This document shows positions 1 through 64,000 of a DNA stretch of 64,000 nt, piece by piece (the stretch's first letter is position 1; each line of letters opens with the position of its first letter). Source of the stretch: Methanosphaerula palustris E1-9c. Its GTDB lineage: Archaea > Halobacteriota > Methanomicrobia > Methanomicrobiales > Methanospirillaceae. The notes beneath the pieces are model-generated. The model had not been told where the DNA came from, ran no database searches, and saw only the letters and a program-made list of their open reading frames with translations. The DNA lies in contig NC_011832.1 of the NCBI RefSeq assembly GCF_000021965.1, positions 1,116,001-1,180,000 of the forward strand, read 5' to 3'. The position numbers and the translations under genes are program-made.

Positions 1-169
1 TCGGCATCGGACCGACCCCACCGCTGTACAGGAGATCGACCTCGGTGACCCCGGATGTCGTGTTGTTCGTCTTGGTTCCATTCTGCTGGGATGTAGTAGT
101 GCACCCTGCAACCATGAGTGCCACGATGACCGCTGCGATCACCATGACAAGCAATTTTGTACGTGCCAT
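1..169 (-). CDS. putative lipoprotein, N-terminal part only
   Basis: Reading the minus strand from the ATG at 169-167 gives a classic archaeal/bacterial lipoprotein leader: MARTK, a hydrophobic stretch of about 16 residues, then the lipobox VAGC with the cysteine at residue 23, followed by a Thr/Ser/Asn/Gln-rich linker. The gene runs off the left edge, so only about 56 codons are visible and the mature domain is unknown. Lipid-anchored proteins of this build in methanogens are often solute-binding or surface proteins, but nothing here identifies the function. It diverges from argH, with about 250 bases of AT-rich spacer that must hold both promoters. Confidence 0.6.
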   Translation of the reverse strand, partial: MARTKLLVMVIAAVIVALMVAGCTTTSQQNGTKTNNTTSGVTEVDLLYSGGVGPMP

Positions 170-419
170 GCGGTACCATACGATCCATACTAATTTAATA
201 GCTTCTTCTTTATCCAAAATTTTTCTCGTTTAAGGATAATTATCTATTGTTATTGTAAACAATTGTCTAATTTTATCTATCTTTCGTCCAGCAGCAACAG
301 AGGGGTTCCTGGGAGGTGCTCTCTGATATTTTTTCCGGGTAATGGCTCGTCCCATCGGGATAGGTGCCTTTAATCGTCTCTTGATACCATGCGTATAGTA
401 TTAGGAGAGGTGCGTATCG

Positions 420-1910
420 TTGGGTATGATACATGATGTTGTACGGGAAGGACGACTGAGTGGGGTTCGATCAGGGGAGGTTGCAGCCTTCCTCTCATCA
501 CGGAATGCGGATCACTGGATCGCAGAAGCAGACGTACTGGTGGATATTGCTCACCTGTTGATGCTGTACCGGCAGGGGATCATCGAACCGGAACCAGCCG
601 CCGCTGTGATGGATGTCCTCCTCCGATTTTCGGCAGATGGGGTCCCTGAAGAGGCGTTCGATGAACAGTTCGAGGATATTCATGCAGGGATAGAATCGCT
701 GCTGATCGCTGAGGTCGGGATCGAACAGGGCGGGCGGCTCCATATCGGCCGGTCCCGAAACGACGAGGTTGCGACCTGTCTGCGCCTCCGGCTCTGCGAG
801 GAACTGCTGGTGATCGGGGATGCCGTGAACGGTCTCTGTGAGGTGCTGGTCTCGCTCGCCGGGGAACATACTCATTCAGTGATGCCGGGATTCACCCACC
901 TGCAGCATGCACAGCCGACCACGCTGGCCCATCATCTGCTCAGCTATGCGCAGGCCTTCAGCCGGGACCTGGAGCGACTGCTGTCGACCTACCAGCGGGT
1001 GAACCGGTCGCCCCTTGGGGCAGCTGCATTTGCGTCGACCGGATATCCCATCGATCGGGAGTTCACGGCCACGATGCTCGGCTTTTCTGGAGTGCTTGAG
1101 AATTCGATGGATGCGGTCTCGACCCGGGACTTCGCTCTCGAAGCGCTGGCCGACTGTGCGATCCTGATGGTGAATGCCTCGCGCTGCTGTGAGGAACTGA
1201 TCCTCTGGTCGTCGTCGCTGGTCCGGTTTGTCCAGCTCGACGATGCCTACTGCTCGACCAGTTCGATCATGCCGCAGAAGAAGAACCCCGACACCCTAGA
1301 GATCATGCGGGCCCGGGCTGGATCGGTGATTGGCGCCTCGACGGCGGCGCTTTCGATCGTGAAAGCCCTACCAATGAGTTACAATCGCGACCTGCAGCAA
1401 CTGACCCCCCACCTCTGGGAGGGGATCGGGGATGCGGGAGCATCGATTCGGATCCTGGCCGGGGCTCTTTCGACCGCCACCTTCAACACCGAGCGGATGG
1501 AGACCGAGGCCGGTCGGGGATTCTCGACTGCCACCGAGCTGGCTGATATGATGGTTCGGGAGTGCGGTCTTCCGTTCCGGACCGCCCACCACATCGTCGG
1601 CAGGGCCGTCCGGTCGGGGAGCCTGACCCTTGTCTCGCTGAAGAAGGCCGCGACCGGCGAATCGATCGATCTCACTGCCCTTGGCCTGACTGAAGAGAAA
1701 GTCCAGGCCGCTCTTGACCCGGTTCATGGGATCGAGGCCAGGTCCGTGCTCGGTGGGCCAGCGGTCGCATCTGTCAGCACTGCGATCGAAACACTGCAGG
1801 AGTCCGTAAAAGCCGGCAGGACTGCTATCGCAGAAGAACGATACCGGCGGACCACCGCGATCACCACCCTCATCAAGGAAGCACGGAGGCTGAAAACATT
1901 CCATCAGTAA
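420..1910 (+). CDS. argH: argininosuccinate lyase
   Basis: Catalyses the last step of arginine biosynthesis, splitting argininosuccinate into arginine and fumarate; cytoplasmic homotetramer of the fumarase/aspartase superfamily. The 496-residue protein has the family signature SSIMPQKKNP at about residues 281-290, which carries the catalytic serine loop, the HIGRSRNDEVAT motif near residue 110 and a TxLAHH segment near residue 167. Length is normal for the family, with a short C-terminal extension. The chosen start is TTG at 420, because GGAGAGGTG lies about 9 bases upstream; the next ATG at 426 is further from it. The 3' end overlaps the proposed start of gatD by 13 bases. Confidence 0.96.
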   Translation: MGMIHDVVREGRLSGVRSGEVAAFLSSRNADHWIAEADVLVDIAHLLMLYRQGIIEPEPAAAVMDVLLRFSADGVPEEAFDEQFEDIHAGIESLLIAEVGIEQGGRLHIGRSRNDEVATCLRLRLCEELLVIGDAVNGLCEVLVSLAGEHTHSVMPGFTHLQHAQPTTLAHHLLSYAQAFSRDLERLLSTYQRVNRSPLGAAAFASTGYPIDREFTATMLGFSGVLENSMDAVSTRDFALEALADCAILMVNASRCCEELILWSSSLVRFVQLDDAYCSTSSIMPQKKNPDTLEIMRARAGSVIGASTAALSIVKALPMSYNRDLQQLTPHLWEGIGDAGASIRILAGALSTATFNTERMETEAGRGFSTATELADMMVRECGLPFRTAHHIVGRAVRSGSLTLVSLKKAATGESIDLTALGLTEEKVQAALDPVHGIEARSVLGGPAVASVSTAIETLQESVKAGRTAIAEERYRRTTAITTLIKEARRLKTFHQ

Positions 1911-3142
1911 GACTGCAGACCGGCGACCGGGTTGTATGCACCTATGCAGGTTCCCGGCTCGAAGGAACCTATATCACCGAACGGGACGGGATGCGCGTCC
2001 TGAAACTGGACAGTGGGTATAATATCGGTGTGCCACCAGCGTCCTGCCAGATGCTTGAGCCGGCCACGTCCATCGAACAACCCGAACAGATCCTGGTCGA
2101 CCAGGACAGGTCGCTGCCACACCTCTCGATCGTCTCCACTGGGGGGACAATCGCCAGCAAGATCGATTACCGGACCGGGGCCGTGACCAGTCAGTTCACG
2201 GCCGCCGAGTTGATGCGGGCGATCCCGGGGCTCGGCTCGATCGGACAGTACCGGACGGTGCAGCTCGCCTCGATCCTCTCTGAGAACATGACTCCCTCGC
2301 TCTGGCAGGAACTGGCCCGGGCTATCTATCAGGAGATCAAGGACGGGGCAGAGGGGGTGATCGTCACCCACGGAACCGACACGATGGCCTACTCTGCGGC
2401 AGCAGTCAGTTTCATGCTTAAAACCCCGGTACCGGTCGTCTTCGTCGGCTCGCAGCGGTCTGCCGACCGCCCGAGCAGTGACAATCTGATGAACGGACTC
2501 TGCAGTGCCAGGGCCGCGGTCAGCGATCTCGGCGAGGTGGCGGTCGTGATGCACCAGACCAGTTCGGACGACTTCTGTGCGATCCACCGGGCGACACGGG
2601 TGCGCAAGATGCACACATCCAGGCGGGACGCATTCCAGTCGATCGGCAGTTCTCCGATCGGGACCATCGCATACCCGTCCCTCGAGGTAAACCTGACCGC
2701 CGACGCGGTCCGGCGACAGCCGATCGAGCCGGAGCTCGCTGACCGGCTGGAGGAACGATGCGGGCTGCTCCAGTTCGTTCCCGGCCTCTCCCCGGACATT
2801 CTGGCGGCATATGATGGTTACCGGGGGCTGGTTCTCTCAGGGACCGGCCTCGGGCATGTCTCGACCACCTGGTTCCGGCAGCTCGGTTCGATGATCGAGG
2901 ACGGGACCACCATCGTGATGACCTCGCAGTGTCTGTCCGGTCGGGTCTGCGATCGGGTTTATGATACCGGTCGGGACCTGCTGAAGATCGGTGTGGTCGA
3001 GGGGGGGACGCTCCTCCCCGAGGTGGCGCTGGTGAAACTGATGTGGGTGCTCGGACAGGAGAAGGATGAGGAGAAGGCGAGGATGATGATGACTATGGAT
3101 CTGCGTGGCGAGGCGCCAGGGAGGTCTGCACATGGATTATAA
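1898..3142 (+). CDS. gatD: Glu-tRNA(Gln) amidotransferase subunit D
   Basis: Asparaginase-like subunit of the archaeal GatDE complex, which turns Glu-tRNA(Gln) into Gln-tRNA(Gln); GatD frees ammonia from an amide donor and channels it to GatE. Visible motifs are STGGTIASK, with the catalytic threonine at about residue 81, and THGTDTMAYSA in the second half of the active site. The first ATG in frame is at 1991, but the reading frame upstream encodes TGDRVV, YAGSRLEG and RDGMRVLKLDSGYNIG, which match the usual N-terminal domain of GatD. I therefore propose a rare ATT start at 1898, placed 8 bases after GGAGG (1885-1889) inside the end of argH; this gives 414 residues, the usual size. The gene end overlaps gatE by 11 bases. 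Confidence 0.9.
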   Translation: MPSVRLQTGDRVVCTYAGSRLEGTYITERDGMRVLKLDSGYNIGVPPASCQMLEPATSIEQPEQILVDQDRSLPHLSIVSTGGTIASKIDYRTGAVTSQFTAAELMRAIPGLGSIGQYRTVQLASILSENMTPSLWQELARAIYQEIKDGAEGVIVTHGTDTMAYSAAAVSFMLKTPVPVVFVGSQRSADRPSSDNLMNGLCSARAAVSDLGEVAVVMHQTSSDDFCAIHRATRVRKMHTSRRDAFQSIGSSPIGTIAYPSLEVNLTADAVRRQPIEPELADRLEERCGLLQFVPGLSPDILAAYDGYRGLVLSGTGLGHVSTTWFRQLGSMIEDGTTIVMTSQCLSGRVCDRVYDTGRDLLKIGVVEGGTLLPEVALVKLMWVLGQEKDEEKARMMMTMDLRGEAPGRSAHGL

Positions 3143-4961
3143 GGCGATCGGGCTGAAGGCGGGGATCGAGATCCACCAGCAGCTGGACACCGCCCACAAA
3201 CTCTTCTGCAACTGCCCGACAAGGGTTCGTGCAGTCGACGAACACAACGGAGAGTTCCGGCGGTACCTCCGGGCTACCGAGAGTGAGATGGGCGAGATCG
3301 ACCGGGCCGCCGAGGAGGAGATGAAGCAGGCCCGGTTTTTCACCTACTATGCCTACGACACCACCTGCCTGGTCGAGAACGATGACGAACCGCCGGCGCC
3401 CCTGAACCAGGAGGCGCTCGATCTCGGGCTAACGATCGCCAAACTCTTTGGGATGACGCCGATCCCGCAGGTGCACATCATGCGCAAGCTGGTGATTGAC
3501 GGTTCCAATACGAGCGGGTTCCAGCGGACCGGACTTGTGGCGATCGATGGGACTCTTCCGAACGGCGGGAGTATCGAGAGCCTCTGTCTGGAGGAGGAGG
3601 CCGCTCAGCGGGTCGAAGGGCCCATCTTCTCTCTCGATCGGCTCGGGATCCCGCTGGTGGAGATCACCACATCGCCGTGTATGCACACCCCTGATGAGGT
3701 GGCCGAGGTGGCCGCGTACATCGGGATGGTGCTCCGGTCCACCGGGCAGGTGAAGCGGGGGATCGGGACGATCCGACAGGACATCAACATCTCGATCCCA
3801 GAGGGGGCCAGGGTGGAGATCAAGGGCGTGCAGGAACTGGACCTGATTGCCGAGGTTGTGCGGTGCGAGGTGCAGCGGCAGCAGCAGCTTCTCTGGATTC
3901 GGGATACCCTGATCGAGCGAAACGCCTCGATCGATCCGGTGGTCGAGGACGTGACTGCCCTCTTCAAACAGACCGACTCGTCGATCCTCAAGAAGGCGAA
4001 GGTGATCCTCGCGATCAGGCTCTTCGGGTTCGGCGGGCTTGTCGGGCATGAGATCCAGCCTGGTCGCCGGCTCGGCTCAGAGCTCTCCGACTATGCGAAG
4101 AAATGCGGGGTCGGCGGAATTTTCCACACCGATGAACTGCCGGCCTATGGAGTCACCGCCGAAGAGAAGGCAGCCCTGATCGAGCGGATGAAGGCCGGCG
4201 AGCAGGACGCCGTGGTGCTGGTCGCAGCAGATAAAAAGAAGGCGACCTGTGCGGTCCGGCAGGTGATCAAGCGGGCAGAGATGGCGTTCCTCGGGGTCCC
4301 CGAAGAGACCCGGAAGATGCTCGAAGAGGGGTCGAGTGCGTACATGCGCCCGCTGCCCGGGGCCGCACGGATGTACCCGGAGACCGATGTGCTCCCGGTG
4401 CCGATCACCGCAGAGACCTGGGACCAGGTCTGTATCCCCGAACTCCTCTCATCACGGGCAGAGCGGTTTCATCGGGACCTCGACCTGGATGCCGGGCTGG
4501 CCCGTCAGATCGCCTTCTCCGAGCGGCTGCCGCTCTTTGAACAGGCGGTCGACGAGGGGTTGAAGCCGACCCTTTCGGCGCGGACCCTCCTCTCGACGCT
4601 GAAGGAGCTCTCCCGTGACGGCGTGGCGATCGACCGAATCGGGGACGATCAGGTGCTTGCTGTGCTCCACGCCATCGAGGACGGGAAGGCCGCGAAGGAG
4701 GCGATCGGGGACCTTCTTCGGGCGCTCGCCGGCGGAACATCCCTCGATTCGGCTCTCAAAGCGCTCGGTCCATCTATATCGAAGGACGAACTTGCCGGGA
4801 TTGTTTCGAGGATCGTGGGCGAACGAAAGGAGTTTGTCGCAGAACGGGGGATGGGCGCGCTCGGTCCGCTGATGGGGATCGTGATGGAGCAGGTCCGGGG
4901 ATCGGTGGACGGTAAGGTCGTCAGCGCCCTTCTCCGTGAAGAACTGAAGAGGCAGGGGTGA
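3132..4961 (+). CDS. gatE: Glu-tRNA(Gln) amidotransferase subunit E
   Basis: Kinase/transamidase subunit of archaeal GatDE; it phosphorylates the glutamate on mischarged tRNA(Gln) and amidates it with ammonia from GatD. The protein begins MDYKAIGLKAGIEIHQQLDT, the typical GatE/GatB cradle start, and contains LVEITTSP and GIGTIRQDINISIP characteristic of the GatB/E catalytic domain, followed by the AspRS-like insertion that distinguishes GatE (VVLVAADKKKATCA, PLPGAARMYPETDVLP) and the C-terminal YqeY-like helical tail. About 609 residues, normal. The ATG at 3132 is preferred over the one at 3105 because GGGAGGT at 3119-3125 precedes it at good spacing. Confidence 0.95.
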   Translation: MDYKAIGLKAGIEIHQQLDTAHKLFCNCPTRVRAVDEHNGEFRRYLRATESEMGEIDRAAEEEMKQARFFTYYAYDTTCLVENDDEPPAPLNQEALDLGLTIAKLFGMTPIPQVHIMRKLVIDGSNTSGFQRTGLVAIDGTLPNGGSIESLCLEEEAAQRVEGPIFSLDRLGIPLVEITTSPCMHTPDEVAEVAAYIGMVLRSTGQVKRGIGTIRQDINISIPEGARVEIKGVQELDLIAEVVRCEVQRQQQLLWIRDTLIERNASIDPVVEDVTALFKQTDSSILKKAKVILAIRLFGFGGLVGHEIQPGRRLGSELSDYAKKCGVGGIFHTDELPAYGVTAEEKAALIERMKAGEQDAVVLVAADKKKATCAVRQVIKRAEMAFLGVPEETRKMLEEGSSAYMRPLPGAARMYPETDVLPVPITAETWDQVCIPELLSSRAERFHRDLDLDAGLARQIAFSERLPLFEQAVDEGLKPTLSARTLLSTLKELSRDGVAIDRIGDDQVLAVLHAIEDGKAAKEAIGDLLRALAGGTSLDSALKALGPSISKDELAGIVSRIVGERKEFVAERGMGALGPLMGIVMEQVRGSVDGKVVSALLREELKRQG

Positions 4962-5026
4962 GGATGAGGGGGCAGAGGCGCTACCTTTATTCCTGCACCT
5001 GCATAATACCATAAGGAGTTCGATTC

Positions 5027-5335
5027 ATGGGAAAGACAGGAATTACCTCATGGGTACAGGTCAAGGGCGCGAAGGGTCAGCTCAGGCTTGTACCGGCAAA
5101 GGAAGGGGAACTGAAGAAGCCAGGGCCAAATCAGCGGTTCAAGGCCGGAATCAACCTTAAAAAGGTCGATCAGGCCAGCGAGGCCCACGGTGGCCAGCGG
5201 AGAGGCGGACAGCGGAGAGGCGGTCGCGGCGGTCGCGGCGGTCGCGAGAAGAGCCCGGCAGAGATTCTGGTCCGGTCCCGTCTTCACCGCCCGAAAGTCT
5301 CGGTCGTCGGTGCAAAGCAGAAATCGAGCAGATAG
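5027..5335 (+). CDS. small basic RGG-rich conserved protein, possibly DUF5350
   Basis: A 102-residue, very basic protein. Residues 1-50 look globular and Lys-rich (MGKTGITSWVQVKGAKGQ, then LRLVPAKEGELKKPGPNQRF); residues 54-75 form a run of Gly-Gln-Arg-Arg and Gly-Arg-Gly repeats, and the tail is again basic. I think it belongs to the methanogen family DUF5350, but this is from memory and not certain. RGG-type repeats commonly bind RNA, so a nucleic-acid or ribosome-associated role is an inference. AAGGAG precedes the ATG by about 9 bases, and CCTTTATT about 30 bases further upstream may be the TATA box, so it seems to have its own promoter after gatE. Confidence 0.75.
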   Translation: MGKTGITSWVQVKGAKGQLRLVPAKEGELKKPGPNQRFKAGINLKKVDQASEAHGGQRRGGQRRGGRGGRGGREKSPAEILVRSRLHRPKVSVVGAKQKSSR

Positions 5336-5356
5336 GCTTGATTTAAGCCAAACAAT

Positions 5357-5384
5357 TTTTAATATCGGACGTTTTAATTAGCCT
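5357..5384 (+). promoter_or_regulatory. TATA box of an apparently leaderless transcript
   Basis: TTTTTAATATC at about 5356-5366 sits some 20-25 bases before the ATG at 5385. No ribosome-binding sequence is visible between them, which is the spacing expected of a leaderless archaeal mRNA. Confidence 0.45.
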
Positions 5385-5741
5385 ATGGATCCAAAGGATG
5401 CTGTACAGCGTTTCCAATATGGCGAACATATCAAGACCGCTCTGATCACAGCCTCGCAGCTCGAGATGTCGTTGCCCAGTTACCCGGAGAAGGACCGGGC
5501 CGGAGGACAGAAGATGCTGATCGCCCTGCTCGAGGGGATCAGGGGCGATGCTGGGGTTGCGTACCAGCGGACCGAGGAGATCATGTTCCAGAACAGTTCA
5601 AGCCAGCTCTCGACGGCGATCAGTCAGATCGAGAGCGGGGAATACGAATCGGCGGCCGTAACGATCGGTGGTGCAGTCAGTTCTGCGACCACTGCGGCTC
5701 AGAAGGCATGGGAGTATCTCGCTGAACATGGACTCATCTGA
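5385..5741 (+). CDS. conserved helical protein of unknown function
   Basis: A 118-residue protein I do not recognise. It has no membrane segment or signal peptide. The sequence is rich in Ala, Gln, Glu and Ser with a heptad-like spacing of hydrophobics (for example ISQIESGEYESAAVTIGGAV), so it is probably a small all-alpha bundle. The start appears leaderless (no Shine-Dalgarno, TATA box about 25 bases upstream). Its last 14 bases overlap the nitroreductase gene, so the two are very likely translated from one message. Position between an RGG protein and a nitroreductase gives no clear hint to function. Confidence 0.7.
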   Translation: MDPKDAVQRFQYGEHIKTALITASQLEMSLPSYPEKDRAGGQKMLIALLEGIRGDAGVAYQRTEEIMFQNSSSQLSTAISQIESGEYESAAVTIGGAVSSATTAAQKAWEYLAEHGLI

Positions 5742-6255
5742 ATTTCTCATATTCTTACAGGATCGCGCCTCGGTCAGGGAGTTTCGGGATTTCCCGCTCG
5801 CTGACGACGAGATCGCCTATATGCTGGCCTGTGCACGGACCGCCCCGACTGCAGGGAATCTGGAGTCCTGGGATCTGGTCCTGGTCACCGACCCGGAACA
5901 GCGGGCGGCTCTCGCAGAGGCGGCCCACGATCAGACTCAGATCGTTCAGGCAGGGGCGATCTTTGTGGTCTGTTCCAACTATGTGCGGGGAATGGCCCGA
6001 TTTCAAGAGCGTGGGATTTTATACGCGCTCGAAGATGCGACGATTGTCTGCACCTATCTGATGCTCGCGGCCCATGCGCTGCATCTGCAGTCGTGCTGGA
6101 CCGGTTCGTTCGATGATGAAGATGTACGGACTGTGCTCGATCTGCCCCCCCACCTCCGTCCGGTCGCGCTGCTCGCGGTCGGGAACGGTGCCAAGGGAGG
6201 GGTCTCTCCTGAACGGAGACCGGTCGATGAGCATGTCCACCAGGATTTCTGGTAA
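5728..6255 (+). CDS. nitroreductase-family flavoprotein
   Basis: A 175-residue FMN-dependent oxidoreductase of the nitroreductase fold. Family features are the N-terminal RASVREF (FMN phosphate binding, residues 12-18), ARTAPTAGNLESWDLVLV (residues 36-53), the ALEDATIVCTYLMLAAHALHL helix that packs on the flavin, and the C-terminal LLAVGNGAKG. The physiological substrate of such small archaeal members is usually unknown; F420-, NAD(P)H- or quinone-linked reactions are possible. The ATG at 5728 is chosen because the sequence homologous to the family begins there (MDSSEFLIFLQDRASV); it overlaps the preceding gene by 14 bases. Confidence 0.88.
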   Translation: MDSSEFLIFLQDRASVREFRDFPLADDEIAYMLACARTAPTAGNLESWDLVLVTDPEQRAALAEAAHDQTQIVQAGAIFVVCSNYVRGMARFQERGILYALEDATIVCTYLMLAAHALHLQSCWTGSFDDEDVRTVLDLPPHLRPVALLAVGNGAKGGVSPERRPVDEHVHQDFW

Positions 6256-6267
6256 GGAGAGTAGAGT

Positions 6268-6606
6268 ATGCCTGACTATATGGTGACGCTGGAATCGGCG
6301 TGGATAATCAAGGATGTAAAGACGATGGACGACGCGATCAGTATCGCCATCGGTGAGGCAGGCAAACGACTGAATCCTGCAGCAAAGTATGTGGAGATCG
6401 AGACCGGGATGATGGTCTGTCCGCTCTGCAACAAGGCACTCAACTGTGCGGTGGTCGTGGCCAACACGGCGCTGGTCGGGCTGACGCTGCAGATGAAGGT
6501 CTTCCGTGCAGAGAGCGAGGAGCATGCGGTCAGGATCGCGAAGTCGGTGATCGGCAAGGCTCTCCGGGATGTGCCGCTGAACGTTCAGGACGTGCAGGAG
6601 TTATGA
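6268..6606 (+). CDS. UPF0212/DUF555 protein
   Basis: A 112-residue archaeal protein of the UPF0212 (DUF555) family, recognised from [35 protein letters not shown] and the central [11 protein letters not shown] segment. The CxxC at about residues 51-54 plus the following cysteine could bind zinc or an iron-sulfur centre. The function of the family is unknown. GGAGAG precedes the ATG. The stop codon overlaps the ATG of the PfkB kinase gene (ATGA), showing tight translational coupling with it. Confidence 0.9.
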
Positions 6607-7487
6607 TCTCAGTCGTTGGACACACAGCTATCGACCATATCAGCCGTGTGCCCGACCTGCCGAAGAAGAATGGGTCGACCTCGATCACCGACCGGAAGAT
6701 CTATTTCGGCGGCGGGGCGGCCAACATCGCGGCAGGGATCGCGACCCTGGGCAGTGCGTGTACCCTTGTATCTGCAGTCGGCGGGGATTTCTCCGGGAGT
6801 GATTACGACCGGGAGATGCAGAGACTCGGGATCGTGCAGCAGTTTTTTGTGATGCCTGAAGCTAACACGCCGACGGCGTTCATGTTCACCGATCAGGCGG
6901 GGGACCAGATCACTTTCTTCGAGTGGGGCGCATCAGAGGCCTTTACTAGGTCTGAAGCCCCGGCTCTGGACTTTGTTCACATGGCGACGGCCGACCCGTC
7001 CTTCAACCGGCAGGTCGCCGAGAAGAGCCGGTTCGCTTCGTTCGATCCCGGGCAGGACCTGCACCTGTATCTGCCTGAGGACCTGGCTGCGATCATCGGT
7101 CATATCGATATCCTCTTTGCCAACCAGCACGAGGCCGCGATGATGGCGCAGATGCTCGACACCACCCGGGAGGAGATCGCGGCACGGGTGCCGCTGACCA
7201 TCTTCACCTGCGGGGGAGAGGGTTCGAGCCTCTTCATTAAGGGAGAGGAGACGAAGATCCCGGCGGTACCGGTCACGCTGGTCGACCCGACCGGTGCCGG
7301 GGATGCCTACCGGGCCGGGTTCCTCTCGGCCTTCGATCGCGGCTACGATCCGTTGACCTGCTGTAAGGTCGGGACGGTCACCGCTTCGTTTATCGTGGAG
7401 AAGACTGGCTGCCAGACCAACCTCCCTGACTGGGAGCGGATGACCGTCCGGTACAGCGAGCACTTCGGTGCTCTCAAGGGGGCCTGA
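6603..7487 (+). CDS. PfkB-family carbohydrate/nucleoside kinase
   Basis: A 294-residue ribokinase-fold kinase that phosphorylates a sugar or nucleoside hydroxyl with ATP. The N-terminal signature [15 protein letters not shown] (about residues 37-51) and the C-terminal PfkB signature [13 protein letters not shown], with the catalytic aspartate in GAGD, are both intact. Archaeal relatives of this size include broad-specificity nucleoside kinases, so that role is plausible but not shown. It overlaps the UPF0212 gene by four bases and is followed after three bases by dph6, so it lies inside a co-translated run. Confidence 0.9.
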
Positions 7488-7490
7488 TTC

Positions 7491-8147
7491 ATGGCCTGGG
7501 CTGCGCTGACCTCGGGCGGGAAGGACTCGGTCCTCTCGATCCAGAAGGCGATCGATGCCGGCCTCGATGTCGAGTACATCGTCGCAGTCCGATCGGAGAA
7601 CCGGGACTCATACATGTTCCACTCTGCCAACATCGATGTTGTGAAGACGATCGCCGAGGTTTCGGGGCGGGAGTATGTTGAGATCCGGACGCACGGCCGG
7701 AAGGAGGAGGAGCTCGCAGACCTGGAGCAGGGTCTCGCCGCCCTCCCGATCGAAGGGATCATCGCCGGGGCGGTCGCCTCGGTGTACCAGCGGGACCGGG
7801 TGGCCGCGATCGCGGAACGGCTGATGCTGAAGGTATTCACCCCCCTCTGGGGGATGGAGCCAGAACAGGTCGTCAGCGAGGTCGCGTCGAGGTTGGACGC
7901 GATGATCATCGTCACCGCGGCCGACGGGCTGGACGAGGGGTTCCTTGGGGCTCACTTCGACCAGCACCTGATCGACCGGCTCAAGCAGGTCTCCGCCCGT
8001 CGCGGGATCCATCTGGCCGGCGAGGGCGGGGAGTACGAGTCGCTGACGTTGAACGCCCCGTTCTACTCCCGTCCGATCACGTACACCTCGTCTGAGGTAC
8101 ATACCTCTGCAGGGCGGAGCGAACTGATCCTGCGAGGGTTTACCTGA
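7491..8147 (+). CDS. dph6: diphthine--ammonia ligase
   Basis: ATP-dependent amidation of diphthine on elongation factor 2, the last step of diphthamide synthesis. The 218-residue protein has the PP-loop SGGKDS at residues 8-13 that binds ATP pyrophosphate and the family motif GEGGEYESL near residues 179-187. Length fits single-domain archaeal Dph6. The start MAWAALTSGGKDS is fixed by the PP-loop, which must be close to the N-terminus. The last base of its stop codon is the first base of the DUF2070 start codon (TGATG). Confidence 0.9.
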   Translation: MAWAALTSGGKDSVLSIQKAIDAGLDVEYIVAVRSENRDSYMFHSANIDVVKTIAEVSGREYVEIRTHGRKEEELADLEQGLAALPIEGIIAGAVASVYQRDRVAAIAERLMLKVFTPLWGMEPEQVVSEVASRLDAMIIVTAADGLDEGFLGAHFDQHLIDRLKQVSARRGIHLAGEGGEYESLTLNAPFYSRPITYTSSEVHTSAGRSELILRGFT

Positions 8148-9883
8148 TGGGTGCGTCCACTGATGTCACGATCGCCAGGCTGACCAAGTATCTCTTTACG
8201 GCCCCGTCCTGGCGCCGGTCTCTTTTCATCATCGTCCTGCTCGGGTTGATTGTCGACGGGGCGTCGATACGACTCGGTGCCCATGGTCAGTTTCTTGGGA
8301 CCCTCGCATTCACGCTGCCAGCCCTGGTGGCGACGCTGCTGACCAAACCGCTGATCAACCGCCTTGGCAAGCAGATAACCTGGAACCGGTCGGCACTGCT
8401 CGCGATGGCCTGCACGGTCTTCTGCGTGATCATCACGCTCTGCTCGGCGCTCGCCTCGTTCAATTTGGTGCCGCTCCTCTTCGCCTGTGGTCTGGGTTTC
8501 ATCTTTGCGATCCGGCTGCTGGTGCTGGTCGCGATCGCCGATTACCGGGTGCCCCGGATGGTCGTGCCGGCGCTGATCCAGCCGGCGGTCGGGGTGATCG
8601 TCGGGACGCTCTGGTTTTCGCAGCCGTTCTTCCTCTTCTCGGTGGTGCTGGTGCTGGTCTTCGGGCTCGGGTGCGTCGCCCTGATCTGGCTGATTGAGCG
8701 GCCACTGTACAAGGCGTTCCATATCAAAGGATTGAACTTCATCAACGCGTTCATCGCCCACAATACCGACGGCTCCCGTTCGATGGAGGATTTCTTCCGG
8801 GAGATCGGGGAGGAGGTCTATGTCCCGCAGGTCAGTCTCTTCTTCAAGCGGAACGAGAAGAACGGGGTGATCATGACGGTGCCGAACGTCCACCCCGGGC
8901 CGATGGGGGAGATCGGCGGCGGAAATCTGCCGAAGGTGATGACCCGCTCGTTCACGGAGACGGTGCTGGTCCCGCACGGGTGTGCGACACATGACTTCAA
9001 CCTGGTCTCTGAGAGCGAGGTCTCGAAGCTGGTGGACGCGGTCAAGGCGACCCAGGCCGGTCTCGAATATGAAGGGCGGGCGTCGATCGCCTACCGGGTC
9101 ACGTTCGGGTCGGTGGATCTGATGTACCAGCGGTTCGGGGAGACGATCCTGATCGTCTCGACCCGTTCGCCGGCGAAGACCGAGGACCTGGACTTTCCGC
9201 TGGGTCTCGCGATCATGGCTGAGGGGAGGCGGGTGTACAAACACGTCGTCTTCATCGACGGGCACAACTGTATGACCGAGATCACGTCGCCGGTGATGGC
9301 CGGGTCGTTGATTGCGACCGAGTACCTCCGGGCGGTCCGGACCGCGGTGGAAGCCGCGGCGAAGGTTCCGCAGCGGATGGTGAAGGTCGGGGTCGCCGAG
9401 GTGCCGATCCCGTTCACCCGCGAGCAGGGGTTCGGGGACCTCGGCGTCCAGGTGCTGGTCGTGGAGGTGGACGATCAGCAGACCGCCTATGTCCTCCTCG
9501 ACGGGAACAACATCGAGGCCGGCGTCCGCGAGGTGATCCGCGATGCGGTGCTGGAGATCGTCGACGAGGCCGAGGTGATGACGACCGATTCGCATGTCGT
9601 CAACACGATCACCGGCAAGAATCCGATCGGGCTGAACGTGCCGGTCGCAGAGTTTCTGCCGTTCATTCTGCGTGGGGTCGATGAGGCGATCGCGGACCTG
9701 TCGACCGCCGAGGTGGCGGCGTCGACGGCCTGCTGCGAGCAGGTGGTGGTCTTCGGGTCGAACCGGATCGCCCAGCTAGCCTGCACGGTGAACGCGATGC
9801 TGGTCTACATCGCGCCGCTCTCGTTTGCGATCCTGCTGCTGGCCTTCCTCCTTTCGCTCTTTGCGTACCGGGCGCTGCTCTAG
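8147..9883 (+). CDS. DUF2070 membrane protein
   Basis: A 578-residue archaeal membrane protein of the DUF2070 family. Residues 23-185 hold five or six hydrophobic segments; a long soluble domain follows, and a final membrane segment lies near residues 550-572 (LVYIAPLSFAILLLAFLLSLF). The soluble domain has several His/Asp/Glu-rich motifs: NVHPGPMGEIGGGNLP, HGCATHDFN, DGHNCMTE and TTDSHVVN. These could form a metal site, which is my inference; the family has no established function that I know of. It is coupled to dph6 by a TGATG overlap and is followed by a T-run terminator. Confidence 0.87.
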   Translation: MGASTDVTIARLTKYLFTAPSWRRSLFIIVLLGLIVDGASIRLGAHGQFLGTLAFTLPALVATLLTKPLINRLGKQITWNRSALLAMACTVFCVIITLCSALASFNLVPLLFACGLGFIFAIRLLVLVAIADYRVPRMVVPALIQPAVGVIVGTLWFSQPFFLFSVVLVLVFGLGCVALIWLIERPLYKAFHIKGLNFINAFIAHNTDGSRSMEDFFREIGEEVYVPQVSLFFKRNEKNGVIMTVPNVHPGPMGEIGGGNLPKVMTRSFTETVLVPHGCATHDFNLVSESEVSKLVDAVKATQAGLEYEGRASIAYRVTFGSVDLMYQRFGETILIVSTRSPAKTEDLDFPLGLAIMAEGRRVYKHVVFIDGHNCMTEITSPVMAGSLIATEYLRAVRTAVEAAAKVPQRMVKVGVAEVPIPFTREQGFGDLGVQVLVVEVDDQQTAYVLLDGNNIEAGVREVIRDAVLEIVDEAEVMTTDSHVVNTITGKNPIGLNVPVAEFLPFILRGVDEAIADLSTAEVAASTACCEQVVVFGSNRIAQLACTVNAMLVYIAPLSFAILLLAFLLSLFAYRALL

Positions 9884-9894
9884 GTTTTTACCTT

Positions 9895-9922
9895 CCCTGT
9901 CTTTTTTTCCCGGTCTCTTTTT
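9895..9922 (+). terminator. T-run terminator after the DUF2070 gene
   Basis: Runs of seven T (9902-9908) and five T (9918-9922) directly follow the stop codon at 9883, the usual archaeal termination signal. It ends the long plus-strand gene series. Confidence 0.55.
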
Positions 9923-10090
9923 GAGATGGTCCTGCTTTCCATCGGTCGATTCCGGATGGCGGTATTCCCGGCTCTGGTCTCCGGTCCGTACTGCCTGACG
10001 GTGGAACGGACCCTTTCATCGCAGGAACCGAGGACGGGCATTTTTCCTCTGTACCATGAGTTAAATACGTGATAAGCGAACGTTTACTCT

Positions 10091-10498
10091 ATGCCAATCA
10101 TGGACTGGACCGACGATCTGAGTGTCGGGGTAACGGAGATCGACAACCAGCATAAGCGTCTCATCGAACTTATCAACAAACTGCACGATGCGATGAAGGC
10201 CGGGCAGGGGAAACAGATGCTGGAGACGACCCTTCAGGAGCTCGCCGCTTACACCGTCTATCACTTCCAGGCCGAGGAGAAGTACATGGTGGAATACAAC
10301 TATCCCCGGTATCATGCGCATAAGATCGAGCACGATGCCTTTGTGAAGAAGGTCACCGATTTCCAGAAGGACTTTGTCGACAACCGGCTCGGTCTCACCC
10401 TCGACCTCATGAAGTTCCTCAAGGACTGGGTGAACAATCACATCAAGTCGACGGATAAACAGTACACGGCTCTCTTCAACAAGAGCGGGCTTGTGTGA
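10091..10498 (+). CDS. bacteriohemerythrin-type oxygen-binding protein
   Basis: A 135-residue single-domain hemerythrin: a four-helix bundle with a non-heme di-iron site that reversibly binds O2. All expected ligands are present: His21, the pair His58/Glu62 (YHFQAEE), His77/His81 (HAHKIEH), His117 and Asp122 (NHIKSTD). In strict anaerobes such proteins are thought to scavenge or sense oxygen. TTAAATACG at about 10060-10069 lies some 25 bases before the ATG and no ribosome site is visible, so the transcript may be leaderless. A T7 run follows the gene, so it is monocistronic. Confidence 0.95.
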   Translation: MPIMDWTDDLSVGVTEIDNQHKRLIELINKLHDAMKAGQGKQMLETTLQELAAYTVYHFQAEEKYMVEYNYPRYHAHKIEHDAFVKKVTDFQKDFVDNRLGLTLDLMKFLKDWVNNHIKSTDKQYTALFNKSGLV

Positions 10499-10524
10499 TG
10501 GGGTGAGAAGATCGCCGGCCCGTT

Positions 10525-10533
10525 CCTTTTTTT
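10525..10533 (+). terminator. T-run terminator after the hemerythrin gene
   Basis: Seven consecutive T at 10527-10533, about 30 bases past the stop codon. Confidence 0.45.
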
Positions 10534-10650
10534 GAGCGGGCTTCTTCGATCGGCGATCTGTTTCCGATCCCGGACTCATCGATTTTTCGAACGGATTCTG
10601 CTCTGAACCGTCAAAGAGTTTTACTATCTTTACAACCAAGATTGTTAGGC

Positions 10651-10735
10651 GCGAGGGTAGCCAAGCCCGGCCAAAGGCGCTGGACTTAAGATCCAGCCTC
10701 GAAGGAGTTCAAGGGTTCGAATCCCTTCCCTCGCA
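10651..10735 (+). tRNA. tRNA-Leu, anticodon UAA
   Basis: The 7-base acceptor stem GCGAGGG (10651-10657) pairs with CCCTCGC before discriminator A at 10735. The anticodon stem CTGGA/TCCAG encloses the loop CTTAAGA with anticodon TAA at 10687-10689, reading UUA leucine codons. A long variable arm, typical of tRNA-Leu, and the T-loop TTCGAAT are visible. No intron and no encoded CCA. The base composition drops sharply just downstream, so this tRNA marks the edge of an accessory region. Confidence 0.97.
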
Positions 10736-10860
10736 TAAAAAATTTTTGGACATTAAACAAATTATATATATTATTATGCAAGAGAGTGAGGAAGGAGTTG
10801 TTGTGGGCATGGTCTTTGAAGATAATGATGAAAATTAATTTTATTTCTTTTTAATTTCTC

Positions 10861-11826
10861 ATGGTTGATATTTTAGAAATATTCAAAAAATATCGAAGCG
10901 TAGTTTCGGTAGTCGCTTCAATTTCTATCGGGTATTTGATAAATTCTCTACTTAGTGGTATTTCTACTACCGAATCTGTGAATAAGCAATATTTAGCAAT
11001 TGAGTTGATTATAGCCATTATAATAATAATTTCGACATTTTTAGCATTTTTATGGTTAATTGACTATTTCATAGAATGGAAAATAATTCAAAATATTAAG
11101 GATGAAAATACAAAACTTCCAAAAGATGTTAGAACTCTATTATTTAAAAAAATAATTATTTTTGATAATAATTCAATAACAACCCATGAATCCACAACAA
11201 TCGTGGAGAGAACAATAAAGAATGATATGAAAAACCAAAACTATCCTGAATATCGGATTGAACAAATCTCAAAGGTGGACGTTCCGGAATTTTCGAAAAT
11301 TAAATTTACAAAAGATGGAAAAGATTTTGATAAAATTACTGAACAGTCTTCGAGAGCTAGCTTATATGATGTAATTGAAAAGCCTTCTAATGAGATAATT
11401 TCAAAGAAATTAAGATTCTGTTTTCCAATAGATCTAGCTCCAGAAAAGGAAGGATCGTTTTCAACAGAATATAAAACAAAAGCCTTTAGCGCGGCAATAG
11501 AAGGTAATTGTGATTACACTGCAATAACTTCCCGGCGAGTAATAAATGAGATAATTTTTGAAATTAGATTAGATGGACCAATTAAAGACACATATGAACT
11601 AAGTAAATGCATAGATCGTAATGGATCTGAGCCGTATATTTACCAAATTGTGGATGAATCAATGGAAAGAATGTGGCTTACGGAAAACGAGGGAGGAAAA
11701 AATAACGAAATCCCTGTTTTTCATAAAGATAAAATTACTTGGAATATCAAACATGTCAAAGTTGGTTACGAATATCGTTTATATTTCACTTTATTTAAGA
11801 AAAATGGCACAATTTTAACCACTTAA
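10861..11826 (+). CDS. AT-rich membrane-anchored protein of unknown function
   Basis: A 321-residue protein I do not recognise. Two hydrophobic segments lie at about residues 14-34 and 46-68 (IELIIAIIIIISTFLAFLWL), followed by a roughly 250-residue soluble part rich in Lys, Asn, Ile and Glu. The gene is far richer in A+T than the core genes before tRNA-Leu, with codons such as AAA, ATA, AAT and TTA dominating, a sign of recent transfer. It has no obvious partner: the next genes are on the other strand. The build (two membrane helices plus a cytoplasmic sensor-like domain) occurs in some defence-associated proteins, but nothing specific supports that here. Confidence 0.7.
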   Translation: MVDILEIFKKYRSVVSVVASISIGYLINSLLSGISTTESVNKQYLAIELIIAIIIIISTFLAFLWLIDYFIEWKIIQNIKDENTKLPKDVRTLLFKKIIIFDNNSITTHESTTIVERTIKNDMKNQNYPEYRIEQISKVDVPEFSKIKFTKDGKDFDKITEQSSRASLYDVIEKPSNEIISKKLRFCFPIDLAPEKEGSFSTEYKTKAFSAAIEGNCDYTAITSRRVINEIIFEIRLDGPIKDTYELSKCIDRNGSEPYIYQIVDESMERMWLTENEGGKNNEIPVFHKDKITWNIKHVKVGYEYRLYFTLFKKNGTILTT

Positions 11827-12266
11827 TCGTTTTAAAATGAAATTTTTCTTGTATTACAATTTCTTACAGAACTTGCCATAATCTGTCTTTCCGCAGTAAA
11901 TTCCTGACATTCCGTACTAATTTTTCGGTGACCCAAGAAGCAACTGGTAATGGAAATACTTTCAATAGGTAGAATATTTGCAATGCGGGGGGGCAATTGC
12001 TCAACGAATTTCATTCAGATTTTCTGAAGTGAATTATCAGTTACATCCAGAGTCACCACCAATCGATCTGGACTCGTGCAGCACCTGCCGGGAGATCCCG
12101 AACGTGCCGGCAGTGATGCGTTGCACATTTCAGGACCATGGGCTCGTGTAGTTGAGGTTGGGGGCTGATTCTTCATCCTCCATTCAGGGCATAGGCCGGG
12201 CGGTGGTTCTTAAAATTACATCAGGAGTAGTTAAAGTGGGGGAGTATTTTAGAATGAATAGATTTT
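11827..12266. other. 440-base non-coding stretch
   Basis: No convincing gene in either strand. A GC-rich patch at about 12060-12230 contrasts with AT-rich flanks and may be remnant sequence, but I could not assign it. Confidence 0.4.
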
Positions 12267-12542
12267 TTAATCAATTTCTTTGTCAGCAGTATATGCATTC
12301 AACAGCGCCCGGAACATCTTGCCGTGATTGGGATATTTCAGGTGAAGCAGTTCATGGACAATGATCTTTTTCCGTTCGTCTTTGGATTGTTGTAAAATTG
12401 CCGGGTCGAATGTTAATCTGCCTCTGCTTGAACAGCTCGCCCACTTATTTTTCATTTTGCGCAGGTGGATCTCTTTTATTTCGACATTGCAGATTTTCGC
12501 CCATTCACCAACCAATTGTTTGAAGGATTCTGGTGAGATCAT
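12267..12542 (-). CDS. small M48/DUF45 (YgjP-like) metallopeptidase
   Basis: A 91-residue protein with the zinc protease motif HELLHLKYPNHGKMF at about residues 63-77: HELLH supplies two zinc-binding histidines and the glutamate, and the downstream H of NHG is the likely third ligand. The central KNKWASCSSRGRLTFD segment is the standard family lead-in. Full YgjP proteins are over 200 residues, so this is the minimal C-terminal core; such short forms are known next to type I restriction genes. Its ATG overlaps the hsdR stop codon (ATGA), making it the last gene of the restriction operon. A role in degrading or tuning the restriction enzyme is possible but unproven. Confidence 0.82.
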   Translation of the reverse strand: MISPESFKQLVGEWAKICNVEIKEIHLRKMKNKWASCSSRGRLTFDPAILQQSKDERKKIIVHELLHLKYPNHGKMFRALLNAYTADKEID

Positions 12543-15436
12543 GTAACTACCCGATTGAGAACTTTCATGATCTGGTCAATGATCTTTTTGATCTCTTTGA
12601 TGTCACGGGTTTCGGAATGCAGAATTATCGAATACAATTCCTGTTTCACATCGCGAGCCTGTTGTTCGCTGATTCTCCAGTGGGGATAGTGGTTCAGAAT
12701 ATTCTTCATTTCATGGGCTTTCGTTTCCGGATCGCTAACACCAGCTTTGTTGAGAAGCCAGAAGATGGAGAATTCTGCCATGGGGATATTACGCTTCTCC
12801 TGTTCGAGACGAGCTGCGTTGATCTCTTCAATGATCGTCTTGAGTTCAGCGAGGGTTTCCTGCGTAGTATTCTGGCGGTCCTTGTAGAGTTGGATCACCG
12901 CATCCGCCTTTTCACCAATGGAGATGAGGTAAGGAGATTCTTCTGCTTGTTTCTGTACGAGATGAGAAATCCCTTTGGTTAGATTGAAGACCTTTTCGAT
13001 GTCTGAATCCGGTTGCTCATTGATATACCAGATAACCTTGTCGTTAATCTCATAGATTCCGCCTGGGTTCCCGATCTCGCTGCTGACGGTATGGTCCTGT
13101 ACGAGTCGAGCCACCTTGCGGGAGAACTCCCGGTCAACTGAGATACCGGGATCAAAATTTTCCCGGACCATGCGGTACATTTTCGCTAGTTTGTCCACAT
13201 CGTCGAGGTACGGTCTCAGGAACGCATCGGGGGAGAGGATTTCGTAGATATCCGAGAGTTCGTGGAAGAATGCGTAGAATGTTTGGCGGATTTCTTCGTT
13301 CAGGAAATATTCAAGCACGGCTTCGACTGCCTTGTCGCGTTTCTTTCCTCTGGCAAGCCCGAGATACTGTTGTGCTTCCTGTCCCATCAGCCGGGTGAAC
13401 TGTTTTTTAAGAACGTCCAGATCATCGATGATACCTTCGATATCACTGGAATCAAAGGCGAGCGCTTTTTTGAGGTTATTGAAGATCCCGACAATATCGA
13501 GTACGAACCCAGAAGGTTTTTTGCGTCCTTCTTCATCTTCAAACGGCCTGTTCACGCGGGCAATTGCCTGCAGGAGGACATGATCCCGCATCGGTTTGTC
13601 GAGATACATACAGTAGAGAACGGGGGCATCAAACCCTGTGAGGAGTTTTTCCGTAACAATGAGGATCTTCGGGTCTTTTTCCGGGCTCCGGAACGCCTTA
13701 CGGATGCGTTTTTCATCCTCATCAGTATGATAATACGCTCGGAGATTGTCATCATCCTTGGGATTTGGACTGTAGATGACTTCCGAGTACTGCAGGGGGA
13801 GATGTTTGTCGAGTTCCTTTTTGTAGAGTGCACAGGCCTCCCGGTCGACAGCGACAAAAAACGCCTTGTATCCCATGGGCTCCACATTGTTCCGGAAGTG
13901 ATCTGCCACGAACTGCGCCACTTTCGGCACCCGTTCCGGACTCTTCATCATATTTCGGAGGTTGACCGCTTTTTCAAGGACTTTGTTGAGCTCCGTGACA
14001 TCGCTGATACCTTCCGTCTCGGCCAGGTCAAGGAATTCCTGTTCGAGGGTCTGACGGTCGACGAGCAGATCGTTGGGAGCGAGGGTGTAGTGGAGCGGGA
14101 CGGTGGTCCCGTCACTGATGGACTCTGCGATACTGTACTTGTCGAGGTAACCGTATGGTGGGTCGTCTCGCCCGAACGTGATGAAGGTCCCCTGTCCGTA
14201 TGCGGTCCTGTCGATGGGGGTGCCGGTGAACCCGATGTAGGTGGCATTCGGGAGTGCACCCATGAGGTAGTTACCGAGTGTGCCGGTGGTGGTGCGATGG
14301 GCTTCGTCCACGAGGATGAAGATCGTGTCCCGGGTATTGATCTCTTCCGGCATCCCCTCAAACTTATGGATCATTGAGACGATGAGGCCCCGGTGATCAG
14401 CTGCGAGGAGTTCTCGCAGATCCTTTTTGCTCCCTGCGACTTCGACATTTCCAATGCCGGCAGAGGTGAGGTTACCGAAGAGCTGGGTTTCGAGCTCGTT
14501 CCGGTCCACGAGCATGATCACGGTCGGGTTCCCAAAGACCGGTTCACCGAGTATCTTCTGTGCCGCTACGATCATCGTGTAGGTCTTGCCCGATCCCTGC
14601 GTGTGCCAGACAAGGCCGCGTTTCTTCCAGGCATCCTGTGCCCGTCCGAGCAGCTTGTCGACGGCCCGCATCTGGTGCTGGCGGAGAATGACTTTCTTTA
14701 ACTCCTCATCCTGTCTGGTGAAAAGAATCCCGTCGCTGAGCAGGGTGAGGAACCGTTTCCGGTCACAGAAGGTCTTGACCAGTGTCTCGAAATTCCCGCC
14801 GGCTTCATCCTTCCAGTTGAAGAGTGTCTTCTTTGAGGTATTCCAGGTGGCACTGTAATAATACCGGATGATGTGGGTGAGGGCGTAGATCTGGAGGATG
14901 GCGAGCAGTTCGGGGCATTCGCGGTGGTAACGTCGGATCTGGTCGAGGGCTTCCGCGATCCCCTCCTTCTTGTGGGCTGCCTTTGCCTCGACAAAGAAGA
15001 CCGGGATCCCGTTGACGAGGAAGACGACATCCTCGTGGATCGTCTTAGAACCGTTGGTGAACGAAAACTCGTCTGTGACATGGAAGGTGTTGTTCTCGAT
15101 ATCCTTGGTGTCGATGAACTGGACATTGCGTTCCCGTTTCTCTGCAGGGACAAAGATTGTTTTTATTCCTTTGAGATATTCCCATGCCACGAGGTTTCCT
15201 TCGATGGTGGGAGGGATGCGCCCGATCCGTTTTATGAGTTCGGTGGCGAGCTCACGGGTCATGAAGGAGTCGTTGAGCCGGCAGATCTGTTCGATGAAGA
15301 TCTCTTTGAACAAGATGCCGGTGGTGCCGCCCCGTATTGCTGTGGCCCGGTCCTTCGGGACATATTCCCATTTTTTGGATTCTGCATAGTCGATGAACGG
15401 ATTCTGCACCGACCCCCGTTCGCCGCCGAGTGTCAT
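12539..15436 (-). CDS. hsdR: type I restriction enzyme, HsdR subunit
   Basis: Motor and nuclease subunit of a type I restriction-modification enzyme (965 residues, normal length). The N-terminal PD-(D/E)XK nuclease is visible as D136 with E150-A-K152 (FFVEAKAA). The SF2 helicase follows, with Walker A GSGKT at 281-285, the DEAH box at 377-380 (LVDEAHRT), GFTGTPI and later VTEKLLTGFDAP and ARVNRPF motifs. It translocates DNA and cuts unmodified targets when bound to HsdM/HsdS. It is cotranscribed downstream of an Mrr-like endonuclease gene (gap of three bases) and overlaps the metallopeptidase gene by four bases. All motifs look intact, even though hsdS is frameshifted. Confidence 0.96.
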   Translation of the reverse strand: MTLGGERGSVQNPFIDYAESKKWEYVPKDRATAIRGGTTGILFKEIFIEQICRLNDSFMTRELATELIKRIGRIPPTIEGNLVAWEYLKGIKTIFVPAEKRERNVQFIDTKDIENNTFHVTDEFSFTNGSKTIHEDVVFLVNGIPVFFVEAKAAHKKEGIAEALDQIRRYHRECPELLAILQIYALTHIIRYYYSATWNTSKKTLFNWKDEAGGNFETLVKTFCDRKRFLTLLSDGILFTRQDEELKKVILRQHQMRAVDKLLGRAQDAWKKRGLVWHTQGSGKTYTMIVAAQKILGEPVFGNPTVIMLVDRNELETQLFGNLTSAGIGNVEVAGSKKDLRELLAADHRGLIVSMIHKFEGMPEEINTRDTIFILVDEAHRTTTGTLGNYLMGALPNATYIGFTGTPIDRTAYGQGTFITFGRDDPPYGYLDKYSIAESISDGTTVPLHYTLAPNDLLVDRQTLEQEFLDLAETEGISDVTELNKVLEKAVNLRNMMKSPERVPKVAQFVADHFRNNVEPMGYKAFFVAVDREACALYKKELDKHLPLQYSEVIYSPNPKDDDNLRAYYHTDEDEKRIRKAFRSPEKDPKILIVTEKLLTGFDAPVLYCMYLDKPMRDHVLLQAIARVNRPFEDEEGRKKPSGFVLDIVGIFNNLKKALAFDSSDIEGIIDDLDVLKKQFTRLMGQEAQQYLGLARGKKRDKAVEAVLEYFLNEEIRQTFYAFFHELSDIYEILSPDAFLRPYLDDVDKLAKMYRMVRENFDPGISVDREFSRKVARLVQDHTVSSEIGNPGGIYEINDKVIWYINEQPDSDIEKVFNLTKGISHLVQKQAEESPYLISIGEKADAVIQLYKDRQNTTQETLAELKTIIEEINAARLEQEKRNIPMAEFSIFWLLNKAGVSDPETKAHEMKNILNHYPHWRISEQQARDVKQELYSIILHSETRDIKEIKKIIDQIMKVLNRVVT

Positions 15437-15439
15437 GTC

Positions 15440-16465
15440 TCACTCCTCTTCCGGAACAAGGATCCAGATCCGCTTTAATGGCAGATCCGCTTTGATTTCA
15501 TCAGGAATTTTATCATAGTTGGTCTGGATCATCTGGATGAGATCATCCGCATTCCAGAGTCTGATCTCGAAAAATTTGGTTGCCGTCTCTTTTGGCACCG
15601 CCCCGCTGTAGCCACCCCATGATACCAGCAAGCCATGTTCAGCCTGGAAATTTTTCATTACCCCCTGCAGTTCCCGTACAATCTTCACATCACACGGACT
15701 GTCGCTGGACTTGACCTGAACAACCAGACGGGGATGATCAAACCCCAGCGCACCTTTTCCTGCAATGATGTCGACACCCCCGTCTGCGCCGGGTTTCGCG
15801 ATACTTATTGTGTATCCCTGGGCCTCAAGAATAGCGCCGACGAGCCGGGTTAAATCATGGCCCCGGAATTTCCTGCTGATCAGTTCCCGGAGCTGGTCTG
15901 TTGCCATCTCCTCAATATTGAGAACAAGCTCAACATCCCCCTCGGCTTCTGGGGGTTTTTGTTCTCCTGCCTTTATTTTCCCTGATGGAGTCTTTCCTTC
16001 CAATAATTCCAGAATTCGTTCTTCGGCATTGTTCCGCTGAATCCGGCATACGGTCATGAATGCGCCGAGCGAATAGAGGAGATCCTGATCGAACCTGTCG
16101 CGGGGAATCTCTCTTTTCCATTCAATCTTGCGACTGTGGCGTGCATTCTCTGGAAAATTCTTTTGATAACTGTAAGGTCCAGTAATCTTTCCGAATGCAA
16201 TAGAAGACCTGCCCTTCAGGGGCATTGCGATCAGATCCCCGATCGCTATGTCATGCAGAAAGCGCCAGATCTGGCTTTCCCAGTTGATGAGAGTCTTGGG
16301 TTTATCGTCTGGATAGGTTTTTTCAAGGAGTGCTCGCAGTTGTTCCCGGGTCTCGATCTTTGAGAGGTCCGGCAATTCATTCCAGCCGATGACGGCGACT
16401 TTATTTTCAAGGGCAAAATCTTCCCGTTCACCATACCGGCCACTGCGAACCATCCAGAGTGTCAT
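15440..16465 (-). CDS. Mrr-type restriction endonuclease
   Basis: A 341-residue protein with a C-terminal Mrr_cat/PD-(D/E)XK nuclease domain: GYTISIAKPGADGGVDIIAG followed by RLVVQVKSS gives the D...QxK catalytic motif, and the helix EARG-like region (TRLVGAILEAQG) precedes it. The N-terminal 150 residues (MTLWMVRSGRYGEREDFALE, AVIGW, GDLIAMPLKGRSSIAFGKI) resemble an EVE/PUA-like base-reading domain, so the protein may recognise modified DNA. Such fusions act as type IV-like restriction enzymes. It sits between hsdS and hsdR, three bases from hsdR, so it is an insertion into the type I operon rather than a separate unit. Confidence 0.85.
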   Translation of the reverse strand: MTLWMVRSGRYGEREDFALENKVAVIGWNELPDLSKIETREQLRALLEKTYPDDKPKTLINWESQIWRFLHDIAIGDLIAMPLKGRSSIAFGKITGPYSYQKNFPENARHSRKIEWKREIPRDRFDQDLLYSLGAFMTVCRIQRNNAEERILELLEGKTPSGKIKAGEQKPPEAEGDVELVLNIEEMATDQLRELISRKFRGHDLTRLVGAILEAQGYTISIAKPGADGGVDIIAGKGALGFDHPRLVVQVKSSDSPCDVKIVRELQGVMKNFQAEHGLLVSWGGYSGAVPKETATKFFEIRLWNADDLIQMIQTNYDKIPDEIKADLPLKRIWILVPEEE

Positions 16466-16487
16466 GCTAAATGTCTAATTGTACGTA

Positions 16488-17677
16488 TCAAGCGATATTC
16501 TTAACCCGTATCTTCACGGTCATGAGATCATGCAGAAGCGATGCGAACAGGATTTCGAGTGCTTCTTTGCGAGATTGTTCGGTGGCGGTTTTTTTGTCGA
16601 TTGAGGAGAGGATTTCAACAATAATTTTTTGATCCTCTATATTAGGCATGGCAATTTTCAAAGCATGCACATAATTTCTATTGAGTGTCGGGTTCGACGT
16701 TCCTGTATCTAGTGATTTCAGATTCAGCGTTGTAAGTAAATAATAAACAAATTTTGGATTATTCCCTTTGAAGTCCTTCACCCAAAGTGATGTATCGTGT
16801 GGCCAATAAGGACAATCAACGTAAAAGACCTTTCCAAGTGTTCCTTTTCGTCCTATTACCACACCAGGACCATTTGCACGAGATTCATTGTGAAAACTTT
16901 TAATACCTGAAGATGAAACAACCGGAACAATCCCGTCATGTTGTTCATCCTTTGTTATGTCATAACCTCTTTGAAGCAAAATGAATTCATCAAAGCGTCC
17001 CTCTCTCCATCTTTCTGGGTAACATCCGATATCTGTGTCCTTAAGCGTTACTCGCTCCGCATCCTCCAGTCGCACCGGACCGTACGTGAACAGGTGCTTC
17101 ATCATCGCCGCCTTAAGCGCTTTCGTCGCCGCGATCACGGCATCGGTCTTCTCTTTTGCTTCCTGCACGGTGTGGAGGGTGGTGGCGATGGCGTGTTGTT
17201 CGGGGAGTGGGGGATATCGAAATTTTTCAGACGGGATTGTGAAAGATTTGGAATCGTTGTTTTGTTCCCTTCGTCTTGATAAAATCCAAGAATTTTTATC
17301 GCTGCCTGCATCCAGAACACTACAAATTCCGGATATACATCACAATTCTTAACACGTAATCGATGGATGTGATTCTGATAACCACAGGATTCGAGTTCAC
17401 CTCGCCAAATCGCACTCCTTCCGATATCTCCACCTTCGCAGACTAAAAGATCCCCAGGTAATAAATTCAGTTTTCCAATCTCCTTCTCTGAAAGATCCAT
17501 ATAATCGAGTGTCTTTAAATCAATACCACTCCAAAAAACGTTCAGGGTTCTGAGAAATGGGTGTTTGTTTGGTCCATTCCTCCGTGCCGGGGACATTGAT
17601 ATCCCTTGCTGTACGTTGAATAAATCCCCAATTTTTTTTATTTGCCACGTTTCCGGAAATACTCCTAAATTCGTCAC
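16488..17677 (-). pseudogene. hsdS: type I restriction specificity subunit HsdS, frameshifted
   Basis: Two reading frames together make one HsdS protein. The first (17677 to about 17200) encodes target-recognition domain 1 (MTNLGVFPETWQIKKIGDLF, LLPGDLLVCEGGDIGRS). The second (from about 17200 to 16488) encodes the central coiled coil (QEAKEKTDAVIAATKALKAA) and domain 2 (YPERWREGRFDEFILLQRG, HALKIAMPNIEDQKIIVEIL). The break lies in the normally conserved IPLPPLPEQ linker: reading one more C in the minus-strand run C5 (plus-strand G5 at 17209-17213) restores IPPLPEQHAIATTLHTVQEA. So a single base loss, or a sequencing error, separates the halves. Without the full protein the complex would have no target specificity; ribosomal slippage or phase variation are alternatives. 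Confidence 0.85.
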
Positions 17678-17734
17678 TTGATAGCCTTCCTAAACCTTGT
17701 TTGAGTCGATCATTTTTTTCAAAAAATGTATTGA

Positions 17735-19528
17735 TTATTGCAATTTAGATCTGACTTGCCCTAAATAGTTATCAAACGCAGTTTTGCATTCATCAAATCT
17801 TTCAGGAGATCCATTAAAAAAACCTGCTTTTAAAAATCCCCAATTTTTCTCTTCAGCAATTCCTTTTTGGAGAAAATCATCAATCGGGGTTGGGATTTTT
17901 GAATATTTATACGTTCGATTATAGCACCAACTGAATCTTCCTATGGGAACCCAACGTTGTCCATTCGGTAAAACAGGGTTTTCTAAATCAAGATAAACCA
18001 ACCCTAAAATGTACTCGAAGATGTTGAATGATCTTTCAAACTGGTGGTAGTCGGGAATTAGATGACTCAAGGGTTTGTGTAATTCATTTAGTAAATAGTC
18101 ACTTGAAAGAGTTTCAGAATTATTCACATTATCCTGTGGAATCCATTTATTTGGGCAATTGGAGAAGATCTCCCACACATTCAGAATTTTTGGAATTGAT
18201 TCTGTTCTTCCATAATCGTTATATTTTTTAGTCAGCAGAAGTGCTGCAAGAGTCTCATAATTTTCAGATTCTATTGAGGTAACTCCGATTGAATACAATA
18301 ATAGGAGAGCAGGATATCGTTGGAGATCTATAAACTGGCCATTTTCATGAGGTCGTTGTGCCAGCCTTTCGATATTCTTGGAAATGATTTTTTGGGTATT
18401 GCCATTGTCGAAATACGTCGCAGTGCTAAAAATTCCAATAATCTTTGGTAATATTTCTTCATATTCCCGAATTCGCTTCTGAAATTCAACTTTAAAATTT
18501 TCATTAGTAATCGTGAGCCCCTCTGTTTTAAATCGATCAGAGTTGAGTTCCCGACATAATTTATTCATTTCCTGTTGGATTAAGTCATGAAGCTGAACGC
18601 GATACTTATCCTCAGAAACAAATTTTTTTACAAGGGCAATTGCTAACGGAACAGAAAGAGGATGAGGACGTTCAAATGTCGTTAATGCCTCGATATTTTC
18701 CGAAAGTTTTTGGAAAAATTTGTCTGCATTTTCGATTTGTATTGGAATTGCATGAAGATGATTTTTCAAGTTCGAAGCATCGATGCTCAAATCTCGCCGG
18801 TGTGCCCAATATGTAGAGAATCGCCAATTATGTCTTCGATCAAGTGCATCTCGCAAAGCGATATCCCATTTTGCTGACCAGCCGCAGATAACCAGACCAA
18901 ATTCCTCAAAAATTCTATCGAGAAAGGCATTCATTTTCTCACTGTATTGGGCGAGTTCTTCTGGAGTATTTTTAATTCTGGTGTCCAGATAATCGCCATG
19001 GAGCTTAATGATTGTACACTCTGAATGGACATAAGGCATCGCTCCTTCAAGCGAATCCTCGTTAAAAATAACGATTGGTGTGACTCCTATGTCCTTCAAT
19101 GCGGTTTCGAGTAATTGATCAATATTTGTTGTCAGAATGACACGAACAGCACCAATTTTTACGAGTTGTGCAATTGCTTTATGGGAGTGAGTGGGGACTT
19201 TCTTACCCTGCTCTCGCTCTTCTTCGTTTGGCTCAATATATTTTTTTAATAAATTCCTTCGATCGGTTTTCGTTGGTGCAATCCTTTCAATCAGGAATGA
19301 ATATTTTGGGTCTTCATGATATTTCTCTTTAAACCATTGTTCTGGATTTTCGATATTGGGCTCGCCTTCAAGAGTCGCTAGTTTCTGTATGAGATCAAGA
19401 ACGATATCCCAACCCGTAGGAATTCCAGCACCCTGTGATATCCCAGAGCCGAGAAGAAGAGATAAAGTGCCTGGGCCAGAGTGCATTGAAAATGAGAGAT
19501 TAATCAGGGTATCGTTTTGATCAGGCAT
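17735..19528 (-). CDS. SIR2-like defence protein
   Basis: A 597-residue protein with an N-terminal SIR2-type NAD-binding domain: LLGSGISQGAGIPTGWD at about residues 25-41, TTNIDQLLE at 133-141, KLHGD at 175-179 with the histidine expected at the active site, and GWSAKWDIAL near 217. The C-terminal 330 residues are of unknown type and probably sense or bind a partner. SIR2 domains of this kind in prokaryotic defence systems deplete NAD+ upon phage attack; the general role is established knowledge, its use here is inference. The gene sits between hsdM and hsdS on the same strand, and its start overlaps the small upstream gene by 25 bases. Confidence 0.82.
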   Translation of the reverse strand: MPDQNDTLINLSFSMHSGPGTLSLLLGSGISQGAGIPTGWDIVLDLIQKLATLEGEPNIENPEQWFKEKYHEDPKYSFLIERIAPTKTDRRNLLKKYIEPNEEEREQGKKVPTHSHKAIAQLVKIGAVRVILTTNIDQLLETALKDIGVTPIVIFNEDSLEGAMPYVHSECTIIKLHGDYLDTRIKNTPEELAQYSEKMNAFLDRIFEEFGLVICGWSAKWDIALRDALDRRHNWRFSTYWAHRRDLSIDASNLKNHLHAIPIQIENADKFFQKLSENIEALTTFERPHPLSVPLAIALVKKFVSEDKYRVQLHDLIQQEMNKLCRELNSDRFKTEGLTITNENFKVEFQKRIREYEEILPKIIGIFSTATYFDNGNTQKIISKNIERLAQRPHENGQFIDLQRYPALLLLYSIGVTSIESENYETLAALLLTKKYNDYGRTESIPKILNVWEIFSNCPNKWIPQDNVNNSETLSSDYLLNELHKPLSHLIPDYHQFERSFNIFEYILGLVYLDLENPVLPNGQRWVPIGRFSWCYNRTYKYSKIPTPIDDFLQKGIAEEKNWGFLKAGFFNGSPERFDECKTAFDNYLGQVRSKLQ

Positions 19529-19701
19529 TCAGTCAACTCATACAAATATCGACATTCGAGGTTATTGTAATCTCTCTTTATGGTTCGTTGTGTTTTTCCC
19601 AAAATGCCGATGACCCTGAGATAATCTGGTAGCAGAAGTTCAGGATGTTCCGCAAGGAAATGATGTAAAATCGCTTCTTTGTCACACTGATGTTCGGACA
19701 T
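19504..19701 (-). CDS. small protein of unknown function in the hsd operon
   Basis: A 65-residue protein (MSEHQCDKEAILHHFLAEHP at the start) with no recognised domain. It lies between hsdM and the SIR2-like gene and overlaps the latter by 25 bases, so the two are probably translationally coupled. The ATG at 19701 is preferred over the TTG at 19755, which has no well-placed ribosome site. The partly helical, charged sequence ends in ECRYLYELTECLIKTIP. It could be a regulator or partner of the SIR2-like protein, but this is only positional reasoning. Confidence 0.5.
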   Translation of the reverse strand: MSEHQCDKEAILHHFLAEHPELLLPDYLRVIGILGKTQRTIKRDYNNLECRYLYELTECLIKTIP

Positions 19702-19769
19702 CGGTATTATCCATATCCCGTTGCATTTCTGTAGCAAAAACGATGGACTCTTCAAACACCTTGTTCAAA

Positions 19770-21311
19770 CTATTTTTTTAACCCCAGCCCCGCCAGCACT
19801 TCCTTCAACTGTTCATCCGCTTCCTGCCGCTCCTCCTCGGCTTCCCGCAACAGCACCACCGCATCCTCCAGGGGGAGCGTCTCGTCTTTACCGTTCTGCG
19901 CAACGTACCGGGACGGGCTCAGGTTGAAATCATTCTTTGCAATATCAATGGCAGAAACAATCGTGCTGATCTCGTCTACAGCTTTCCAGTCCCGGAAAAT
20001 TCCGGCAACCTGTGCTATACACTCATCAGGTATGAAGTTCTTAGGCCGTCCCTTCTGGAAGAGTTTTGAGGCATTGACCAGCAGGATCTCGCCTTTGTGC
20101 AGTTTCCCCTGGTTAATGACGAGAATGATGCCCGGTGCCGTTGTGTTATAGAACAGGTTCTCCGGCAGCAGGATGACCGCTTCAACAAGGTCGTGCTCGG
20201 CAAAATTTTTCCTGATGTCCCGTTCCCGGTTCTTCCCTGTATTTCCACTACCCCGCGATACCGCTCCGGTGTCCAGCACAACGGCCATCCGCCCGTTCTT
20301 CTTGAGCGAGGCGAACATGTGCTGAATCCATCCCCAGTCTGCGCTGCTTGACGGCGGGTAGCCAATCGTGAACCGGTTATAGGTGTCGGTCTCGTAGATC
20401 TTCTGTTCGAAATCCTGGTTCCACATCGGGTTGGCCGTTACGATGTCGAATAGCCGGAGTGAACCGTCCCTGTTCAGGAACTGAGGAAACCTCATCGTAT
20501 CCTGAAGAGCGATCTGTGCCTCCATATCATGGATGAACGTGTTCATCTTCGCCATTGCAAACGTGGAGTGCTGGTTCTCCTGTCCGCAGAACTGAAGCGG
20601 GGCGACTTCCGGATCGTTGTGATACCGCTCCCGGAAGTACATCGCACACTTGATCAGCAGTCCCCCAGACCCGCAGCACGGATCATAGACTTCTTCACCT
20701 GGTTTTGGATCGAGGATCCGTGCCATGAGGAGGGCGACCTCACGCGGGGTATAGAACTCGCCGGCACTCTGCCCGGACCCTTCCGCAAATTTCCGAAGCA
20801 GATATTCGTACGCATGGCCGATGATGTCCGGCTCGACGTCTGCAAGGCCAAGCCGGTATTTTCCCATGACTCCTATCAGCGTTCTGAGTGAGTCATCGGG
20901 TATGATCCGCTGCCCTGCTGCCGTAGCGTTAAAATCCACAATATCAATCGAGCCCTGGAGTTTGGGATTCTCGCGGGCGATGGATCGCATCGCATCTGTA
21001 AGCAGTTCTCCGAGCCCTGTACTTTTCTGGGCTATCGCATCCCAACGGGATTCCGGTGGCAGGTAAAAACGGACAAGCTGGTGATCCTCTGCAAGGATTT
21101 TTTCCACAAGATCACGATTACCGTAGGTCCTCTCCATCTTTTTCGCTTCGTCATCAAAAACATCGGACAATCGCTTCAGAAAAATGAGCGGCAGAATATA
21201 ATCCTTGTATTTCGGGGCATCGATCTCCCCACGGATTTTGCAGGCCGCCTCCCAGAGCCAGCTCTCAAGGACGGTGATGTCGAGTTTAGTATTAAGTTGA
21301 GATTGTGCCAT
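19770..21311 (-). CDS. hsdM: type I DNA methyltransferase, HsdM subunit
   Basis: Adenine-N6 methyltransferase subunit of the type I system (513 residues). The N-terminal HsdM_N helical domain (LESWLWEAACKIRGEIDAPK, YILPLIFLKRLSDVFDDEA) is followed by GEFYTPREVALLM, the SAM-binding motif DPCCGSGG at 210-217 and the catalytic motif NPMW at 294-297, a variant of the usual NPPF/Y. The ATG at 21311 (MAQSQLNTKLDITVLESW) is chosen because the family begins there. It is the first gene of the minus-strand operon hsdM, small ORF, SIR2, hsdS, mrr, hsdR, metallopeptidase; a 47-bp dyad lies just upstream. Confidence 0.94.
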   Translation of the reverse strand: MAQSQLNTKLDITVLESWLWEAACKIRGEIDAPKYKDYILPLIFLKRLSDVFDDEAKKMERTYGNRDLVEKILAEDHQLVRFYLPPESRWDAIAQKSTGLGELLTDAMRSIARENPKLQGSIDIVDFNATAAGQRIIPDDSLRTLIGVMGKYRLGLADVEPDIIGHAYEYLLRKFAEGSGQSAGEFYTPREVALLMARILDPKPGEEVYDPCCGSGGLLIKCAMYFRERYHNDPEVAPLQFCGQENQHSTFAMAKMNTFIHDMEAQIALQDTMRFPQFLNRDGSLRLFDIVTANPMWNQDFEQKIYETDTYNRFTIGYPPSSSADWGWIQHMFASLKKNGRMAVVLDTGAVSRGSGNTGKNRERDIRKNFAEHDLVEAVILLPENLFYNTTAPGIILVINQGKLHKGEILLVNASKLFQKGRPKNFIPDECIAQVAGIFRDWKAVDEISTIVSAIDIAKNDFNLSPSRYVAQNGKDETLPLEDAVVLLREAEEERQEADEQLKEVLAGLGLKK

Positions 21312-21317
21312 TGAGGT

Positions 21318-21364
21318 CCTCAGTATAATAATATCGTCAAGATACGATGAATAATAATCTGAGG
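21318..21364 (-). promoter_or_regulatory. nested dyad upstream of hsdM, candidate operator
   Basis: CCTCAG (21318-21323) and CTGAGG (21359-21364) are inverted around the same centre as ATCGT (21333-21337) and ACGAT (21344-21348). ATAATAAT sits between the arms on both sides and includes a TATA-like sequence. The dyad starts only seven bases before the hsdM start codon, so it may bind a repressor or fold at the 5' end of the mRNA. Confidence 0.45.
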
Positions 21365-21479
21365 TTATTGAGACCATAAAGAGGAATTTAGTATTATCAT
21401 CCACCCTCCCTTCAGCAAAACCTAAACCCTACCTTTCAACACAGAGTTCTATTTAGCCCAAAGGTGAGATGGTATCAAT

Positions 21480-21645
21480 GATGGCTGGCGTCATGAACAA
21501 CCTGCCGGCAGGCAACGTGATGCTCCCCATCTTTTCATTCCCCCCCGACGCCGGCCTCCTCCCCCTGCTGAAGCGAGGCGTCGACATCCCGGGTGGAGGA
21601 CCCCCGGTCGTTCTATTCTCTCCCGAGATGACCGCCATCTGAATC
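21480..21645 (+). pseudogene. degraded fragment resembling the DUF2178-type gene at 36531
   Basis: The stretch CTGCCGGCAGGCAAC...CCCATCTTTTCATTCC...CTGCTGAAGCGAGGCGTCGAC follows the order and wording of the intact gene at 36531-36923 (GTCTTTTCGTTCCTCGCC, CTGCTGAAGAGAGGTGTCGAC) but is shortened and out of frame. It ends with GAGATGACCGCCATC, also found at 35214-35228. Related scraps lie at 31.1-31.3 and 35.1-35.3 kb. No functional product expected. Confidence 0.5.
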
Positions 21646-21855
21646 GGAACGCTGACCCGGCCTGACCTGCGCCTGAGACCATGCCGGCGCCGGCAGGATC
21701 AGTGCCCCGACCCGGCGTGTTCGCTGAGTTCGTGGGGCTGGCCTTCTCCAAGAGGTGAAGTTTTGTCCTCTTACCACAGGGATTCACCTGTGTTGAAGGT
21801 ATCAACCATCTTAAATATCGGAATAGAATATCTGTACTGCAATCGGGGAGTAACT

Positions 21856-22074
21856 ATGGATTTTAAAATTACGCTGGAACAGGATGAGGACGGCTGGTTC
21901 ATCGTCACCGTACCCGCACTCCCGGGCTGTGTATCCCAGGGAAAGACCGAGGAAGAGGCAAAGAAAAATATTGCCGAAGCAATTGAACTGCACCTCAGCG
22001 CACTCGCCCGCGATGGTATTCCCCTCTATCATCGTCCGGGTGTGAAGGAATCATTTGTAGCTGTCGATATATGA
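21856..22074 (+). CDS. hicB: HicB-family antitoxin
   Basis: A 72-residue HicB antitoxin with the partial RNase-H-like fold: MDFKITLEQDEDGWFIVTVP, ALPGCVSQGKTEEEAKKNI and EAIELHLSA are the family's hallmark strands and helix. It lacks a C-terminal DNA-binding extension, so autoregulation may need HicA or another protein. The start at 21856 follows CGGGGAG and is where family similarity begins. The stop codon overlaps the hicA ATG (ATGA). The order antitoxin then toxin is common in archaea. It neutralises the mRNA interferase HicA. Confidence 0.9.
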   Translation: MDFKITLEQDEDGWFIVTVPALPGCVSQGKTEEEAKKNIAEAIELHLSALARDGIPLYHRPGVKESFVAVDI

Positions 22075-22292
22075 CGGGCAAACTCCCCATCCTTTCCGGC
22101 AAGGATGTGATAAAAGCCCTCGTCAAACTGGGTTACACGATCAATGACCAGAAAGGAAGTCATATCCATCTCCGGCACCCGGTCAGACGCCCGCTGACCG
22201 TTCCCAATCACCCGGAGATTGCCCGTGGTACATTACGGATCATCATCATGGATGCGGATCTTACCATTGAAAAATTCCTTGAATTGTTATAA
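22071..22292 (+). CDS. hicA: HicA-family mRNA interferase toxin
   Basis: A 73-residue HicA toxin with a double-stranded-RNA-binding-like fold: LSGKDVIKALVKLGYTINDQ, KGSHIHLRHP with the catalytic histidine in GSH, and VPNHPEIARGTLRIIIMDADL. It cleaves mRNA when free of HicB. Translation is coupled to hicB through a four-base overlap. The pair lies between the restriction operon and decayed sequence, a usual place for a toxin-antitoxin module that stabilises a mobile region. Confidence 0.9.
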   Translation: MTGKLPILSGKDVIKALVKLGYTINDQKGSHIHLRHPVRRPLTVPNHPEIARGTLRIIIMDADLTIEKFLELL

Positions 22293-22916
22293 TACCAGTT
22301 CCCGGAGATCATTGATGCCCCAGAGAAGGGAGACGCCGGACTTTCTGGCACCGGGCAGGTGCATGACAAACCACTTCATCTGCCGGCCGTAGGCGTCAAA
22401 GATAAATGGGCCGGCCGGTCAGATCTTCAACCGTACCCTCTGGGGCGCTGTTGTTGTTCCGGATGTCGAGTGGGTGCTCGGGTGTAGAACTGAGTCACAT
22501 GTCACTTATCTGATTCAGATGGCCCTGGGAGTCACACCGTAAAATTATCCTCGCTTGCTACTTTGGCCCATATGTGGCCCTTTTTTTATCGAATAATTGG
22601 CCATTATTCTGAATCATATATTACATATCTGAGTCATAATCTGTGAGGAGATCAGGGACAATCGGGTCCTGCATACACATCAAAACTGATTGCTTATTCA
22701 GAATTATCACTGATATCTTTATTACCCTATCTCTAAAATGCGATAATAACTGTTGTGTTGCATCAAAGTGCTTTCCTCGGATCGAAGTTCTCCTTCACAT
22801 TTCCCCGGGAGATGGAAGCTTGTGCCGATGGGCTCTATCGGTCCCGGAGTTCAACAATCTACTATGTTTTATTCTGGGGACCCTTTATGAAATAGAACGG
22901 CCAGAAGAGCGAAACC
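22293..22916. other. 624-base non-coding stretch with CTGADTCA motif pairs
   Basis: No credible gene. Four copies of CTGADTCA (D = A, G or T) occur at 22490, 22510, 22609 and 22629, that is two pairs each spaced exactly 20 bases. Poly-T at 22581-22587 could be a terminator. The pairs could be binding sites for a dimeric regulator, but the associated gene is unclear; the nearest downstream gene is at 22917. Confidence 0.4.
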
Positions 22917-23480
22917 ATGGGGAAAGTTATTCTCGGCATGACCATATCCCTCGACGGTTTCGTGAATGACCGTGACGGAAGGGTGGACCGACTGTATCCC
23001 GATCTCGCGGAGCTGGGAAAGACGAAGATGCTCAGGGACGCGATCAGGACGACCGGTGCAGTCGTCATGGGCAGGAACGCGTACGCGATGGGAGACCCGG
23101 ATACGTTTGCGGACACCTACGAATTCCAGACCCCGATCTTTGTTCTCACCCACGTTCCTCCAAAAAAGATGCCAAAGGAGAACGATAACCTGAAGGTCAT
23201 ATTTGTCACAGACGGGATCAGGAGTGCGATGACCAGAGCGAAAGCTGCCGCTGGCACGAGGAACGCGACGGTGATAGGGGGTGCCAGCACCTTCCAGCAG
23301 TGCCTGCGGGAGAGACTTTGCGATGAGGTGCAGATCGGGATCATGCCGGTCCTGTTTGGCAGGGGGCTCCGGTTGTTTGAACATTTGGAGGACGAAGATA
23401 TCCGGCTTGAGAAGGTCCGGATGGAGGAATCACCCGGTGGCAGGACCGACATCTGGTTCCGGATTGCACCATCCTCATAG
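22917..23480 (+). CDS. dihydrofolate reductase/RibD C-terminal-like reductase
   Basis: A 187-residue protein of the DHFR-like RibD_C family, which binds NAD(P)H and reduces pterin- or pyrimidine-type substrates. Family features are MGKVILGMTISLDGFVNDRD at the N-terminus, AVVMGRNAYAMG (cofactor contact), IFVLTH and the glycine-rich VIGGASTFQQCLRE, then GIMPVLFGRGLRLFE. Such stand-alone members are very common and rarely characterised; one established function is the archaeal reductase step of riboflavin synthesis, but this sequence is of the YyaP/YwjB-like type. It is monocistronic. Confidence 0.85.
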   Translation: MGKVILGMTISLDGFVNDRDGRVDRLYPDLAELGKTKMLRDAIRTTGAVVMGRNAYAMGDPDTFADTYEFQTPIFVLTHVPPKKMPKENDNLKVIFVTDGIRSAMTRAKAAAGTRNATVIGGASTFQQCLRERLCDEVQIGIMPVLFGRGLRLFEHLEDEDIRLEKVRMEESPGGRTDIWFRIAPSS

Positions 23481-23569
23481 GAGGTTGGGGTGAGCCAGCC
23501 ACGGGCACTTCGCAGATGAATGCATTGGAATTCCCGACTTGAACGCATCACAAAACTCAGAATAGTCCT

Positions 23570-24346
23570 TCAACGATTCATTCCGTTACCGGACACCTTC
23601 CGATTTCGTCCCGCGGTCTCCACTCTTTTTTGCCGGTACAGTCCCAGCGCAAAAACGAACAGCCAGATCATGAACGGAATAATGATTCCCCGCTGGATAA
23701 GGCCGAGCCAGGGCTCGAAAATTTCCGGCGCGAGCGGCAGCTTGGTGACGAGGGTCAGCAGGATGACCGATGCAGCGATTATCGCTCCCGCAGCAAGGGT
23801 CGGACCCCGGAACCATTGCCACTTCGGATCTTCACGGAAGCAGCGCAGGAATACGAAACAACTGACGGCCATGCAAATAAATACAATCCCTCCGAGAAGA
23901 CCGTGGACCATCCCATGCAGGCTTTCGGTGCCGCGGAGAGTGCCCATGGGGTCCATCACGAAAGGACCTGAGAAGAGAAGACAGACCGCGATGATCCCGA
24001 GGAGCAGGGCGCCGGTCTTCGATGCCTTGCCTGTGGGAAACTCTGGCGCGATGCCCCATGCAAAGATCAAGAGCAGCGATCCCGAAATGACGAAATTTCC
24101 CATCTGGATCCAGCCGGAAGGGCCGAGTGACAATACGCTGACGTACATGCTGAGCGGGTTGTAACCGGGATGAAACCAGCCCTCTATCGTGAAGGCACCT
24201 GCAAAAAGCATCGACCCGGCCATGCCCGCGAGCGCCGCAACCATCGTCCTCGTCATTGTTATCTCTGGTTCCCTCTCCTGAAGAGCGAGTTTATTATTCT
24301 CTTTTCCTGAGTTTGACATCTCGACGACCTCCTTTTCAGCCATCAT
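23570..24346 (-). CDS. DUF998 integral membrane protein
   Basis: A 258-residue protein with about six membrane segments, starting after a hydrophilic 30-residue head: AALAGMAGSMLFAGAFTIEGWFHPGY, then MYVSVLSLGPSGWIQMGNFVISG, the typical DUF998 opening. Family function is unknown; some members accompany lipid or antibiotic-related genes. It overlaps the upstream TetR gene by four bases (ATGA) and is the last of four genes on this strand, two methyltransferases, the regulator and this protein. The regulator therefore probably controls it, and it might act as a transporter or stress protein under that control. Confidence 0.8.
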   Translation of the reverse strand: MMAEKEVVEMSNSGKENNKLALQEREPEITMTRTMVAALAGMAGSMLFAGAFTIEGWFHPGYNPLSMYVSVLSLGPSGWIQMGNFVISGSLLLIFAWGIAPEFPTGKASKTGALLLGIIAVCLLFSGPFVMDPMGTLRGTESLHGMVHGLLGGIVFICMAVSCFVFLRCFREDPKWQWFRGPTLAAGAIIAASVILLTLVTKLPLAPEIFEPWLGLIQRGIIIPFMIWLFVFALGLYRQKRVETAGRNRKVSGNGMNR

Positions 24347-25089
24347 TCCGGGCTCTTCTTCGACCCTTTCCGGCCCGGGTTACCTGGCACGGATTCCTGG
24401 CGGATTGCGGTGAACAGTTCTTCGAGCGCTCCCGGTTCGAAGACCTTGAGGGAACCGGACGGAGCCCCGAGGATACGTTCGACTGAATCGGTATACGCGT
24501 CCATGATCATACCTGCCTTCTGGATGGGATCTCTGTCAGGTTCTTGAGAACGTAAAACCTCGATGACGGCATCCGAGATACTCAGGGTGACCTGTGCGAC
24601 GATAACGGCAACCTGCTCTGGGAACTCAGTGGTGAAAACCCGTTCCTCTACGCCTTCCCGGATAATCGACTCATAAATCCTGGAGATGTACCTGATCGAT
24701 TTTGCCGTCATCTTCTGCCGGAACAGGGCGTTTCCATCGGCATACCACATCCGCAGGAGACTCCCTATCAGCGTCTTCTGGCTCGTCTTCCAGCGTGTGG
24801 ATAGTTCAAAATACCTCCGGAACTTCTCGAGCGCCAACAGGTCCGGGTCCTGAACGATGGAGAGTAACGACTGTTCCGTCTCTTTTGCCATGCGGTCGAT
24901 CAGATCTTCGAGAAGGGACTGCTTCGAATCGAAGTAGTGATAGAATGCCCCCCGGGAGATTTTCAGCTGGTCCAGGATGTCCTGGATCGCCATCTGCTCA
25001 TACCCCTTGGAGTAGATCAGGGCCAGTGCGGCGTCGAGAATCTCGTTCCGTTTTGCGGTATATTCTTCTTCCTTGACAAGTCGTGCCAT
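24343..25089 (-). CDS. TetR/AcrR-family transcriptional regulator
   Basis: A 248-residue regulator with the N-terminal TetR helix-turn-helix: KRNEILDAALALIYSKGYEQ, MAIQDILDQLKISRGAFYHYF and DSKQSLLEDLIDRM at about residues 14-70. The remaining helical domain would bind the inducer and dimerise. It is the third gene of a minus-strand operon and probably controls it; a tandem GACTGTTT repeat at 26905-26920 just at the operon's promoter is a candidate site. Separated by 29 bases from the methyltransferase gene upstream and overlapping the DUF998 gene downstream. Confidence 0.92.
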   Translation of the reverse strand: MARLVKEEEYTAKRNEILDAALALIYSKGYEQMAIQDILDQLKISRGAFYHYFDSKQSLLEDLIDRMAKETEQSLLSIVQDPDLLALEKFRRYFELSTRWKTSQKTLIGSLLRMWYADGNALFRQKMTAKSIRYISRIYESIIREGVEERVFTTEFPEQVAVIVAQVTLSISDAVIEVLRSQEPDRDPIQKAGMIMDAYTDSVERILGAPSGSLKVFEPGALEELFTAIRQESVPGNPGRKGSKKSPE

Positions 25090-25118
25090 GTTTCTCTCCT
25101 TTCTAAACTAAAAAAACG

Positions 25119-25937
25119 TCAGAATTCATAACGGAAGTGCCGCACCATCTTCTTCACGAACGGGCCCATGAGCCGGGACATCGCTCTCCTGGCCCGTGAA
25201 GGCGATAGCCGTTCGACGAGTTCGGGCATGGTTAAAAACGAGATCTCGGTAACCAGCCTGAGGCGGGGAACGGCCGTCTCTAACTTCCGGGGATCGCCCA
25301 TCCCCCAGAGGAGGGAGGGGCGGGACCTTCTGGCAGCGGCGAGGAGCATGACGAACCGTATCATGTTCAGACTGTACGCGTCGAAAATAATCTGGCCCTT
25401 CGGGAATTTTCCGGTGATCCTGGAGAAGAGCGCAATCACGTCCTGTTCTGTCAGGTATTGCAACAGTCCCTCGGCGACGACGATGACGGGTCTGTCTCCC
25501 GGAATACTATCCAGCCATCCCGGGTCGGTGACAGACGAGCCGATAAGGAAGCAGTCGTGGCATTCCGGGTACAGGTGCCTTCGCAGCTCGATCACATCGG
25601 GCAGGTCGACATCGTACCAGCGGATGCCGGCCGGAGGATCGATCCGGAAGACCCGGCTGTCCAGACCGCATCCAAGGTTCAGTACGATCGAGTCGGGGTG
25701 GGCAGCGAGGAACTCCCGGGTCCATCCATCAAAGTGCTTGGCCCTCACGGGGAGGGAGACTTCTGCGCCTTTCGGGGTCTTCAGTTTTTCAAAATCAAAG
25801 TCTATTTTGCGGATCACAGCGTCTGCAAACGTATCGTTCAGGATCGGGTTCTTCGTGCGGCTGTCCAGCGCCTTGCCGTACAGCGTGATAAGGTACGTTT
25901 CGTTCTCTTTCTTCAGTTGAATCTTTTCCGTTTCCAT
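25119..25937 (-). CDS. LCM-type SAM-dependent methyltransferase
   Basis: A 272-residue class I methyltransferase of the leucine carboxymethyltransferase-like group that is common in actinobacteria and some archaea. The SAM site is VLNLGCGLDSRVFRID (about residues 83-98), followed by WYDVDLPDVIELRR and VVAEGLLQYLTEQDV. Substrates in this family are mostly small molecules or unknown. The adjacent gene at 25971 encodes a distant relative, and both lie upstream of the TetR gene in one operon, so they may modify related compounds. Confidence 0.83.
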   Translation of the reverse strand: METEKIQLKKENETYLITLYGKALDSRTKNPILNDTFADAVIRKIDFDFEKLKTPKGAEVSLPVRAKHFDGWTREFLAAHPDSIVLNLGCGLDSRVFRIDPPAGIRWYDVDLPDVIELRRHLYPECHDCFLIGSSVTDPGWLDSIPGDRPVIVVAEGLLQYLTEQDVIALFSRITGKFPKGQIIFDAYSLNMIRFVMLLAAARRSRPSLLWGMGDPRKLETAVPRLRLVTEISFLTMPELVERLSPSRARRAMSRLMGPFVKKMVRHFRYEF

Positions 25938-25970
25938 TTTTAGCGCCCCATTGGTTGATCGATGAAAAAA

Positions 25971-26858
25971 CTACAATGCGCATGACGTATCTCCGTCTTT
26001 ATTCACCCGTGCCGATACAATTGCAATACCATCAGGTACCACACGCCCGGCATTCGGACCGGTGAAATACCGCCGCCTGAGATCTTCAAGTGTAACGTTG
26101 CGCACATCGCAGAAACCGCGCTGGTTAAGGAAAGCCCCGACTTGGCTGCGGTCGATCCCGAACAGGTATTCCTCACCGGTCATCTTCGCCGCCCGCCGCA
26201 GGTTCTTCCCTTCTTTCCGGTTCGGGTCGTGCAGGACCTCTTTATAGAAATAGTCGAAGATCACGGCACTGCCAGGACCTGAATGGTTCGCAATGAAACC
26301 GAGTGTGTGGTCAACGGCTTCGGCCGTTAGGAAATAGGTCACTCCCTGCCAGATAAACAGCGTCCTGCCTTTCTCATTATAGCCGCTGCTCTGCAGTCGC
26401 TCGCCGAGGTTTTGCGTATTAAAATCCACGGGGACAAAGGTAACGTGGCCGGGAAGAGGATCAATGATCTTATTTAATTTTTTAAGCTTGACCTCCTGAG
26501 TGGCGGGGTGATCGATCTCGAAAACACGTGTCTTCCCAATACCAGGAATACGGTACGCACGCGTGTCGAACCCGACACCCAGGATGACGACCTGGTCGAG
26601 CCCTTCGCTCAGGCATGCCCGGAGGAAATCATCGAAGTACCTCTCCCTGAGAATAATAAATGCCATCGACCCCCGGGCCATTCGTTCGTACAATCCGGTG
26701 TCAACGAACAGATGTTTCATAAAAAAATACACAATTCCAGGTACGAATGCCCGGGCGTAGGGATCATAGCAGATCCGTTCTGCCTCCGGCCTTGTCGCTT
26801 CGATCGCGCGAAACGCTGCGACACCCATCGCCGATGCACTGGACTGGTTCTTTTTCAT
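25971..26858 (-). CDS. LCM-type SAM-dependent methyltransferase (TIGR00027-like)
   Basis: A 295-residue class I methyltransferase. The opening SASAMGVAAFRAIEATRPEA with CYDPYARAF is characteristic of the TIGR00027/LCM subgroup; the SAM motif is VVILGVGFDTRAYRIPGI (about residues 90-107), followed by VFEIDHPATQEVK and FIWQGVTYFLT. It is the first gene of the four-gene operon controlled, by inference, by the TetR protein. A TATA-like GATAAATAAA and a tandem repeat lie upstream at 26905-26932. Confidence 0.85.
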   Translation of the reverse strand: MKKNQSSASAMGVAAFRAIEATRPEAERICYDPYARAFVPGIVYFFMKHLFVDTGLYERMARGSMAFIILRERYFDDFLRACLSEGLDQVVILGVGFDTRAYRIPGIGKTRVFEIDHPATQEVKLKKLNKIIDPLPGHVTFVPVDFNTQNLGERLQSSGYNEKGRTLFIWQGVTYFLTAEAVDHTLGFIANHSGPGSAVIFDYFYKEVLHDPNRKEGKNLRRAAKMTGEEYLFGIDRSQVGAFLNQRGFCDVRNVTLEDLRRRYFTGPNAGRVVPDGIAIVSARVNKDGDTSCAL

Positions 26859-26904
26859 TCCCTTGCCTCAACCATCATGACAACTTGTAGGTTTAAAATT
26901 AATA

Positions 26905-26920
26905 GACTGTTTGACTGTTT
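26905..26920 (-). promoter_or_regulatory. tandem GACTGTTT repeat, candidate TetR operator
   Basis: Two direct copies of GACTGTTT (plus-strand reading) lie directly downstream of a TATA-like GATAAATAAA on the minus strand, about 47 bases before the start of the operon's first gene. A protein bound there would cover the transcription start. Link to the TetR gene in the same operon is inferred from position only. Confidence 0.45.
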
Positions 26921-26932
26921 ATTTATCTAACG

Positions 26933-27291
26933 TCCTGATCCATTAAAGATATTCCTCTAATTTTTTTCATCCGGCATCTTTTCCGGTTCCGCCCCTTGCA
27001 ACCGACCCAACCTTCCGGACCCGTAATCAGGTGCGGGTTCCGGCAGTTGCCGGCGGCCTCTTCTCACAATCGGGTCCCGGTTCCTCACGGCTACACTGAT
27101 TTGAGGGGAGGGCCCCTATCTTGCTCAGTATGATGCCGGAACAATGCGGCCCCAACCGCCATCGGGCGCATCACAAATTATTTGAGATAATAGACTCACA
27201 CTGTCCGTTCAGCGCTGATTGCAGAGTACGACGGTTGCCACCAGCTGTGTGGCCCCACCAATCGTTTCAGGCAGCGCAGGAGAAGCCAGCC
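26933..27291. other. non-coding spacer between divergent genes
   Basis: About 360 bases with no supported gene. The right part (27120-27290) has a GC-rich composition like the hydrolase gene that follows and may have arrived with it. Confidence 0.35.
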
Positions 27292-28143
27292 ATGCAACCA
27301 ACAACGCCCGAACCCACAAAGAGCGGCCATGCCGCGGTCAACGGAATCAGTTACTACTATGCGATCTACGGCACCGGCGAGCCGCTGTTGCTGCTTCACG
27401 GTGGCCTCGGCCAGATCGAGATGTTCGGTCCCAACCTGACCCGGCTCGCACAGCACCGGCAGGTGATCGGCGTTGATCTGCAGGGCCATGGCCGGACCGA
27501 GCTGGGCGATCGCGAGATCAGCCTGGTCGACATGGGAAACGACATGGCCGGCCTGCTGGAGCAGCTCGGCTACGAAATGGTCGACGTACTCGGCTACTCG
27601 ATGGGCGCCGGCGTCGCGTTCCGATTCGCCGTTCAGCATCCGGAGATGGTCCGCCGCTTGGTGCTCGCCTCCTGCCCGTTTGCGCAGGATGGGTTCTATG
27701 CCGAGATGGTGCCGCAGCAGGCTGCAGTCGGCTCCGCTATGGCAGAGCAGATGAAGGAGACGCCGATGTACAGGTCGTACCTGGCAATAGCGCCGCACCC
27801 TGATGAGTTTCCGAAGCTGCTGGACAGGATGGGAGCGTACATGCGCACGTCGTACGACTGGTCGGCGGACGTCAAAAATCTCACCATGCCGGTGATGCTC
27901 ATCTACGGCGACAGTGACATGATCCGTCTGGAGCATGCAGTGAAGTTCTACCAGCTGCTCGGCGGCGGACTGAAAGACGCCGGCTGGCAGCGCGAGTACA
28001 TGTCGCAGAACCGGCTGGCGATCATACCGAACCTGACGCACTACGAAATGGGCATCGCCCCGCAGCTGGTCGACACCGCTCTGCCGTTTCTGAACGGCGA
28101 AGGTCGTCCTGTGAGCTGGGATAAAGTGGTGAGCGGGGCGTAA
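27292..28143 (+). CDS. alpha/beta hydrolase
   Basis: A 283-residue serine hydrolase of the alpha/beta fold. The oxyanion region LLLLHGGLG (residues 32-40) and nucleophile elbow GYSMGAG with Ser103 are clear; Asp207 or Asp209 (IYGDSDMI) and His250 (LTHYEMG) complete the triad. Enzymes of this build hydrolyse esters, lactones or chloride-carbon bonds; the substrate cannot be read from the sequence. GCAGGAG precedes the ATG at 27292, which is where similarity begins. The GC-rich codon use (CTG, GTC, GGC) and bacterial look of the protein suggest acquisition from bacteria. It stands alone between a divergent operon and a broken gene. Confidence 0.87.
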   Translation: MQPTTPEPTKSGHAAVNGISYYYAIYGTGEPLLLLHGGLGQIEMFGPNLTRLAQHRQVIGVDLQGHGRTELGDREISLVDMGNDMAGLLEQLGYEMVDVLGYSMGAGVAFRFAVQHPEMVRRLVLASCPFAQDGFYAEMVPQQAAVGSAMAEQMKETPMYRSYLAIAPHPDEFPKLLDRMGAYMRTSYDWSADVKNLTMPVMLIYGDSDMIRLEHAVKFYQLLGGGLKDAGWQREYMSQNRLAIIPNLTHYEMGIAPQLVDTALPFLNGEGRPVSWDKVVSGA

Positions 28144-28184
28144 TCTCAAGCCTGGCCATAATATTTTTGAGATATCGATCGAAC

Positions 28185-28799
28185 TTATGAAGCGAATGAA
28201 CCCGTTTTGATCTCCCCGTCACGTAAATAGGATGCAATGATGACCCCTTTTGGGGAAACTTCACATTTTTGCAACGTGAAGGCTTCTGGAAGAGTACCTT
28301 CACCAAATAATCTTTTGCCGGCGCCAAGGGTGACCGGGAAGATCTTCAGCCAGAACTCATCGATCAGATCGTGCTTCAACAGCGTCTAGATAAGATTACT
28401 GCTCCCGGAAACCTGTAACTCCGGACCATCCATCTCCTTGAGTTTCTTTATCTCCGCAACAACATCACCGTTGATAACGATGGTATTTTCCCAGGAAGGA
28501 TTCTGAAGCGTCTTCGATACAACATATTTTCTCGAGCGGTTAATTATCCCGGCAAGAGGTTCCTCATTCGGATTGGCATGCGGCCAGTACGACGCAAAGA
28601 TCTCATAGGTCTTCCTCCCAAGGAGTGCTTCGTACGGCCGGCTCATCTGGTTCAATATTTCCCGCATCAGAAACTCGTCGCCATAGTTGACCATCCACCC
28701 TCCGTACCTGAAACCTCCAGAAGGATCTTCCTCTGGTCCGCCGGGTGCCTGCATGACTCCATCGAGGGAAACAAAAGTGAGGACAATAATTTTTCTCAT
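28185..28799 (-). pseudogene. DHFR/RibD C-terminal-like reductase interrupted by an amber codon
   Basis: The frame from ATG 28799 encodes MRKIIVLTFVSLDGVMQAPG, YEALLGRKTYEIFASYWP and LQVSGSSNLI, then meets TAG at 28388-28386, and continues in the same frame as [30 protein letters not shown] to 28185. Family members have a glutamine at that point (NLIQTLL), so one C-to-T change, CAG to TAG, explains the stop. Without it the protein would be about 204 residues, a normal length. Read-through or pyrrolysine insertion is conceivable in an archaeon, but no pyl genes are visible here, so loss of function is the simpler view. A second, intact relative is at 22917. Confidence 0.8.
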
Positions 28800-29101
28800 T
28801 CCAAACCTCATGCCGGTGGACACGTTCCTCATTTAAATAAATTATCGCGCCTCTCTACCTGACAGACCCAAACTCGATTGAGATCTCTCCCGGCGATCTT
28901 CAGCCTTTCCATTTCGTGCCGCGTTGTGCATTTTTGACAATCTCAGTACAACCGTTGTCAAGTTTTGATGGGTTTGCGTTCTGGTCTCTCTCTGATCTGC
29001 TCTGGATCCATGTGTTACTCGTAATAGCAGAAAAGGAACCGGTCTGGTGAGGTTCGGTTGTTCAGCCGAGAAGAGAATGGCAACGTTGCATCGCAAACAG
29101 G
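28800..29101. other. spacer without a recognisable gene
   Basis: About 300 bases. Nothing convincing on either strand. Confidence 0.35.
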
Positions 29102-29617
29102 CTAGCAATCAAACATCAGCCAGCACACATCGTTGCGTAACCGTTGATCGTCAAGTACAAGCTCCCGAATTTCGTCTGGAAGTTGTTCGCGCTGCCACCG
29201 GCACTCCTGACGGCCTGCCTGCTCCCCCTCGCCCTTCGAAGCAGAAACCTGCGCTGCCTTGATCGCATAGGCGGCGGCACCGAGTTCGTGGGCTGCAACG
29301 TGGGCGACTGCTGCGGCCTGGCCGGCGGCGTGGGCCGCGTGTCTCGCAGCTCCGGACAGTTCCCGTGCTGCGTCATTGGCATAGCCCGCTGCCGAGCGTG
29401 CTTGCATCATCGTGATTTCGCCGCGTGTCCACGCCCGAGCCAGCTCCACTGCACGGCGGGGCCTCGGATCCAGGGGCTGGGCCGCTTCGAAGAGAGGCCA
29501 TACGTGCTCAGCGCATTCAGCCGCCCATAGTGCAAGCAAGTGGTGATTGGCATCACTCAGCGTGCCTCCGCGGCGTATAGTAATAAACCTGGGATCGCGG
29601 GACTCGGAAAATATCAT
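29102..29617 (-). CDS. Imm5-like putative immunity protein
   Basis: A 171-residue, alanine-rich helical protein. The order RRGGTLSDANHHLLALWAAE, CAEHVWPLFE, DPRPRRAVELARAWTRGEI and AHAAGQAAAVAHVAAHELGA is that of the bacterial Imm5-type family annotated as putative immunity protein, thought to protect against a polymorphic toxin. No toxin gene is visible next to it, so it may be an orphan immunity gene or do something else. The start at 29617 (MIFSESRDPRF) is preferred to 29662. GC-rich codon use and the bacterial distribution of the family suggest transfer. Confidence 0.75.
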   Translation of the reverse strand: MIFSESRDPRFITIRRGGTLSDANHHLLALWAAECAEHVWPLFEAAQPLDPRPRRAVELARAWTRGEITMMQARSAAGYANDAARELSGAARHAAHAAGQAAAVAHVAAHELGAAAYAIKAAQVSASKGEGEQAGRQECRWQREQLPDEIRELVLDDQRLRNDVCWLMFDC

Positions 29618-29698
29618 AGTATCTCTTATATCACATGGTCTCGCTGTATCGGCATCACACATATGAGCTGACGAACGTTCGTGGCTGATCCCGTTTTT

Positions 29699-29951
29699 TT
29701 ATCTGGAGGCAAATCCCCTGTCAACCCCCATCGTATTGTTACCTTCTCCTTCATAATCAGAAGACATAGGTCTCCGACTGCATAAATGGCACCGACGAAG
29801 ACAGCTGCGTAAACGGATAATGCAATCCGAGATGGATAGTGTTCCTGGGAAATGGTGAGGTATACCGGTCACGACCTCTGCCATACCAGAGATGATCAAG
29901 GACTGCGACGAGAATAATCCCGAAAGGCCGTTTGATATTTTTCAACAACAC
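29699..29951 (-). pseudogene. small membrane-protein remnant with a frameshift
   Basis: The minus strand starts with LLKNIKRPFGIILVAVLD, then the similarity passes into the next frame as IISGMAEVVTGIPHHFPGTL, giving the look of a small multi-pass membrane protein that has lost or gained a base near 29895. No complete product is possible in one frame. Only weak evidence of the original family. Confidence 0.4.
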
Positions 29952-29957
29952 CCTTCT

Positions 29958-30338
29958 TCAATACCCACTTTTGCTTTCTTTCATATTTTCAGCTACCCTG
30001 AACGTGACGATCTTTTTCACAAGTTCATAGGGAACCGGCTTGTCCAGCGGGAATTGAACAGAACCCTTCCCCTGTTTGTAAAGTGATAACTCTTTTTTAA
30101 ACGCTTCAATCCCGGAAGGAATCGGATAAAACCCTATATGATTTTTGAATGCGGCGAAGTGTACAAGATTTTTATTATTAAGCCTGAACGTGGGCATCTG
30201 ATATCTGATCGCCTCAGTTGCTTCAGGAGCGACTTCCTGAATGGTCTTCTTCATTTTTTCAAGTTCTATTTGAACCTCCGCCGGAAAAGTCCTGATGTAT
30301 TCATCTATCGTTTTAAATTTTTCTTTCAATTCTTTCAT
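29958..30338 (-). CDS. DUF1801 (YdhG-like) protein
   Basis: A 126-residue protein of the DUF1801 family: FKTIDEYIRTFPAEVQ, LEKMKKTIQEVAPEATEAI, RYQMPTFRLNNKNLVHFAAF and KNHIGFYPIPSGIEAFKKEL, with KGSVQFPLDKPVPYELVKKI. The fold is TATA-binding-like and the proteins are found throughout bacteria and some archaea; the best-known member, YdhG/Fra, relates to iron handling, but general function is unclear. The ATG at 30338 (MKELKEKFKTIDEY) fits the family; the longer frame upstream does not. Confidence 0.85.
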   Translation of the reverse strand: MKELKEKFKTIDEYIRTFPAEVQIELEKMKKTIQEVAPEATEAIRYQMPTFRLNNKNLVHFAAFKNHIGFYPIPSGIEAFKKELSLYKQGKGSVQFPLDKPVPYELVKKIVTFRVAENMKESKSGY

Positions 30339-30525
30339 GACGTGATTCTCCAAGCTAATTTCAGGATGATAGCGTGCATCCTGTATAAAAATAATGAAGA
30401 GGAATCTCATTGTTTGATTTTTTTCGAGGTGCACCCCCTCCTCAATTACCAACGATCCCCATTCCCAATCCGGTTCCGGGTCCGTCGGACAAAGAAGCAC
30501 GGCCCCCTCAATCCCTTTTAGGGAT

Positions 30526-30924
30526 TCAGAAATTCTGTAGATGGGTGATCTGTATCAGGTTGCCGCAGGTGTCATCTAGGATTGCGATGGTCGACGGCGT
30601 ACCCGGTAGCTCTGTTGGCTCCAGGGTAAACTTCACCCCACGTTTTTTCAATCGTTCATACTCTTTCTGGATATCATCCACAAAGAAGGATGCTGCGGGA
30701 ATGTTCTGCCGGAAAAGATCTTCCTGATAAGCCTTTGCAGCGGGATTTTCGTTTGGCTCGAGGACCAGCTGGGTACCATCCCTGTCTTCGGGCGAAACAA
30801 CTGTCAGCCACCGGTAGTTATCGGCGATTATATCTGCCATTTTTTCAAAGCCAAGGATCTCCGTGTAAAACTTCAGCGCCTCAGCCTGGTTATTCACGTA
30901 AACACTGGTGAGTCTGATTCTCAT
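30526..30924 (-). CDS. VOC-family (glyoxalase/bleomycin-resistance-like) protein
   Basis: A 132-residue single VOC-fold protein: MRIRLTSVYVNNQAEALKFY, TEILGFEKMADI, GTQLVLEPNENPAAK, FFVDDIQKEYERLKKRGVKF and DDTCGNLIQITHLQNF with the metal-binding glutamate position altered to glutamine-containing IQIT, so metal use is uncertain. Such proteins act as dimers in detoxification or substrate binding. It is the typical PhnB/YaeR-like accessory enzyme and has no functional neighbour here. Confidence 0.83.
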   Translation of the reverse strand: MRIRLTSVYVNNQAEALKFYTEILGFEKMADIIADNYRWLTVVSPEDRDGTQLVLEPNENPAAKAYQEDLFRQNIPAASFFVDDIQKEYERLKKRGVKFTLEPTELPGTPSTIAILDDTCGNLIQITHLQNF

Positions 30925-31089
30925 GAAATGCTGATAACGAGTGAGTTGATATAAAAAAGTTGCGCTGCATTGATGAGGAAGCACTCCTTTCTAAGAAGAA
31001 CCCGGCACGTACCGGCGCCAGGACTGCCGGGCTGATATCATGTGTCCGGCCATCACGTATCAGAAGTCTGGCGTGGGGTATGTTTTAAG

Positions 31090-31300
31090 TGGCGAGTTTC
31101 TTCATCAGGATCGTCCTGCCGGTCGGTATGGTGCTCGGGCTGGTCACAATCTTCCGTGAACGCATCAATTTCTCGGGAATATCAGCAGATTCCTGCCCAG
31201 CCACGCGTACACGCTCCTCTTTTTCCACGTGCCGGCAGGCAACACGATGGTCTCCATCTTTTCATCCCTCGCCGGCGCCCTGACCCGGCGTTGCGCTGAG
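31090..31300 (+). pseudogene. degraded membrane-protein fragment, DUF2178-like
   Basis: Contains FIRIVLPVGMVLGLVTIFRE in one frame and, at 31215-31270, GTGCCGGCAGGCAAC followed by GTCTCCATCTTTTC, matching the wording of the gene at 36531 and of the fragment at 21480. Frames are broken and no start or stop is meaningful. Confidence 0.4.
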
Positions 31301-31537
31301 TCGTGGGCCGGCCGGCCGGTGCTCAGGAGAACGCATCGGCACACCCTGGCCAAGTGCGAGTGCCGTGTATCCACCCACTCGAATGCCTGAGGATCGGAAT
31401 GGCATCCGTTGCCGGCACATCTCCTTATAATGACGAACCAGTCAAGAGTCCAGGAACCGACTCACCTGTCATCGCTACCTTTACCAGTAACCTTTATATT
31501 GTCAACCCACGTGAGTCGACTTTGCAACTATGCTTAC

Positions 31538-31666
31538 ATGAAAAAATGGTTCGAGTTCTGGAAGCTGCGGTGCGACTGCATCCCGACCATCACCATCGCA
31601 ACGAGCCTTGGGAAATCCCGGCAGGCTGTCTCGAAAGCCCTTCTCGCGATCAACGGAAGGAGGTAA
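31538..31666 (+). CDS. possible 42-residue helix-turn-helix peptide
   Basis: An ATG at 31538 opens a 42-codon frame that begins MKKWFEFWKLRCDCIP and ends TIATSLGKSRQAVSKALLA plus a basic tail, the second half resembling a helix-turn-helix recognition unit. CTTTATATTG at about 31493-31502 is a good TATA box. The gene ends inside GGAGGTAA, which serves as the ribosome site for the gene at 31673, so the two probably share a message. Too short to be sure it is expressed or that it binds DNA. Confidence 0.4.
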   Translation: MKKWFEFWKLRCDCIPTITIATSLGKSRQAVSKALLAINGRR

Positions 31667-31672
31667 GAGTTA

Positions 31673-32275
31673 ATGAGTAAAACGAAAACCATCGCTGTGA
31701 TAGCGCTTGGAATTATCGTGGGGGCGCTGCTGGCATCATTCGGCATTGGAGGTACTCTCATTTACATTAAGGCACACACCATGGAAACGACGGTCAATGG
31801 CTGGAGCACCACCCTGAATTACGGTGAATGGGGTAACAACATTCTCTTACGAGCAGCGTTTGCCCAGGTCCTTCCCGCCGCGAACGTGCCAGAGGAGGCA
31901 GTGTACTGGACGACAACCGTGGACAGCATGGGTAGCAAGCTGAACGGGACACATGACTATATCCTGCACTTCCCAGCTGGCGGGCTCCCTCCCAACGATG
32001 TCTTCTGGTCGTTGACAATGACCGACTTACAGAGTTACATGGTGAACAATTCGATAAACCGCTATAACGTCGGTTCATTGTCGAACCTTACACCGAACGC
32101 TGATGGGTCCGTTGACATTTTCATACAGAACTCACCGCAATCCGGCAACGAGTCCAACTGGCTGCCGGCGCCCGCAGGCACCTTTAAGTTGTGGCTTCGC
32201 GCCTATCTGCCGGGCCCGGCAATCTTGAACGGTTCGTACCAGGTGCCGCCTGTCGTGGAGGTGAATTCGAAATGA
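31673..32275 (+). CDS. DUF1214 protein, copy 1
   Basis: A 200-residue protein with one N-terminal membrane anchor (IAVIALGIIVGALLASFGIGGT) and an extracytoplasmic DUF1214 domain ending NWLPAPAGTFKLWLRAYLPG. In bacteria DUF1254 and DUF1214 are usually fused in one larger secreted protein of unknown function; here the halves are separate genes in the order DUF1214-DUF1254, repeated twice. GGAGGTAAGAGTTA precedes the start. The stop overlaps the next start (ATGA). Confidence 0.82.
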   Translation: MSKTKTIAVIALGIIVGALLASFGIGGTLIYIKAHTMETTVNGWSTTLNYGEWGNNILLRAAFAQVLPAANVPEEAVYWTTTVDSMGSKLNGTHDYILHFPAGGLPPNDVFWSLTMTDLQSYMVNNSINRYNVGSLSNLTPNADGSVDIFIQNSPQSGNESNWLPAPAGTFKLWLRAYLPGPAILNGSYQVPPVVEVNSK

Positions 32276-32862
32276 TATTCGAAGATCTGTTTATATTCAG
32301 TTCGGTCATGGTCGTGGCATGGTTCCTTTTCATCTACAAATGGCCAAGCCTGATTCTATACGTGTACAAGAGAGCGATCCTCGTTAAAGGGTTCGGCGAA
32401 GGCCCCATCCCCGTTAATACGCTCTATACGGAGCCCCAAAAATTATTTGCAGAGCCAATTATTTCGCAATCTGCATCGGGCTCGAATTTGATGACTGTTG
32501 GCGTGAACCACGACACGCTCCCTACAGTCGGCTGGCTCGACCTCAGTAAAGGATCACAAGTCCTGCACGTTCCGGATATGAATGGCCGTTACTACAGCGT
32601 GCAGTTCACGAACCCGTCGAACAACACCATTTTTGCCTACGTCGGCAAACGCACCACGGGGACCGAAGCCGGCGACTACCTCATCACAGGGCCGAACTGG
32701 AAAGGACAGGTGCCGAGCGGCATGAAACAGATATCCTCGCCGAACCGCTCGGTACTGGTCATCGGTCGAGTGCTCGTGGAGAGCGACAACGACCTACCGA
32801 CCGCCCATCACCTCGCAGAACAAATACAGCTCACACCGCTAAACCAGAAGGGATCACTATGA
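32272..32862 (+). CDS. DUF1254 protein, copy 1
   Basis: A 196-residue protein with an N-terminal hydrophobic anchor (FIFSSVMVVAWFLFIYKWPS) and a DUF1254 domain: GIPVNTLYTE-like PIPVNTLYTEPQKL, TVGVNHDTLPTVGWLDLSKG, VLHVPDMNGRYYSVQFTNP, GTEAGDYLITGPNWKG. The ATG at 32272 overlaps the stop of the DUF1214 gene, and the end overlaps the next DUF1214 gene by four bases. It probably forms a complex with the DUF1214 product outside the membrane, by analogy with the fused bacterial proteins. Confidence 0.82.
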   Translation: MIFEDLFIFSSVMVVAWFLFIYKWPSLILYVYKRAILVKGFGEGPIPVNTLYTEPQKLFAEPIISQSASGSNLMTVGVNHDTLPTVGWLDLSKGSQVLHVPDMNGRYYSVQFTNPSNNTIFAYVGKRTTGTEAGDYLITGPNWKGQVPSGMKQISSPNRSVLVIGRVLVESDNDLPTAHHLAEQIQLTPLNQKGSL

Positions 32863-33527
32863 ACAGCAAAACATACGCTATTCTTACGGCACTCATCGCC
32901 GTGATAATCGTTTATTTCATCATCAATTCGTTCATCTTAAATCCCACTTCAAGAAATGTGCGTAATGACGTGATTCAGGGTTTCCTCATCGGTTTTGGGC
33001 TGGCGTTTGTTACGACCCAGATTTATGCGAGGATCAAGACCAAAAAGATCAACGGCTGGACCACAATGTTTGGATGCGGCAAGCCCGGCAATGGCTTTCT
33101 GTTCAGAGCCGCGTGCGCCCAAATATTTCCTGGCCCGATAAACGTACCGCAGGAGGCGATGTACTGGACTACGGACGTAGATGGCGCGGGTCACCTGCTG
33201 TCCGGGGAGCATGACCACATCATGCATTTCCCGGCTGGACAACTCCCGCCAAACAATGCATTCTGGTCGCTAACTCTGGGTGATGCGAGAAATCATTTTG
33301 TGCTAAATTCGATAGATCGATACAGCGTCAGCGACCGCTCCGGCCTCGTTCCGAATGCCGACGGTTCTGTCGACATTTACATCCAGAATGCCGCTCGGGC
33401 AGGTCATGAATCTAACTGGCTGCCGGCACCTGCCGGCACCTTCAAGTTGTGGCTGCGAGCTTACCTGCCGGGCCCGGCAATCCTGAGCGGTTCGTACCAG
33501 GTGCCGCCCGTCGTGGAAGTGGACTGA
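32859..33527 (+). CDS. DUF1214 protein, copy 2
   Basis: A 222-residue paralog of the gene at 31673. Two hydrophobic stretches lie at the N-terminus (AILTALIAVIIVYFIINSFI and IQGFLIGFGLAFVTTQIYA), so it may span the membrane twice, unlike copy 1. The DUF1214 body (VDGAGHLLSGEHDHIMHFPA, PPNNAFWSLTLGDA, NADGSVDIYIQ, NWLPAPAGTFKLWLRAYLPG) is close to copy 1. The last base of its stop is the first of the next start (TGATG). Confidence 0.82.
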   Translation: MNSKTYAILTALIAVIIVYFIINSFILNPTSRNVRNDVIQGFLIGFGLAFVTTQIYARIKTKKINGWTTMFGCGKPGNGFLFRAACAQIFPGPINVPQEAMYWTTDVDGAGHLLSGEHDHIMHFPAGQLPPNNAFWSLTLGDARNHFVLNSIDRYSVSDRSGLVPNADGSVDIYIQNAARAGHESNWLPAPAGTFKLWLRAYLPGPAILSGSYQVPPVVEVD

Positions 33528-34102
33528 TGCTAGATATCAAACACAAGCAACTGCGCATTTTCGCCTTGACAGTGCTCATAGTACTGGCAATAGGGATCCC
33601 CCTTTACATCTACTATTATCCACACCTGATTTACAACGCGTGGGATAATGCGATAGTCAAGAACGGCGACGGAGCAACGCCAAATTCCACCGGTATTCCC
33701 GTCAATACGCTCTACACACTGACAACCCTCGCTTCCCCATCTACACATAATAATCTGGCAGGTGGAAACCACGACACGCTCTACACGATAGGCGTGCTTG
33801 ATCTGAGCAAAGGGCCGCAGGTTCTGCACGTGCCGGATATGGATGGACGATACTACAGCATCGAGTTCGTCGACCCCTGGGGAGACGCCTCCTATGTCGG
33901 CCAACGCGCCACAGGTACTCAGGCGGGGGACTATCTCATCAGCGGACCTGACTGGAAGGGAAACCTGCCTATGGGAACGACACAGGTAGCCATTTCGGAC
34001 AACCAGGTACTCGTCCTCGGAAGGGTGCTCGTGTATAATGATACTGACCTGACGACTGCCTATAACCTTTCGAAACAGATACAGCTCACGCCATTGACAT
34101 AG
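33527..34102 (+). CDS. DUF1254 protein, copy 2
   Basis: A 191-residue paralog of the gene at 32272: N-terminal anchor (IFALTVLIVLAIGIPLYIYY), then GIPVNTLYTLTTLAS, NHDTLYTIGVLDLSKGPQVL, HVPDMDGRYYSIEFVDPWGD, GTQAGDYLISGPDWKG. With the three preceding genes it forms a tightly overlapping four-gene operon that arose by duplication of a DUF1214-DUF1254 pair. Sequence divergence between copies is clear, so the duplication is not recent. Confidence 0.82.
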   Translation: MLDIKHKQLRIFALTVLIVLAIGIPLYIYYYPHLIYNAWDNAIVKNGDGATPNSTGIPVNTLYTLTTLASPSTHNNLAGGNHDTLYTIGVLDLSKGPQVLHVPDMDGRYYSIEFVDPWGDASYVGQRATGTQAGDYLISGPDWKGNLPMGTTQVAISDNQVLVLGRVLVYNDTDLTTAYNLSKQIQLTPLT

Positions 34103-34229
34103 AGATTACTAGGTGTTTATCAAGGCGTATACAATCATTCATGGAATGGACCGAACCTTTCAACATCCGATATTATTGCACCTACCTTACTGGGCGATGA
34201 GAAAGGAGAAATCCAAATATTTTTTATAT

Positions 34230-34266
34230 GAAAATCGGGAACTCGCCGGTTCCCCCTGAAATTTTC
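34230..34266. repeat. imperfect hairpin after the DUF1214/1254 operon
   Basis: GAAAAT (34230-34235) pairs with ATTTTC (34261-34266) and GGGAAC (34237-34242) with GTTCCC (34249-34254), with unequal bulges. It follows a T6 run. It may help end the operon or be a protein site. Confidence 0.4.
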
Positions 34267-34330
34267 ATCTTGTATGCTTGTGGCCTTCGGCATCGTGTCT
34301 GTTTAATGAGAAAAAATGGGTGATCCGGCT

Positions 34331-34463
34331 TTACTCTAAAGTCAATTCTGCGCTAAACAACGAGCTCTGCACCTAAAGTGCAATTTTTGCACCAACAGTA
34401 TGGGTTGCACCGAAAGTCCGATTTCTACACCTAAAGTCTTGAAAAATAGGTACTTTAGGTGCA
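34331..34463 (+). repeat. array of 12-bp TGCACCTAAAGT repeats before a promoter
   Basis: Copies or near-copies of TGCACCTAAAGT start at 34331 (weak), 34349 (weak), 34368 (exact), 34388, 34406 and 34426, spaced 18-20 bases, so they fall on about the same face of the helix. A last copy is inverted, ACTTTAGGTGCA at 34452-34463. A TATA box (ATCTATATAG, 34481-34490) follows at once, then an ATG at 34513. The arrangement looks like a multi-site operator or an iteron-like array. Confidence 0.7.
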
Positions 34464-34480
34464 AAGCCACTAAAAAAAAG

Positions 34481-34490
34481 ATCTATATAG
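34481..34490 (+). promoter_or_regulatory. TATA box downstream of the repeat array
   Basis: ATCTATATAG lies about 25 bases before the ATG at 34513. The following bases (GTCAATCCACCTAAG) resemble those after the TATA box at 31493 (GTCAACCCACGTGAG), so the two promoters seem related. Confidence 0.5.
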
Positions 34491-34512
34491 TCAATCCACC
34501 TAAGTTGTCACT

Positions 34513-34977
34513 ATGACGCGAACGAAACATAACCAGGCAATGATGGTGATATTCCTTAACCTCCTAGAGGGAGGGGTTATCTACCTCAACCTTATTGTCC
34601 ATCCGGATGCCAGCCGGGCCTGACCCTGCTTATAACCTGCATTTTTGCTATTGCCGCTGGACTCTCCATATGGTACTCGACAAAGGTCAGAGGTATAATT
34701 TTTACCTGATGCACGGGAACTGCTTTGGGGCAATACCGACGAGCTGGAAATTCCCTTATTCCAACTGCAGATCCTACGAAAATGGCAGAAGAACTATTCG
34801 CGAAAGTGAAGGAGATTGCATGAGATTGAACCTTTCTGAAATTGGTCACTGGACTGACTGGTGCCAGAAAAACAAAAATCGCAGACAATTTCAGCCCAGG
34901 AATTCTTGGGCATTAATACTGGAGAATTCGCGATGGATGCAAAAAAAGATGAAGGTAGCGTGCCATACGTATTGTAA
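34513..34977 (+). pseudogene. decayed small membrane protein gene
   Basis: The frame from 34513 gives MTRTKHNQAMMVIFLNLLEG and then a stop; a one-base shift continues as LTLLITCIFAIAAGLSIWYS, a second membrane helix. Further pieces in shifted frames (KMAEELFAKVKEIA, then TGLTGARKTKIADNFSPGIL, INTGEFAMDAKKDEG) read like one protein with at least three frameshifts or stops. The original family was not recognised. Its promoter with the repeat array looks intact. Confidence 0.5.
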
Positions 34978-35109
34978 TTTCAACAAACCCTGTATCCGCG
35001 ACAGATCATCTCTCCTCCATTGTCGAATACTTTCTGCCAGTCACCCACTCCTCGTTAATGTCCATGAGGATTGCTCCTGCAAGCCTGAGGAGTGAATCTT
35101 CGTTAGTGA

Positions 35110-35260
35110 ACGCACCCACAACGCCGGCCTCCGCTTCATGTTGAAGAGCGGCGTCGACTCCGTCATCGAGAGGTCTCGGGTGGAGGGCACAGGCCGTTCT
35201 GTTATTTCCAGAGATGACCGCCATCGGAAACATCCTGCCGGCATGGTTTCGCCGGCCGGA
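35110..35260 (+). pseudogene. degraded DUF2178-like fragment
   Basis: TTGAAGAGCGGCGTCGACTC and CGTCATCGAG match the intact gene at 36531 (AAGAGAGGTGTCGACTCC, GTCATCGAGG). GAGATGACCGCCATC at 35214-35228 repeats the end of the fragment at 21480, and CATCCTGCCGGCATGG follows. Frames are broken. It suggests repeated duplication and decay of this family in the region. The rest of 34978-35515 has a TATA-like CTTTATATCT near 35318 and no other gene. Confidence 0.45.
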
Positions 35261-35515
35261 TTTGTAGCGTTCTTGGCACGTATCTCCTGAATTTCCATAA
35301 TTCCCGTGAACAGACCTTTATATCTAGGAAATAATAGCAGAACTCATTGGGATGGAGTCCCGTGCGGGGAAGAGTAACAACTGAAACAAAATCAGACTCG
35401 ATCTCTTGAGATACTGACAGCCAACTCATACCTGCTGTTCTGATATCCTCATATGGATCGTCTGTGGCATTGAGCGGATAGCCTTCCAGAACCGGAACAA
35501 CACATGGAGGAAAGA

Positions 35516-35683
35516 ATGATAGAAGTCATTACAATTATCGAGGGCATTGTCATCATCATCATTGGTATCGCCCTCATTCTCGTATCATCTATGCTCATAA
35601 TTCAATTAATTGGGGCTTTCGTGATTCTCATGGGCCTGATCCTTATTGCTAAAGGATTTGTAAAAAAATTCAGAAATCCTTGA
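35516..35683 (+). CDS. very small membrane protein
   Basis: A 55-residue protein, MIEVITIIEGIVIIIIGIAL then LILVSSMLIIQLIGAFVILM and a charged tail ending KGFVKKFRNP. Two hydrophobic segments are separated by a short turn, giving a hairpin in the membrane with the basic C-terminus inside. GGAGG lies five bases before the ATG, which supports real translation. Function unknown; it is among several small membrane proteins in this stretch. Confidence 0.6.
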   Translation: MIEVITIIEGIVIIIIGIALILVSSMLIIQLIGAFVILMGLILIAKGFVKKFRNP

Positions 35684-35769
35684 ACGAAAGGGCTCTGTTG
35701 AAACCGTCTGGTACAATTATTCCATAATAAGGTCAAAACTATAAAAAATATGAATCGTTGTTCCCTGGG

Positions 35770-36053
35770 TTGATGACGAAACCAACCCTGGGGAGCAGCG
35801 GATCGCGATCGCCCGGGGCGCTCATCACCTCGCCAGCCCTCCTCCTTGCGGACGAGCTGTGTACGAATCTAGATAGCCTGACCTCCACCATGCATGGTCC
35901 TCGCCCTCTTCGCTTCGATCAACCGGGACCTCGGCCAGACGGACCTGATGGTCAACCACGAGGAGGCGCATCGGCGTTACTTCAAGCGGGTGGTTCGGCT
36001 GCACGACGGGCGAGTCACGGAGGGGTCTGAAGAGGTGTCGGATACCGTTGGAT
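35770..36053 (+). pseudogene. C-terminal remnant of a MacB/LolD-type ABC ATPase
   Basis: GEQRIAIARG is a damaged ABC signature, followed after a frameshift by ALITSPALLLADELCTNLDS, which corresponds to the Walker B region LLLADEPTGNLD. A further shift gives LALFASINRDLGQTDLMVNH, then RVVRLHDGRVTEG, the normal ATPase tail. The Walker A half is missing and the catalytic glutamate region is altered, so it cannot be active. Confidence 0.65.
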
Positions 36054-36234
36054 GAGGCCGGTTGAGGTGCTTGTTCCTGGAGAGGTTTCGTGAAACTGAT
36101 GAAGAATAAATCCCGTTCTCTTTTTCATATGAAAAACTTCAATCTTAAAAAATGGTAAGTTCTAATACCAAAATGTAACTAATTGGTTACATGCACTCTC
36201 GCAAAAACAGAACCATAAAAGGGAGCATCCCCTC

Positions 36235-36516
36235 ATGAACGGCATTCCCCCTGCATTCAGGAACGGCCGTTTCATCGTCACGCTCACTGCAGCCCTCTGT
36301 CTGATCCTGCTCGCCATCGTCCTGAAGAATGTTCTCCACGTCCCGGCAACCCAGCTCTCGTCCGACATGATCCTGTACATCATCCTCTATACGGGCTTCA
36401 TCGTCTCGTTCCAGTTCACGGACAATGCGCTGCCCATTTCGTCCACGCAGACAAAGATCTGGACCGCCGTAAGTATCCTGATGACCCTTGGAATCATCGC
36501 GGTCTACGCTATCTGA
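36235..36516 (+). CDS. small three-helix membrane protein
   Basis: A 93-residue protein with three hydrophobic segments: FIVTLTAALCLILLAIVLKN, MILYIILYTGFIVSFQFTD and IWTAVSILMTLGIIAVYAI. No family recognised. It is followed after 14 bases by the DUF2178-type gene, which overlaps an Xre regulator, so the three likely form one operon, a common pattern in which a membrane pair is governed by a small regulator. Confidence 0.65.
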   Translation: MNGIPPAFRNGRFIVTLTAALCLILLAIVLKNVLHVPATQLSSDMILYIILYTGFIVSFQFTDNALPISSTQTKIWTAVSILMTLGIIAVYAI

Positions 36517-36530
36517 ACGGAGAGTCTCTT

Positions 36531-36923
36531 ATGCGGAAAAATCATGCCACCATAGTTGGGATCGTGGTCTTCATCGCCATGTGTGCCGGCATAATGTATG
36601 GAGTGCGGTCAGGCAACGCGGCGGTCTCCGTCTTTTCGTTCCTCGCCGGTGCTGTCCTTATTTCCCTGCTGAAGAGAGGTGTCGACTCCGTCATCGAGGA
36701 CGAGTGGACCAGGCTCGTTGAACAGAAGACCGCAAACCTGACCCTGAACGTCACATCAATCCTCTTCGCGATCATCGGTCTCGTCCTCATCACCATCAGC
36801 GGCCCTGGCCAGAACTTCGACCAGGCCGTCTTCGCTATCGCAGGTTTTCTCATCACCCTCGCCATCGTTCATATCGCGACCACCATCTATTACTCTCACA
36901 CCCTCCGTGGGAACGGGCCATGA
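36531..36923 (+). CDS. DUF2178-type membrane protein
   Basis: A 130-residue protein with four hydrophobic segments (ATIVGIVVFIAMCAGIMYGV, AVSVFSFLAGAVLISLLKRG, LTLNVTSILFAIIGLVLITI, AVFAIAGFLITLAIVHIATT) and the charged loop VDSVIEDEWTRLVEQKTA, which is typical of DUF2178. Proteins of this family are usually coded beside a small Xre/YozG regulator, as here. Function unknown. It is the intact relative of the fragments at 21.5, 31.2 and 35.2 kb. Confidence 0.78.
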   Translation: MRKNHATIVGIVVFIAMCAGIMYGVRSGNAAVSVFSFLAGAVLISLLKRGVDSVIEDEWTRLVEQKTANLTLNVTSILFAIIGLVLITISGPGQNFDQAVFAIAGFLITLAIVHIATTIYYSHTLRGNGP

Positions 36924-37120
36924 AGAACAACCTCAGAATCTTCCGGACGGTCAACAACCTGACACAGGAAAAACTGGCAGAAAAACTCGGGGTCACAAGA
37001 CACGCCATCATCGCGATCGAGAACGAGCGTTATGACCCTTCTCTCAGTCTCGCCTACCGGATCTCCGACCTGTTCGGTGTGCTGATCGAGGATATTTTTA
37101 TCCATGAAAAAATGGAGTGA
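36920..37120 (+). CDS. Xre-family helix-turn-helix regulator (YozG-like)
   Basis: A 66-residue Cro/CI-type regulator that is nearly all DNA-binding domain: MKNNLRIFRTVNNLTQEKLA, EKLGVTRHAIIAIENERYDP, SLSLAYRISDLFGVLIEDIF. It overlaps the DUF2178-type gene by four bases (ATGA) and probably represses its own operon. It is the only recognisable free DNA-binding protein close to the large regulon to the right, but there is no direct evidence that it acts there. Confidence 0.9.
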   Translation: MKNNLRIFRTVNNLTQEKLAEKLGVTRHAIIAIENERYDPSLSLAYRISDLFGVLIEDIFIHEKME

Positions 37121-37224
37121 TGCTTCCCCTCAAATCCTGCGGAATTAGGGTCTTTCATGTCGGCCCATCTCATCGATCATTCTCAACGAAGCCATAATTC
37201 ATAACATATATTAATAAGGTGCGT

Positions 37225-37245
37225 CACCATCACTCCATGATGGTG
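37225..37245. promoter_or_regulatory. perfect inverted repeat near a TATA box
   Basis: CACCATCA (37225-37232) and TGATGGTG (37238-37245) form a perfect eight-base dyad with a five-base centre, about 10 bases after a TATA-like CATATATTAATAA. It could be an operator for the transporter gene at 37397, although some 150 bases separate them. Confidence 0.4.
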
Positions 37246-37396
37246 CTTGCAGGAAGTGAATACATCAACATCTATGATGGATGGTTCATTCTTCGCGATG
37301 AAAAAGGTGGATTTTCATGACATGATGAGGAGGAATGAGTATTCCTACCGTGTACATCACTCTGGAAATCCACGCATCTGATCATAAGGGAGGTAG

Positions 37397-37990
37397 ATGA
37401 TGGGATATCTTGATGATACAAGCAGGAATAATCTATTTATTAATGATAATTCCGCAAATCCGGCACCGCTCGGGCTCTGTGCATTCGGCATGACGACATT
37501 GTTGTTGAGTTTTCACAATGTGGGAATAACTGCACTCACCAGCACGATCTTCGCGATGGCTCTCTTATATGGGGGACTGGCGCAGGTCATCGTGGGGACG
37601 ATGGAATGGAGGAAAAGTAACACGTTCGGCCTTCTGACATTCGGGAGTTTCGGCTTTTTCTGGATCACCTTCGCCACGCTGCTCATACTTCCAACACTGG
37701 GTCTGGCAAAAGCTCCTGGACCCATTGAAATGGCCCTCTTTCTAGGGGTATGGGATATTCTGGCAATCGGACTCTTTATCTGTTCACTCAAGATGGATAA
37801 GGTGTTGCAGATCACCCTCCTTGCTCTTGTGGTGACGTTTATCCTGCTGATGGCAGCTCAGATCACCGCCAGTAGCACAATTCTCACCCTGGGTGGAGCA
37901 GTTGGAATCATAACAGGTGCTCTTGCACTCTACCTGGGCCTTGGCCAGGTCATCAATGAGGTCTATGGGAGAAAAGTGGTTCCAGTCTGA
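37397..37990 (+). CDS. satP: acetate/succinate transporter, GPR1/FUN34/YaaH family
   Basis: A 197-residue channel-like transporter with the family signature NPAPLGLCAFGMTTLLLS at about residues 21-38 and six hydrophobic segments (for example ALLYGGLAQVIVGTMEW, FGSFGFFWITFATLLILP, TILTLGGAVGIITGALALYL). Members carry acetate or other short carboxylic acids across the membrane. In a methanogen of this order, acetate is taken up as a carbon source. GGGAGGTAG precedes the two adjacent ATG codons. Monocistronic. Confidence 0.9.
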   Translation: MMGYLDDTSRNNLFINDNSANPAPLGLCAFGMTTLLLSFHNVGITALTSTIFAMALLYGGLAQVIVGTMEWRKSNTFGLLTFGSFGFFWITFATLLILPTLGLAKAPGPIEMALFLGVWDILAIGLFICSLKMDKVLQITLLALVVTFILLMAAQITASSTILTLGGAVGIITGALALYLGLGQVINEVYGRKVVPV

Positions 37991-38199
37991 ACCATTTTTG
38001 GATACCTGTATATTTCAATCTTCAGTCCTGCCCCTGTTTTGTGAGGCCATGGAGGACAGAGTGAGAGAATAGTGGGCATGATTTCTGCTCAGATCCTGAT
38101 GATCAATCAAACAACAAGGGCGATTGATAGATTGAGTGGATGACTGGTTCTGGAAATTCTCATCCAGGACCAAAAAATCCTCGCTGGAGTATTGATTAT

Positions 38200-39012
38200 T
38201 TACTTTTCAGCCACGACAAAGATGGTATTGTACACATTCTCTATTCCCCTGACTGTTGCATGTTTATTCAGTTCGGTCTGGATCTCCTCATGTGCAGATC
38301 TCTTCAGGTTCTTTGGGACATTCGACAGAAAGGTTCCGCTGGTACTTGCCTCGACATCTTCAAGACATTTGAGAGGACTTTCAAAGTAACGTGGATCTTT
38401 TTCTGTGGTGATATCCAGTATGGAATAGCCGGTAGCATGTAACAGGGAGACCATCTCCAGCACATTGACCGGTTTGCTCGATGCCCTCCCTTGTTGTGCA
38501 GACCTCGCATACTTTGGCTGTGTAAGAATCCTATCGGCGATGATCGTAACGGTGTGTGGCTGATCCCTGTTTCCCGTTGTGATCCCCAGAAGCCCTCCGG
38601 GTTTGAGGACCCGATAAATCTGGGAGAGGGCATCTTTTTTGTTATCAATCCAGTGGAACACAATATTGAGGTAGACAATATCAAAGCTGTTGTTTTGGAA
38701 GTGATACAGGGAATTCGCATCCCCAATTTCCAGAGAAATATTTGATCTGGGTGAGTCCGGAACATTTCTTCTGGCAATCTCTATTCGTTCTTTGGATGGA
38801 TCGATACCGATGACCTGTCCGGTATCACCAACGATCTTTGCCACACGGGATGTCAGCCGGCCGGTTCCGCATCCGATGTCCAGTACGGTCTGTCCTTTCT
38901 TCACGCCCAGGTTTGCAATGAGTGTGAGCCCGTTATTGTACTGACCCTCACTGACCTGGTCGTAGCGTTCAGCGAGTTCGATGGTATCATGGTGTGCTAT
39001 GCTTTTTATCAT
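38200..39012 (-). CDS. class I SAM methyltransferase, paralog 1
   Basis: A 270-residue methyltransferase, first of five in the 38-52 kb stretch. N-terminal lead DTIELAERYDQVSEGQYNNG, SAM motif VLDIGCGTGRLTSR (about residues 43-56), acidic loop GIDPSKERIE, motif ...DIVYLNIVFHWI, and KPGGLLGITTGN. Three other minus-strand copies share the LAERYD(Q)xSxxQ(Y/F)xNG lead. The overall form is UbiE/arsenite-methyltransferase-like, but the cysteines needed for arsenite methylation were not recognised. A CAGCAATACCTG operator-like site lies 87 bases upstream, with a TATA box ATTTATAA beyond it. Confidence 0.88.
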   Translation of the reverse strand: MIKSIAHHDTIELAERYDQVSEGQYNNGLTLIANLGVKKGQTVLDIGCGTGRLTSRVAKIVGDTGQVIGIDPSKERIEIARRNVPDSPRSNISLEIGDANSLYHFQNNSFDIVYLNIVFHWIDNKKDALSQIYRVLKPGGLLGITTGNRDQPHTVTIIADRILTQPKYARSAQQGRASSKPVNVLEMVSLLHATGYSILDITTEKDPRYFESPLKCLEDVEASTSGTFLSNVPKNLKRSAHEEIQTELNKHATVRGIENVYNTIFVVAEK

Positions 39013-39098
39013 GGATTCACCCCTGGTTTTTCTGGACCAGACGGTTCATGGGATTATGGATAGTATCTTGGCATGAAGGTGGATTATCCCATGGAATC

Positions 39099-39110
39099 CA
39101 GCAATACCTG
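39099..39110 (-). promoter_or_regulatory. CAGYAANTAYTG site I
   Basis: CAGCAATACCTG, flanked by AATC and CCCC as in other copies, 87 bases before the methyltransferase start at 39012; minus-strand TATA box ATTTATAATG lies just upstream. Confidence 0.55.
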
Positions 39111-39213
39111 CCCCATTCATTATAAATTGGAAACAGATTTGGTGTCCCGATCCAGGCATCTGCTCTGGGCCCGGAGAACATCTCTGACTTCCACGGTTAT
39201 TCATTCGGTTGTA

Positions 39214-39978
39214 TTAATTTTTTATGGTGAACCTGTAGGAGGTGAAGACCAGCATGATCACGGTAAAAGCGATCATGATGCAGAGATCCAGCCCCATCGG
39301 AAACTGCCCTCCTCTGAGAATCACCTGTCGCATCGCGTCGACCCCATAGGTCATCGGGTCCAGGTCACTGACGATCTGCAACCAGCGAGGTGCGTTGGTC
39401 AGCGGAAAGAGGGCCCCGCTCAAAAAAAACGTCGGCATGATGACAAAACTCATGATGGTCTGAAATCCTTCATAACTCTCGATGACAGAGGCAATGGAGA
39501 GGCCAAAGCCGTCAAACCCGAGGGAGATGAGCAGCATGAGCGGGAGGACGAGCACGATCTGGAGCGGTGTCAGTGAGATTCCCACGAAGACCGAGAGCAA
39601 GAGCAGGATGGTCCCCTGGATCATCGCGTTGGTTCCCCCTCCCAGTGCCTTTCCCATCACAATGGATGTCCAGGAGATAGGTGCTACGAGGATCTCTTTT
39701 AAGAATCCGAACTCCCGGTCCCAGATGATCGAGATGCCGGATCGCATGGATGTGAAGAGCAGGGTCATCCCGATGATTCCCGGGAAGATGAAGGCATTGT
39801 AACTGGTATTGATGGCTCCGGTCCGCAGGTTGATACCCATCCCCCCGCCGAAGACGATGAGCCAGAGTACCGGTGTTACCATGGTGCTGGCAAACTGGGT
39901 TCGCTCCCGGTAGAACTTGGTGAGTTCCCGCAGCCAGATGGTGTAGGTGGCTTTCAGTTGTTTTCGGAGTGTTCTCAT
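39214..39978 (-). CDS. ABC-2 type export permease (DrrB-like)
   Basis: A 254-residue ABC-2 membrane subunit with about six helices: TQFASTMVTPVLWLIVFGGG, FIFPGIIGMTLLFTSMRSGI, LQIVLVLPLMLLISLGFDGF, TIMSFVIMPTFFLSGALFPL, and the family motif MTYGVDAMRQVILRG near the C-terminus. It pairs with the ATPase gene directly upstream, overlapping it by four bases. Such pairs export hydrophobic small molecules or drugs. There is no CAGYAANTAYTG site directly before the pair, so it is probably cotranscribed with the gene at 41082. Confidence 0.9.
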   Translation of the reverse strand: MRTLRKQLKATYTIWLRELTKFYRERTQFASTMVTPVLWLIVFGGGMGINLRTGAINTSYNAFIFPGIIGMTLLFTSMRSGISIIWDREFGFLKEILVAPISWTSIVMGKALGGGTNAMIQGTILLLLSVFVGISLTPLQIVLVLPLMLLISLGFDGFGLSIASVIESYEGFQTIMSFVIMPTFFLSGALFPLTNAPRWLQIVSDLDPMTYGVDAMRQVILRGGQFPMGLDLCIMIAFTVIMLVFTSYRFTIKN

Positions 39979-40979
39979 CGCCCCCTCCTCTTTTCGTCCC
40001 GTGCTTTGCGCTTGTACTTTTTCAGAAAATTATCTCCGTCCTCTTCCCGGATCTCCTTGCTGGTGTGGTACAGGAAGACATCGTTCAAGGACGGTTCCTC
40101 GATCACGATCGAATCCACTTCGATTCCGAGGTCTCTGGCAAGGTTCACAATTTTTGGTGCGTTCTCCTGCCCGTTCCTCACACTTATCTGCAGGGAGGAG
40201 TCACCTGTGGTGATTCCAAGGACATACGCCTGGCCGGCAAGTCCGTGGGCGAGGGCTTCAGGCTGTGCCGTTCTGACGGTGACCACATCCTCCTCAAGGA
40301 GATTCTTGAGTTTTTCCGGTGAATCCCGCACCTTGATCACTCCATGGTCGATGATTGCGATGTCATCGCAGAGCTGATCGGCTTCCTCCATATAGTGTGT
40401 CGTCATGACGATGGTCAGGTTCTCCCTCTTTGTCCTGGTCAGGTTCTGAATATAATCCCAGATGTGCTCCCGTGTCTGGGGGTCGAGACCGACGGTCGGT
40501 TCATCGAGGAAGAGAACCTCCGGGTGGTGCAGGAGTCCGCGTGCCATCTCGAGCCGGCGGATCATCCCCCCCGAATAGGTCCGGACAAGGGAATCGGCCC
40601 GGTCTTCCAGTTCGAGGAGTTGAAGCACTTCATCGATCCGATCCTCGATGGTCTCATTCGGGACATCGTAGAGCATGGCGTGGAAACGCAAATTTTCCCG
40701 GCCAGTGAGTCGGTCGTCGACACTGATACTCTGAAATACGATCCCGATGCTCTGGCGAACCATTTCGGATTCCCTGATGATATCGTATCCATTGACACGG
40801 GCCGATCCCGATGTCGGACTGGCGACCGTACAGAGCATGGGCAGGAGTGTGCTCTTCCCGGCACCGTTTGGACCGAGCAGGCCGAAGATCTGCCCTTTCT
40901 GTATTCTTATATTCAGACCGTCGACTGCGGTCAGGTCGCCGAATTTCTTGGTAAGATTTTCTGTTTCAACAGCATACAT
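39975..40979 (-). CDS. ABC exporter ATPase (DrrA-like)
   Basis: A 334-residue ATPase: Walker A GPNGAGKST (about residues 36-44), the signature YSGGMIRRLEMARG, Walker B VLFLDEPTVGLDPQ and the switch histidine in MTTHYMEEAD. The extra C-terminal domain (about residues 220-334) ending in a basic tail KKYKRKARDEKRRGR is typical of daunorubicin-resistance-type exporters. It energises the ABC-2 permease coded downstream. Export of a product or toxic intermediate made by the surrounding pathway is an inference. Confidence 0.92.
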   Translation of the reverse strand: MYAVETENLTKKFGDLTAVDGLNIRIQKGQIFGLLGPNGAGKSTLLPMLCTVASPTSGSARVNGYDIIRESEMVRQSIGIVFQSISVDDRLTGRENLRFHAMLYDVPNETIEDRIDEVLQLLELEDRADSLVRTYSGGMIRRLEMARGLLHHPEVLFLDEPTVGLDPQTREHIWDYIQNLTRTKRENLTIVMTTHYMEEADQLCDDIAIIDHGVIKVRDSPEKLKNLLEEDVVTVRTAQPEALAHGLAGQAYVLGITTGDSSLQISVRNGQENAPKIVNLARDLGIEVDSIVIEEPSLNDVFLYHTSKEIREEDGDNFLKKYKRKARDEKRRGR

Positions 40980-41081
40980 AGTATCATCTCCTTATCTCAA
41001 ACCAAAATGACATTCTCTTCAATGTCATTCAAAAAAGAATCCAGGATTTGGGGAGATTTCCTGGAATCTGGTGATATGCTG

Positions 41082-41666
41082 TCAATCCTTGGTGAAAGGT
41101 TTTGCAAGGATCTCGAGGACGTGGAAATCGAAGAAATTGTTTGTATGTGCCGGCAGAACGACAAGTGCCGTATCGGCGCCTCTGCCGGTCGCCCCGGTTC
41201 CACCGACCACGATGGTCTTTTCCAGGGTGATGGCACCGCTATCCAGGGCCATGATACCAATCTCGACTCCCACTTTCGTCCCCGGGGAGAAGAGCGTCTT
41301 TAACGATTCGGCCAGAATCTCACTGTGAGAGATTCCAGAAAACCTCTCGGTGAAACTCTTCTCAAGTCCTGAGAGGGCATGAGTATGACGAATCACGCGG
41401 CCACCCAGCCTCTTGATCTTCTTCTCATTCGCAGGATCGAATTCCCAGACCCCCGGCGTCTTCGAACCTGGCTTTGTGGAAATGATCACCAGGTTGGTCT
41501 TTTTCCCCAACGCCTGAGCGAACGTCACTCCGGTTGCACCGCTTGTGCTGGCAACAACGACATTTTTGATATCTCCCTCTTTCAGTCTCTCGTCGACGAT
41601 GGCGAGGACCGCTTCGGTGTTCCCGCTCCCGCTGTGTTCAAAATATGTTATTGATTTTGTAGCCAT
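41082..41666 (-). CDS. stand-alone pyruvate kinase C-terminal-like domain protein
   Basis: A 194-residue protein that matches the alpha/beta C-terminal (regulatory) domain of pyruvate kinase without the catalytic barrel: SITYFEHSGSGNTEAVLAIV, VVVASTSGATGVTFAQALG, LVIISTKPGSKTPGVWEFDP and KTIVVGGTGATGRGADTALV. Such free-standing domains are widespread in methanogens and of unknown function, perhaps binding phosphorylated ligands. The ATG at 41666 has AGAGG upstream. A near-perfect palindromic operator-like site, CAGCAAGTACTG, is 76 bases upstream, with TTTAATAAAG beyond it as TATA box. Confidence 0.8.
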   Translation of the reverse strand: MATKSITYFEHSGSGNTEAVLAIVDERLKEGDIKNVVVASTSGATGVTFAQALGKKTNLVIISTKPGSKTPGVWEFDPANEKKIKRLGGRVIRHTHALSGLEKSFTERFSGISHSEILAESLKTLFSPGTKVGVEIGIMALDSGAITLEKTIVVGGTGATGRGADTALVVLPAHTNNFFDFHVLEILAKPFTKD

Positions 41667-41741
41667 TTCCAAAACCTCTTTTAATTTTTTGGTACCTACT
41701 CTTGAAATGTAGAACCGTAGAATCAAAAGAGATGAGTCAAT

Positions 41742-41753
41742 CAGCAAGTACTG
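41742..41753 (-). promoter_or_regulatory. CAGYAANTAYTG site H
   Basis: CAGCAAGTACTG, among the most symmetric copies (CAG/CTG arms), 76 bases before the start at 41666, directly after a minus-strand TATA box TTTAATAAAG. Confidence 0.6.
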
Positions 41754-41822
41754 CCGGCTTTATTAAAAAAACGTAGTATCTGGGCTGGCACACCTGTCGA
41801 TCGTTCCTGAGAAGAGTATCTG

Positions 41823-42626
41823 TTAGCCGGGCTTTTCTGCGATGATCAGAACCCTGCTCCGTTTCATGAAAATACCGGTACTGGTCTGAAGTTCTGACAA
41901 TTTCTTTGTAATTTCTAACCTGACCTGATCGCGGTGTTCTTCTGGCACCTCCGAGAGATAATTTCCAAAATGGCTCGATTCTGCAGCGTCGATTATCGCC
42001 TGCGCAGAATCATAGCGTTCTGGATTTTTGATATATTTCACCTTCTGTATCCAGAATCCCGTATACCTAAGCAACGATTCAAGTTCTGCCGGCGTGATTC
42101 CATCATCATCTTGGGAATGAACGCCGTACTTTCCCAGTACCTCATGGGTGATGGTCCTCAGGATACTGGGAGAAGTCTGATCCGGATCTGACAGACCGAT
42201 CTTTCCCCCAGGTTTTAGAATCCGGCGGACCTGGGTCAGTGCTGATTCCTGTCCCTTGTGGTCTTTGATATGATGGAATGCAGAATTCAGGTACACTGCA
42301 TCAAAACTGTTATCTGGAAAATTTCCGAGACTCAGGTCACTACCCACACGGAATGATAACTGAGGAAACAATCTTGATTTTTCCAACGCGAGTTTGATCC
42401 GGTGATCTGAAGGATCCAGCCCGACGACAAATCCGGTCTTACCGGTAATTTCAGCGACATGTCTCGCGAGACGGCCGGTCCCGCATCCGAGATCGAGGAC
42501 ACGATCCCCATTATTGATCCTCAGTTCTGTTATGAGGTGGATACCGTTTTCATACTGGGCATCACTGGTCTGATCATAGTGCTCTGCCAGGTCCTGGGTA
42601 TCAGATGGTGCGATGCTTTTGGTCAT
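41823..42626 (-). CDS. class I SAM methyltransferase, paralog 2
   Basis: A 267-residue paralog. Lead DTQDLAEHYDQTSDAQYENG, SAM motif VLDLGCGTGRLARHV, GLDPSDHRIK, DAVYLNSAFHHI and KPGGKIGLSDPD. The C-terminal part (SHFGNYLSEVPEEHRDQVRL) is also shared with paralog 3, so the two are closer to each other than to paralog 1. The substrate is unknown. The ATG at 42626 (MTKSIAPSD) fits the other copies better than the ATG at 42647. A CAGCAAGATTTG site lies 79 bases upstream. Confidence 0.87.
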   Translation of the reverse strand: MTKSIAPSDTQDLAEHYDQTSDAQYENGIHLITELRINNGDRVLDLGCGTGRLARHVAEITGKTGFVVGLDPSDHRIKLALEKSRLFPQLSFRVGSDLSLGNFPDNSFDAVYLNSAFHHIKDHKGQESALTQVRRILKPGGKIGLSDPDQTSPSILRTITHEVLGKYGVHSQDDDGITPAELESLLRYTGFWIQKVKYIKNPERYDSAQAIIDAAESSHFGNYLSEVPEEHRDQVRLEITKKLSELQTSTGIFMKRSRVLIIAEKPG

Positions 42627-42704
42627 GATAATACTACATTCCTCCATTGATCATCCTTACATCTCCATACTCTCTGTTTCCTTCAGGTATCAGACCATAC
42701 AAAT

Positions 42705-42716
42705 CAGCAAGATTTG
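42705..42716 (-). promoter_or_regulatory. CAGYAANTAYTG site F
   Basis: CAGCAAGATTTG within AAATCAGCAAGATTTGCCC; the flanks match the copy at 46344. It is 79 bases before the methyltransferase start at 42626. Confidence 0.5.
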
Positions 42717-43026
42717 CCCAGACTATGCAGGATTGCCGGTCGGGTCTGTGGAGATGTTTTTTCCTGCAATGAAATAATAGAGGGACATGATACAGAAGAT
42801 GGGGATGGATATTAAGAATATATTTTGAATTTGAAATGCATCCTTTTATTATCTCATCGTCGACCTGTCCGAGAACCGCGTCCGCATCGACTTTGATTGC
42901 GACTTTTTTAACATTGGTGATCGTCGACCCCAGATTTGAACATGCACCTCTCATGATTGCTGCTGATACACCCCTGCCTCTGGTGATACTTCGTTGGTCC
43001 TCACATCCTTCTGGAAAAATGTTAAA
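42717..43026. other. spacer with a possible gene remnant
   Basis: On the minus strand, 42954 down to about 42830 reads NVKKVAIKVDADAVLGQVDD and looks protein-like, but the frame then loses meaning and has no ribosome site. It may be the remains of a lost gene. No other feature seen. Confidence 0.3.
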
Positions 43027-43836
43027 TTAATTATTTGCTTTCTTCTGGGCAATAACAAAGATCCTGCCGAGGGTATGCTCCACACCCTTTTCGGTCTTAT
43101 AGTGAACCAGTTTTTCTGCAATATCGGACTTTATCAGTTCTCGCTGATCTTCTGGAATTTCCGATAAGTATGTTCCAAAGTTACTTGCTTCAGAGAACTC
43201 GAGTGCGTCCTGAGGAGTAGGATAATACCGGGTCTTCGTTACCTTGTCTAATTTCACTATATCCAGTCCGGATGAGATAAGTAACGAACTCAGGCTCTTC
43301 GGGGATATCAGTTTCTCTTGTTTATAGTGTAACCCGTGCGACTCCACCACTTCTTTTGTGATGTCTCTGAGAAGGCCGGGAACATCTTTATTGGGGTCTG
43401 ATATTCCCAGTTTTCCGCCCGGTTTTAGAATTCTATGAATGTATACAAGGGCTGCAGCTTTCGCCGCGACGTTTGGGATGTGATGGAATACAGAATTGAT
43501 GTACACAATATCAAAACTGTTGTCTGCAAAATTGTGCAGATCCTTATCACTTCCGAGTTGAAATGTTACATTGGGAAATGGGGTAACCTTCTGTTGTGCA
43601 ATCTTTATGCGATATTCCGATGGTTCAAGGCCGACGATCTCGACCGAGTCCCCGAATGTATTGATGATGTGCTCAATCAGTCGACCGGTCCCACATCCAA
43701 CGTCGAGAATCCGATCCCCTTTCTTTATTCCCAGTTCCTGTATGAGTTGGACTCCATTATCGAACTGACTGTCACTGATCTGATCGTATCGTTCAGCCAG
43801 AACTGGAGTATCAAACTTGGTAATACTTTCTGTCAT
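43027..43836 (-). CDS. class I SAM methyltransferase, paralog 3
   Basis: A 269-residue paralog. Lead DTPVLAERYDQISDSQFDNG, SAM motif ILDVGCGTGRLIEHI, GLEPSEYRIK, DIVYINSVFHHI, KPGGKLGISDPN and the tail SNFGTYLSEIPEDQRELIKS. The series of paralogs suggests related reactions on several substrates or stepwise methylation of one. The ATG at 43836 (MTESITKFD) is chosen; a TTG at 43848 close to GAGG is an alternative. A left-half operator-like site CAGCAACTCTCA lies 83 bases upstream. Confidence 0.87.
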   Translation of the reverse strand: MTESITKFDTPVLAERYDQISDSQFDNGVQLIQELGIKKGDRILDVGCGTGRLIEHIINTFGDSVEIVGLEPSEYRIKIAQQKVTPFPNVTFQLGSDKDLHNFADNSFDIVYINSVFHHIPNVAAKAAALVYIHRILKPGGKLGISDPNKDVPGLLRDITKEVVESHGLHYKQEKLISPKSLSSLLISSGLDIVKLDKVTKTRYYPTPQDALEFSEASNFGTYLSEIPEDQRELIKSDIAEKLVHYKTEKGVEHTLGRIFVIAQKKANN

Positions 43837-43918
43837 GTGGTTCAACAAATCCTCTACGTTGTTCAGTAGATTTCTCTTCTAAAAGGTGTGTTATGATAAG
43901 GTATTACCCTTAAGAAAT

Positions 43919-43930
43919 CAGCAACTCTCA
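43919..43930 (-). promoter_or_regulatory. CAGYAANTAYTG site E, right half weak
   Basis: AGAAATCAGCAACTCTCA: the left part equals the strong copies at 53.3 and 63.2 kb, the right arm is poor. It is 83 bases before the methyltransferase start at 43836. Confidence 0.4.
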
Positions 43931-43988
43931 CCGCTAATTTTCCAAAAGTGGAATTCATCTGACCAAACACTCTTCGCTCTAGGGACGA

Positions 43989-45197
43989 TTAATTTTTTAG
44001 ATGAATAGTTCTGGAAATATTTCCAGCAATATTCTGTTTCCTGCCGATAAACAGATAGAAGCATGCCATGGTCACGAATAGGGGAATAAATCCCAAAAAA
44101 ATATTCTGCACTCCAAACGTGTCTCCGATAAACCCGCCGTAAACAGGTCCGAATATTGCGCCAATGCTTGTCCCGATGGCAAATATTCCAGCTATTTTTC
44201 CGCGTTCTCCTTCGATACTCCCCACATTGGTGAAGGTAAGAAGTGTCATGAGCCCGGAGAAACTGCCCATAATCACCGCCGCAGCGGCTAGTATAATGAT
44301 ATTGGAGTTAGTTCCAAAGAGAAGCAGGCTGATTATGATCATAATGTAACTGATGAAATACAGATTATTATGGTTCTCATACAACAATCGGCCACAGAAG
44401 ATCACTACAAGTATCTGGGCAATTCCACGTAATGCAATTAGTATTGCTGCAATGCTGGGAGATAACTCGAAATTTACAACAATTAACACGGTTACAAATG
44501 TGGAGAATGTCATAAAACAGGCTGAGTTCATGCACTCAGTCAAGGTCGCGGACACCAGCAGTTTATTCTTTAGGAGGTTGCGGTAATATCGAAGTGATTC
44601 CCAGAGATGGAGTTTAGGACCTGTATCCGATGATTTTTCCCCATTTGTTGAAAGGTAAAGGACAACAAGAGGGACCAGCAGAAAAGCACTTGCCAGAACG
44701 AAGTATCCTGGATACGTCAGGAAAATTATCGCAAACCCCCCGATGAGAGGGCCGATAAATTGAGCTCCTGCAGTCATCGCCCCCTTAAACCAGCCACCTT
44801 TCCGTATACCGATAGCATTCATGTTACTAAAAAAGGAGGCATTGAGAGAGGTTGTTCTCAGCGAACGCGAGATACCATAAAAGATCATAAGCCCCAGGAG
44901 CATCGTAGGTGATTGTGCAAAGGACATCACAAGAATCATGAATGATCCAAAGAGACAGGCAACCGTGTACATCTTTTTGGTGCCGAAATAGTCAATGAGA
45001 AATCCGGCAGGCAGGACGATGAGGATATCTCCTACCCCCATCATACCCTTAATAAGTCCGATTTCTGCTGTTGTTGCATCAAGGCTTAAGGAGAACAGGG
45101 GGAGGATAAAATTTACCATACCCACCGCGATTCCTGAACCAATATTCATTGCCATGAATCGGGCAATGAGTTCATTTTCTTTGAGGAATCGCATCAA
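43989..45197 (-). CDS. MFS transporter
   Basis: A 402-residue major facilitator protein with about 12 membrane helices in two halves. The conserved loop between helices 2 and 3 reads GFLIDYFGTKKMYTVACLFG (motif A), and GIFAIGTSIGAIFGPVYGGF in the second half is typical of drug/metabolite exporters of the DHA type. Substrate unknown. It lies between two methyltransferase genes and the importer ATPase and has its own operator-like site 39 bases upstream (GAGCAAGTATTG), so it seems to belong to the same regulon and may export a methylated product. Confidence 0.88.
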   Translation of the reverse strand: MMRFLKENELIARFMAMNIGSGIAVGMVNFILPLFSLSLDATTAEIGLIKGMMGVGDILIVLPAGFLIDYFGTKKMYTVACLFGSFMILVMSFAQSPTMLLGLMIFYGISRSLRTTSLNASFFSNMNAIGIRKGGWFKGAMTAGAQFIGPLIGGFAIIFLTYPGYFVLASAFLLVPLVVLYLSTNGEKSSDTGPKLHLWESLRYYRNLLKNKLLVSATLTECMNSACFMTFSTFVTVLIVVNFELSPSIAAILIALRGIAQILVVIFCGRLLYENHNNLYFISYIMIIISLLLFGTNSNIIILAAAAVIMGSFSGLMTLLTFTNVGSIEGERGKIAGIFAIGTSIGAIFGPVYGGFIGDTFGVQNIFLGFIPLFVTMACFYLFIGRKQNIAGNISRTIHLKN

Positions 45198-45235
45198 AAA
45201 ATGTTATTTTGAATGGGATAAAGCGATATAGAATT

Positions 45236-45247
45236 GAGCAAGTATTG
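45236..45247 (-). promoter_or_regulatory. CAGYAANTAYTG site G
   Basis: GAGCAAGTATTG followed by CCAC, as in the copy at 63.2 kb (CAGTAACTATTGCCCC). It is 39 bases before the MFS start at 45197. Confidence 0.5.
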
Positions 45248-45373
45248 CCACTTCGGTTCGAAATACTTGATAAATGGGCACCGAATTCTTGGTGCCCCTC
45301 TTCTCATCTCTCTATAACTCTACCGGGTATACCGGTACATCCTTTTATTCAATGGTAGACTGAACCGGATCAG

Positions 45374-46285
45374 TTAAGCCTTAATTTTCTTCAATGCACC
45401 TGCGTTGGGACTGGTAAGCGATGGTGCCGATGCTCTCTCGCTGCATGCTGTAACTGGGCAGGCCCTGCACAACTCCTGGGCTTTATCAACCTCATCTTTT
45501 AAAGTCGCCCAGAGGATGTGACGAACCCTGACATATTCCTCTGTGCTCTGGACATCCTCCTCCAGTCGCTGCTTGTGGGAGATGGGTATCTCGACGATTT
45601 CTTTTATCTTTCCTGGCCGGGCGGTCATGACTGCTACCCGGTCTGCGAGGAAGACAGCCTCATCAATACTATGGGTAATGAAAATCACGGTCTTTTTTGT
45701 TTCATCTTTGATCCTGAGAAGATCCCGCTGCAGGATCTCCCGGGTCTGTGCATCAAGTGCAGCGAACGGTTCATCCATCAGAAGAACATCTGGATTCAGA
45801 GCCAATGCCCGTGCAATGGCAACACGCTGCTTCATTCCTCCGCTGAGTTCATAGGGATAACGGTTCTCAAATCCGGTTAGTCCGACAAGGGAGAGGTAAT
45901 CTTTTGAAATAGCATGCCTCTTATCCTTTTCGATTTTTTGTGCTTCGAGACCGACCTCCACGTTCTCCTGGGCGGTTCTCCAGGGGAAGAGGGCATATTG
46001 CTGGAATACAATACCCCTATCGAGCCCCGGGCCCTTTACCTGCTTACCGTCAATGAAGATTTCGCCTTTGTCAGGTTGGGACAATCCGCCAACCATATCG
46101 AGAAATGTGGACTTCCCACATCCACTGGGGCCAATGATCACAAGGAACTCTCCGGTTTGTACATGCAAATTAATCTGTTCTAGGGCGATCAATTCACTAC
46201 TGACTTCGGGATCTTCTGAGTTTCCATTACCGCGTATTTTGTATGATTTTCCGATATTCACAGCTCGTATTTCAGTCATATTCAA
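45374..46285 (-). CDS. importer ATPase of the nitrate/sulfonate/taurine type
   Basis: A 303-residue ATPase of the SsuB/TauB/NrtD group: Walker A GPSGCGKST (about residues 54-62), signature ELSGGMKQRVAIARALA, Walker B VLLMDEPFAALDAQ and switch FITHSIDEAVFLADRV. It must energise the permease at 58779, as it is the only importer ATPase in the window although 13 kb away. Unusually, the C-terminal 45 residues carry ELCRACPVTACSERASAP, a CxxCxxxxC group that could bind a metal or sense redox state. The CAGCAATTTTTG site lies 59 bases upstream. Confidence 0.92.
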   Translation of the reverse strand: MNMTEIRAVNIGKSYKIRGNGNSEDPEVSSELIALEQINLHVQTGEFLVIIGPSGCGKSTFLDMVGGLSQPDKGEIFIDGKQVKGPGLDRGIVFQQYALFPWRTAQENVEVGLEAQKIEKDKRHAISKDYLSLVGLTGFENRYPYELSGGMKQRVAIARALALNPDVLLMDEPFAALDAQTREILQRDLLRIKDETKKTVIFITHSIDEAVFLADRVAVMTARPGKIKEIVEIPISHKQRLEEDVQSTEEYVRVRHILWATLKDEVDKAQELCRACPVTACSERASAPSLTSPNAGALKKIKA

Positions 46286-46343
46286 CGTTCCGCTATTCCG
46301 TAGATGTAAGTATCGCGATTATGGTATTATATTGTCCGGAAAT

Positions 46344-46355
46344 CAGCAATTTTTG
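46344..46355 (-). promoter_or_regulatory. CAGYAANTAYTG site D
   Basis: CAGCAATTTTTG, flanked by GGAAAT and ACCC, 59 bases before the importer ATPase start. The divergent methyltransferase gene starts 230 bases away and has a separate TATA-like GTATAATAAAC near 46409-46420. Confidence 0.5.
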
Positions 46356-46585
46356 ACCCGATATTGTTGATTTCAATCGATTAACGGCAAACTATTAAGT
46401 CGGTACCTGTATAATAAACACAATTTTAACCATTTTCTAAGATTTTACTGTATCATGCAGGGCGAACTCGTCATTGGTATCGTTTTGGATACAGTACTCA
46501 TTTGAGATAACTGCGGTAATTGTTGCTGATTTCTCCTGGAGGATATAGTGTCAAAACAACAGTATCCCTGTCTGGTGGTGATGAT

Positions 46586-47329
46586 ATGTTTCCAACATTA
46601 TCCAAAATAAAGGAAGATTCAGGAAATTCTGAAAGCGGGAACGCAGTTACTCATGGTACGAAGAGTGAGTATTGGGGTACTATATCTGCCCTGAAAGGAG
46701 ATGATTTTGTTTTTCCAAGTCCGGTGAATCTGCCGAAATGGCTGGAAAGCGCTGCGGACTGGCTGGGAGACGCCTCGTCTATTTTGGAAATCGGTCCTGG
46801 AAAAGCAGACCTTGCTTATAATGTAATCTCGGGGAAACGAAAGACCGGTCATTATTTTATCGCAGATCTCTCAGAGGGGATCCTGGAACATGCAAGGAAC
46901 CGGCTTGATTCCGTCTCCTCCTCTATTGAAGTCACCTACATCCATGATGATCTGAATCTGCCGGAGGCCTTGCAGGAGATATCTGCAGGGTCCATCGATA
47001 AAGTTGTACTCATCAATGTCCTTGGATATCTTGATCCTGATGTTGCATTTCAAAATATTTCTCGGGTATTACGCCCAGGGGGATTCGTCAGATTGACGCA
47101 TGGAGATCATAAATTTTTTACCCTTTACTCCAAGGAGCAACTTGTAGATATTCTGAACCGGAACGGATTCGCTCTGGAACAATTCAACTCGGTAATTATT
47201 CCATTAGAGTTCATTGAGAAGGTTCGCTCGATTCAGGGCGATGTCTGGAGTTTATCCCAACAGGAACTGGATCTGCTTCACAGGCACGGTGGCCGCCCGA
47301 CTGTGGATCTCATTGCAAGAAAGAGTTAA
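46586..47329 (+). CDS. class I SAM methyltransferase, paralog 4 (divergent)
   Basis: A 247-residue methyltransferase on the opposite strand from its neighbours and less similar to them. The SAM motif is SSILEIGPGKADLAYNV (about residues 63-79), then GHYFIADLSEGILEHARNRL, DKVVLINVLGYLDPD and LRPGGFVRLTHGDHKF. It lacks the LAERYD lead of the other copies. The ATG at 46586 (MFPTLSKIK) is used because upstream frames are not supported; a weak GGTGAT precedes it. It is followed by a T-run and convergent with the binding-protein gene. Confidence 0.82.
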   Translation: MFPTLSKIKEDSGNSESGNAVTHGTKSEYWGTISALKGDDFVFPSPVNLPKWLESAADWLGDASSILEIGPGKADLAYNVISGKRKTGHYFIADLSEGILEHARNRLDSVSSSIEVTYIHDDLNLPEALQEISAGSIDKVVLINVLGYLDPDVAFQNISRVLRPGGFVRLTHGDHKFFTLYSKEQLVDILNRNGFALEQFNSVIIPLEFIEKVRSIQGDVWSLSQQELDLLHRHGGRPTVDLIARKS

Positions 47330-47495
47330 TTCGGTGGGAATAACTGGATATTTTTCCAACAACGACACACACATCTTTTTGATTCATCTTTCGGCTCTGT
47401 TGAAATTCCTTAACCTATTCTCATATGTTGCCCTTATTGATGTAAAGACCGAATCATAAGGGTTTAAATGAGAGATTCAACAATGTCCTCTTTCA

Positions 47496-47576
47496 TTATT
47501 TTTTTAATATTATGATGTTTCGTTTGACCTGATCTGAATCCATCATTGGGGGAGGATCTGGTAAAAATCAAAAAAA
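47496..47576. terminator. two facing T-run terminators
   Basis: T7 at 47499-47505 ends the plus-strand methyltransferase gene; A7 at 47570-47576 reads as T7 on the minus strand after the binding-protein gene. Both lie in the 291-base spacer between convergent genes, which holds nothing else recognisable. Confidence 0.5.
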
Positions 47577-47620
47577 GGGATTGTGGTTAAAAAGAGATTA
47601 TTAATCATCACCTGAATGAT

Positions 47621-48718
47621 CTACTTCTGGTAATATGGATTGAATTCATTTGTATAGACATCAGATGGTTTGATCTGTCCCTCCTTGAGAAGCCCTTCTT
47701 TAACCATGACATCTACCCAGAACTGGACATCCTGGTCATTAATAGTGGGGGGACTTCGAATTGCCCAGCCATTATGGAGTGCCGCCAGTTTCGTATTGCC
47801 GTTGTTCTTTTCAAGGTATTCTGCGAGAAGAACCTTTGACTGATCCCGGTTTTGTTTGTCCCATTCAATTGCCCGTGTTGTAGCATTGACAAACTTTCGT
47901 ACAATATCCGGGTGCTCTTCGATGAAATCTGTGGACATGAATGTTGCAGATTTTACCTGATCGCCGGTTACTTCTGCATCTGTAAAGAGGGCACGAACCC
48001 CCCCATCTGATTCCGCTTTCTTCAGGTAATTTCCATTTGGTGCAATAACATCAACTTGACCCTGTCGTAAAACCTGTTCTTCATTTTCGATAGGGAGAAC
48101 TACCAACTGGACATCAGATGGGGTCAGATTATGCTGATAGAGATATGCCCGGGTAACGAAATCTGCCTGAGCTCCCAGGGTGTTAACACCGATGGTCTTT
48201 CCCTTGAGATCACTTGCTGTTTTAATGGAACTCGTATTCAGAACGAGCCATTTGTAATCCGGTTCAGTTAAACTGGTTCCTATAGAGGGTACAACGACCT
48301 TGATTTTGGTTCCCTTTGCAATAGCATTTACAATCGCTGAGAACGCTGACCCCCCGACATCATTGCTTCCTGATGCAACAGTCATGATATTCTGGGGTCC
48401 TCCTGTCGAAGTGCCTGTCCGTTCGATGATGATACCGTTATCCCGGTAATATCCCAACTGGTCAGCCAGATCGATCACGGCAAGTGAAGACGAGAGCGGT
48501 GTTCGTAGGGTAAAAAAGTCCCCACTCTGATTTGTTGAAGTATTTCCGACGGTCTTGACATTGGACGAGTTTGTCGTCTGCGTACCACTGTTTCCTTGTA
48601 TCTGGGTCGTTTTGGTATGGGGGGAACCCACTGTCCCGGTCAGGATTAGTCCGATGACGATACCTATAACAGCAATCGCAACAATTGCGGTGATTATAAT
48701 TTTTAGTTTCTTTTTCAT
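47621..48718 (-). CDS. NitT/TauT-type substrate-binding protein, copy 1
   Basis: A 365-residue periplasmic-type binding protein fixed by an N-terminal helix (IIITAIVAIAVIGIVIGLIL), with a Ser/Thr/Asn-rich linker and then the binding fold: SLAVIDLADQLGYYRDNGII, TVASGSNDVGGSAFSAIVNA, ASDLKGKTIGVNTLGAQADF, GQVDVIAPNG and FMSTDFIEEHPDIVRKFVNA. This is the SsuA/TauA/NrtA group that binds sulfonates, nitrate or similar anions. A closely similar copy is at 57676. TAAGGAG precedes the start. It lies 56 bases after reductase large subunit copy 1 on the same strand, so transporter specificity and reductase seem paired. Confidence 0.9.
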   Translation of the reverse strand: MKKKLKIIITAIVAIAVIGIVIGLILTGTVGSPHTKTTQIQGNSGTQTTNSSNVKTVGNTSTNQSGDFFTLRTPLSSSLAVIDLADQLGYYRDNGIIIERTGTSTGGPQNIMTVASGSNDVGGSAFSAIVNAIAKGTKIKVVVPSIGTSLTEPDYKWLVLNTSSIKTASDLKGKTIGVNTLGAQADFVTRAYLYQHNLTPSDVQLVVLPIENEEQVLRQGQVDVIAPNGNYLKKAESDGGVRALFTDAEVTGDQVKSATFMSTDFIEEHPDIVRKFVNATTRAIEWDKQNRDQSKVLLAEYLEKNNGNTKLAALHNGWAIRSPPTINDQDVQFWVDVMVKEGLLKEGQIKPSDVYTNEFNPYYQK

Positions 48719-48774
48719 AGTATAATCTCCTTAAAAATTGGTTTTATTCTGGATCCCGTCAACAATGATCAATT

Positions 48775-50259
48775 TTATCCTGATATCATCTCAATAAAGG
48801 CTCCGAGTCGGGTCTTTGACTGTTCCTCTCCCAATAAACTGGGGCCTCCTCCAGCAGTTCCCGTATCCATGACCGGGATACCTGCTTCATCCCGCACAAT
48901 ATCACAGATCATCCTCGCAACAGAAGACTGGAAGTTGCACCCCCAGGTATGGGTAAAGATCAACCCATCAGCCCGAGATTTTTTCACCTGTTCAATGGTC
49001 CATGCTGCCCGTTCCTCGGTGGGAAGTTCCATTGGGAATGAGAGGATAGCCCTGGCGAGATTCCGATAAGGATTGTTTCCCCCTTCATCCACCAATGTGC
49101 TGATCTCACTCCACTGGTCATCTTTTCCAACGACAACGCCGTCAACACGGTCGATATGTCCAGGGTCGGCGCTTTCCGTCGCGGCCGGCCCGCAGATATA
49201 AATCCGTACCGGGTCATCTGCCACGCCGACACCTTTCACCCCGTTCCGAACCCGCTCCTGTAGTTCGGCGCATGCATCTTTCAGGACCGAATACGCTCCA
49301 TTCGGATCGCCGCTGAACTCATTTCCGATTCTGAACAATCCGGCCGATGTATTTGATGTACCGACGAAATCCGAACTGTTGGTTGGAGGTACGGGGGCGT
49401 TCCACCAGAGGTGAACAATATTCTGAGTGAGTTTTCTGACCTTGTTCTCATACCGGATCTCCTCGGCAAGCACCTGATCGTTCACCTCTTTTCCTGACAA
49501 TTCACTGACTTTTGCCGTCAGGTTCCGGAGCATTGTCTCAAGATAGTCAATTGCCCAGTCTTTTTCATTCTGTTGATCGATGGGATAATCGATCAGCATC
49601 AGGGGAATGTTCTCCTTAAAGTACGGTCCACGGGAAGCAGGGTTCAGATATGCTTCGACATTTTTACGATTCCGGTAGGATTCGACGAGGTACTGTTTGT
49701 CTGAACAGCGCAGACAGAGGTACGGTGCGACGAGATCGACGGGAACGATACCCCGCTGTGCAGTGACGTGAGCACCCACAATCGGGCACGATTCTGTGGA
49801 GATCAGTTTATTTCCAAACTCCAGTTTCTCCTTCCGGCTATTCCCCAGCTCATTGACTGTCTGTCCTTCAGTGAGATCATTTGCGAAACGTGAGATCAGG
49901 CCTGGACGCAGGGGGATTCCGCCGGCGGTGTAGTAAGGTTCAAAGGTCTGGCCACCCTGTGTGAAGATGATTGGTACCCCATTCTCGTGAGCGTTCAGAA
50001 GCCGGTCCTTGAGAGAGAGCCGAAGATATCTGCTCTTTATTCCGGTCAAAAATCCGATATCAGCAGATATTTGATCCCGAAAGTATGGATTGACCTCGTA
50101 GGCGTACGGGTACCTCCGGGGAGCATCCACGGTCATGAAATGCCAGATCTCTTCCGGGGTGACCGTTTTAGAGTACCGGAACTCGATATCACTGGTTTGC
50201 AGGAATCTTTCTTTCAGTGATTCGGGGTACTGGAACAGTTTGATAGCACTCTGCGTCAT
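48775..50259 (-). CDS. 2-hydroxyacyl-CoA dehydratase/benzoyl-CoA reductase-like large subunit, copy 1
   Basis: A 494-residue protein of the HgdB/BcrC-like superfamily, which carries iron-sulfur clusters and accepts low-potential electrons from an ATP-driven activator. Family hallmarks at the C-terminus are FTHTWGCNFQSSVARMICDI, then GIPVMDTG and EEQSKTRLGAFIEM. Candidate cluster cysteines, shared with both other copies, are Cys158 (TESCP), Cys182 and Cys185 (LCLRC), Cys441 (WGCNFQ) and Cys452. It is longer than typical subunits of 370-430 residues, with an N-terminal extension (KTVTPEEIWHFMTVDAPRRY). The substrate need not be a CoA ester. GTGAGG precedes the ATG. The promoter region resembles that of copy 2. 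Confidence 0.85.
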   Translation of the reverse strand: MTQSAIKLFQYPESLKERFLQTSDIEFRYSKTVTPEEIWHFMTVDAPRRYPYAYEVNPYFRDQISADIGFLTGIKSRYLRLSLKDRLLNAHENGVPIIFTQGGQTFEPYYTAGGIPLRPGLISRFANDLTEGQTVNELGNSRKEKLEFGNKLISTESCPIVGAHVTAQRGIVPVDLVAPYLCLRCSDKQYLVESYRNRKNVEAYLNPASRGPYFKENIPLMLIDYPIDQQNEKDWAIDYLETMLRNLTAKVSELSGKEVNDQVLAEEIRYENKVRKLTQNIVHLWWNAPVPPTNSSDFVGTSNTSAGLFRIGNEFSGDPNGAYSVLKDACAELQERVRNGVKGVGVADDPVRIYICGPAATESADPGHIDRVDGVVVGKDDQWSEISTLVDEGGNNPYRNLARAILSFPMELPTEERAAWTIEQVKKSRADGLIFTHTWGCNFQSSVARMICDIVRDEAGIPVMDTGTAGGGPSLLGEEQSKTRLGAFIEMISG

Positions 50260-50735
50260 TATGGTAACCTCACTTCCTTTCCATCGAGGAATGGAATGTC
50301 CGAATTCAGACTCTTGGTATCAGTGACGAACGTACTACACAATGTTGTCATCATGACGACTATCATATGACTTAATTATTCTTGGACTGCCTTATTATCC
50401 TGAAGATATCAGTAATTATTGATGTATTTCGTCGACAACCTACAGATATCAGACAAACGTTACCTGTATGATTCGTTTTCTGTTCCCAATTCTCCAATCC
50501 CTGCTTAAAAAAGACAAAAAATCCAATATTCCGGCAGTAATTTCGGAAATGCGTGGATCCATCTGAATCATCTATTCCAGATCCTATTTTCAAAGAATTG
50601 ATTTTATCCCGGCAGGATATATTATCGCGTTAAAATTATTCTTCATTCCCGACGAGTGTCTGATACGCTTATGGGAGACACTCCCAGTCTCTTAAAAAAG
50701 GTGATTGATGCATCAAAACAGAGAGATTTTACTCC
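50260..50735. other. 476-base promoter region between reductase copy 1 and paralog 5
   Basis: No gene seen. It contains operator-like site A and, some 30 bases beyond it, AGACAAACGTTAC, both repeated with the same spacing in the region before copy 2. Confidence 0.45.
50410..50421 (-). promoter_or_regulatory. CAGYAANTAYTG site A
   Basis: CAGTAATTATTG, identical to site B at 53309, 151 bases before the reductase copy 1 start. The downstream words GTATTTC, TCGA, AGA and GACAAAC follow in the same order at both sites. Confidence 0.6.
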
Positions 50736-51557
50736 TCAATTACGTTCATCTGGTTTTGACGCAATTGCAAACAGCGTTACATTTCCAAACTCGATAGAGG
50801 TCTGGTTATGGTGAGTTTCGAGTTCTCTGGTAATCTCCTGTCGGATCTCTTCTCTGATCTCTTTGGGGACCTTTTTCAACAGGAGCCCTGACCGATCCTT
50901 CTCTTCCAGATACTTCAGAAACTCCTCTGGGGAACCATACCGCCGTGGTGTGTTCCTCGGCTCGACAGAGATACCTGTAAAACCAGCGTCTGAAAAGAGA
51001 TCATGAAGTTCTGGAGCCGTGACCCTTTTGATCCCTCTCTGCAGTTCATCCCCCCTTTCGATGTTGTATTTTGAAAACAGGGGATCTATCAGTGACCGTA
51101 TCGTGTCTGGACTGTCTCTCTCTAGTGTCGTCATCCCCACCCGGCCCCCAGGCACGAGCACCCGGTATATCTCCTTGAGAGCAGATCTCTTGTCATCAAC
51201 CCAGTGGAATGAGGAACAGAAATAGGCACGATTGATGGAATTGTCCGGTACCTCACCTAGATCCTCGGCCTGGCCCACCAGAAAGCGAACATTTTTTGTG
51301 GGTTCTCCAGCAAATTTTTTTCGAGCAAGTTCTATCCTTTGCGTGGATGGATCGATACCCGTCAGCCGGCCGGATGGTCCGATGATCTCCGAGACATTCA
51401 GGGCCTGCACCCCGGTCCCGCAGCCGACATCCAGCACGGAATCCCCCTTCTGGATCTTCAGAATCTCCATCAATGCTTTGCCTTTCCGAAACTGATGATC
51501 GCAGTTTTTGTCGTACCGGTCGGCACTCTCCGGGGATTCCCAGTCAATTTCGCTCAT
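50736..51557 (-). CDS. class I SAM methyltransferase, paralog 5
   Basis: A 273-residue methyltransferase between reductase copies 1 and 2. Lead SPESADRYDKNCDHQFRKGK, SAM motif VLDVGCGTGVQALNV, GIDPSTQRIELARK, NRAYFCSSFHWV and VPGGRVGMTTLE. It belongs to the same group as paralogs 1-3 (shared RYD...Q(F/Y) lead) and is closest in form to paralog 1. The ATG at 51557 is preferred over 51563 as it is 7 bases from AAGGTG. It lies 72 bases after copy 2 and is probably cotranscribed with it, tying methylation to the reductase. Confidence 0.87.
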   Translation of the reverse strand: MSEIDWESPESADRYDKNCDHQFRKGKALMEILKIQKGDSVLDVGCGTGVQALNVSEIIGPSGRLTGIDPSTQRIELARKKFAGEPTKNVRFLVGQAEDLGEVPDNSINRAYFCSSFHWVDDKRSALKEIYRVLVPGGRVGMTTLERDSPDTIRSLIDPLFSKYNIERGDELQRGIKRVTAPELHDLFSDAGFTGISVEPRNTPRRYGSPEEFLKYLEEKDRSGLLLKKVPKEIREEIRQEITRELETHHNQTSIEFGNVTLFAIASKPDERN

Positions 51558-51635
51558 ATTCATACACCTTTAATAATTTTTTATAAATTTGAGAAGGACC
51601 GTGTGATATCTCAAATAGGTCCATTATTTCAGTAA

Positions 51636-53120
51636 TCATCCTGATATCATCTCGATAAATGCCGCGACCCGGGTCTTAGACTGCTCCTCCCCGAGTCCTG
51701 AGGAGTTTCCACTGTTATTTCCTGTATCCATGACTGGAACACCTACTTCATCCCTGATGATGTCGCAGATCATACGGGCAACGGACGACTGGAAGTTGCA
51801 TCCCCAGGTGTGTGTGAAGATCACGCCGTCAGCCCGGGATTGTTTCACCTGCTGGATTGCCCATTCAGCCCGTTGTTCTGTCGGTAACTCGATCGGGAAC
51901 GAGAGAATTGCTTTTGCAAGGTTCTGGTACGGATTGTTTCCGCCTTCATCGACCAGCGTGCAGATCTCGCTCCACTGGTCATCTTTTCCTACGACCACGC
52001 CTCCCTGTTTGTCAATATATCCCGGGTCCAGTGTCTCGGTGGCCGCAGGGCCGAGGATATAGATCCGAACTGGATCATCAGATACTCCTGTACCTTTCAC
52101 ACCTGTCCGGACCCGTTCCTGCAGTTCGGTATAGGCATCTTTCAGGACCGAGTAGGCTCCATTCGGATCCCCGCTGAACTCATTTCCGATCCTGAACAAG
52201 CCGGCAGAAGTACTTGACGTCCCGGCGAAATCCGAACTGTTGGTCGGGGGAACCGGCGCACTCCACCAGAGATGGACGATATCCTGGGTGAGTTTTCTGA
52301 TCTTGTTCTCAAACCGGATCTCTTCGGCAAGGTCCTTATCCGTAACCTCCTTTCCGCCAAGTTCGGTGATCTTCGCGGTCAGATTCCTGAGCATTGTCTC
52401 AAGATAATCGGTTGCCCATTCCTTCTCGTTCTGGTTATCTATCGGGTAATCGATCAGCATCAGGGGAATATCCTTTTTGAAGTAGGGTCCACGTGACGCG
52501 GGGTCATCGTATGATTCGACATTTTTTATGTTCCGGTATGACTCCACCAGGTACTGTTTATCGGAACAGCGCAGGCAGAGGTACGGTGCGATAAGATCGA
52601 CTGGGACAAGCCCTCTCTGGACTGTGACGTGCGATCCGACAATACCGCAGGATTCCGTATGGATCAATTTATGTCCGAACTCAAGTTTTTCCTTCTTATT
52701 GTTTCCCAACTGATTCAGGGTCTGCCCTTCAACAAGATCGTCAGCAAACCGGGAGATCAGGCCGGGTCGCATGGGAATACCGCCTGCGGCATAGTACGGT
52801 TCGAATGTCTGCCCTCCCTGTGTGAAGATGATCGGTACTCCATTATTGTGGGCCCCTAAGAACCGATCCTTCTGGGAAAGTCGCAGATACCTACACTTAA
52901 TCCCAGTCAGAAAATTGACATCCGCAGATATCTGGTCCATAAAATAGGGGTTGACCTCGTAGGCGTACGGGTACCTCCGGGGAGCATCCACAGTCATGAA
53001 ATGCCAGATCTCTTCCGGGGTGACCGTTTTTGAATACCGAAACTTGATATCACTGGTCTTTAAGAATTTCTCTTTCAGTGATTCAGGATACTGAAATGAT
53101 TTTATAGCACTCTGCGGCAT
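51636..53120 (-). CDS. 2-hydroxyacyl-CoA dehydratase/benzoyl-CoA reductase-like large subunit, copy 2
   Basis: A 494-residue paralog, largely identical to copy 1 along its whole length (for example KTVTPEEIWHFMTVDAPRRY, PIIFTQGGQTFEPYY, APYLCLRCSDKQYLVESYRN, THTWGCNFQSSVARMICDI). Cysteines 158, 182, 185, 441 and 452 are kept; the extra cysteine 356 of copy 1 (YICGPAATE) is leucine here (YILGPAATE). The main differences are around residues 470-480 and 360-372. GGGAGG precedes the ATG. The first gene of a likely two-gene unit with methyltransferase paralog 5. Confidence 0.85.
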   Translation of the reverse strand: MPQSAIKSFQYPESLKEKFLKTSDIKFRYSKTVTPEEIWHFMTVDAPRRYPYAYEVNPYFMDQISADVNFLTGIKCRYLRLSQKDRFLGAHNNGVPIIFTQGGQTFEPYYAAGGIPMRPGLISRFADDLVEGQTLNQLGNNKKEKLEFGHKLIHTESCGIVGSHVTVQRGLVPVDLIAPYLCLRCSDKQYLVESYRNIKNVESYDDPASRGPYFKKDIPLMLIDYPIDNQNEKEWATDYLETMLRNLTAKITELGGKEVTDKDLAEEIRFENKIRKLTQDIVHLWWSAPVPPTNSSDFAGTSSTSAGLFRIGNEFSGDPNGAYSVLKDAYTELQERVRTGVKGTGVSDDPVRIYILGPAATETLDPGYIDKQGGVVVGKDDQWSEICTLVDEGGNNPYQNLAKAILSFPIELPTEQRAEWAIQQVKQSRADGVIFTHTWGCNFQSSVARMICDIIRDEVGVPVMDTGNNSGNSSGLGEEQSKTRVAAFIEMISG

Positions 53121-53726
53121 TATGTGGGCCTCCCTTCATGGTGGTTCGAGTTTTCGGGTGTACCCAGAGAATAAAGACCCTGTTCCGGGATGTTTAAATG
53201 TCGATTCTCGGTTACAATGATGTAGGTATTCCATGATGTTGCCATCATGGTGAATCTCCGCTCATATCTATTAGATATTCATTGAATGCCATATCAGTCT
53301 GGAGAAATCAGTAATTATTGACGTATTTCATCGATTATCCGCAGAAAACTGACAAACATTACCGATGTCTATCCAATAGTGCTCTATCGAATGAAATCTC
53401 CCTTCTACGCTTGGTTTGCGAGAAATTTTTTGTCATGTGATCTGCCTCCGAATCCAAAATCCCCTCGCATCATGTTTGTTCGCCGGAACAATAACGTAGT
53501 CCTGACCATATCAAGACAATGATAAGGTTCTAACTACTCGGATTATTGAGTTTCAGATGAAACCGGTATGTCCATCGGCACAAGGACGACCCGTTGAGAA
53601 CTGGTGTGGGAAGCAATCGGTATGGTTTAGCGAGCATCATAAATTTCGATGGAGATCATATGGGGGGCCCTTGGGGAAAAATTGAGATAAAAGTTTGGGT
53701 AGACCTCTGGAAAATTCTTCCGGCCC
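53121..53726. other. 606-base promoter region, no gene
   Basis: It contains operator-like site B and the GACAAACATTAC element. The rest, toward 53726, is GC-mixed sequence with no supported frame; it separates the TusA-like gene from copy 2. Confidence 0.45.
53309..53320 (-). promoter_or_regulatory. CAGYAANTAYTG site B
   Basis: CAGTAATTATTG within AGAAATCAGTAATTATTGAC, 189 bases before the reductase copy 2 start; same core as site A and the same left flank as site C. Confidence 0.6.
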
Positions 53727-53960
53727 TCATCCTTTCTCGATAATAACGATGAATGTCTCCCCCTGGGGAGACACCTTGACGATCGTGTGCCCTTCATCTT
53801 TCAAACTCCGAGGTACATTGAGTATGGCATCTCCTTCGTCAAGAATTACCTCCAATTGGTCGCCCGGTTCCAGTTCCTCAAGGGCAAGTTTTGTTTTTAC
53901 AAAATTGATGGGGCAGATGACCCCATGCAGATCCAGTCTCTTCTTTATCTCATTTCCCAT
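53727..53960 (-). CDS. TusA-family sulfur carrier/transfer protein
   Basis: A 77-residue TusA/SirA-like protein with the motif LHGVICPINFVKTKLALEEL at about residues 11-30; the cysteine of ICPIN is the position that carries persulfide sulfur in characterised homologs. GDQLEVILDEGDAILNVPRS and the C-terminal strand complete the fold. Its start overlaps the end of the sulfite reductase gene by 11 bases, making it the last gene of the six-gene sulfur operon. It probably relays sulfide or persulfide from the reductase to the HcyS carrier. Confidence 0.9.
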   Translation of the reverse strand: MGNEIKKRLDLHGVICPINFVKTKLALEELEPGDQLEVILDEGDAILNVPRSLKDEGHTIVKVSPQGETFIVIIEKG

Positions 53961-54816
53961 GTAATATCTCCGCTTTCACAGTCTCAAGACCGATCCGATC
54001 GATCATGTGCCCGAACCGCTCCTTTTTCCGGCCATTCTCCCGGTAATAGGTGACGGCACGTTTGATGAGTTCATAGAGCCGCTCCTTGGACTCGATCACA
54101 CCATCAAGCCGGCTTGCCAGACGGGGGATTTTTCCCATGGTCCCCCCGATCCAGAGAATATATCCCTTCTGGACAGCCACCCAGGACCCGGTTGGACAAC
54201 TGGCGGTACAGATGCTGCAGTTAATACATTTATCCAGATCCAGGCTATAGGAGGAACCCTCTCGTGAGATTGCCCCGGTGGGGCAGATATTCACACACAG
54301 TCCGCAATCATTGCACCCGAATTCCAGCCATCCAGGTATGATTCCTCCCATCACTCCGATATCATTCTCTGTCGCCTTTGCACAGTTGTGGGGACAACCC
54401 GTTACTGCCATCTTGAACTTATGCGGGGTCTCCTCCCGGAAATAGGTTGTATCCAGGTAGCCAGAGATCTCCTTCGTATCAATAATCCCCCATCGGCATG
54501 TGAGAGTGCCGGGACAGGCGGTGATAACCCTGATACGGGGGCCGCATGCTCCCATTGTCACGCCAACTGCTTCGAGTTCGCTCTTCGCTTTTTCGAGATC
54601 GGCACCATGTACAAAGTGTATCTCAATTCCCTGTCTGGTGGACAGGTGGATCTGTCCCTTGCCGAAGGTATCTGCAATTTCTGCAATACCTCGTATCTGT
54701 TGCGTGGTGAAATCACCACCTACGGAGTGAAGTCGCAGGGCAAAAAATTCCTTCTGTTTCTGCTGGATCATGCCTGTCTTTTTCAGAGCTGCCAGATCAA
54801 TAATCTCATTGGTCAT
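53950..54816 (-). CDS. siroheme sulfite reductase with two ferredoxin clusters
   Basis: A 288-residue assimilatory-type reductase of the sulfite/nitrite reductase superfamily. The N-terminal half binds substrate (GQIHLSTRQGIEIHFV). The siroheme-[4Fe-4S] ligands are ACPGTLTC and TGCPHNCAKA (CX5C ... CX3C). A 2x[4Fe-4S] ferredoxin insert follows: CNDCGLCVNICP and CINCSICTASCP. It reduces sulfite to sulfide with six electrons. The length matches the short archaeal and AsrC-like forms. It lies between the JAMM protease and the TusA gene, overlapping both, so the sulfide is presumably meant for the sulfur carrier HcyS. Confidence 0.92.
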   Translation of the reverse strand: MTNEIIDLAALKKTGMIQQKQKEFFALRLHSVGGDFTTQQIRGIAEIADTFGKGQIHLSTRQGIEIHFVHGADLEKAKSELEAVGVTMGACGPRIRVITACPGTLTCRWGIIDTKEISGYLDTTYFREETPHKFKMAVTGCPHNCAKATENDIGVMGGIIPGWLEFGCNDCGLCVNICPTGAISREGSSYSLDLDKCINCSICTASCPTGSWVAVQKGYILWIGGTMGKIPRLASRLDGVIESKERLYELIKRAVTYYRENGRKKERFGHMIDRIGLETVKAEILHGK

Positions 54817-55216
54817 TGGTATTTTCCCCGATTGTCAATGGTTCTTCAACAACCTCTCCTTTCCGGATATAAAATCCACGTACGGTTCTTGTGTCATTCA
54901 TGAGTGAAATAATAATATACACGATCGTCGGGTCATATGCCAACCGGACGTCTTCTGGTGATGGTCGTGCAGGCGAAGCCGGATGGCTGTGATACATCCC
55001 GATGATGCTGAGTCCCTCCTGCCGTGCCGCTTTCAGGGTGGCAAACTGTTCCTGCGGGTCGAACGAGAAGTGATCCTCTTTTCCATCGATGTTGGTCAGT
55101 GGGAAATGACGGGTGATCTGCCCATCCGTACCTGCGAGATACCCACAGGCCTCGATCGGGGCTTCATACTCTGCTTGGGTAAACAGAGATTCCATGATAT
55201 CTGGTTGAAGGATCAT
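54806..55216 (-). CDS. hcyD: JAMM/Mov34 metalloprotease processing the sulfur carrier
   Basis: A 136-residue JAB1/MPN metalloprotease with the complete motif HSHPASPARPSPEDV (H-x-H-P-x7-S-x2-D; zinc ligands two His and the Asp) at about residues 76-90, and the upstream glutamate in EACGYLAG (about residue 22). In the Wolinella succinogenes pathway HcyD trims the C-terminal tail of the carrier HcyS to expose Gly-Gly; the carrier here ends GGGSSQ, so such trimming is needed. It overlaps the HcyF gene by four bases and the sulfite reductase gene by 11. Confidence 0.9.
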   Translation of the reverse strand: MILQPDIMESLFTQAEYEAPIEACGYLAGTDGQITRHFPLTNIDGKEDHFSFDPQEQFATLKAARQEGLSIIGMYHSHPASPARPSPEDVRLAYDPTIVYIIISLMNDTRTVRGFYIRKGEVVEEPLTIGENTNDQ

Positions 55217-56013
55217 TTCCGCAACTCACAAACCTTTTGTTCATAATCGATGAGTGAGGTGATGGTCGGATGTTCTCCACACACCGGGCATTTTGGATTC
55301 TTTTTAATCTTGATCTCCCGGAAATTCATCGGAAGCGCTTCGAATACAAGAAGTCGGTTTGTCAGGAGGTCTCCTATCCCGAGGAGGTATTTGATCGCCT
55401 CCATCGCCTGGAGGGTTCCGATGACTCCGGCCATACTCCCGATAACCCCGGACTCGCTGCAACTGGGAACCGTCCCCACTGGCGGTGGGGTGTTGAAGAT
55501 GCAGCGGTAGCAAGCACTCTTATCAGGGATCACCGTTGTCGTCTGGCCGTTGAACCGCAATATTCCAGCATGGGAAAATGGTTTCCCCAGAAGGATGCAG
55601 GCATCGTTGATCAGGAACTTTGCTGGGAAATTGTCTGTACCATCAATGATAAAATCATAGTCGGTAATGATCTCCCGTATGTTCGATGAGGAAACCATCT
55701 CCTTATGGATCTGAACCGTTACGTCCGGATTGAGTTGAGTAATCTTATCTCGGGCAGAATCTGCCTTGTAGGTACCTACATCCGCAGTAAAGTGTATGAC
55801 CTGCCGCTGGAGGTTGCTCAGGTCGACCCGGTCGCCATCGACAATACCAATCGTTCCCACTCCGGCTGCTGCAAGATAGAGAGCGGCTGGAGAACCCAAT
55901 CCACCGGCACCGATAATTAGAACCTTTGACTGAAGAAGACGTTCCTGACCTTTTCCTCCAACCTCTTTTAAAATTATATTTCTGCTGTATCGTTCTATCT
56001 GTTCATCTTTCAT
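55213..56013 (-). CDS. hcyF: E1-like adenylyltransferase for the sulfur carrier (ThiF/MoeB type)
   Basis: A 266-residue enzyme that adenylates the carrier's C-terminus. The nucleotide-binding loop VLIIGAGGLGSPAALYLAAA is at about residues 30-49, the R finger DLSNLQRQVIHF at 64-75 and the catalytic aspartate in DFIIDGTDNF near 125-134. Four zinc cysteines are present: CYRC near residue 170 and CPVCGEH near 245. It is single-domain, without a rhodanese tail, fitting a sulfide/persulfide donor such as TusA. It overlaps the MetY gene upstream and HcyD downstream by four bases each. Confidence 0.92.
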   Translation of the reverse strand: MKDEQIERYSRNIILKEVGGKGQERLLQSKVLIIGAGGLGSPAALYLAAAGVGTIGIVDGDRVDLSNLQRQVIHFTADVGTYKADSARDKITQLNPDVTVQIHKEMVSSSNIREIITDYDFIIDGTDNFPAKFLINDACILLGKPFSHAGILRFNGQTTTVIPDKSACYRCIFNTPPPVGTVPSCSESGVIGSMAGVIGTLQAMEAIKYLLGIGDLLTNRLLVFEALPMNFREIKIKKNPKCPVCGEHPTITSLIDYEQKVCELRK

Positions 56014-57245
56014 GATTCACCAAGTGCCTGCCGAATATCGGCGATGATGTCATCCGCATCTTCGATCCCGATGGAGAGTCTGATGAGCGTATCATCTATG
56101 CCAAGCGTCTTCTGTTCATCGGTATTTAATCCTGCAAAAATCGTCGACGCAGGATGCAATGCAAGGGTCTTGTTGTCCCCCAGATTCGATGCCCGTTTGA
56201 TGAGGGAGAGTTTATCGAGGAACCGGAAGCAGGCTGTTCTGTCCGAGAGTCCGAATGCCAGAATTCCTCCGCACTTTCCGTTCAACTGTTTCTTGGCCAG
56301 TTCCTGAGATTGAGATGAAGGGAGACCTGGATAGAATACCGTTGTAACAACGTTCTGTGCCTCTAGAAATTCAGCTACAGCCTGTGCATTCTTGCATATC
56401 TGTTCCATACGGAGGGCAAGCGTTTCTAATCCCAGACTCTGGAGGTATGCATCATAGGGGGAGAGGCAACTTCCCGTCTCCTGGTACACCTCTTTTCTCA
56501 GCCGTGCCAGAAAGGCCATCTCTTTATACCGATGATATTTCTTCAGGGCAGGGACAAAAGACCAGTCAAAATTTCCCAGGTCGACGATCGCTCCTCCCAT
56601 ACTGGTAGCACCGCCTGAGATGTACTTCGTTGTCGAATGAATGACGATATTTACTCCGAAACGCCGTGCCGGGAAGAGGTACGGGGTCGTTGCTGTACTA
56701 TCGGCAACCACCACGACATGATGCCGGCTGGCGATCTCTGAGATCCTCTCAAAGTCGGGAATCGTGGTGCAGGGATTGGAGATCGTCTCCAGAAACAAAA
56801 CCCGGGTATTCTCATCGATCGCTGCATCCAGGCCGTCGAGATCCGTTATTGACACGAATTTTACATTTATACCGAGAGGTTGGAACACATTAATAAAGAG
56901 AGAATAGGTTCCTCCAAAGAGGGATGAGGCGGCTACGAGCGTGTCCCCTTCGGTAAGCAGGTTGAGCAACGTGTTTGAGATGGCTGCCATGCCTGATGAC
57001 ACCGCGACGGTTCCTAATCCATCCTCCAATGCGGTAATTTTTCGCTCGAATGCCGAAACCGTCGGGTTCGCTATGCGCGAATAAGCAAATGCAGCTTTTC
57101 GACCTGCAAAAGTATCTGCCATTGTTTCAGCAGTCTCGAAGTCGTGGGCTACCCCTGCATAGATCGGAAACTGAAGGGCATGGTTGGGATCTTTTCCTGT
57201 AAGGGGTCCATGAACTGCCCGAGTTGTGAATCCGGGGTGTTTCAT
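56010..57245 (-). CDS. metY: O-acetylhomoserine sulfhydrylase (MetY type)
   Basis: A 411-residue PLP enzyme of the Cys/Met metabolism family that makes homocysteine from an activated homoserine. The internal-aldimine lysine is in STTKYISGGATSMGG (about residues 206-220), the PLP contact DSTATTPYL near 183 and the N-terminal AFAYSRIANPTVSAFERKI are typical. In the HcyS pathway the sulfur comes from the carrier thiocarboxylate, not free sulfide. The operon order HcyS, MetY, HcyF, HcyD, sulfite reductase, TusA with overlapping ends supports that. It overlaps the HcyS gene by four bases. Confidence 0.93.
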   Translation of the reverse strand: MKHPGFTTRAVHGPLTGKDPNHALQFPIYAGVAHDFETAETMADTFAGRKAAFAYSRIANPTVSAFERKITALEDGLGTVAVSSGMAAISNTLLNLLTEGDTLVAASSLFGGTYSLFINVFQPLGINVKFVSITDLDGLDAAIDENTRVLFLETISNPCTTIPDFERISEIASRHHVVVVADSTATTPYLFPARRFGVNIVIHSTTKYISGGATSMGGAIVDLGNFDWSFVPALKKYHRYKEMAFLARLRKEVYQETGSCLSPYDAYLQSLGLETLALRMEQICKNAQAVAEFLEAQNVVTTVFYPGLPSSQSQELAKKQLNGKCGGILAFGLSDRTACFRFLDKLSLIKRASNLGDNKTLALHPASTIFAGLNTDEQKTLGIDDTLIRLSIGIEDADDIIADIRQALGES

Positions 57246-57454
57246 TGAGATGATCCGCCTCCGATGAAATAGAGAAATTCCACGGTATCATTCTCTTTGA
57301 CGGTGACATTCGTAAAGTCGTTTCTGCTGATTATGGTTCCATTCAGTTCCACTGAGACCATATCCGGCGATTCGACATTTTTTGTAACAAGAAGATCCTG
57401 GATGGTCAGTTCACCTGCAATCTCTTCTTGATTTCCATTGATGGTAAGTAACAT
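57242..57454 (-). CDS. hcyS: ubiquitin-like sulfur carrier (ThiS/MoaD type)
   Basis: A 70-residue beta-grasp protein: LTINGNQEEIAGELTIQDLL, VSVELNGTIISRNDF and VKENDTVEFLYFIGGGSSQ. The final strand ends in the Gly-Gly that carries sulfur as a thiocarboxylate in ThiS/MoaD proteins, but four residues (GSSQ, or SSQ after three Gly) follow, so a protease must trim it; the JAMM gene in the same operon fits. By analogy with Wolinella HcyS it donates sulfur to MetY. First gene of the six-gene sulfur operon; a weak CAGTAAGCATCA lies 11 bases upstream but is too close to count as the regulon site. Confidence 0.9.
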   Translation of the reverse strand: MLLTINGNQEEIAGELTIQDLLVTKNVESPDMVSVELNGTIISRNDFTNVTVKENDTVEFLYFIGGGSSQ

Positions 57455-57675
57455 GGTAACTCTTCAGTAAGCATCAAATTCATGTTCATAATCCATGCCC
57501 TATTGAAAGAGGAGATCAAATTCTTAAAACTCCTCGATGGGTATTGGAGGATTCACTGGAATTCAATCCAGGTTTTGCTGGAACTACGTCGTATTAAAAA
57601 TGGTCCTGATCCCCTCACCGGGGATACAAAGACAATTGATTTTTAACACTGGTGCTCCTTTGAAATCAACTCCCT

Positions 57676-58749
57676 CTAGGCGTATGGGTTGAATTCATTG
57701 GTGTAGATGTCAGAGGGTTTGAGCTGTCCCGTCTTCAGAGTCCCTTCTTTTACCATCACGTCTATCCAGAACTGAACGTCAGAATCTGTAATAATCGGGG
57801 GAGTCCGTATTGACCAGCCACTGAAGTATGAGGCTAGGGTTGAATTACCACTATTCTCACTGAGGAACTTTGCTAAGAGGACCCGGGATTGGTCTCTGTT
57901 CTGTTTGTCCCATTCGATGGCTTTCGTGGTCGCATTCACAAATTTCTTTGCGATGTCCGGGTGTTTCTCAATGAAATCAGTCGACATGAATGTCCCGGTT
58001 TTAACCTGATCCCCGGTCACTTGAGCATCGGTAAAGAGTGTTCTGACTCCACCGTCTGCTTCTGCTTTCTTCCAGAAATTCCCATTTGGTGCAATAACGT
58101 CAACCTGTCCCTGTTTTAATGCCTGTTCCATGTTTTCATAGGGGAGCACGACCAGTTGAACATCTGCAGGAGTCAGGTTGTTTTGATACAGATAGGCTCG
58201 GGTGACGTAATCTGCCTGAGCTCCGAGCGTGTTAACCGCGATGGTCTTTCCTTTGAGATCGCTGGCGGTTTTAATGGAACTTGTGTTCAGTGCATACCAT
58301 TTGTAATCCGGATTGTCGACGGATGTACCTATCGAAGGAACGACAACTTTGATCTTTGTTCCTTTCGCAATAGCGTTCACTATCGCTGAGAACGCCGACA
58401 ATCCGACATCGTTACTGCCGGATGCCACGGTCATGATATTCTCCGGTCCTCCGTTCGTCGTTCCAGTATATTCAATGGCGATACCGTTCTCTTTGTAATA
58501 TCCGAGTTCATCTGCCAGATTAATGACGCTTACTGACGACATTGATGGAGCTCGTAGTTTGAACAATCCCGTGTCTGAAGTGTTTGATGCGGTCGATGGA
58601 GAGCTTCCTGATGCTTGGTTCGTTCCGGATACTGTCTGGGTCTTTGTCGTACTTACCGTTTTATTTCCGGTCAGGGATATTCCTAAAGCGATACCGATAA
58701 CCGCAATTACGAAAATTGCGATGATGACATACTGTATTTTTTTTTCCAT
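57676..58749 (-). CDS. NitT/TauT-type substrate-binding protein, copy 2
   Basis: A 357-residue binding protein, close paralog of the one at 47621: an N-terminal anchor (VIIAIFVIAVIGIALGISLT), a Ser/Thr/Gln linker and the fold VSVINLADELGYYKENGIAI, TVASGSNDVGLSAFSAIVNA, SDLKGKTIAVNTLGAQADYV, GQVDVIAPNGNFWKKAEADG. The ATG at 58749 is chosen because GAGG lies 8 bases upstream. It ends an operon with activator, small subunit, large subunit copy 3 and permease. Differences from copy 1 in the loops (for example SIGTSVDNPDY versus SIGTSLTEPDY) may alter substrate choice. Confidence 0.9.
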   Translation of the reverse strand: MEKKIQYVIIAIFVIAVIGIALGISLTGNKTVSTTKTQTVSGTNQASGSSPSTASNTSDTGLFKLRAPSMSSVSVINLADELGYYKENGIAIEYTGTTNGGPENIMTVASGSNDVGLSAFSAIVNAIAKGTKIKVVVPSIGTSVDNPDYKWYALNTSSIKTASDLKGKTIAVNTLGAQADYVTRAYLYQNNLTPADVQLVVLPYENMEQALKQGQVDVIAPNGNFWKKAEADGGVRTLFTDAQVTGDQVKTGTFMSTDFIEKHPDIAKKFVNATTKAIEWDKQNRDQSRVLLAKFLSENSGNSTLASYFSGWSIRTPPIITDSDVQFWIDVMVKEGTLKTGQLKPSDIYTNEFNPYA

Positions 58750-58778
58750 TTTAATCCTCATGAATAATTTTTTTTGGT

Positions 58779-59618
58779 TCAATCCTTTCTGTTCCCGTTG
58801 ATCTCTTCCTTCCAGCGAGTGGCTCTCTTCTCAAACCAGACCAGCAGATAATTGGATGCCAATCCCAGAATGACCAGACAGATGATTGCAGCATACATCT
58901 TTTCAATCTCGAAATTGTACTGGGAGTTTGTCACAAGAAACCCGAGACCAGATTTTGCGCCCATCATCTCGGCAGCCACCAGTACGAGAATTGCTGAAGT
59001 AGCTCCCAGTCTCATTCCAGAAGCTATCTGAGGTACTGCCGAAGGGAAGATGACCTTCTTGAAGATCTCAAGATCCGAAGTAACGCCAACGGACCGTGCT
59101 GCTTTGACAAGCAAAGGATCGACACTTTCCACTCCACTGATGGTGTTAATCAGGACCTTCCAGAGCGCTGCATAGAATATGATCGCCACTTTCGATACTT
59201 CTCCTATACCCAGAAAGAGAATCAGAACAGGATACAATGCCAGTGTGGGAATGTTCCTGAGTGTTTCGATCAGCGGGTTCAACAATCGAAAGAATTTGGG
59301 GTACCATCCCAGCGCCAACCCTAAGGGGATGGCGATCAGGACCGCTAACCCAAACCCGAGTATTGATCGTTCAAGGCTGATGAAGAGGTGGGTGAATATT
59401 TCCCCCGACAAAGTCATCCCTATCAGGGTTGTTAAAACCACTGAAAAGGGGGGCAAAAATGCCGCGTTGATTATTCCCGCCCTCGGGAGAATTTCCCACA
59501 GGCCGATGACAATTAACAGGGCGATTCCACTACTGAGTAGTCTTCCAATTTTTGCCAGGTCAATCTTATGGTTCGCCTGCCCTGACACTTTTGAGTATAG
59601 GGTACCGAAATTAATCAT
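58779..59618 (-). CDS. importer permease of the nitrate/sulfonate/taurine type
   Basis: A 279-residue SsuC/TauC-like permease with about six helices: SSGIALLIVIGLWEILPRAG, FSVVLTTLIGMTLSGEIF, ILGFGLAVLIAIPLGLALGW and others. The EAA-type cytoplasmic loop reads KAARSVGVTSDLEIFKKVIF, then PSAVPQIASGMRLG. It is the only importer permease in the window and must work with the ATPase at 45374 and either binding protein. Its start codon overlaps the stop of large subunit copy 3 (ATGA), a strong tie between transport and reductase. Confidence 0.93.
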   Translation of the reverse strand: MINFGTLYSKVSGQANHKIDLAKIGRLLSSGIALLIVIGLWEILPRAGIINAAFLPPFSVVLTTLIGMTLSGEIFTHLFISLERSILGFGLAVLIAIPLGLALGWYPKFFRLLNPLIETLRNIPTLALYPVLILFLGIGEVSKVAIIFYAALWKVLINTISGVESVDPLLVKAARSVGVTSDLEIFKKVIFPSAVPQIASGMRLGATSAILVLVAAEMMGAKSGLGFLVTNSQYNFEIEKMYAAIICLVILGLASNYLLVWFEKRATRWKEEINGNRKD

Positions 59619-61120
59619 CCATTTACCATCTCGATAAAGGCTCCGAGCCGAGTCTTTGACTGTTCCTCCCCTTGTGCATTGAAACCGCCTGCTGTTCCCA
59701 TATCCATAACTGGGATTCCAGCTTCATCCCGAACAATATCGCAGATCATACGTGCCACAGAGGACTGGAAGTTGCAGCCCCAGGTGTGGGTGAAGATCAG
59801 CCCGTCTGCCCGGGACTGTTTGACCTGTTCGATGGTCCATTGCGCCCGCTCTTCTGTGGGGAGTTCCATCGGGAACGAGAGGATTGCCTTTGCTAGGTTC
59901 CTGTAGGGATTGTTTCCTCCTTCGTCCACCAGCGTGCAGATCTCACTCCACTGGTCGTCTTTTCCAACGACAACCCCGCCGATACTGTCGATAAACCCGG
60001 GATCTGTTGTCTCTGTCGCAGCCGGACCGCAGATGTACAGCCGGACTGGATCGTCAGAGACCCCGACGCCTTTCACACCAGTCCTGACCCTCTCTGCAAT
60101 TTCCGTATATGCATCCTTCAGGACAGAGTATGCACCGTTCGGGTCACCGCTGAATTCGTTCCCAATCCTGAATACGCCGGCCGATGTATTTGATGTCCCG
60201 GCAAAATCCGAACTGTTGGTCGGAGGTGCCGGGGCTTTCCACCAGAGGTGTACGAGATCCTGGGTAATTTTCCTGACCTTGTTCTCGTAATGGATCTCTT
60301 CAGCAAGGACCTTGTCGGTAACCTCTTTTCCGGACAGTTCACTGACTTTTGCCGTCAGGTTCCTGAGCATCGTCTCGAGGTAATCCGTCGCCCATTCCTT
60401 ATCATTCTGGTTATCGATGGGATAATCTATCAGCATGAGCGGAATTTTATCCTTGTAGAAGGGTCCGCGGGACGCAGGGTTCTTGTAAGACTCAACGTTC
60501 TTGGTGTTTCTGTACGATTCAACCAGGTACTGTTTGTCAGAGCAGCGCAGGCAGAGGTACGGAGCGATCAGGTCGACCGGAATGAGACCTCTCTGGGCGC
60601 TGATATGTGGACCGACAATCGGGCAGGATTCTGTAGTTAACAGTTTGTTCCCGAACTCCAATTTCTCCTTATGATCCTGGGAGGTCTGGAGCAGTGTCTG
60701 CCCTTCGGTCATATCATCTGCGAACCGGGCGATAAGACCTGGTCGCAGGGGGATGCCGCCTGCGGCATAATACGGTTCAAAGGTCTGGCCGCCCTGGGTG
60801 AAGATGATGGGAACGCCATTATTATGGGCCTCTAAGAACCGATCCTTCTGGGAGAGCCGCAGGTATCTGCATTTAATCCCGGTCAGGAAACCGATATCTG
60901 CGGATATCTGGTCCATGAACCATGGATTGATCTCGTACGCGTATGGATATCTCCGGGGAGCATCCACGGTCATGAAGTGCCAGATCTCTTCAGGAGTGAC
61001 CGTTTTTGAATATCGGAATTCTATGTCACTGGTTTTGAGGAACCTCTCCTTCAGGTATTCTGGATATTGGAACAATTTATTAGCGCTCTTATGGGCACCC
61101 TGTGCTACACTTTCTGTCAT
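59615..61120 (-). CDS. 2-hydroxyacyl-CoA dehydratase/benzoyl-CoA reductase-like large subunit, copy 3
   Basis: A 501-residue paralog of the genes at 48775 and 51636, with a seven-residue longer N-terminus (MTESVAQGAHKSANKLFQYP). The same cysteines occur, shifted by seven: 165, 189, 192, 448 and 459. The core HFMTVDAPRRYPYAYEINPW, GTSNTSAGVFRIGNEFSGDP and THTWGCNFQSSVARMICDI is common to all copies. This copy is encoded beside the only small subunit and activator, so it is likely the founding member. Its first codon overlaps the last base of the small-subunit gene and its stop overlaps the permease start. Confidence 0.87.
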   Translation of the reverse strand: MTESVAQGAHKSANKLFQYPEYLKERFLKTSDIEFRYSKTVTPEEIWHFMTVDAPRRYPYAYEINPWFMDQISADIGFLTGIKCRYLRLSQKDRFLEAHNNGVPIIFTQGGQTFEPYYAAGGIPLRPGLIARFADDMTEGQTLLQTSQDHKEKLEFGNKLLTTESCPIVGPHISAQRGLIPVDLIAPYLCLRCSDKQYLVESYRNTKNVESYKNPASRGPFYKDKIPLMLIDYPIDNQNDKEWATDYLETMLRNLTAKVSELSGKEVTDKVLAEEIHYENKVRKITQDLVHLWWKAPAPPTNSSDFAGTSNTSAGVFRIGNEFSGDPNGAYSVLKDAYTEIAERVRTGVKGVGVSDDPVRLYICGPAATETTDPGFIDSIGGVVVGKDDQWSEICTLVDEGGNNPYRNLAKAILSFPMELPTEERAQWTIEQVKQSRADGLIFTHTWGCNFQSSVARMICDIVRDEAGIPVMDMGTAGGFNAQGEEQSKTRLGAFIEMVNG

Positions 61121-62301
61121 TAATCGAACCTCCGGCTCCGTTCATCCCGTATCATTTCAAGGAACGCCTCAACCCGCGTACGGACTCCTTCAATATCAGA
61201 TCCAGCGTATTCGGTGTGAAGTTCCATGAAGGGAATTTTCAGGAATGTCTTTGTTTCGTTTCCCTTGAACGTGAATGCGTCACAGAACCTGAGCGTATGA
61301 TAGATCATGCCATCCGGTTGGAACTGCTCCACGAGATTTGAGAGGTTCGCAAGACGCCGATCCGTTTCCAGTTCCTTGAGGTAGGGCAAGGATGCGCAGG
61401 GCACTTTGTCGAGATAGGCATCTGCAATACCCTGAGTTGTTGCATCCTTCACATCAATGTCGAGGTAGGGTCGAAGACCGAAGCAGAGATCGTCTGCAAC
61501 AATCCTGCCGCCCATCTCTTCGATCAGGTTGATGATCTTGTTATCGCCAGGGGGAATTGGACTTCCAGAGATGATGATGCGGGGTCTGTCGTCAGGTTTT
61601 GGATCTGCCTGTAATTCCTTGAACTTCAGGTCGATTTCAGCAAGGAGCTGGTCGAGATAGGTGAGATACTGATCCCTGTCGAGATAATATCCTGCCTGGA
61701 TGACATCAGAAACCTCACGCCAGGTGATAGGAGAATTTTCCTTGGCCTGGATGGTATAGATCTCCCCGATCTTTTGCCTGATCGACTTAAAGAGTTCTAT
61801 GGACTGTGTGAGTCTCTCTGGATCCAGGTTCTTCCCTGCGAGTTTCTCCAGTTTCTCGGCAAACCACCTGACTTCATTTCTGAAATAGGTCCTCCCTTCA
61901 TCAGTGTAGAAGTTCCTTGGAACCCCCAGGACGATCGTGTCTGTCTTGGCGTAGTACTTGAGCAACTCTGCTGCCCGGAACATCTGCATGCATGATGTGG
62001 ATATCGCAACGACGTCAGAGTTGTTGACATAGGGGTTTTCCTTTTCAAGGAACATTCCCAATGTCTCCCGTACGAACACACAGTTCTGGGTGGAGATATA
62101 ATGGCCACCGAGTTCGACAAGTCGCTCATTTCCTCCAATACCAAGCCGGACTGGAATGAGATCGAGAGCATGAACAATCTCTTCAGGGATATAGCAACAG
62201 AGATACCCCACGACCTTCGACCCATTTTTTCGTGCCTCTGCCAGTTCTGCCGGGCGTCTATTTACGGCATCCTGGATAGCCGTTATGGTTTCAAGCGTCA
62301 T
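61120..62301 (-). CDS. 2-hydroxyacyl-CoA dehydratase-like small subunit (HgdB type)
   Basis: A 393-residue protein closer to classic HgdB/BzdN subunits: GYLCCYIPEEIVHALDLIPV at about residues 32-51 is the family opening with the cysteine pair, followed by NCVFVRETLGMFLE, STSCMQMFRAAELL, IISGSPIPPGDNKIINLIEE, YHTLRFCDAFTFKGNE and IPFMELHTEYAGS ... GVRTRVEAFLEMI. Conserved cysteines at about 35, 36, 74, 104 and near 347 can hold an iron-sulfur cluster. It forms the partner of large subunit copy 3 and perhaps of copies 1 and 2, which have no small subunit of their own. Confidence 0.9.
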   Translation of the reverse strand: MTLETITAIQDAVNRRPAELAEARKNGSKVVGYLCCYIPEEIVHALDLIPVRLGIGGNERLVELGGHYISTQNCVFVRETLGMFLEKENPYVNNSDVVAISTSCMQMFRAAELLKYYAKTDTIVLGVPRNFYTDEGRTYFRNEVRWFAEKLEKLAGKNLDPERLTQSIELFKSIRQKIGEIYTIQAKENSPITWREVSDVIQAGYYLDRDQYLTYLDQLLAEIDLKFKELQADPKPDDRPRIIISGSPIPPGDNKIINLIEEMGGRIVADDLCFGLRPYLDIDVKDATTQGIADAYLDKVPCASLPYLKELETDRRLANLSNLVEQFQPDGMIYHTLRFCDAFTFKGNETKTFLKIPFMELHTEYAGSDIEGVRTRVEAFLEMIRDERSRRFD

Positions 62302-62319
62302 TTGTCTCTTCGTTCCTTC

Positions 62320-63126
62320 TTATTTTTTACTTCCGTATTTCTGGGCTAAGATTGCAGCGCCGAGTGCCCCGGTCAACTGGGGGTCGTAGTCTGGGACAAA
62401 GATCTTGGATTTAAGGACTTCTTCGAGAGCAGTTCTCATGCCGATATTCTTCGCCACCCCTCCGGAGAAGTAGACATCATTATGGATCCCGACACGCGAG
62501 AAGAGGCCCGTAATCCGATATGCAATAGCATTATGAATACCCCGAATGATATTGGCGGGCTTCTCTCCCCGTGCGATCAGGGAGATGGTCTCTGACTCGG
62601 CGAAGACCGTGCAGGTGCTGCTCATGGGGACTGCTTCCTCAGCAGTCAGCGAGAGGGGGCCGAGTTCTTCAAGAGGTACTTTGAATACATTGGCCATGAT
62701 TTCAAGGAACCGTCCTGTACCTGCAGCACACTTGTCGTTCATGGCAAAGTCGAGAACATTTCCCTCTTCGTCAATACGAATGGCTTTGCAGTCCTGTCCT
62801 CCCATGTCGATAATAGTCCGGGTTGTTGGGTGAAGGTGGTGTGCACCCTTGGCATGGCAGGTGATCTCTGTTACGGTCTTGTTTGCATAAGGAGCCGAGA
62901 TTCTTCCATATCCAGTCGCAACGATATATTTCAGGTCGTCCTGAGAGAGATTTGAAGATGCCAGCGCCTCTTGTAAGGCAACACGTCCGCTCTCTTCGGT
63001 ATCGATCCTCGAGCGGATGAGGCTTGAACCTATGATCTTTCCGTCAGCAATGATGATTGATTTCGATGCAAGTGAGCCAACGTCCACACCTGCGAATGCT
63101 TGAATGCCATTCGATGTTGTTGTCAT
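62320..63126 (-). CDS. ATP-driven activator (HgdC/BcrAD family ASKHA ATPase)
   Basis: A 268-residue activator that injects low-potential electrons into 2-hydroxyacyl-CoA dehydratase-type enzymes upon ATP hydrolysis. The ASKHA phosphate loop GVDVGSLASKSIIIADG (about residues 13-29), IIDMGGQDCKAI, and the two cluster-binding cysteines in NDKCAAGTGRFLEIM and STCTVFAESE are all present; a dimer shares one [4Fe-4S] cluster. GGVAKNIG and GALGAAILAQKYG complete the fold. AGGAGA precedes the ATG. It is the first gene of its operon, with the CAGTAACTATTG site 57 bases upstream. Confidence 0.95.
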   Translation of the reverse strand: MTTTSNGIQAFAGVDVGSLASKSIIIADGKIIGSSLIRSRIDTEESGRVALQEALASSNLSQDDLKYIVATGYGRISAPYANKTVTEITCHAKGAHHLHPTTRTIIDMGGQDCKAIRIDEEGNVLDFAMNDKCAAGTGRFLEIMANVFKVPLEELGPLSLTAEEAVPMSSTCTVFAESETISLIARGEKPANIIRGIHNAIAYRITGLFSRVGIHNDVYFSGGVAKNIGMRTALEEVLKSKIFVPDYDPQLTGALGAAILAQKYGSKK

Positions 63127-63182
63127 GGTATCTCCTATTTCTTAACAACATTTCACGGCAGTCGATATTACCTTAGAGAAAT

Positions 63183-63194
63183 CAGTAACTATTG
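63183..63194 (-). promoter_or_regulatory. CAGYAANTAYTG site C
   Basis: CAGTAACTATTG in AGAAATCAGTAACTATTGCC, 57 bases before the activator start; a minus-strand TATA-like GATAAAT lies just beyond it, so the site would overlap the transcription start. Confidence 0.6.
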
Positions 63195-63870
63195 CCCCAA
63201 TTTATCGTTTTTCAATCAATATCTTACAGTAATTCTGATTTTCTTTTGTTCTTTCTGATCATTTCTAATTAAAAATTTCTGAAGATCTTCAACGTCATTT
63301 TTACGTTCTTTTCGACAAACAACAGGTACTGACCAGATCTGAAGTCCATCTCTTTCTACCTCTTGATAGTTCAAGTGCCTTGTTTCACAGGTGAAAATAT
63401 GTTCAGTGCATAACCACCTGGGGGTTCTGAATAAGAACAGAGATGAATATGATGGTTTTTAGATCTCAGGATTGCAGGCCGATGTCCTGAGTGTGATTGG
63501 GTTGTATATCCGGTATGACGACTCGATCGAAAACTAGAATTGACCAGTCTTGTGAAACTGGCGGAGATTTCAGGTTATATGTCATATTCCCCATACCTGT
63601 TCTCTTGACCTCAGGTCTACCCCATTTTTCATTGGATCTGTCAGTTCTGTGAAGTGACGGATAATTTGCACCAGATGTATTCTTCGAACCTGGAATATAT
63701 ACTGTCCAGACGTTTTTCATTTCCCGATAGGATTTCTTTACCGGAGGGTTGAATTGCGTTCTGATGAAGGTTCAGTAGTTGAACATCGTTCTCGCGTGGG
63801 TTTTTTATCCGGACAATTTCTGCTAAATTACCGGATTCTGGACAATATTATCGGGTTCATCTGGTTTTAT
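63195..63870. other. 676-base spacer without a supported gene
   Basis: AT-rich next to the operator-like site. A minus-strand frame of 84 codons at 63466-63720 has no ribosome site or recognisable domain and I do not call it. T-rich runs near 63805-63813 could terminate a gene from the left. Confidence 0.4.
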
Positions 63871-64000
63871 TCACAGAGATTTCCAGACTTTCGCCAGTGA
63901 ATCGCCGAGAACCTGTATCCTGAACTCGTTGAGATACCCGAAGGGGGTCATGGTTGTATCCAGTCCCCGGCTTATGAGTTTCTCCTGAAGTGCCAGAAAA
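63871..64000 (-). CDS. C-terminal end of an unidentified gene
   Basis: The minus strand entering from the right edge reads FLALQEKLISRGLDTTMTPF, GYLNEFRIQVLGDSLAKVWK and SL before TGA at 63873-63871. The frame is open for all 42 visible codons and has regular hydrophobic spacing, so it is probably a real gene end. Too little is visible to name a family. Confidence 0.45.
   Translation of the reverse strand, partial: FLALQEKLISRGLDTTMTPFGYLNEFRIQVLGDSLAKVWKSL

Follow-up and report, generated by a model that had tools for sequence, protein, structure and literature searches.

The phased array of 12-bp repeats at 34327-34468 of the window (the whole 64,000-nt stretch of the Methanosphaerula palustris E1-9c genome analysed here) is, with high probability, an old non-autonomous (MITE-like) remnant from a family of archaeal transposons with a DDE transposase, in most members one with a SWIM zinc finger. 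This reading, which comes from computational analysis throughout, is backed by the perfect right tip of the window copy, by spacings typical of the family and by a counterpart in another genus.

The array in the window

An earlier note on this DNA had described six direct copies or near-copies of a 12-bp word, TGCACCTAAAGT, with starts 18-20 bases apart, and one inverted copy, ending 20 bases before a TATA box. Four of the direct copies are good (34368, 34388, 34406 and 34426) and their starts are indeed 20, 18 and 20 bases apart; the inverted copy is perfect (34452-34463), and a TATA-like sequence, CTATATA, starts at 34483, 20 bases past it. The outer two direct copies are degenerate: in an ungapped match to TGCACCTAAAGT the copy at 34331 has 4 mismatches and that at 34349 more than 5, and neither is recognisable that way.

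Five of the six matches to TGCACCTAAAGT with at most 2 mismatches in the window are inside the array cluster, while the largest cluster seen in 300 order-1 (Markov) shuffles was 2. The word is not scattered through the genome (2,922,917 bases, a single contig): the 11-mer GCACCTAAAGT occurs exactly twice, both times inside the array. The 17-bp tip described below, with up to 3 mismatches allowed, has genome-wide matches in the window array only; thus the element is present in a single copy. Its features are as follows (G215 is a genome of another genus in the same taxonomic family).

34327-34468, + strand (direct units read forward): probable transposon relic, non-autonomous (MITE-like), 142 bp; left-end 0/18/38 and right-end spacing as in intact members, boundaries backed by the G215 copy
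34327-34342, + strand: apparent left terminal repeat, decayed, GGCTTTACTCTAAAGT; two-base gap and one-base insertion relative to GGCTTTGCACCTAAAGT, next unit 18 bp on in G215
34349-34360, + strand: direct unit, degenerate; TGCGCTAAACAA in the window, TGCACCTACATA in G215
34368-34379, + strand: direct unit, perfect match to the motif TGCACCTAAAGT
34388-34399, + strand: direct unit, 2 mismatches to the motif
34406-34417, + strand: direct unit, 1 mismatch to the motif
34426-34437, + strand: direct unit, 1 mismatch to the motif; its start precedes that of the inverted copy by 26 bp, a step found in 42 array pairs
34452-34468, - strand: right terminal repeat, perfect match to the tip GGCTTTGCACCTAAAGT; contains the perfect inverted 12-mer 34452-34463

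Phased sites with a TATA-like sequence 20 bp downstream could also form an operator array, on which a regulator binds cooperatively and controls the promoter at 34483 or a small RNA near 34510. We consider this very improbable. There is only one such site in the window's genome, and no Rfam family matches at the array; the regulatory or small-RNA role proposed earlier is left without support. Further evidence against an operator came from arrays in other genomes.

Spacing of the word across archaea

A second genome of the taxonomic family has the same layout, down to a convergent copy that follows the last direct copy by 26 bp. We scanned one genome for each of 84,980 species with a query of two direct copies, 10 letters per half. 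Archaea account for a large part of the 64 stretches found, with Thermoplasmatota, Methanosarcina, Methanoperedens, ANME-1 and several DPANN lineages represented. Despite the 10-letter query halves, most archaeal matches carry the full 12-mer with spacings 18, 20 and 26; these features are absent from most bacterial matches and from two archaeal ones (L029 and L031), which sit within repetitive genes. The exact end pattern was not found in viral contigs.

Three steps dominate the 92 distinct arrays collected: direct 20 (69 pairs), convergent 26 (42) and direct 18 (37) make up 148 of the 172 neighbouring pairs. Many of the loci come from metagenome-assembled genomes, with genes called there by a simple longest-frame rule. 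The neighbouring genes have unrelated functions, the placement of the arrays is variable and many are outside promoter position, which is not what an operator should show. One array adjoins an Hsp20 gene; a heat-shock element was considered and rejected, as the neighbours at other loci are unrelated.

Transposon ends and target duplications

Alignment of the arrays showed the outermost units to be longer, reading GGCTTTGCACCTAAAGT, and to form inverted repeats that face each other; arrays at transposon ends are bounded by inverted tips GGCTTTGCACC...GGTGCAAAGCC. Directly outside the tips we saw perfect 9-bp duplications in 20 among 492 tip pairs, against ∼0.002 expected with uniform bases. Altogether, 28 elements (counting L177 and L178, which are one insertion in two species) have 9-bp target duplications matching at 8-9 of 9 positions, 23 being perfect and 5 having one mismatch; the shortest of these elements is 48 bp long and the longest 5.2 kb. 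Such boundaries around the arrays are again an argument against an operator.

The two ends of intact members differ: (i) one end has the tip and, at about +18 and +38, the 12-bp word in direct orientation; (ii) the other has the tip and inward copies of opposite sense at about +28 and +48. With number and spacing varying, the same layout holds for the words TGCACGTAAA, TTGTTGCATAA and TTGTAAAATAA; it is also seen for TTGTCCGAA, with shifted spacing, and, in looser form, for TTGCTCCTTT and TTGCACCTTTA. Three bacterial relatives (two annotated as IS5, one as hypothetical protein) have the tip and lack the repeats.

One short word repeated head-to-tail may also recall iterons of a replication origin or a partition site, for instance of an integrated plasmid, and iteron-like origin control had been mentioned in the earlier note. 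The probability of this is, in our estimate, close to negligible: arrays elsewhere are transposon boundaries, enclosing a transposase or unrelated cargo and flanked by target duplications, and the open frames at 28-42 kb, part of which were searched with Pfam, included no obvious gene for replication or partition.

The 9-bp targets of 36 elements have a weak symmetric preference, with T at position 3 and A at position 7. At one locus (L226, 2554-13147) two adjacent family elements share a flanking 9-bp target, TAACTCTTA, as if one element had inserted at the duplicated target of the other.

Transposase and cargo

The longer elements enclose a protein of ∼400 aa with a SWIM zinc finger and a DDE_Tnp_1 domain; SWIM is present in 12 of the 14 transposases of the archaeal family. 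Other genomes of the phylum were also searched for the transposase, and 17 out of 393 carry a gene for it (E below 1e-40). Around these genes, a search that made no use of the tips recovered once more inverted repeats with 9-bp duplications on either side of the gene; the elements are 3.5-6.7 kb long, and their tips read GGCTTTG, CGCTTTG or, once, GGCGTTG. In most of them the word just inside the tip is repeated. At some transposase loci (e.g. L217, L218, L220, L223, L227 and L231) no pair of inverted repeats and duplications was found; these are partly short contigs or broken genes. A member of the transposase family was also seen in a 5.06-kb element with terminal inverted repeats and a 9-bp duplication (L194, 5210-10268) on a 618-kb contig from a viral collection.

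In the transposase tree the archaeal proteins form a clade apart from the bacterial ones. The word groups fit this tree with the fewest changes possible, a value that none of 200 shuffles reached, even though one of the groups does not form a clade. Among distant members the word shifts with the transposase clade, with the grammar of the ends largely kept. Such co-variation is expected if the transposase binds the word.

The best match of the transposase is the NCBIfam IS5_2 model (NF033579; 133 and 121 bits, thus below the cut-off of 140). A fold search with a model of the transposase gave only weak matches to DDE enzymes, none below E 0.001, and a sequence search for a solved structure gave no convincing match.

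The transposase is the sole gene common to the transposase-bearing elements compared. Other genes carried are those of an EcoRI-type methylase with a GmrSD/HNH protein also matching a type II restriction enzyme model, type I methylase and specificity genes, and genes of an FRG-domain protein, a metallo-beta-lactamase-fold protein, NosD-type beta-helix proteins and a serpin. A 5-kb element with a perfect 9-bp duplication (L107, 465-5479) carries a TetR regulator, an ABC ATPase and a MacB-type permease, and has no transposase.

We infer the following mechanism. Transposase subunits would bind the phased sites cooperatively at both ends, and the bound transposase would bring the ends of the element together; insertion by a 9-bp staggered cut would then leave the 9-bp target duplication. 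Short elements, which carry two ends only, would be mobilised in trans. The earlier suggestion that the phasing serves cooperative binding fits this mechanism; however, the likely protein is a transposase on transposon ends rather than a regulator.

The window copy and its counterpart in G215

G215 has this array too, behind the same upstream sequence. Identity between the window and G215 is 81% in the array (34302-34464) and 80% in the upstream flank (34114-34225). Array and flank are equally diverged between the two genera; therefore, nothing suggests selection on the array. This removes the argument that the array is well preserved and so serves something else, and an array conserved no better than its flank is a further point against an operator.

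The 34349 unit is clearer in G215, where it lies 18 bp after the decayed tip; the comparison supports it as a real unit, and in the same comparison 34327-34342 looks like a decayed terminal repeat. For this reason 34327-34468 was taken as the best pair of boundaries, with a left end of 0/18/38 followed by a right end of canonical spacing. The element so delimited contains no open frame of at least 60 aa, and no target duplication is detectable at its boundaries. The alternative left boundary, 34363 (AGCTCTGCACCTAAAGT, 2 mismatches), gives a 106-bp element (34363-34468) with a duplication of 7/9 at a 2-nt shift; with a chance of 1-2%, we did not rely on it as a decayed target duplication.

The missing duplication, the degenerate left tip, the single copy and a genome in which no full-length SWIM transposase was found all speak against a transposon remnant. 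Most likely, judging from these sequences, the window copy is an old non-autonomous relic, presumably inactive.

In another, unlikely reading, the upstream coding remnant (34108-34230, LLGVYQGVYNHSWNG...) belongs to a larger cargo element of the same family, of which the array forms only the right end. Larger cargo elements do exist in the family, and the homology to G215 runs through this remnant and on into the array until it stops at the right tip (34464). The stop can be explained by rearrangement as well, since the next downstream gene of G215 has a relative ∼5 kb upstream in the window. Moreover, a decayed left tip with 0/18/38 spacing is present at 34327, and a search of the 8 kb upstream yielded no left tip with a matching duplication. 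As the G215 copy shares the upstream sequence, insertion as a short element, and not as one end of a larger one, is probable rather than certain. The upstream remnant has a convincing match in G215 only; matches in two other genomes (G138 and G141) were weak and were dismissed.

The surroundings are rich in other repeats. From the G215 counterpart ∼75 bp of 34226-34314 are missing. A second dispersed repeat, 34252-34314, immediately preceded by a palindrome, GGGAACTCGCCGGTTCCC, is found in many genomes of the taxonomic family and once more in the window's genome (95% over 44 bp). Two further dispersed repeats, 34763-34869 and 34954-35127, lie within the stretch taken earlier for a broken gene, the latter with two other copies in the genome at 89% identity; this stretch looks like a graveyard of mobile elements. 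Further upstream (31673-34102), a DUF1214-DUF1254 gene pair is duplicated in tandem.

Relation to known systems

One of the closest systems is the IS903 group of the IS5 family. Elements of this group are ∼1050 bp long with 9-bp duplications (PMC3281130), and IS903B has the tip GGCTTTGTTGAATAAATC and a 9-bp target duplication (PMC10569121). Outward promoters are possible in IS903-group elements (PMC3281130); a side effect of the array on transcription is thus possible, which is a point on the side of the operator. The archaeal family shares with the group the GGCTTTG tip, the 9-bp duplication and a related DDE transposase. IS903-type elements have ∼1.05 kb and one gene of ∼310 aa, without SWIM and without subterminal repeats, whereas the archaeal elements have SWIM mostly, repeated subterminal sites, several genes or cargo, unlike ends and 3.5-6.7 kb.

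MITEs and mobile insertion cassettes are similar in that they include short transposase-less elements with IS-type ends and transposase-less elements with cargo (PMC10969869, PMC3281130); the ends of the archaeal family differ in holding phased arrays of 12-bp sites, with left and right layouts unlike each other. By the usual marks of a MITE, the window copy is shorter than 500 bp and non-coding and has terminal repeats (the right tip equal to the family consensus, the left one degenerate), with target duplications present in its short relatives; MITEs have several genomic copies, and this element has one.

The ends of Tn7 are unlike each other and built from several transposase sites, and those of the archaeal family are similar. 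Defence-rich cargo is another likeness to Tn7-like elements (PMC8649781). On the other hand, the archaeal family has a single DDE_Tnp_1 transposase as its sole common gene, and its duplication is of 9 bp, not 5 bp. MULEs combine a SWIM zinc finger with a DDE transposase, make a 9-bp duplication and frequently carry genes; however, the archaeal catalytic domain is DDE_Tnp_1 of the IS4/IS5 type. The archaeal transposase had no match to the MULE transposase model, its Pfam matches being DDE_Tnp_1 and SWIM.

In the open literature (ISfinder, preprints and subscription journals lay outside this scope) we found no description of archaeal SWIM transposases with such ends. The tips, the 9-bp duplication and the transposase place the archaeal family beside the IS903 group of IS5; we did not file it as a plain member, because it departs from the group in size, in single-gene content and in the lack of subterminal sites.

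Implications

A wider picture, to which we give about even chances, is that of an archaea-wide family of cargo transposons. An IS903-type DDE transposase would have gained a SWIM domain and would read phased copies of a word laid out differently at each end, arriving at unlike ends of the Tn7 kind with one protein only. Moved by this transposase, cassettes that lack a transposase gene would carry genes for efflux, restriction and surface proteins between DPANN, Thermoplasmatota and methanogens.

What appeared to be an operator array becomes a marker for a family of mobile elements in several archaeal phyla, one that moves operons and defence genes. Thanks to the strict grammar of spacings, complete elements, transposase-less cargo cassettes among them, can be found easily, and because word and transposase change together, DNA recognition is open to a direct test. 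As for the window itself, its array is a caution against a regulatory reading.
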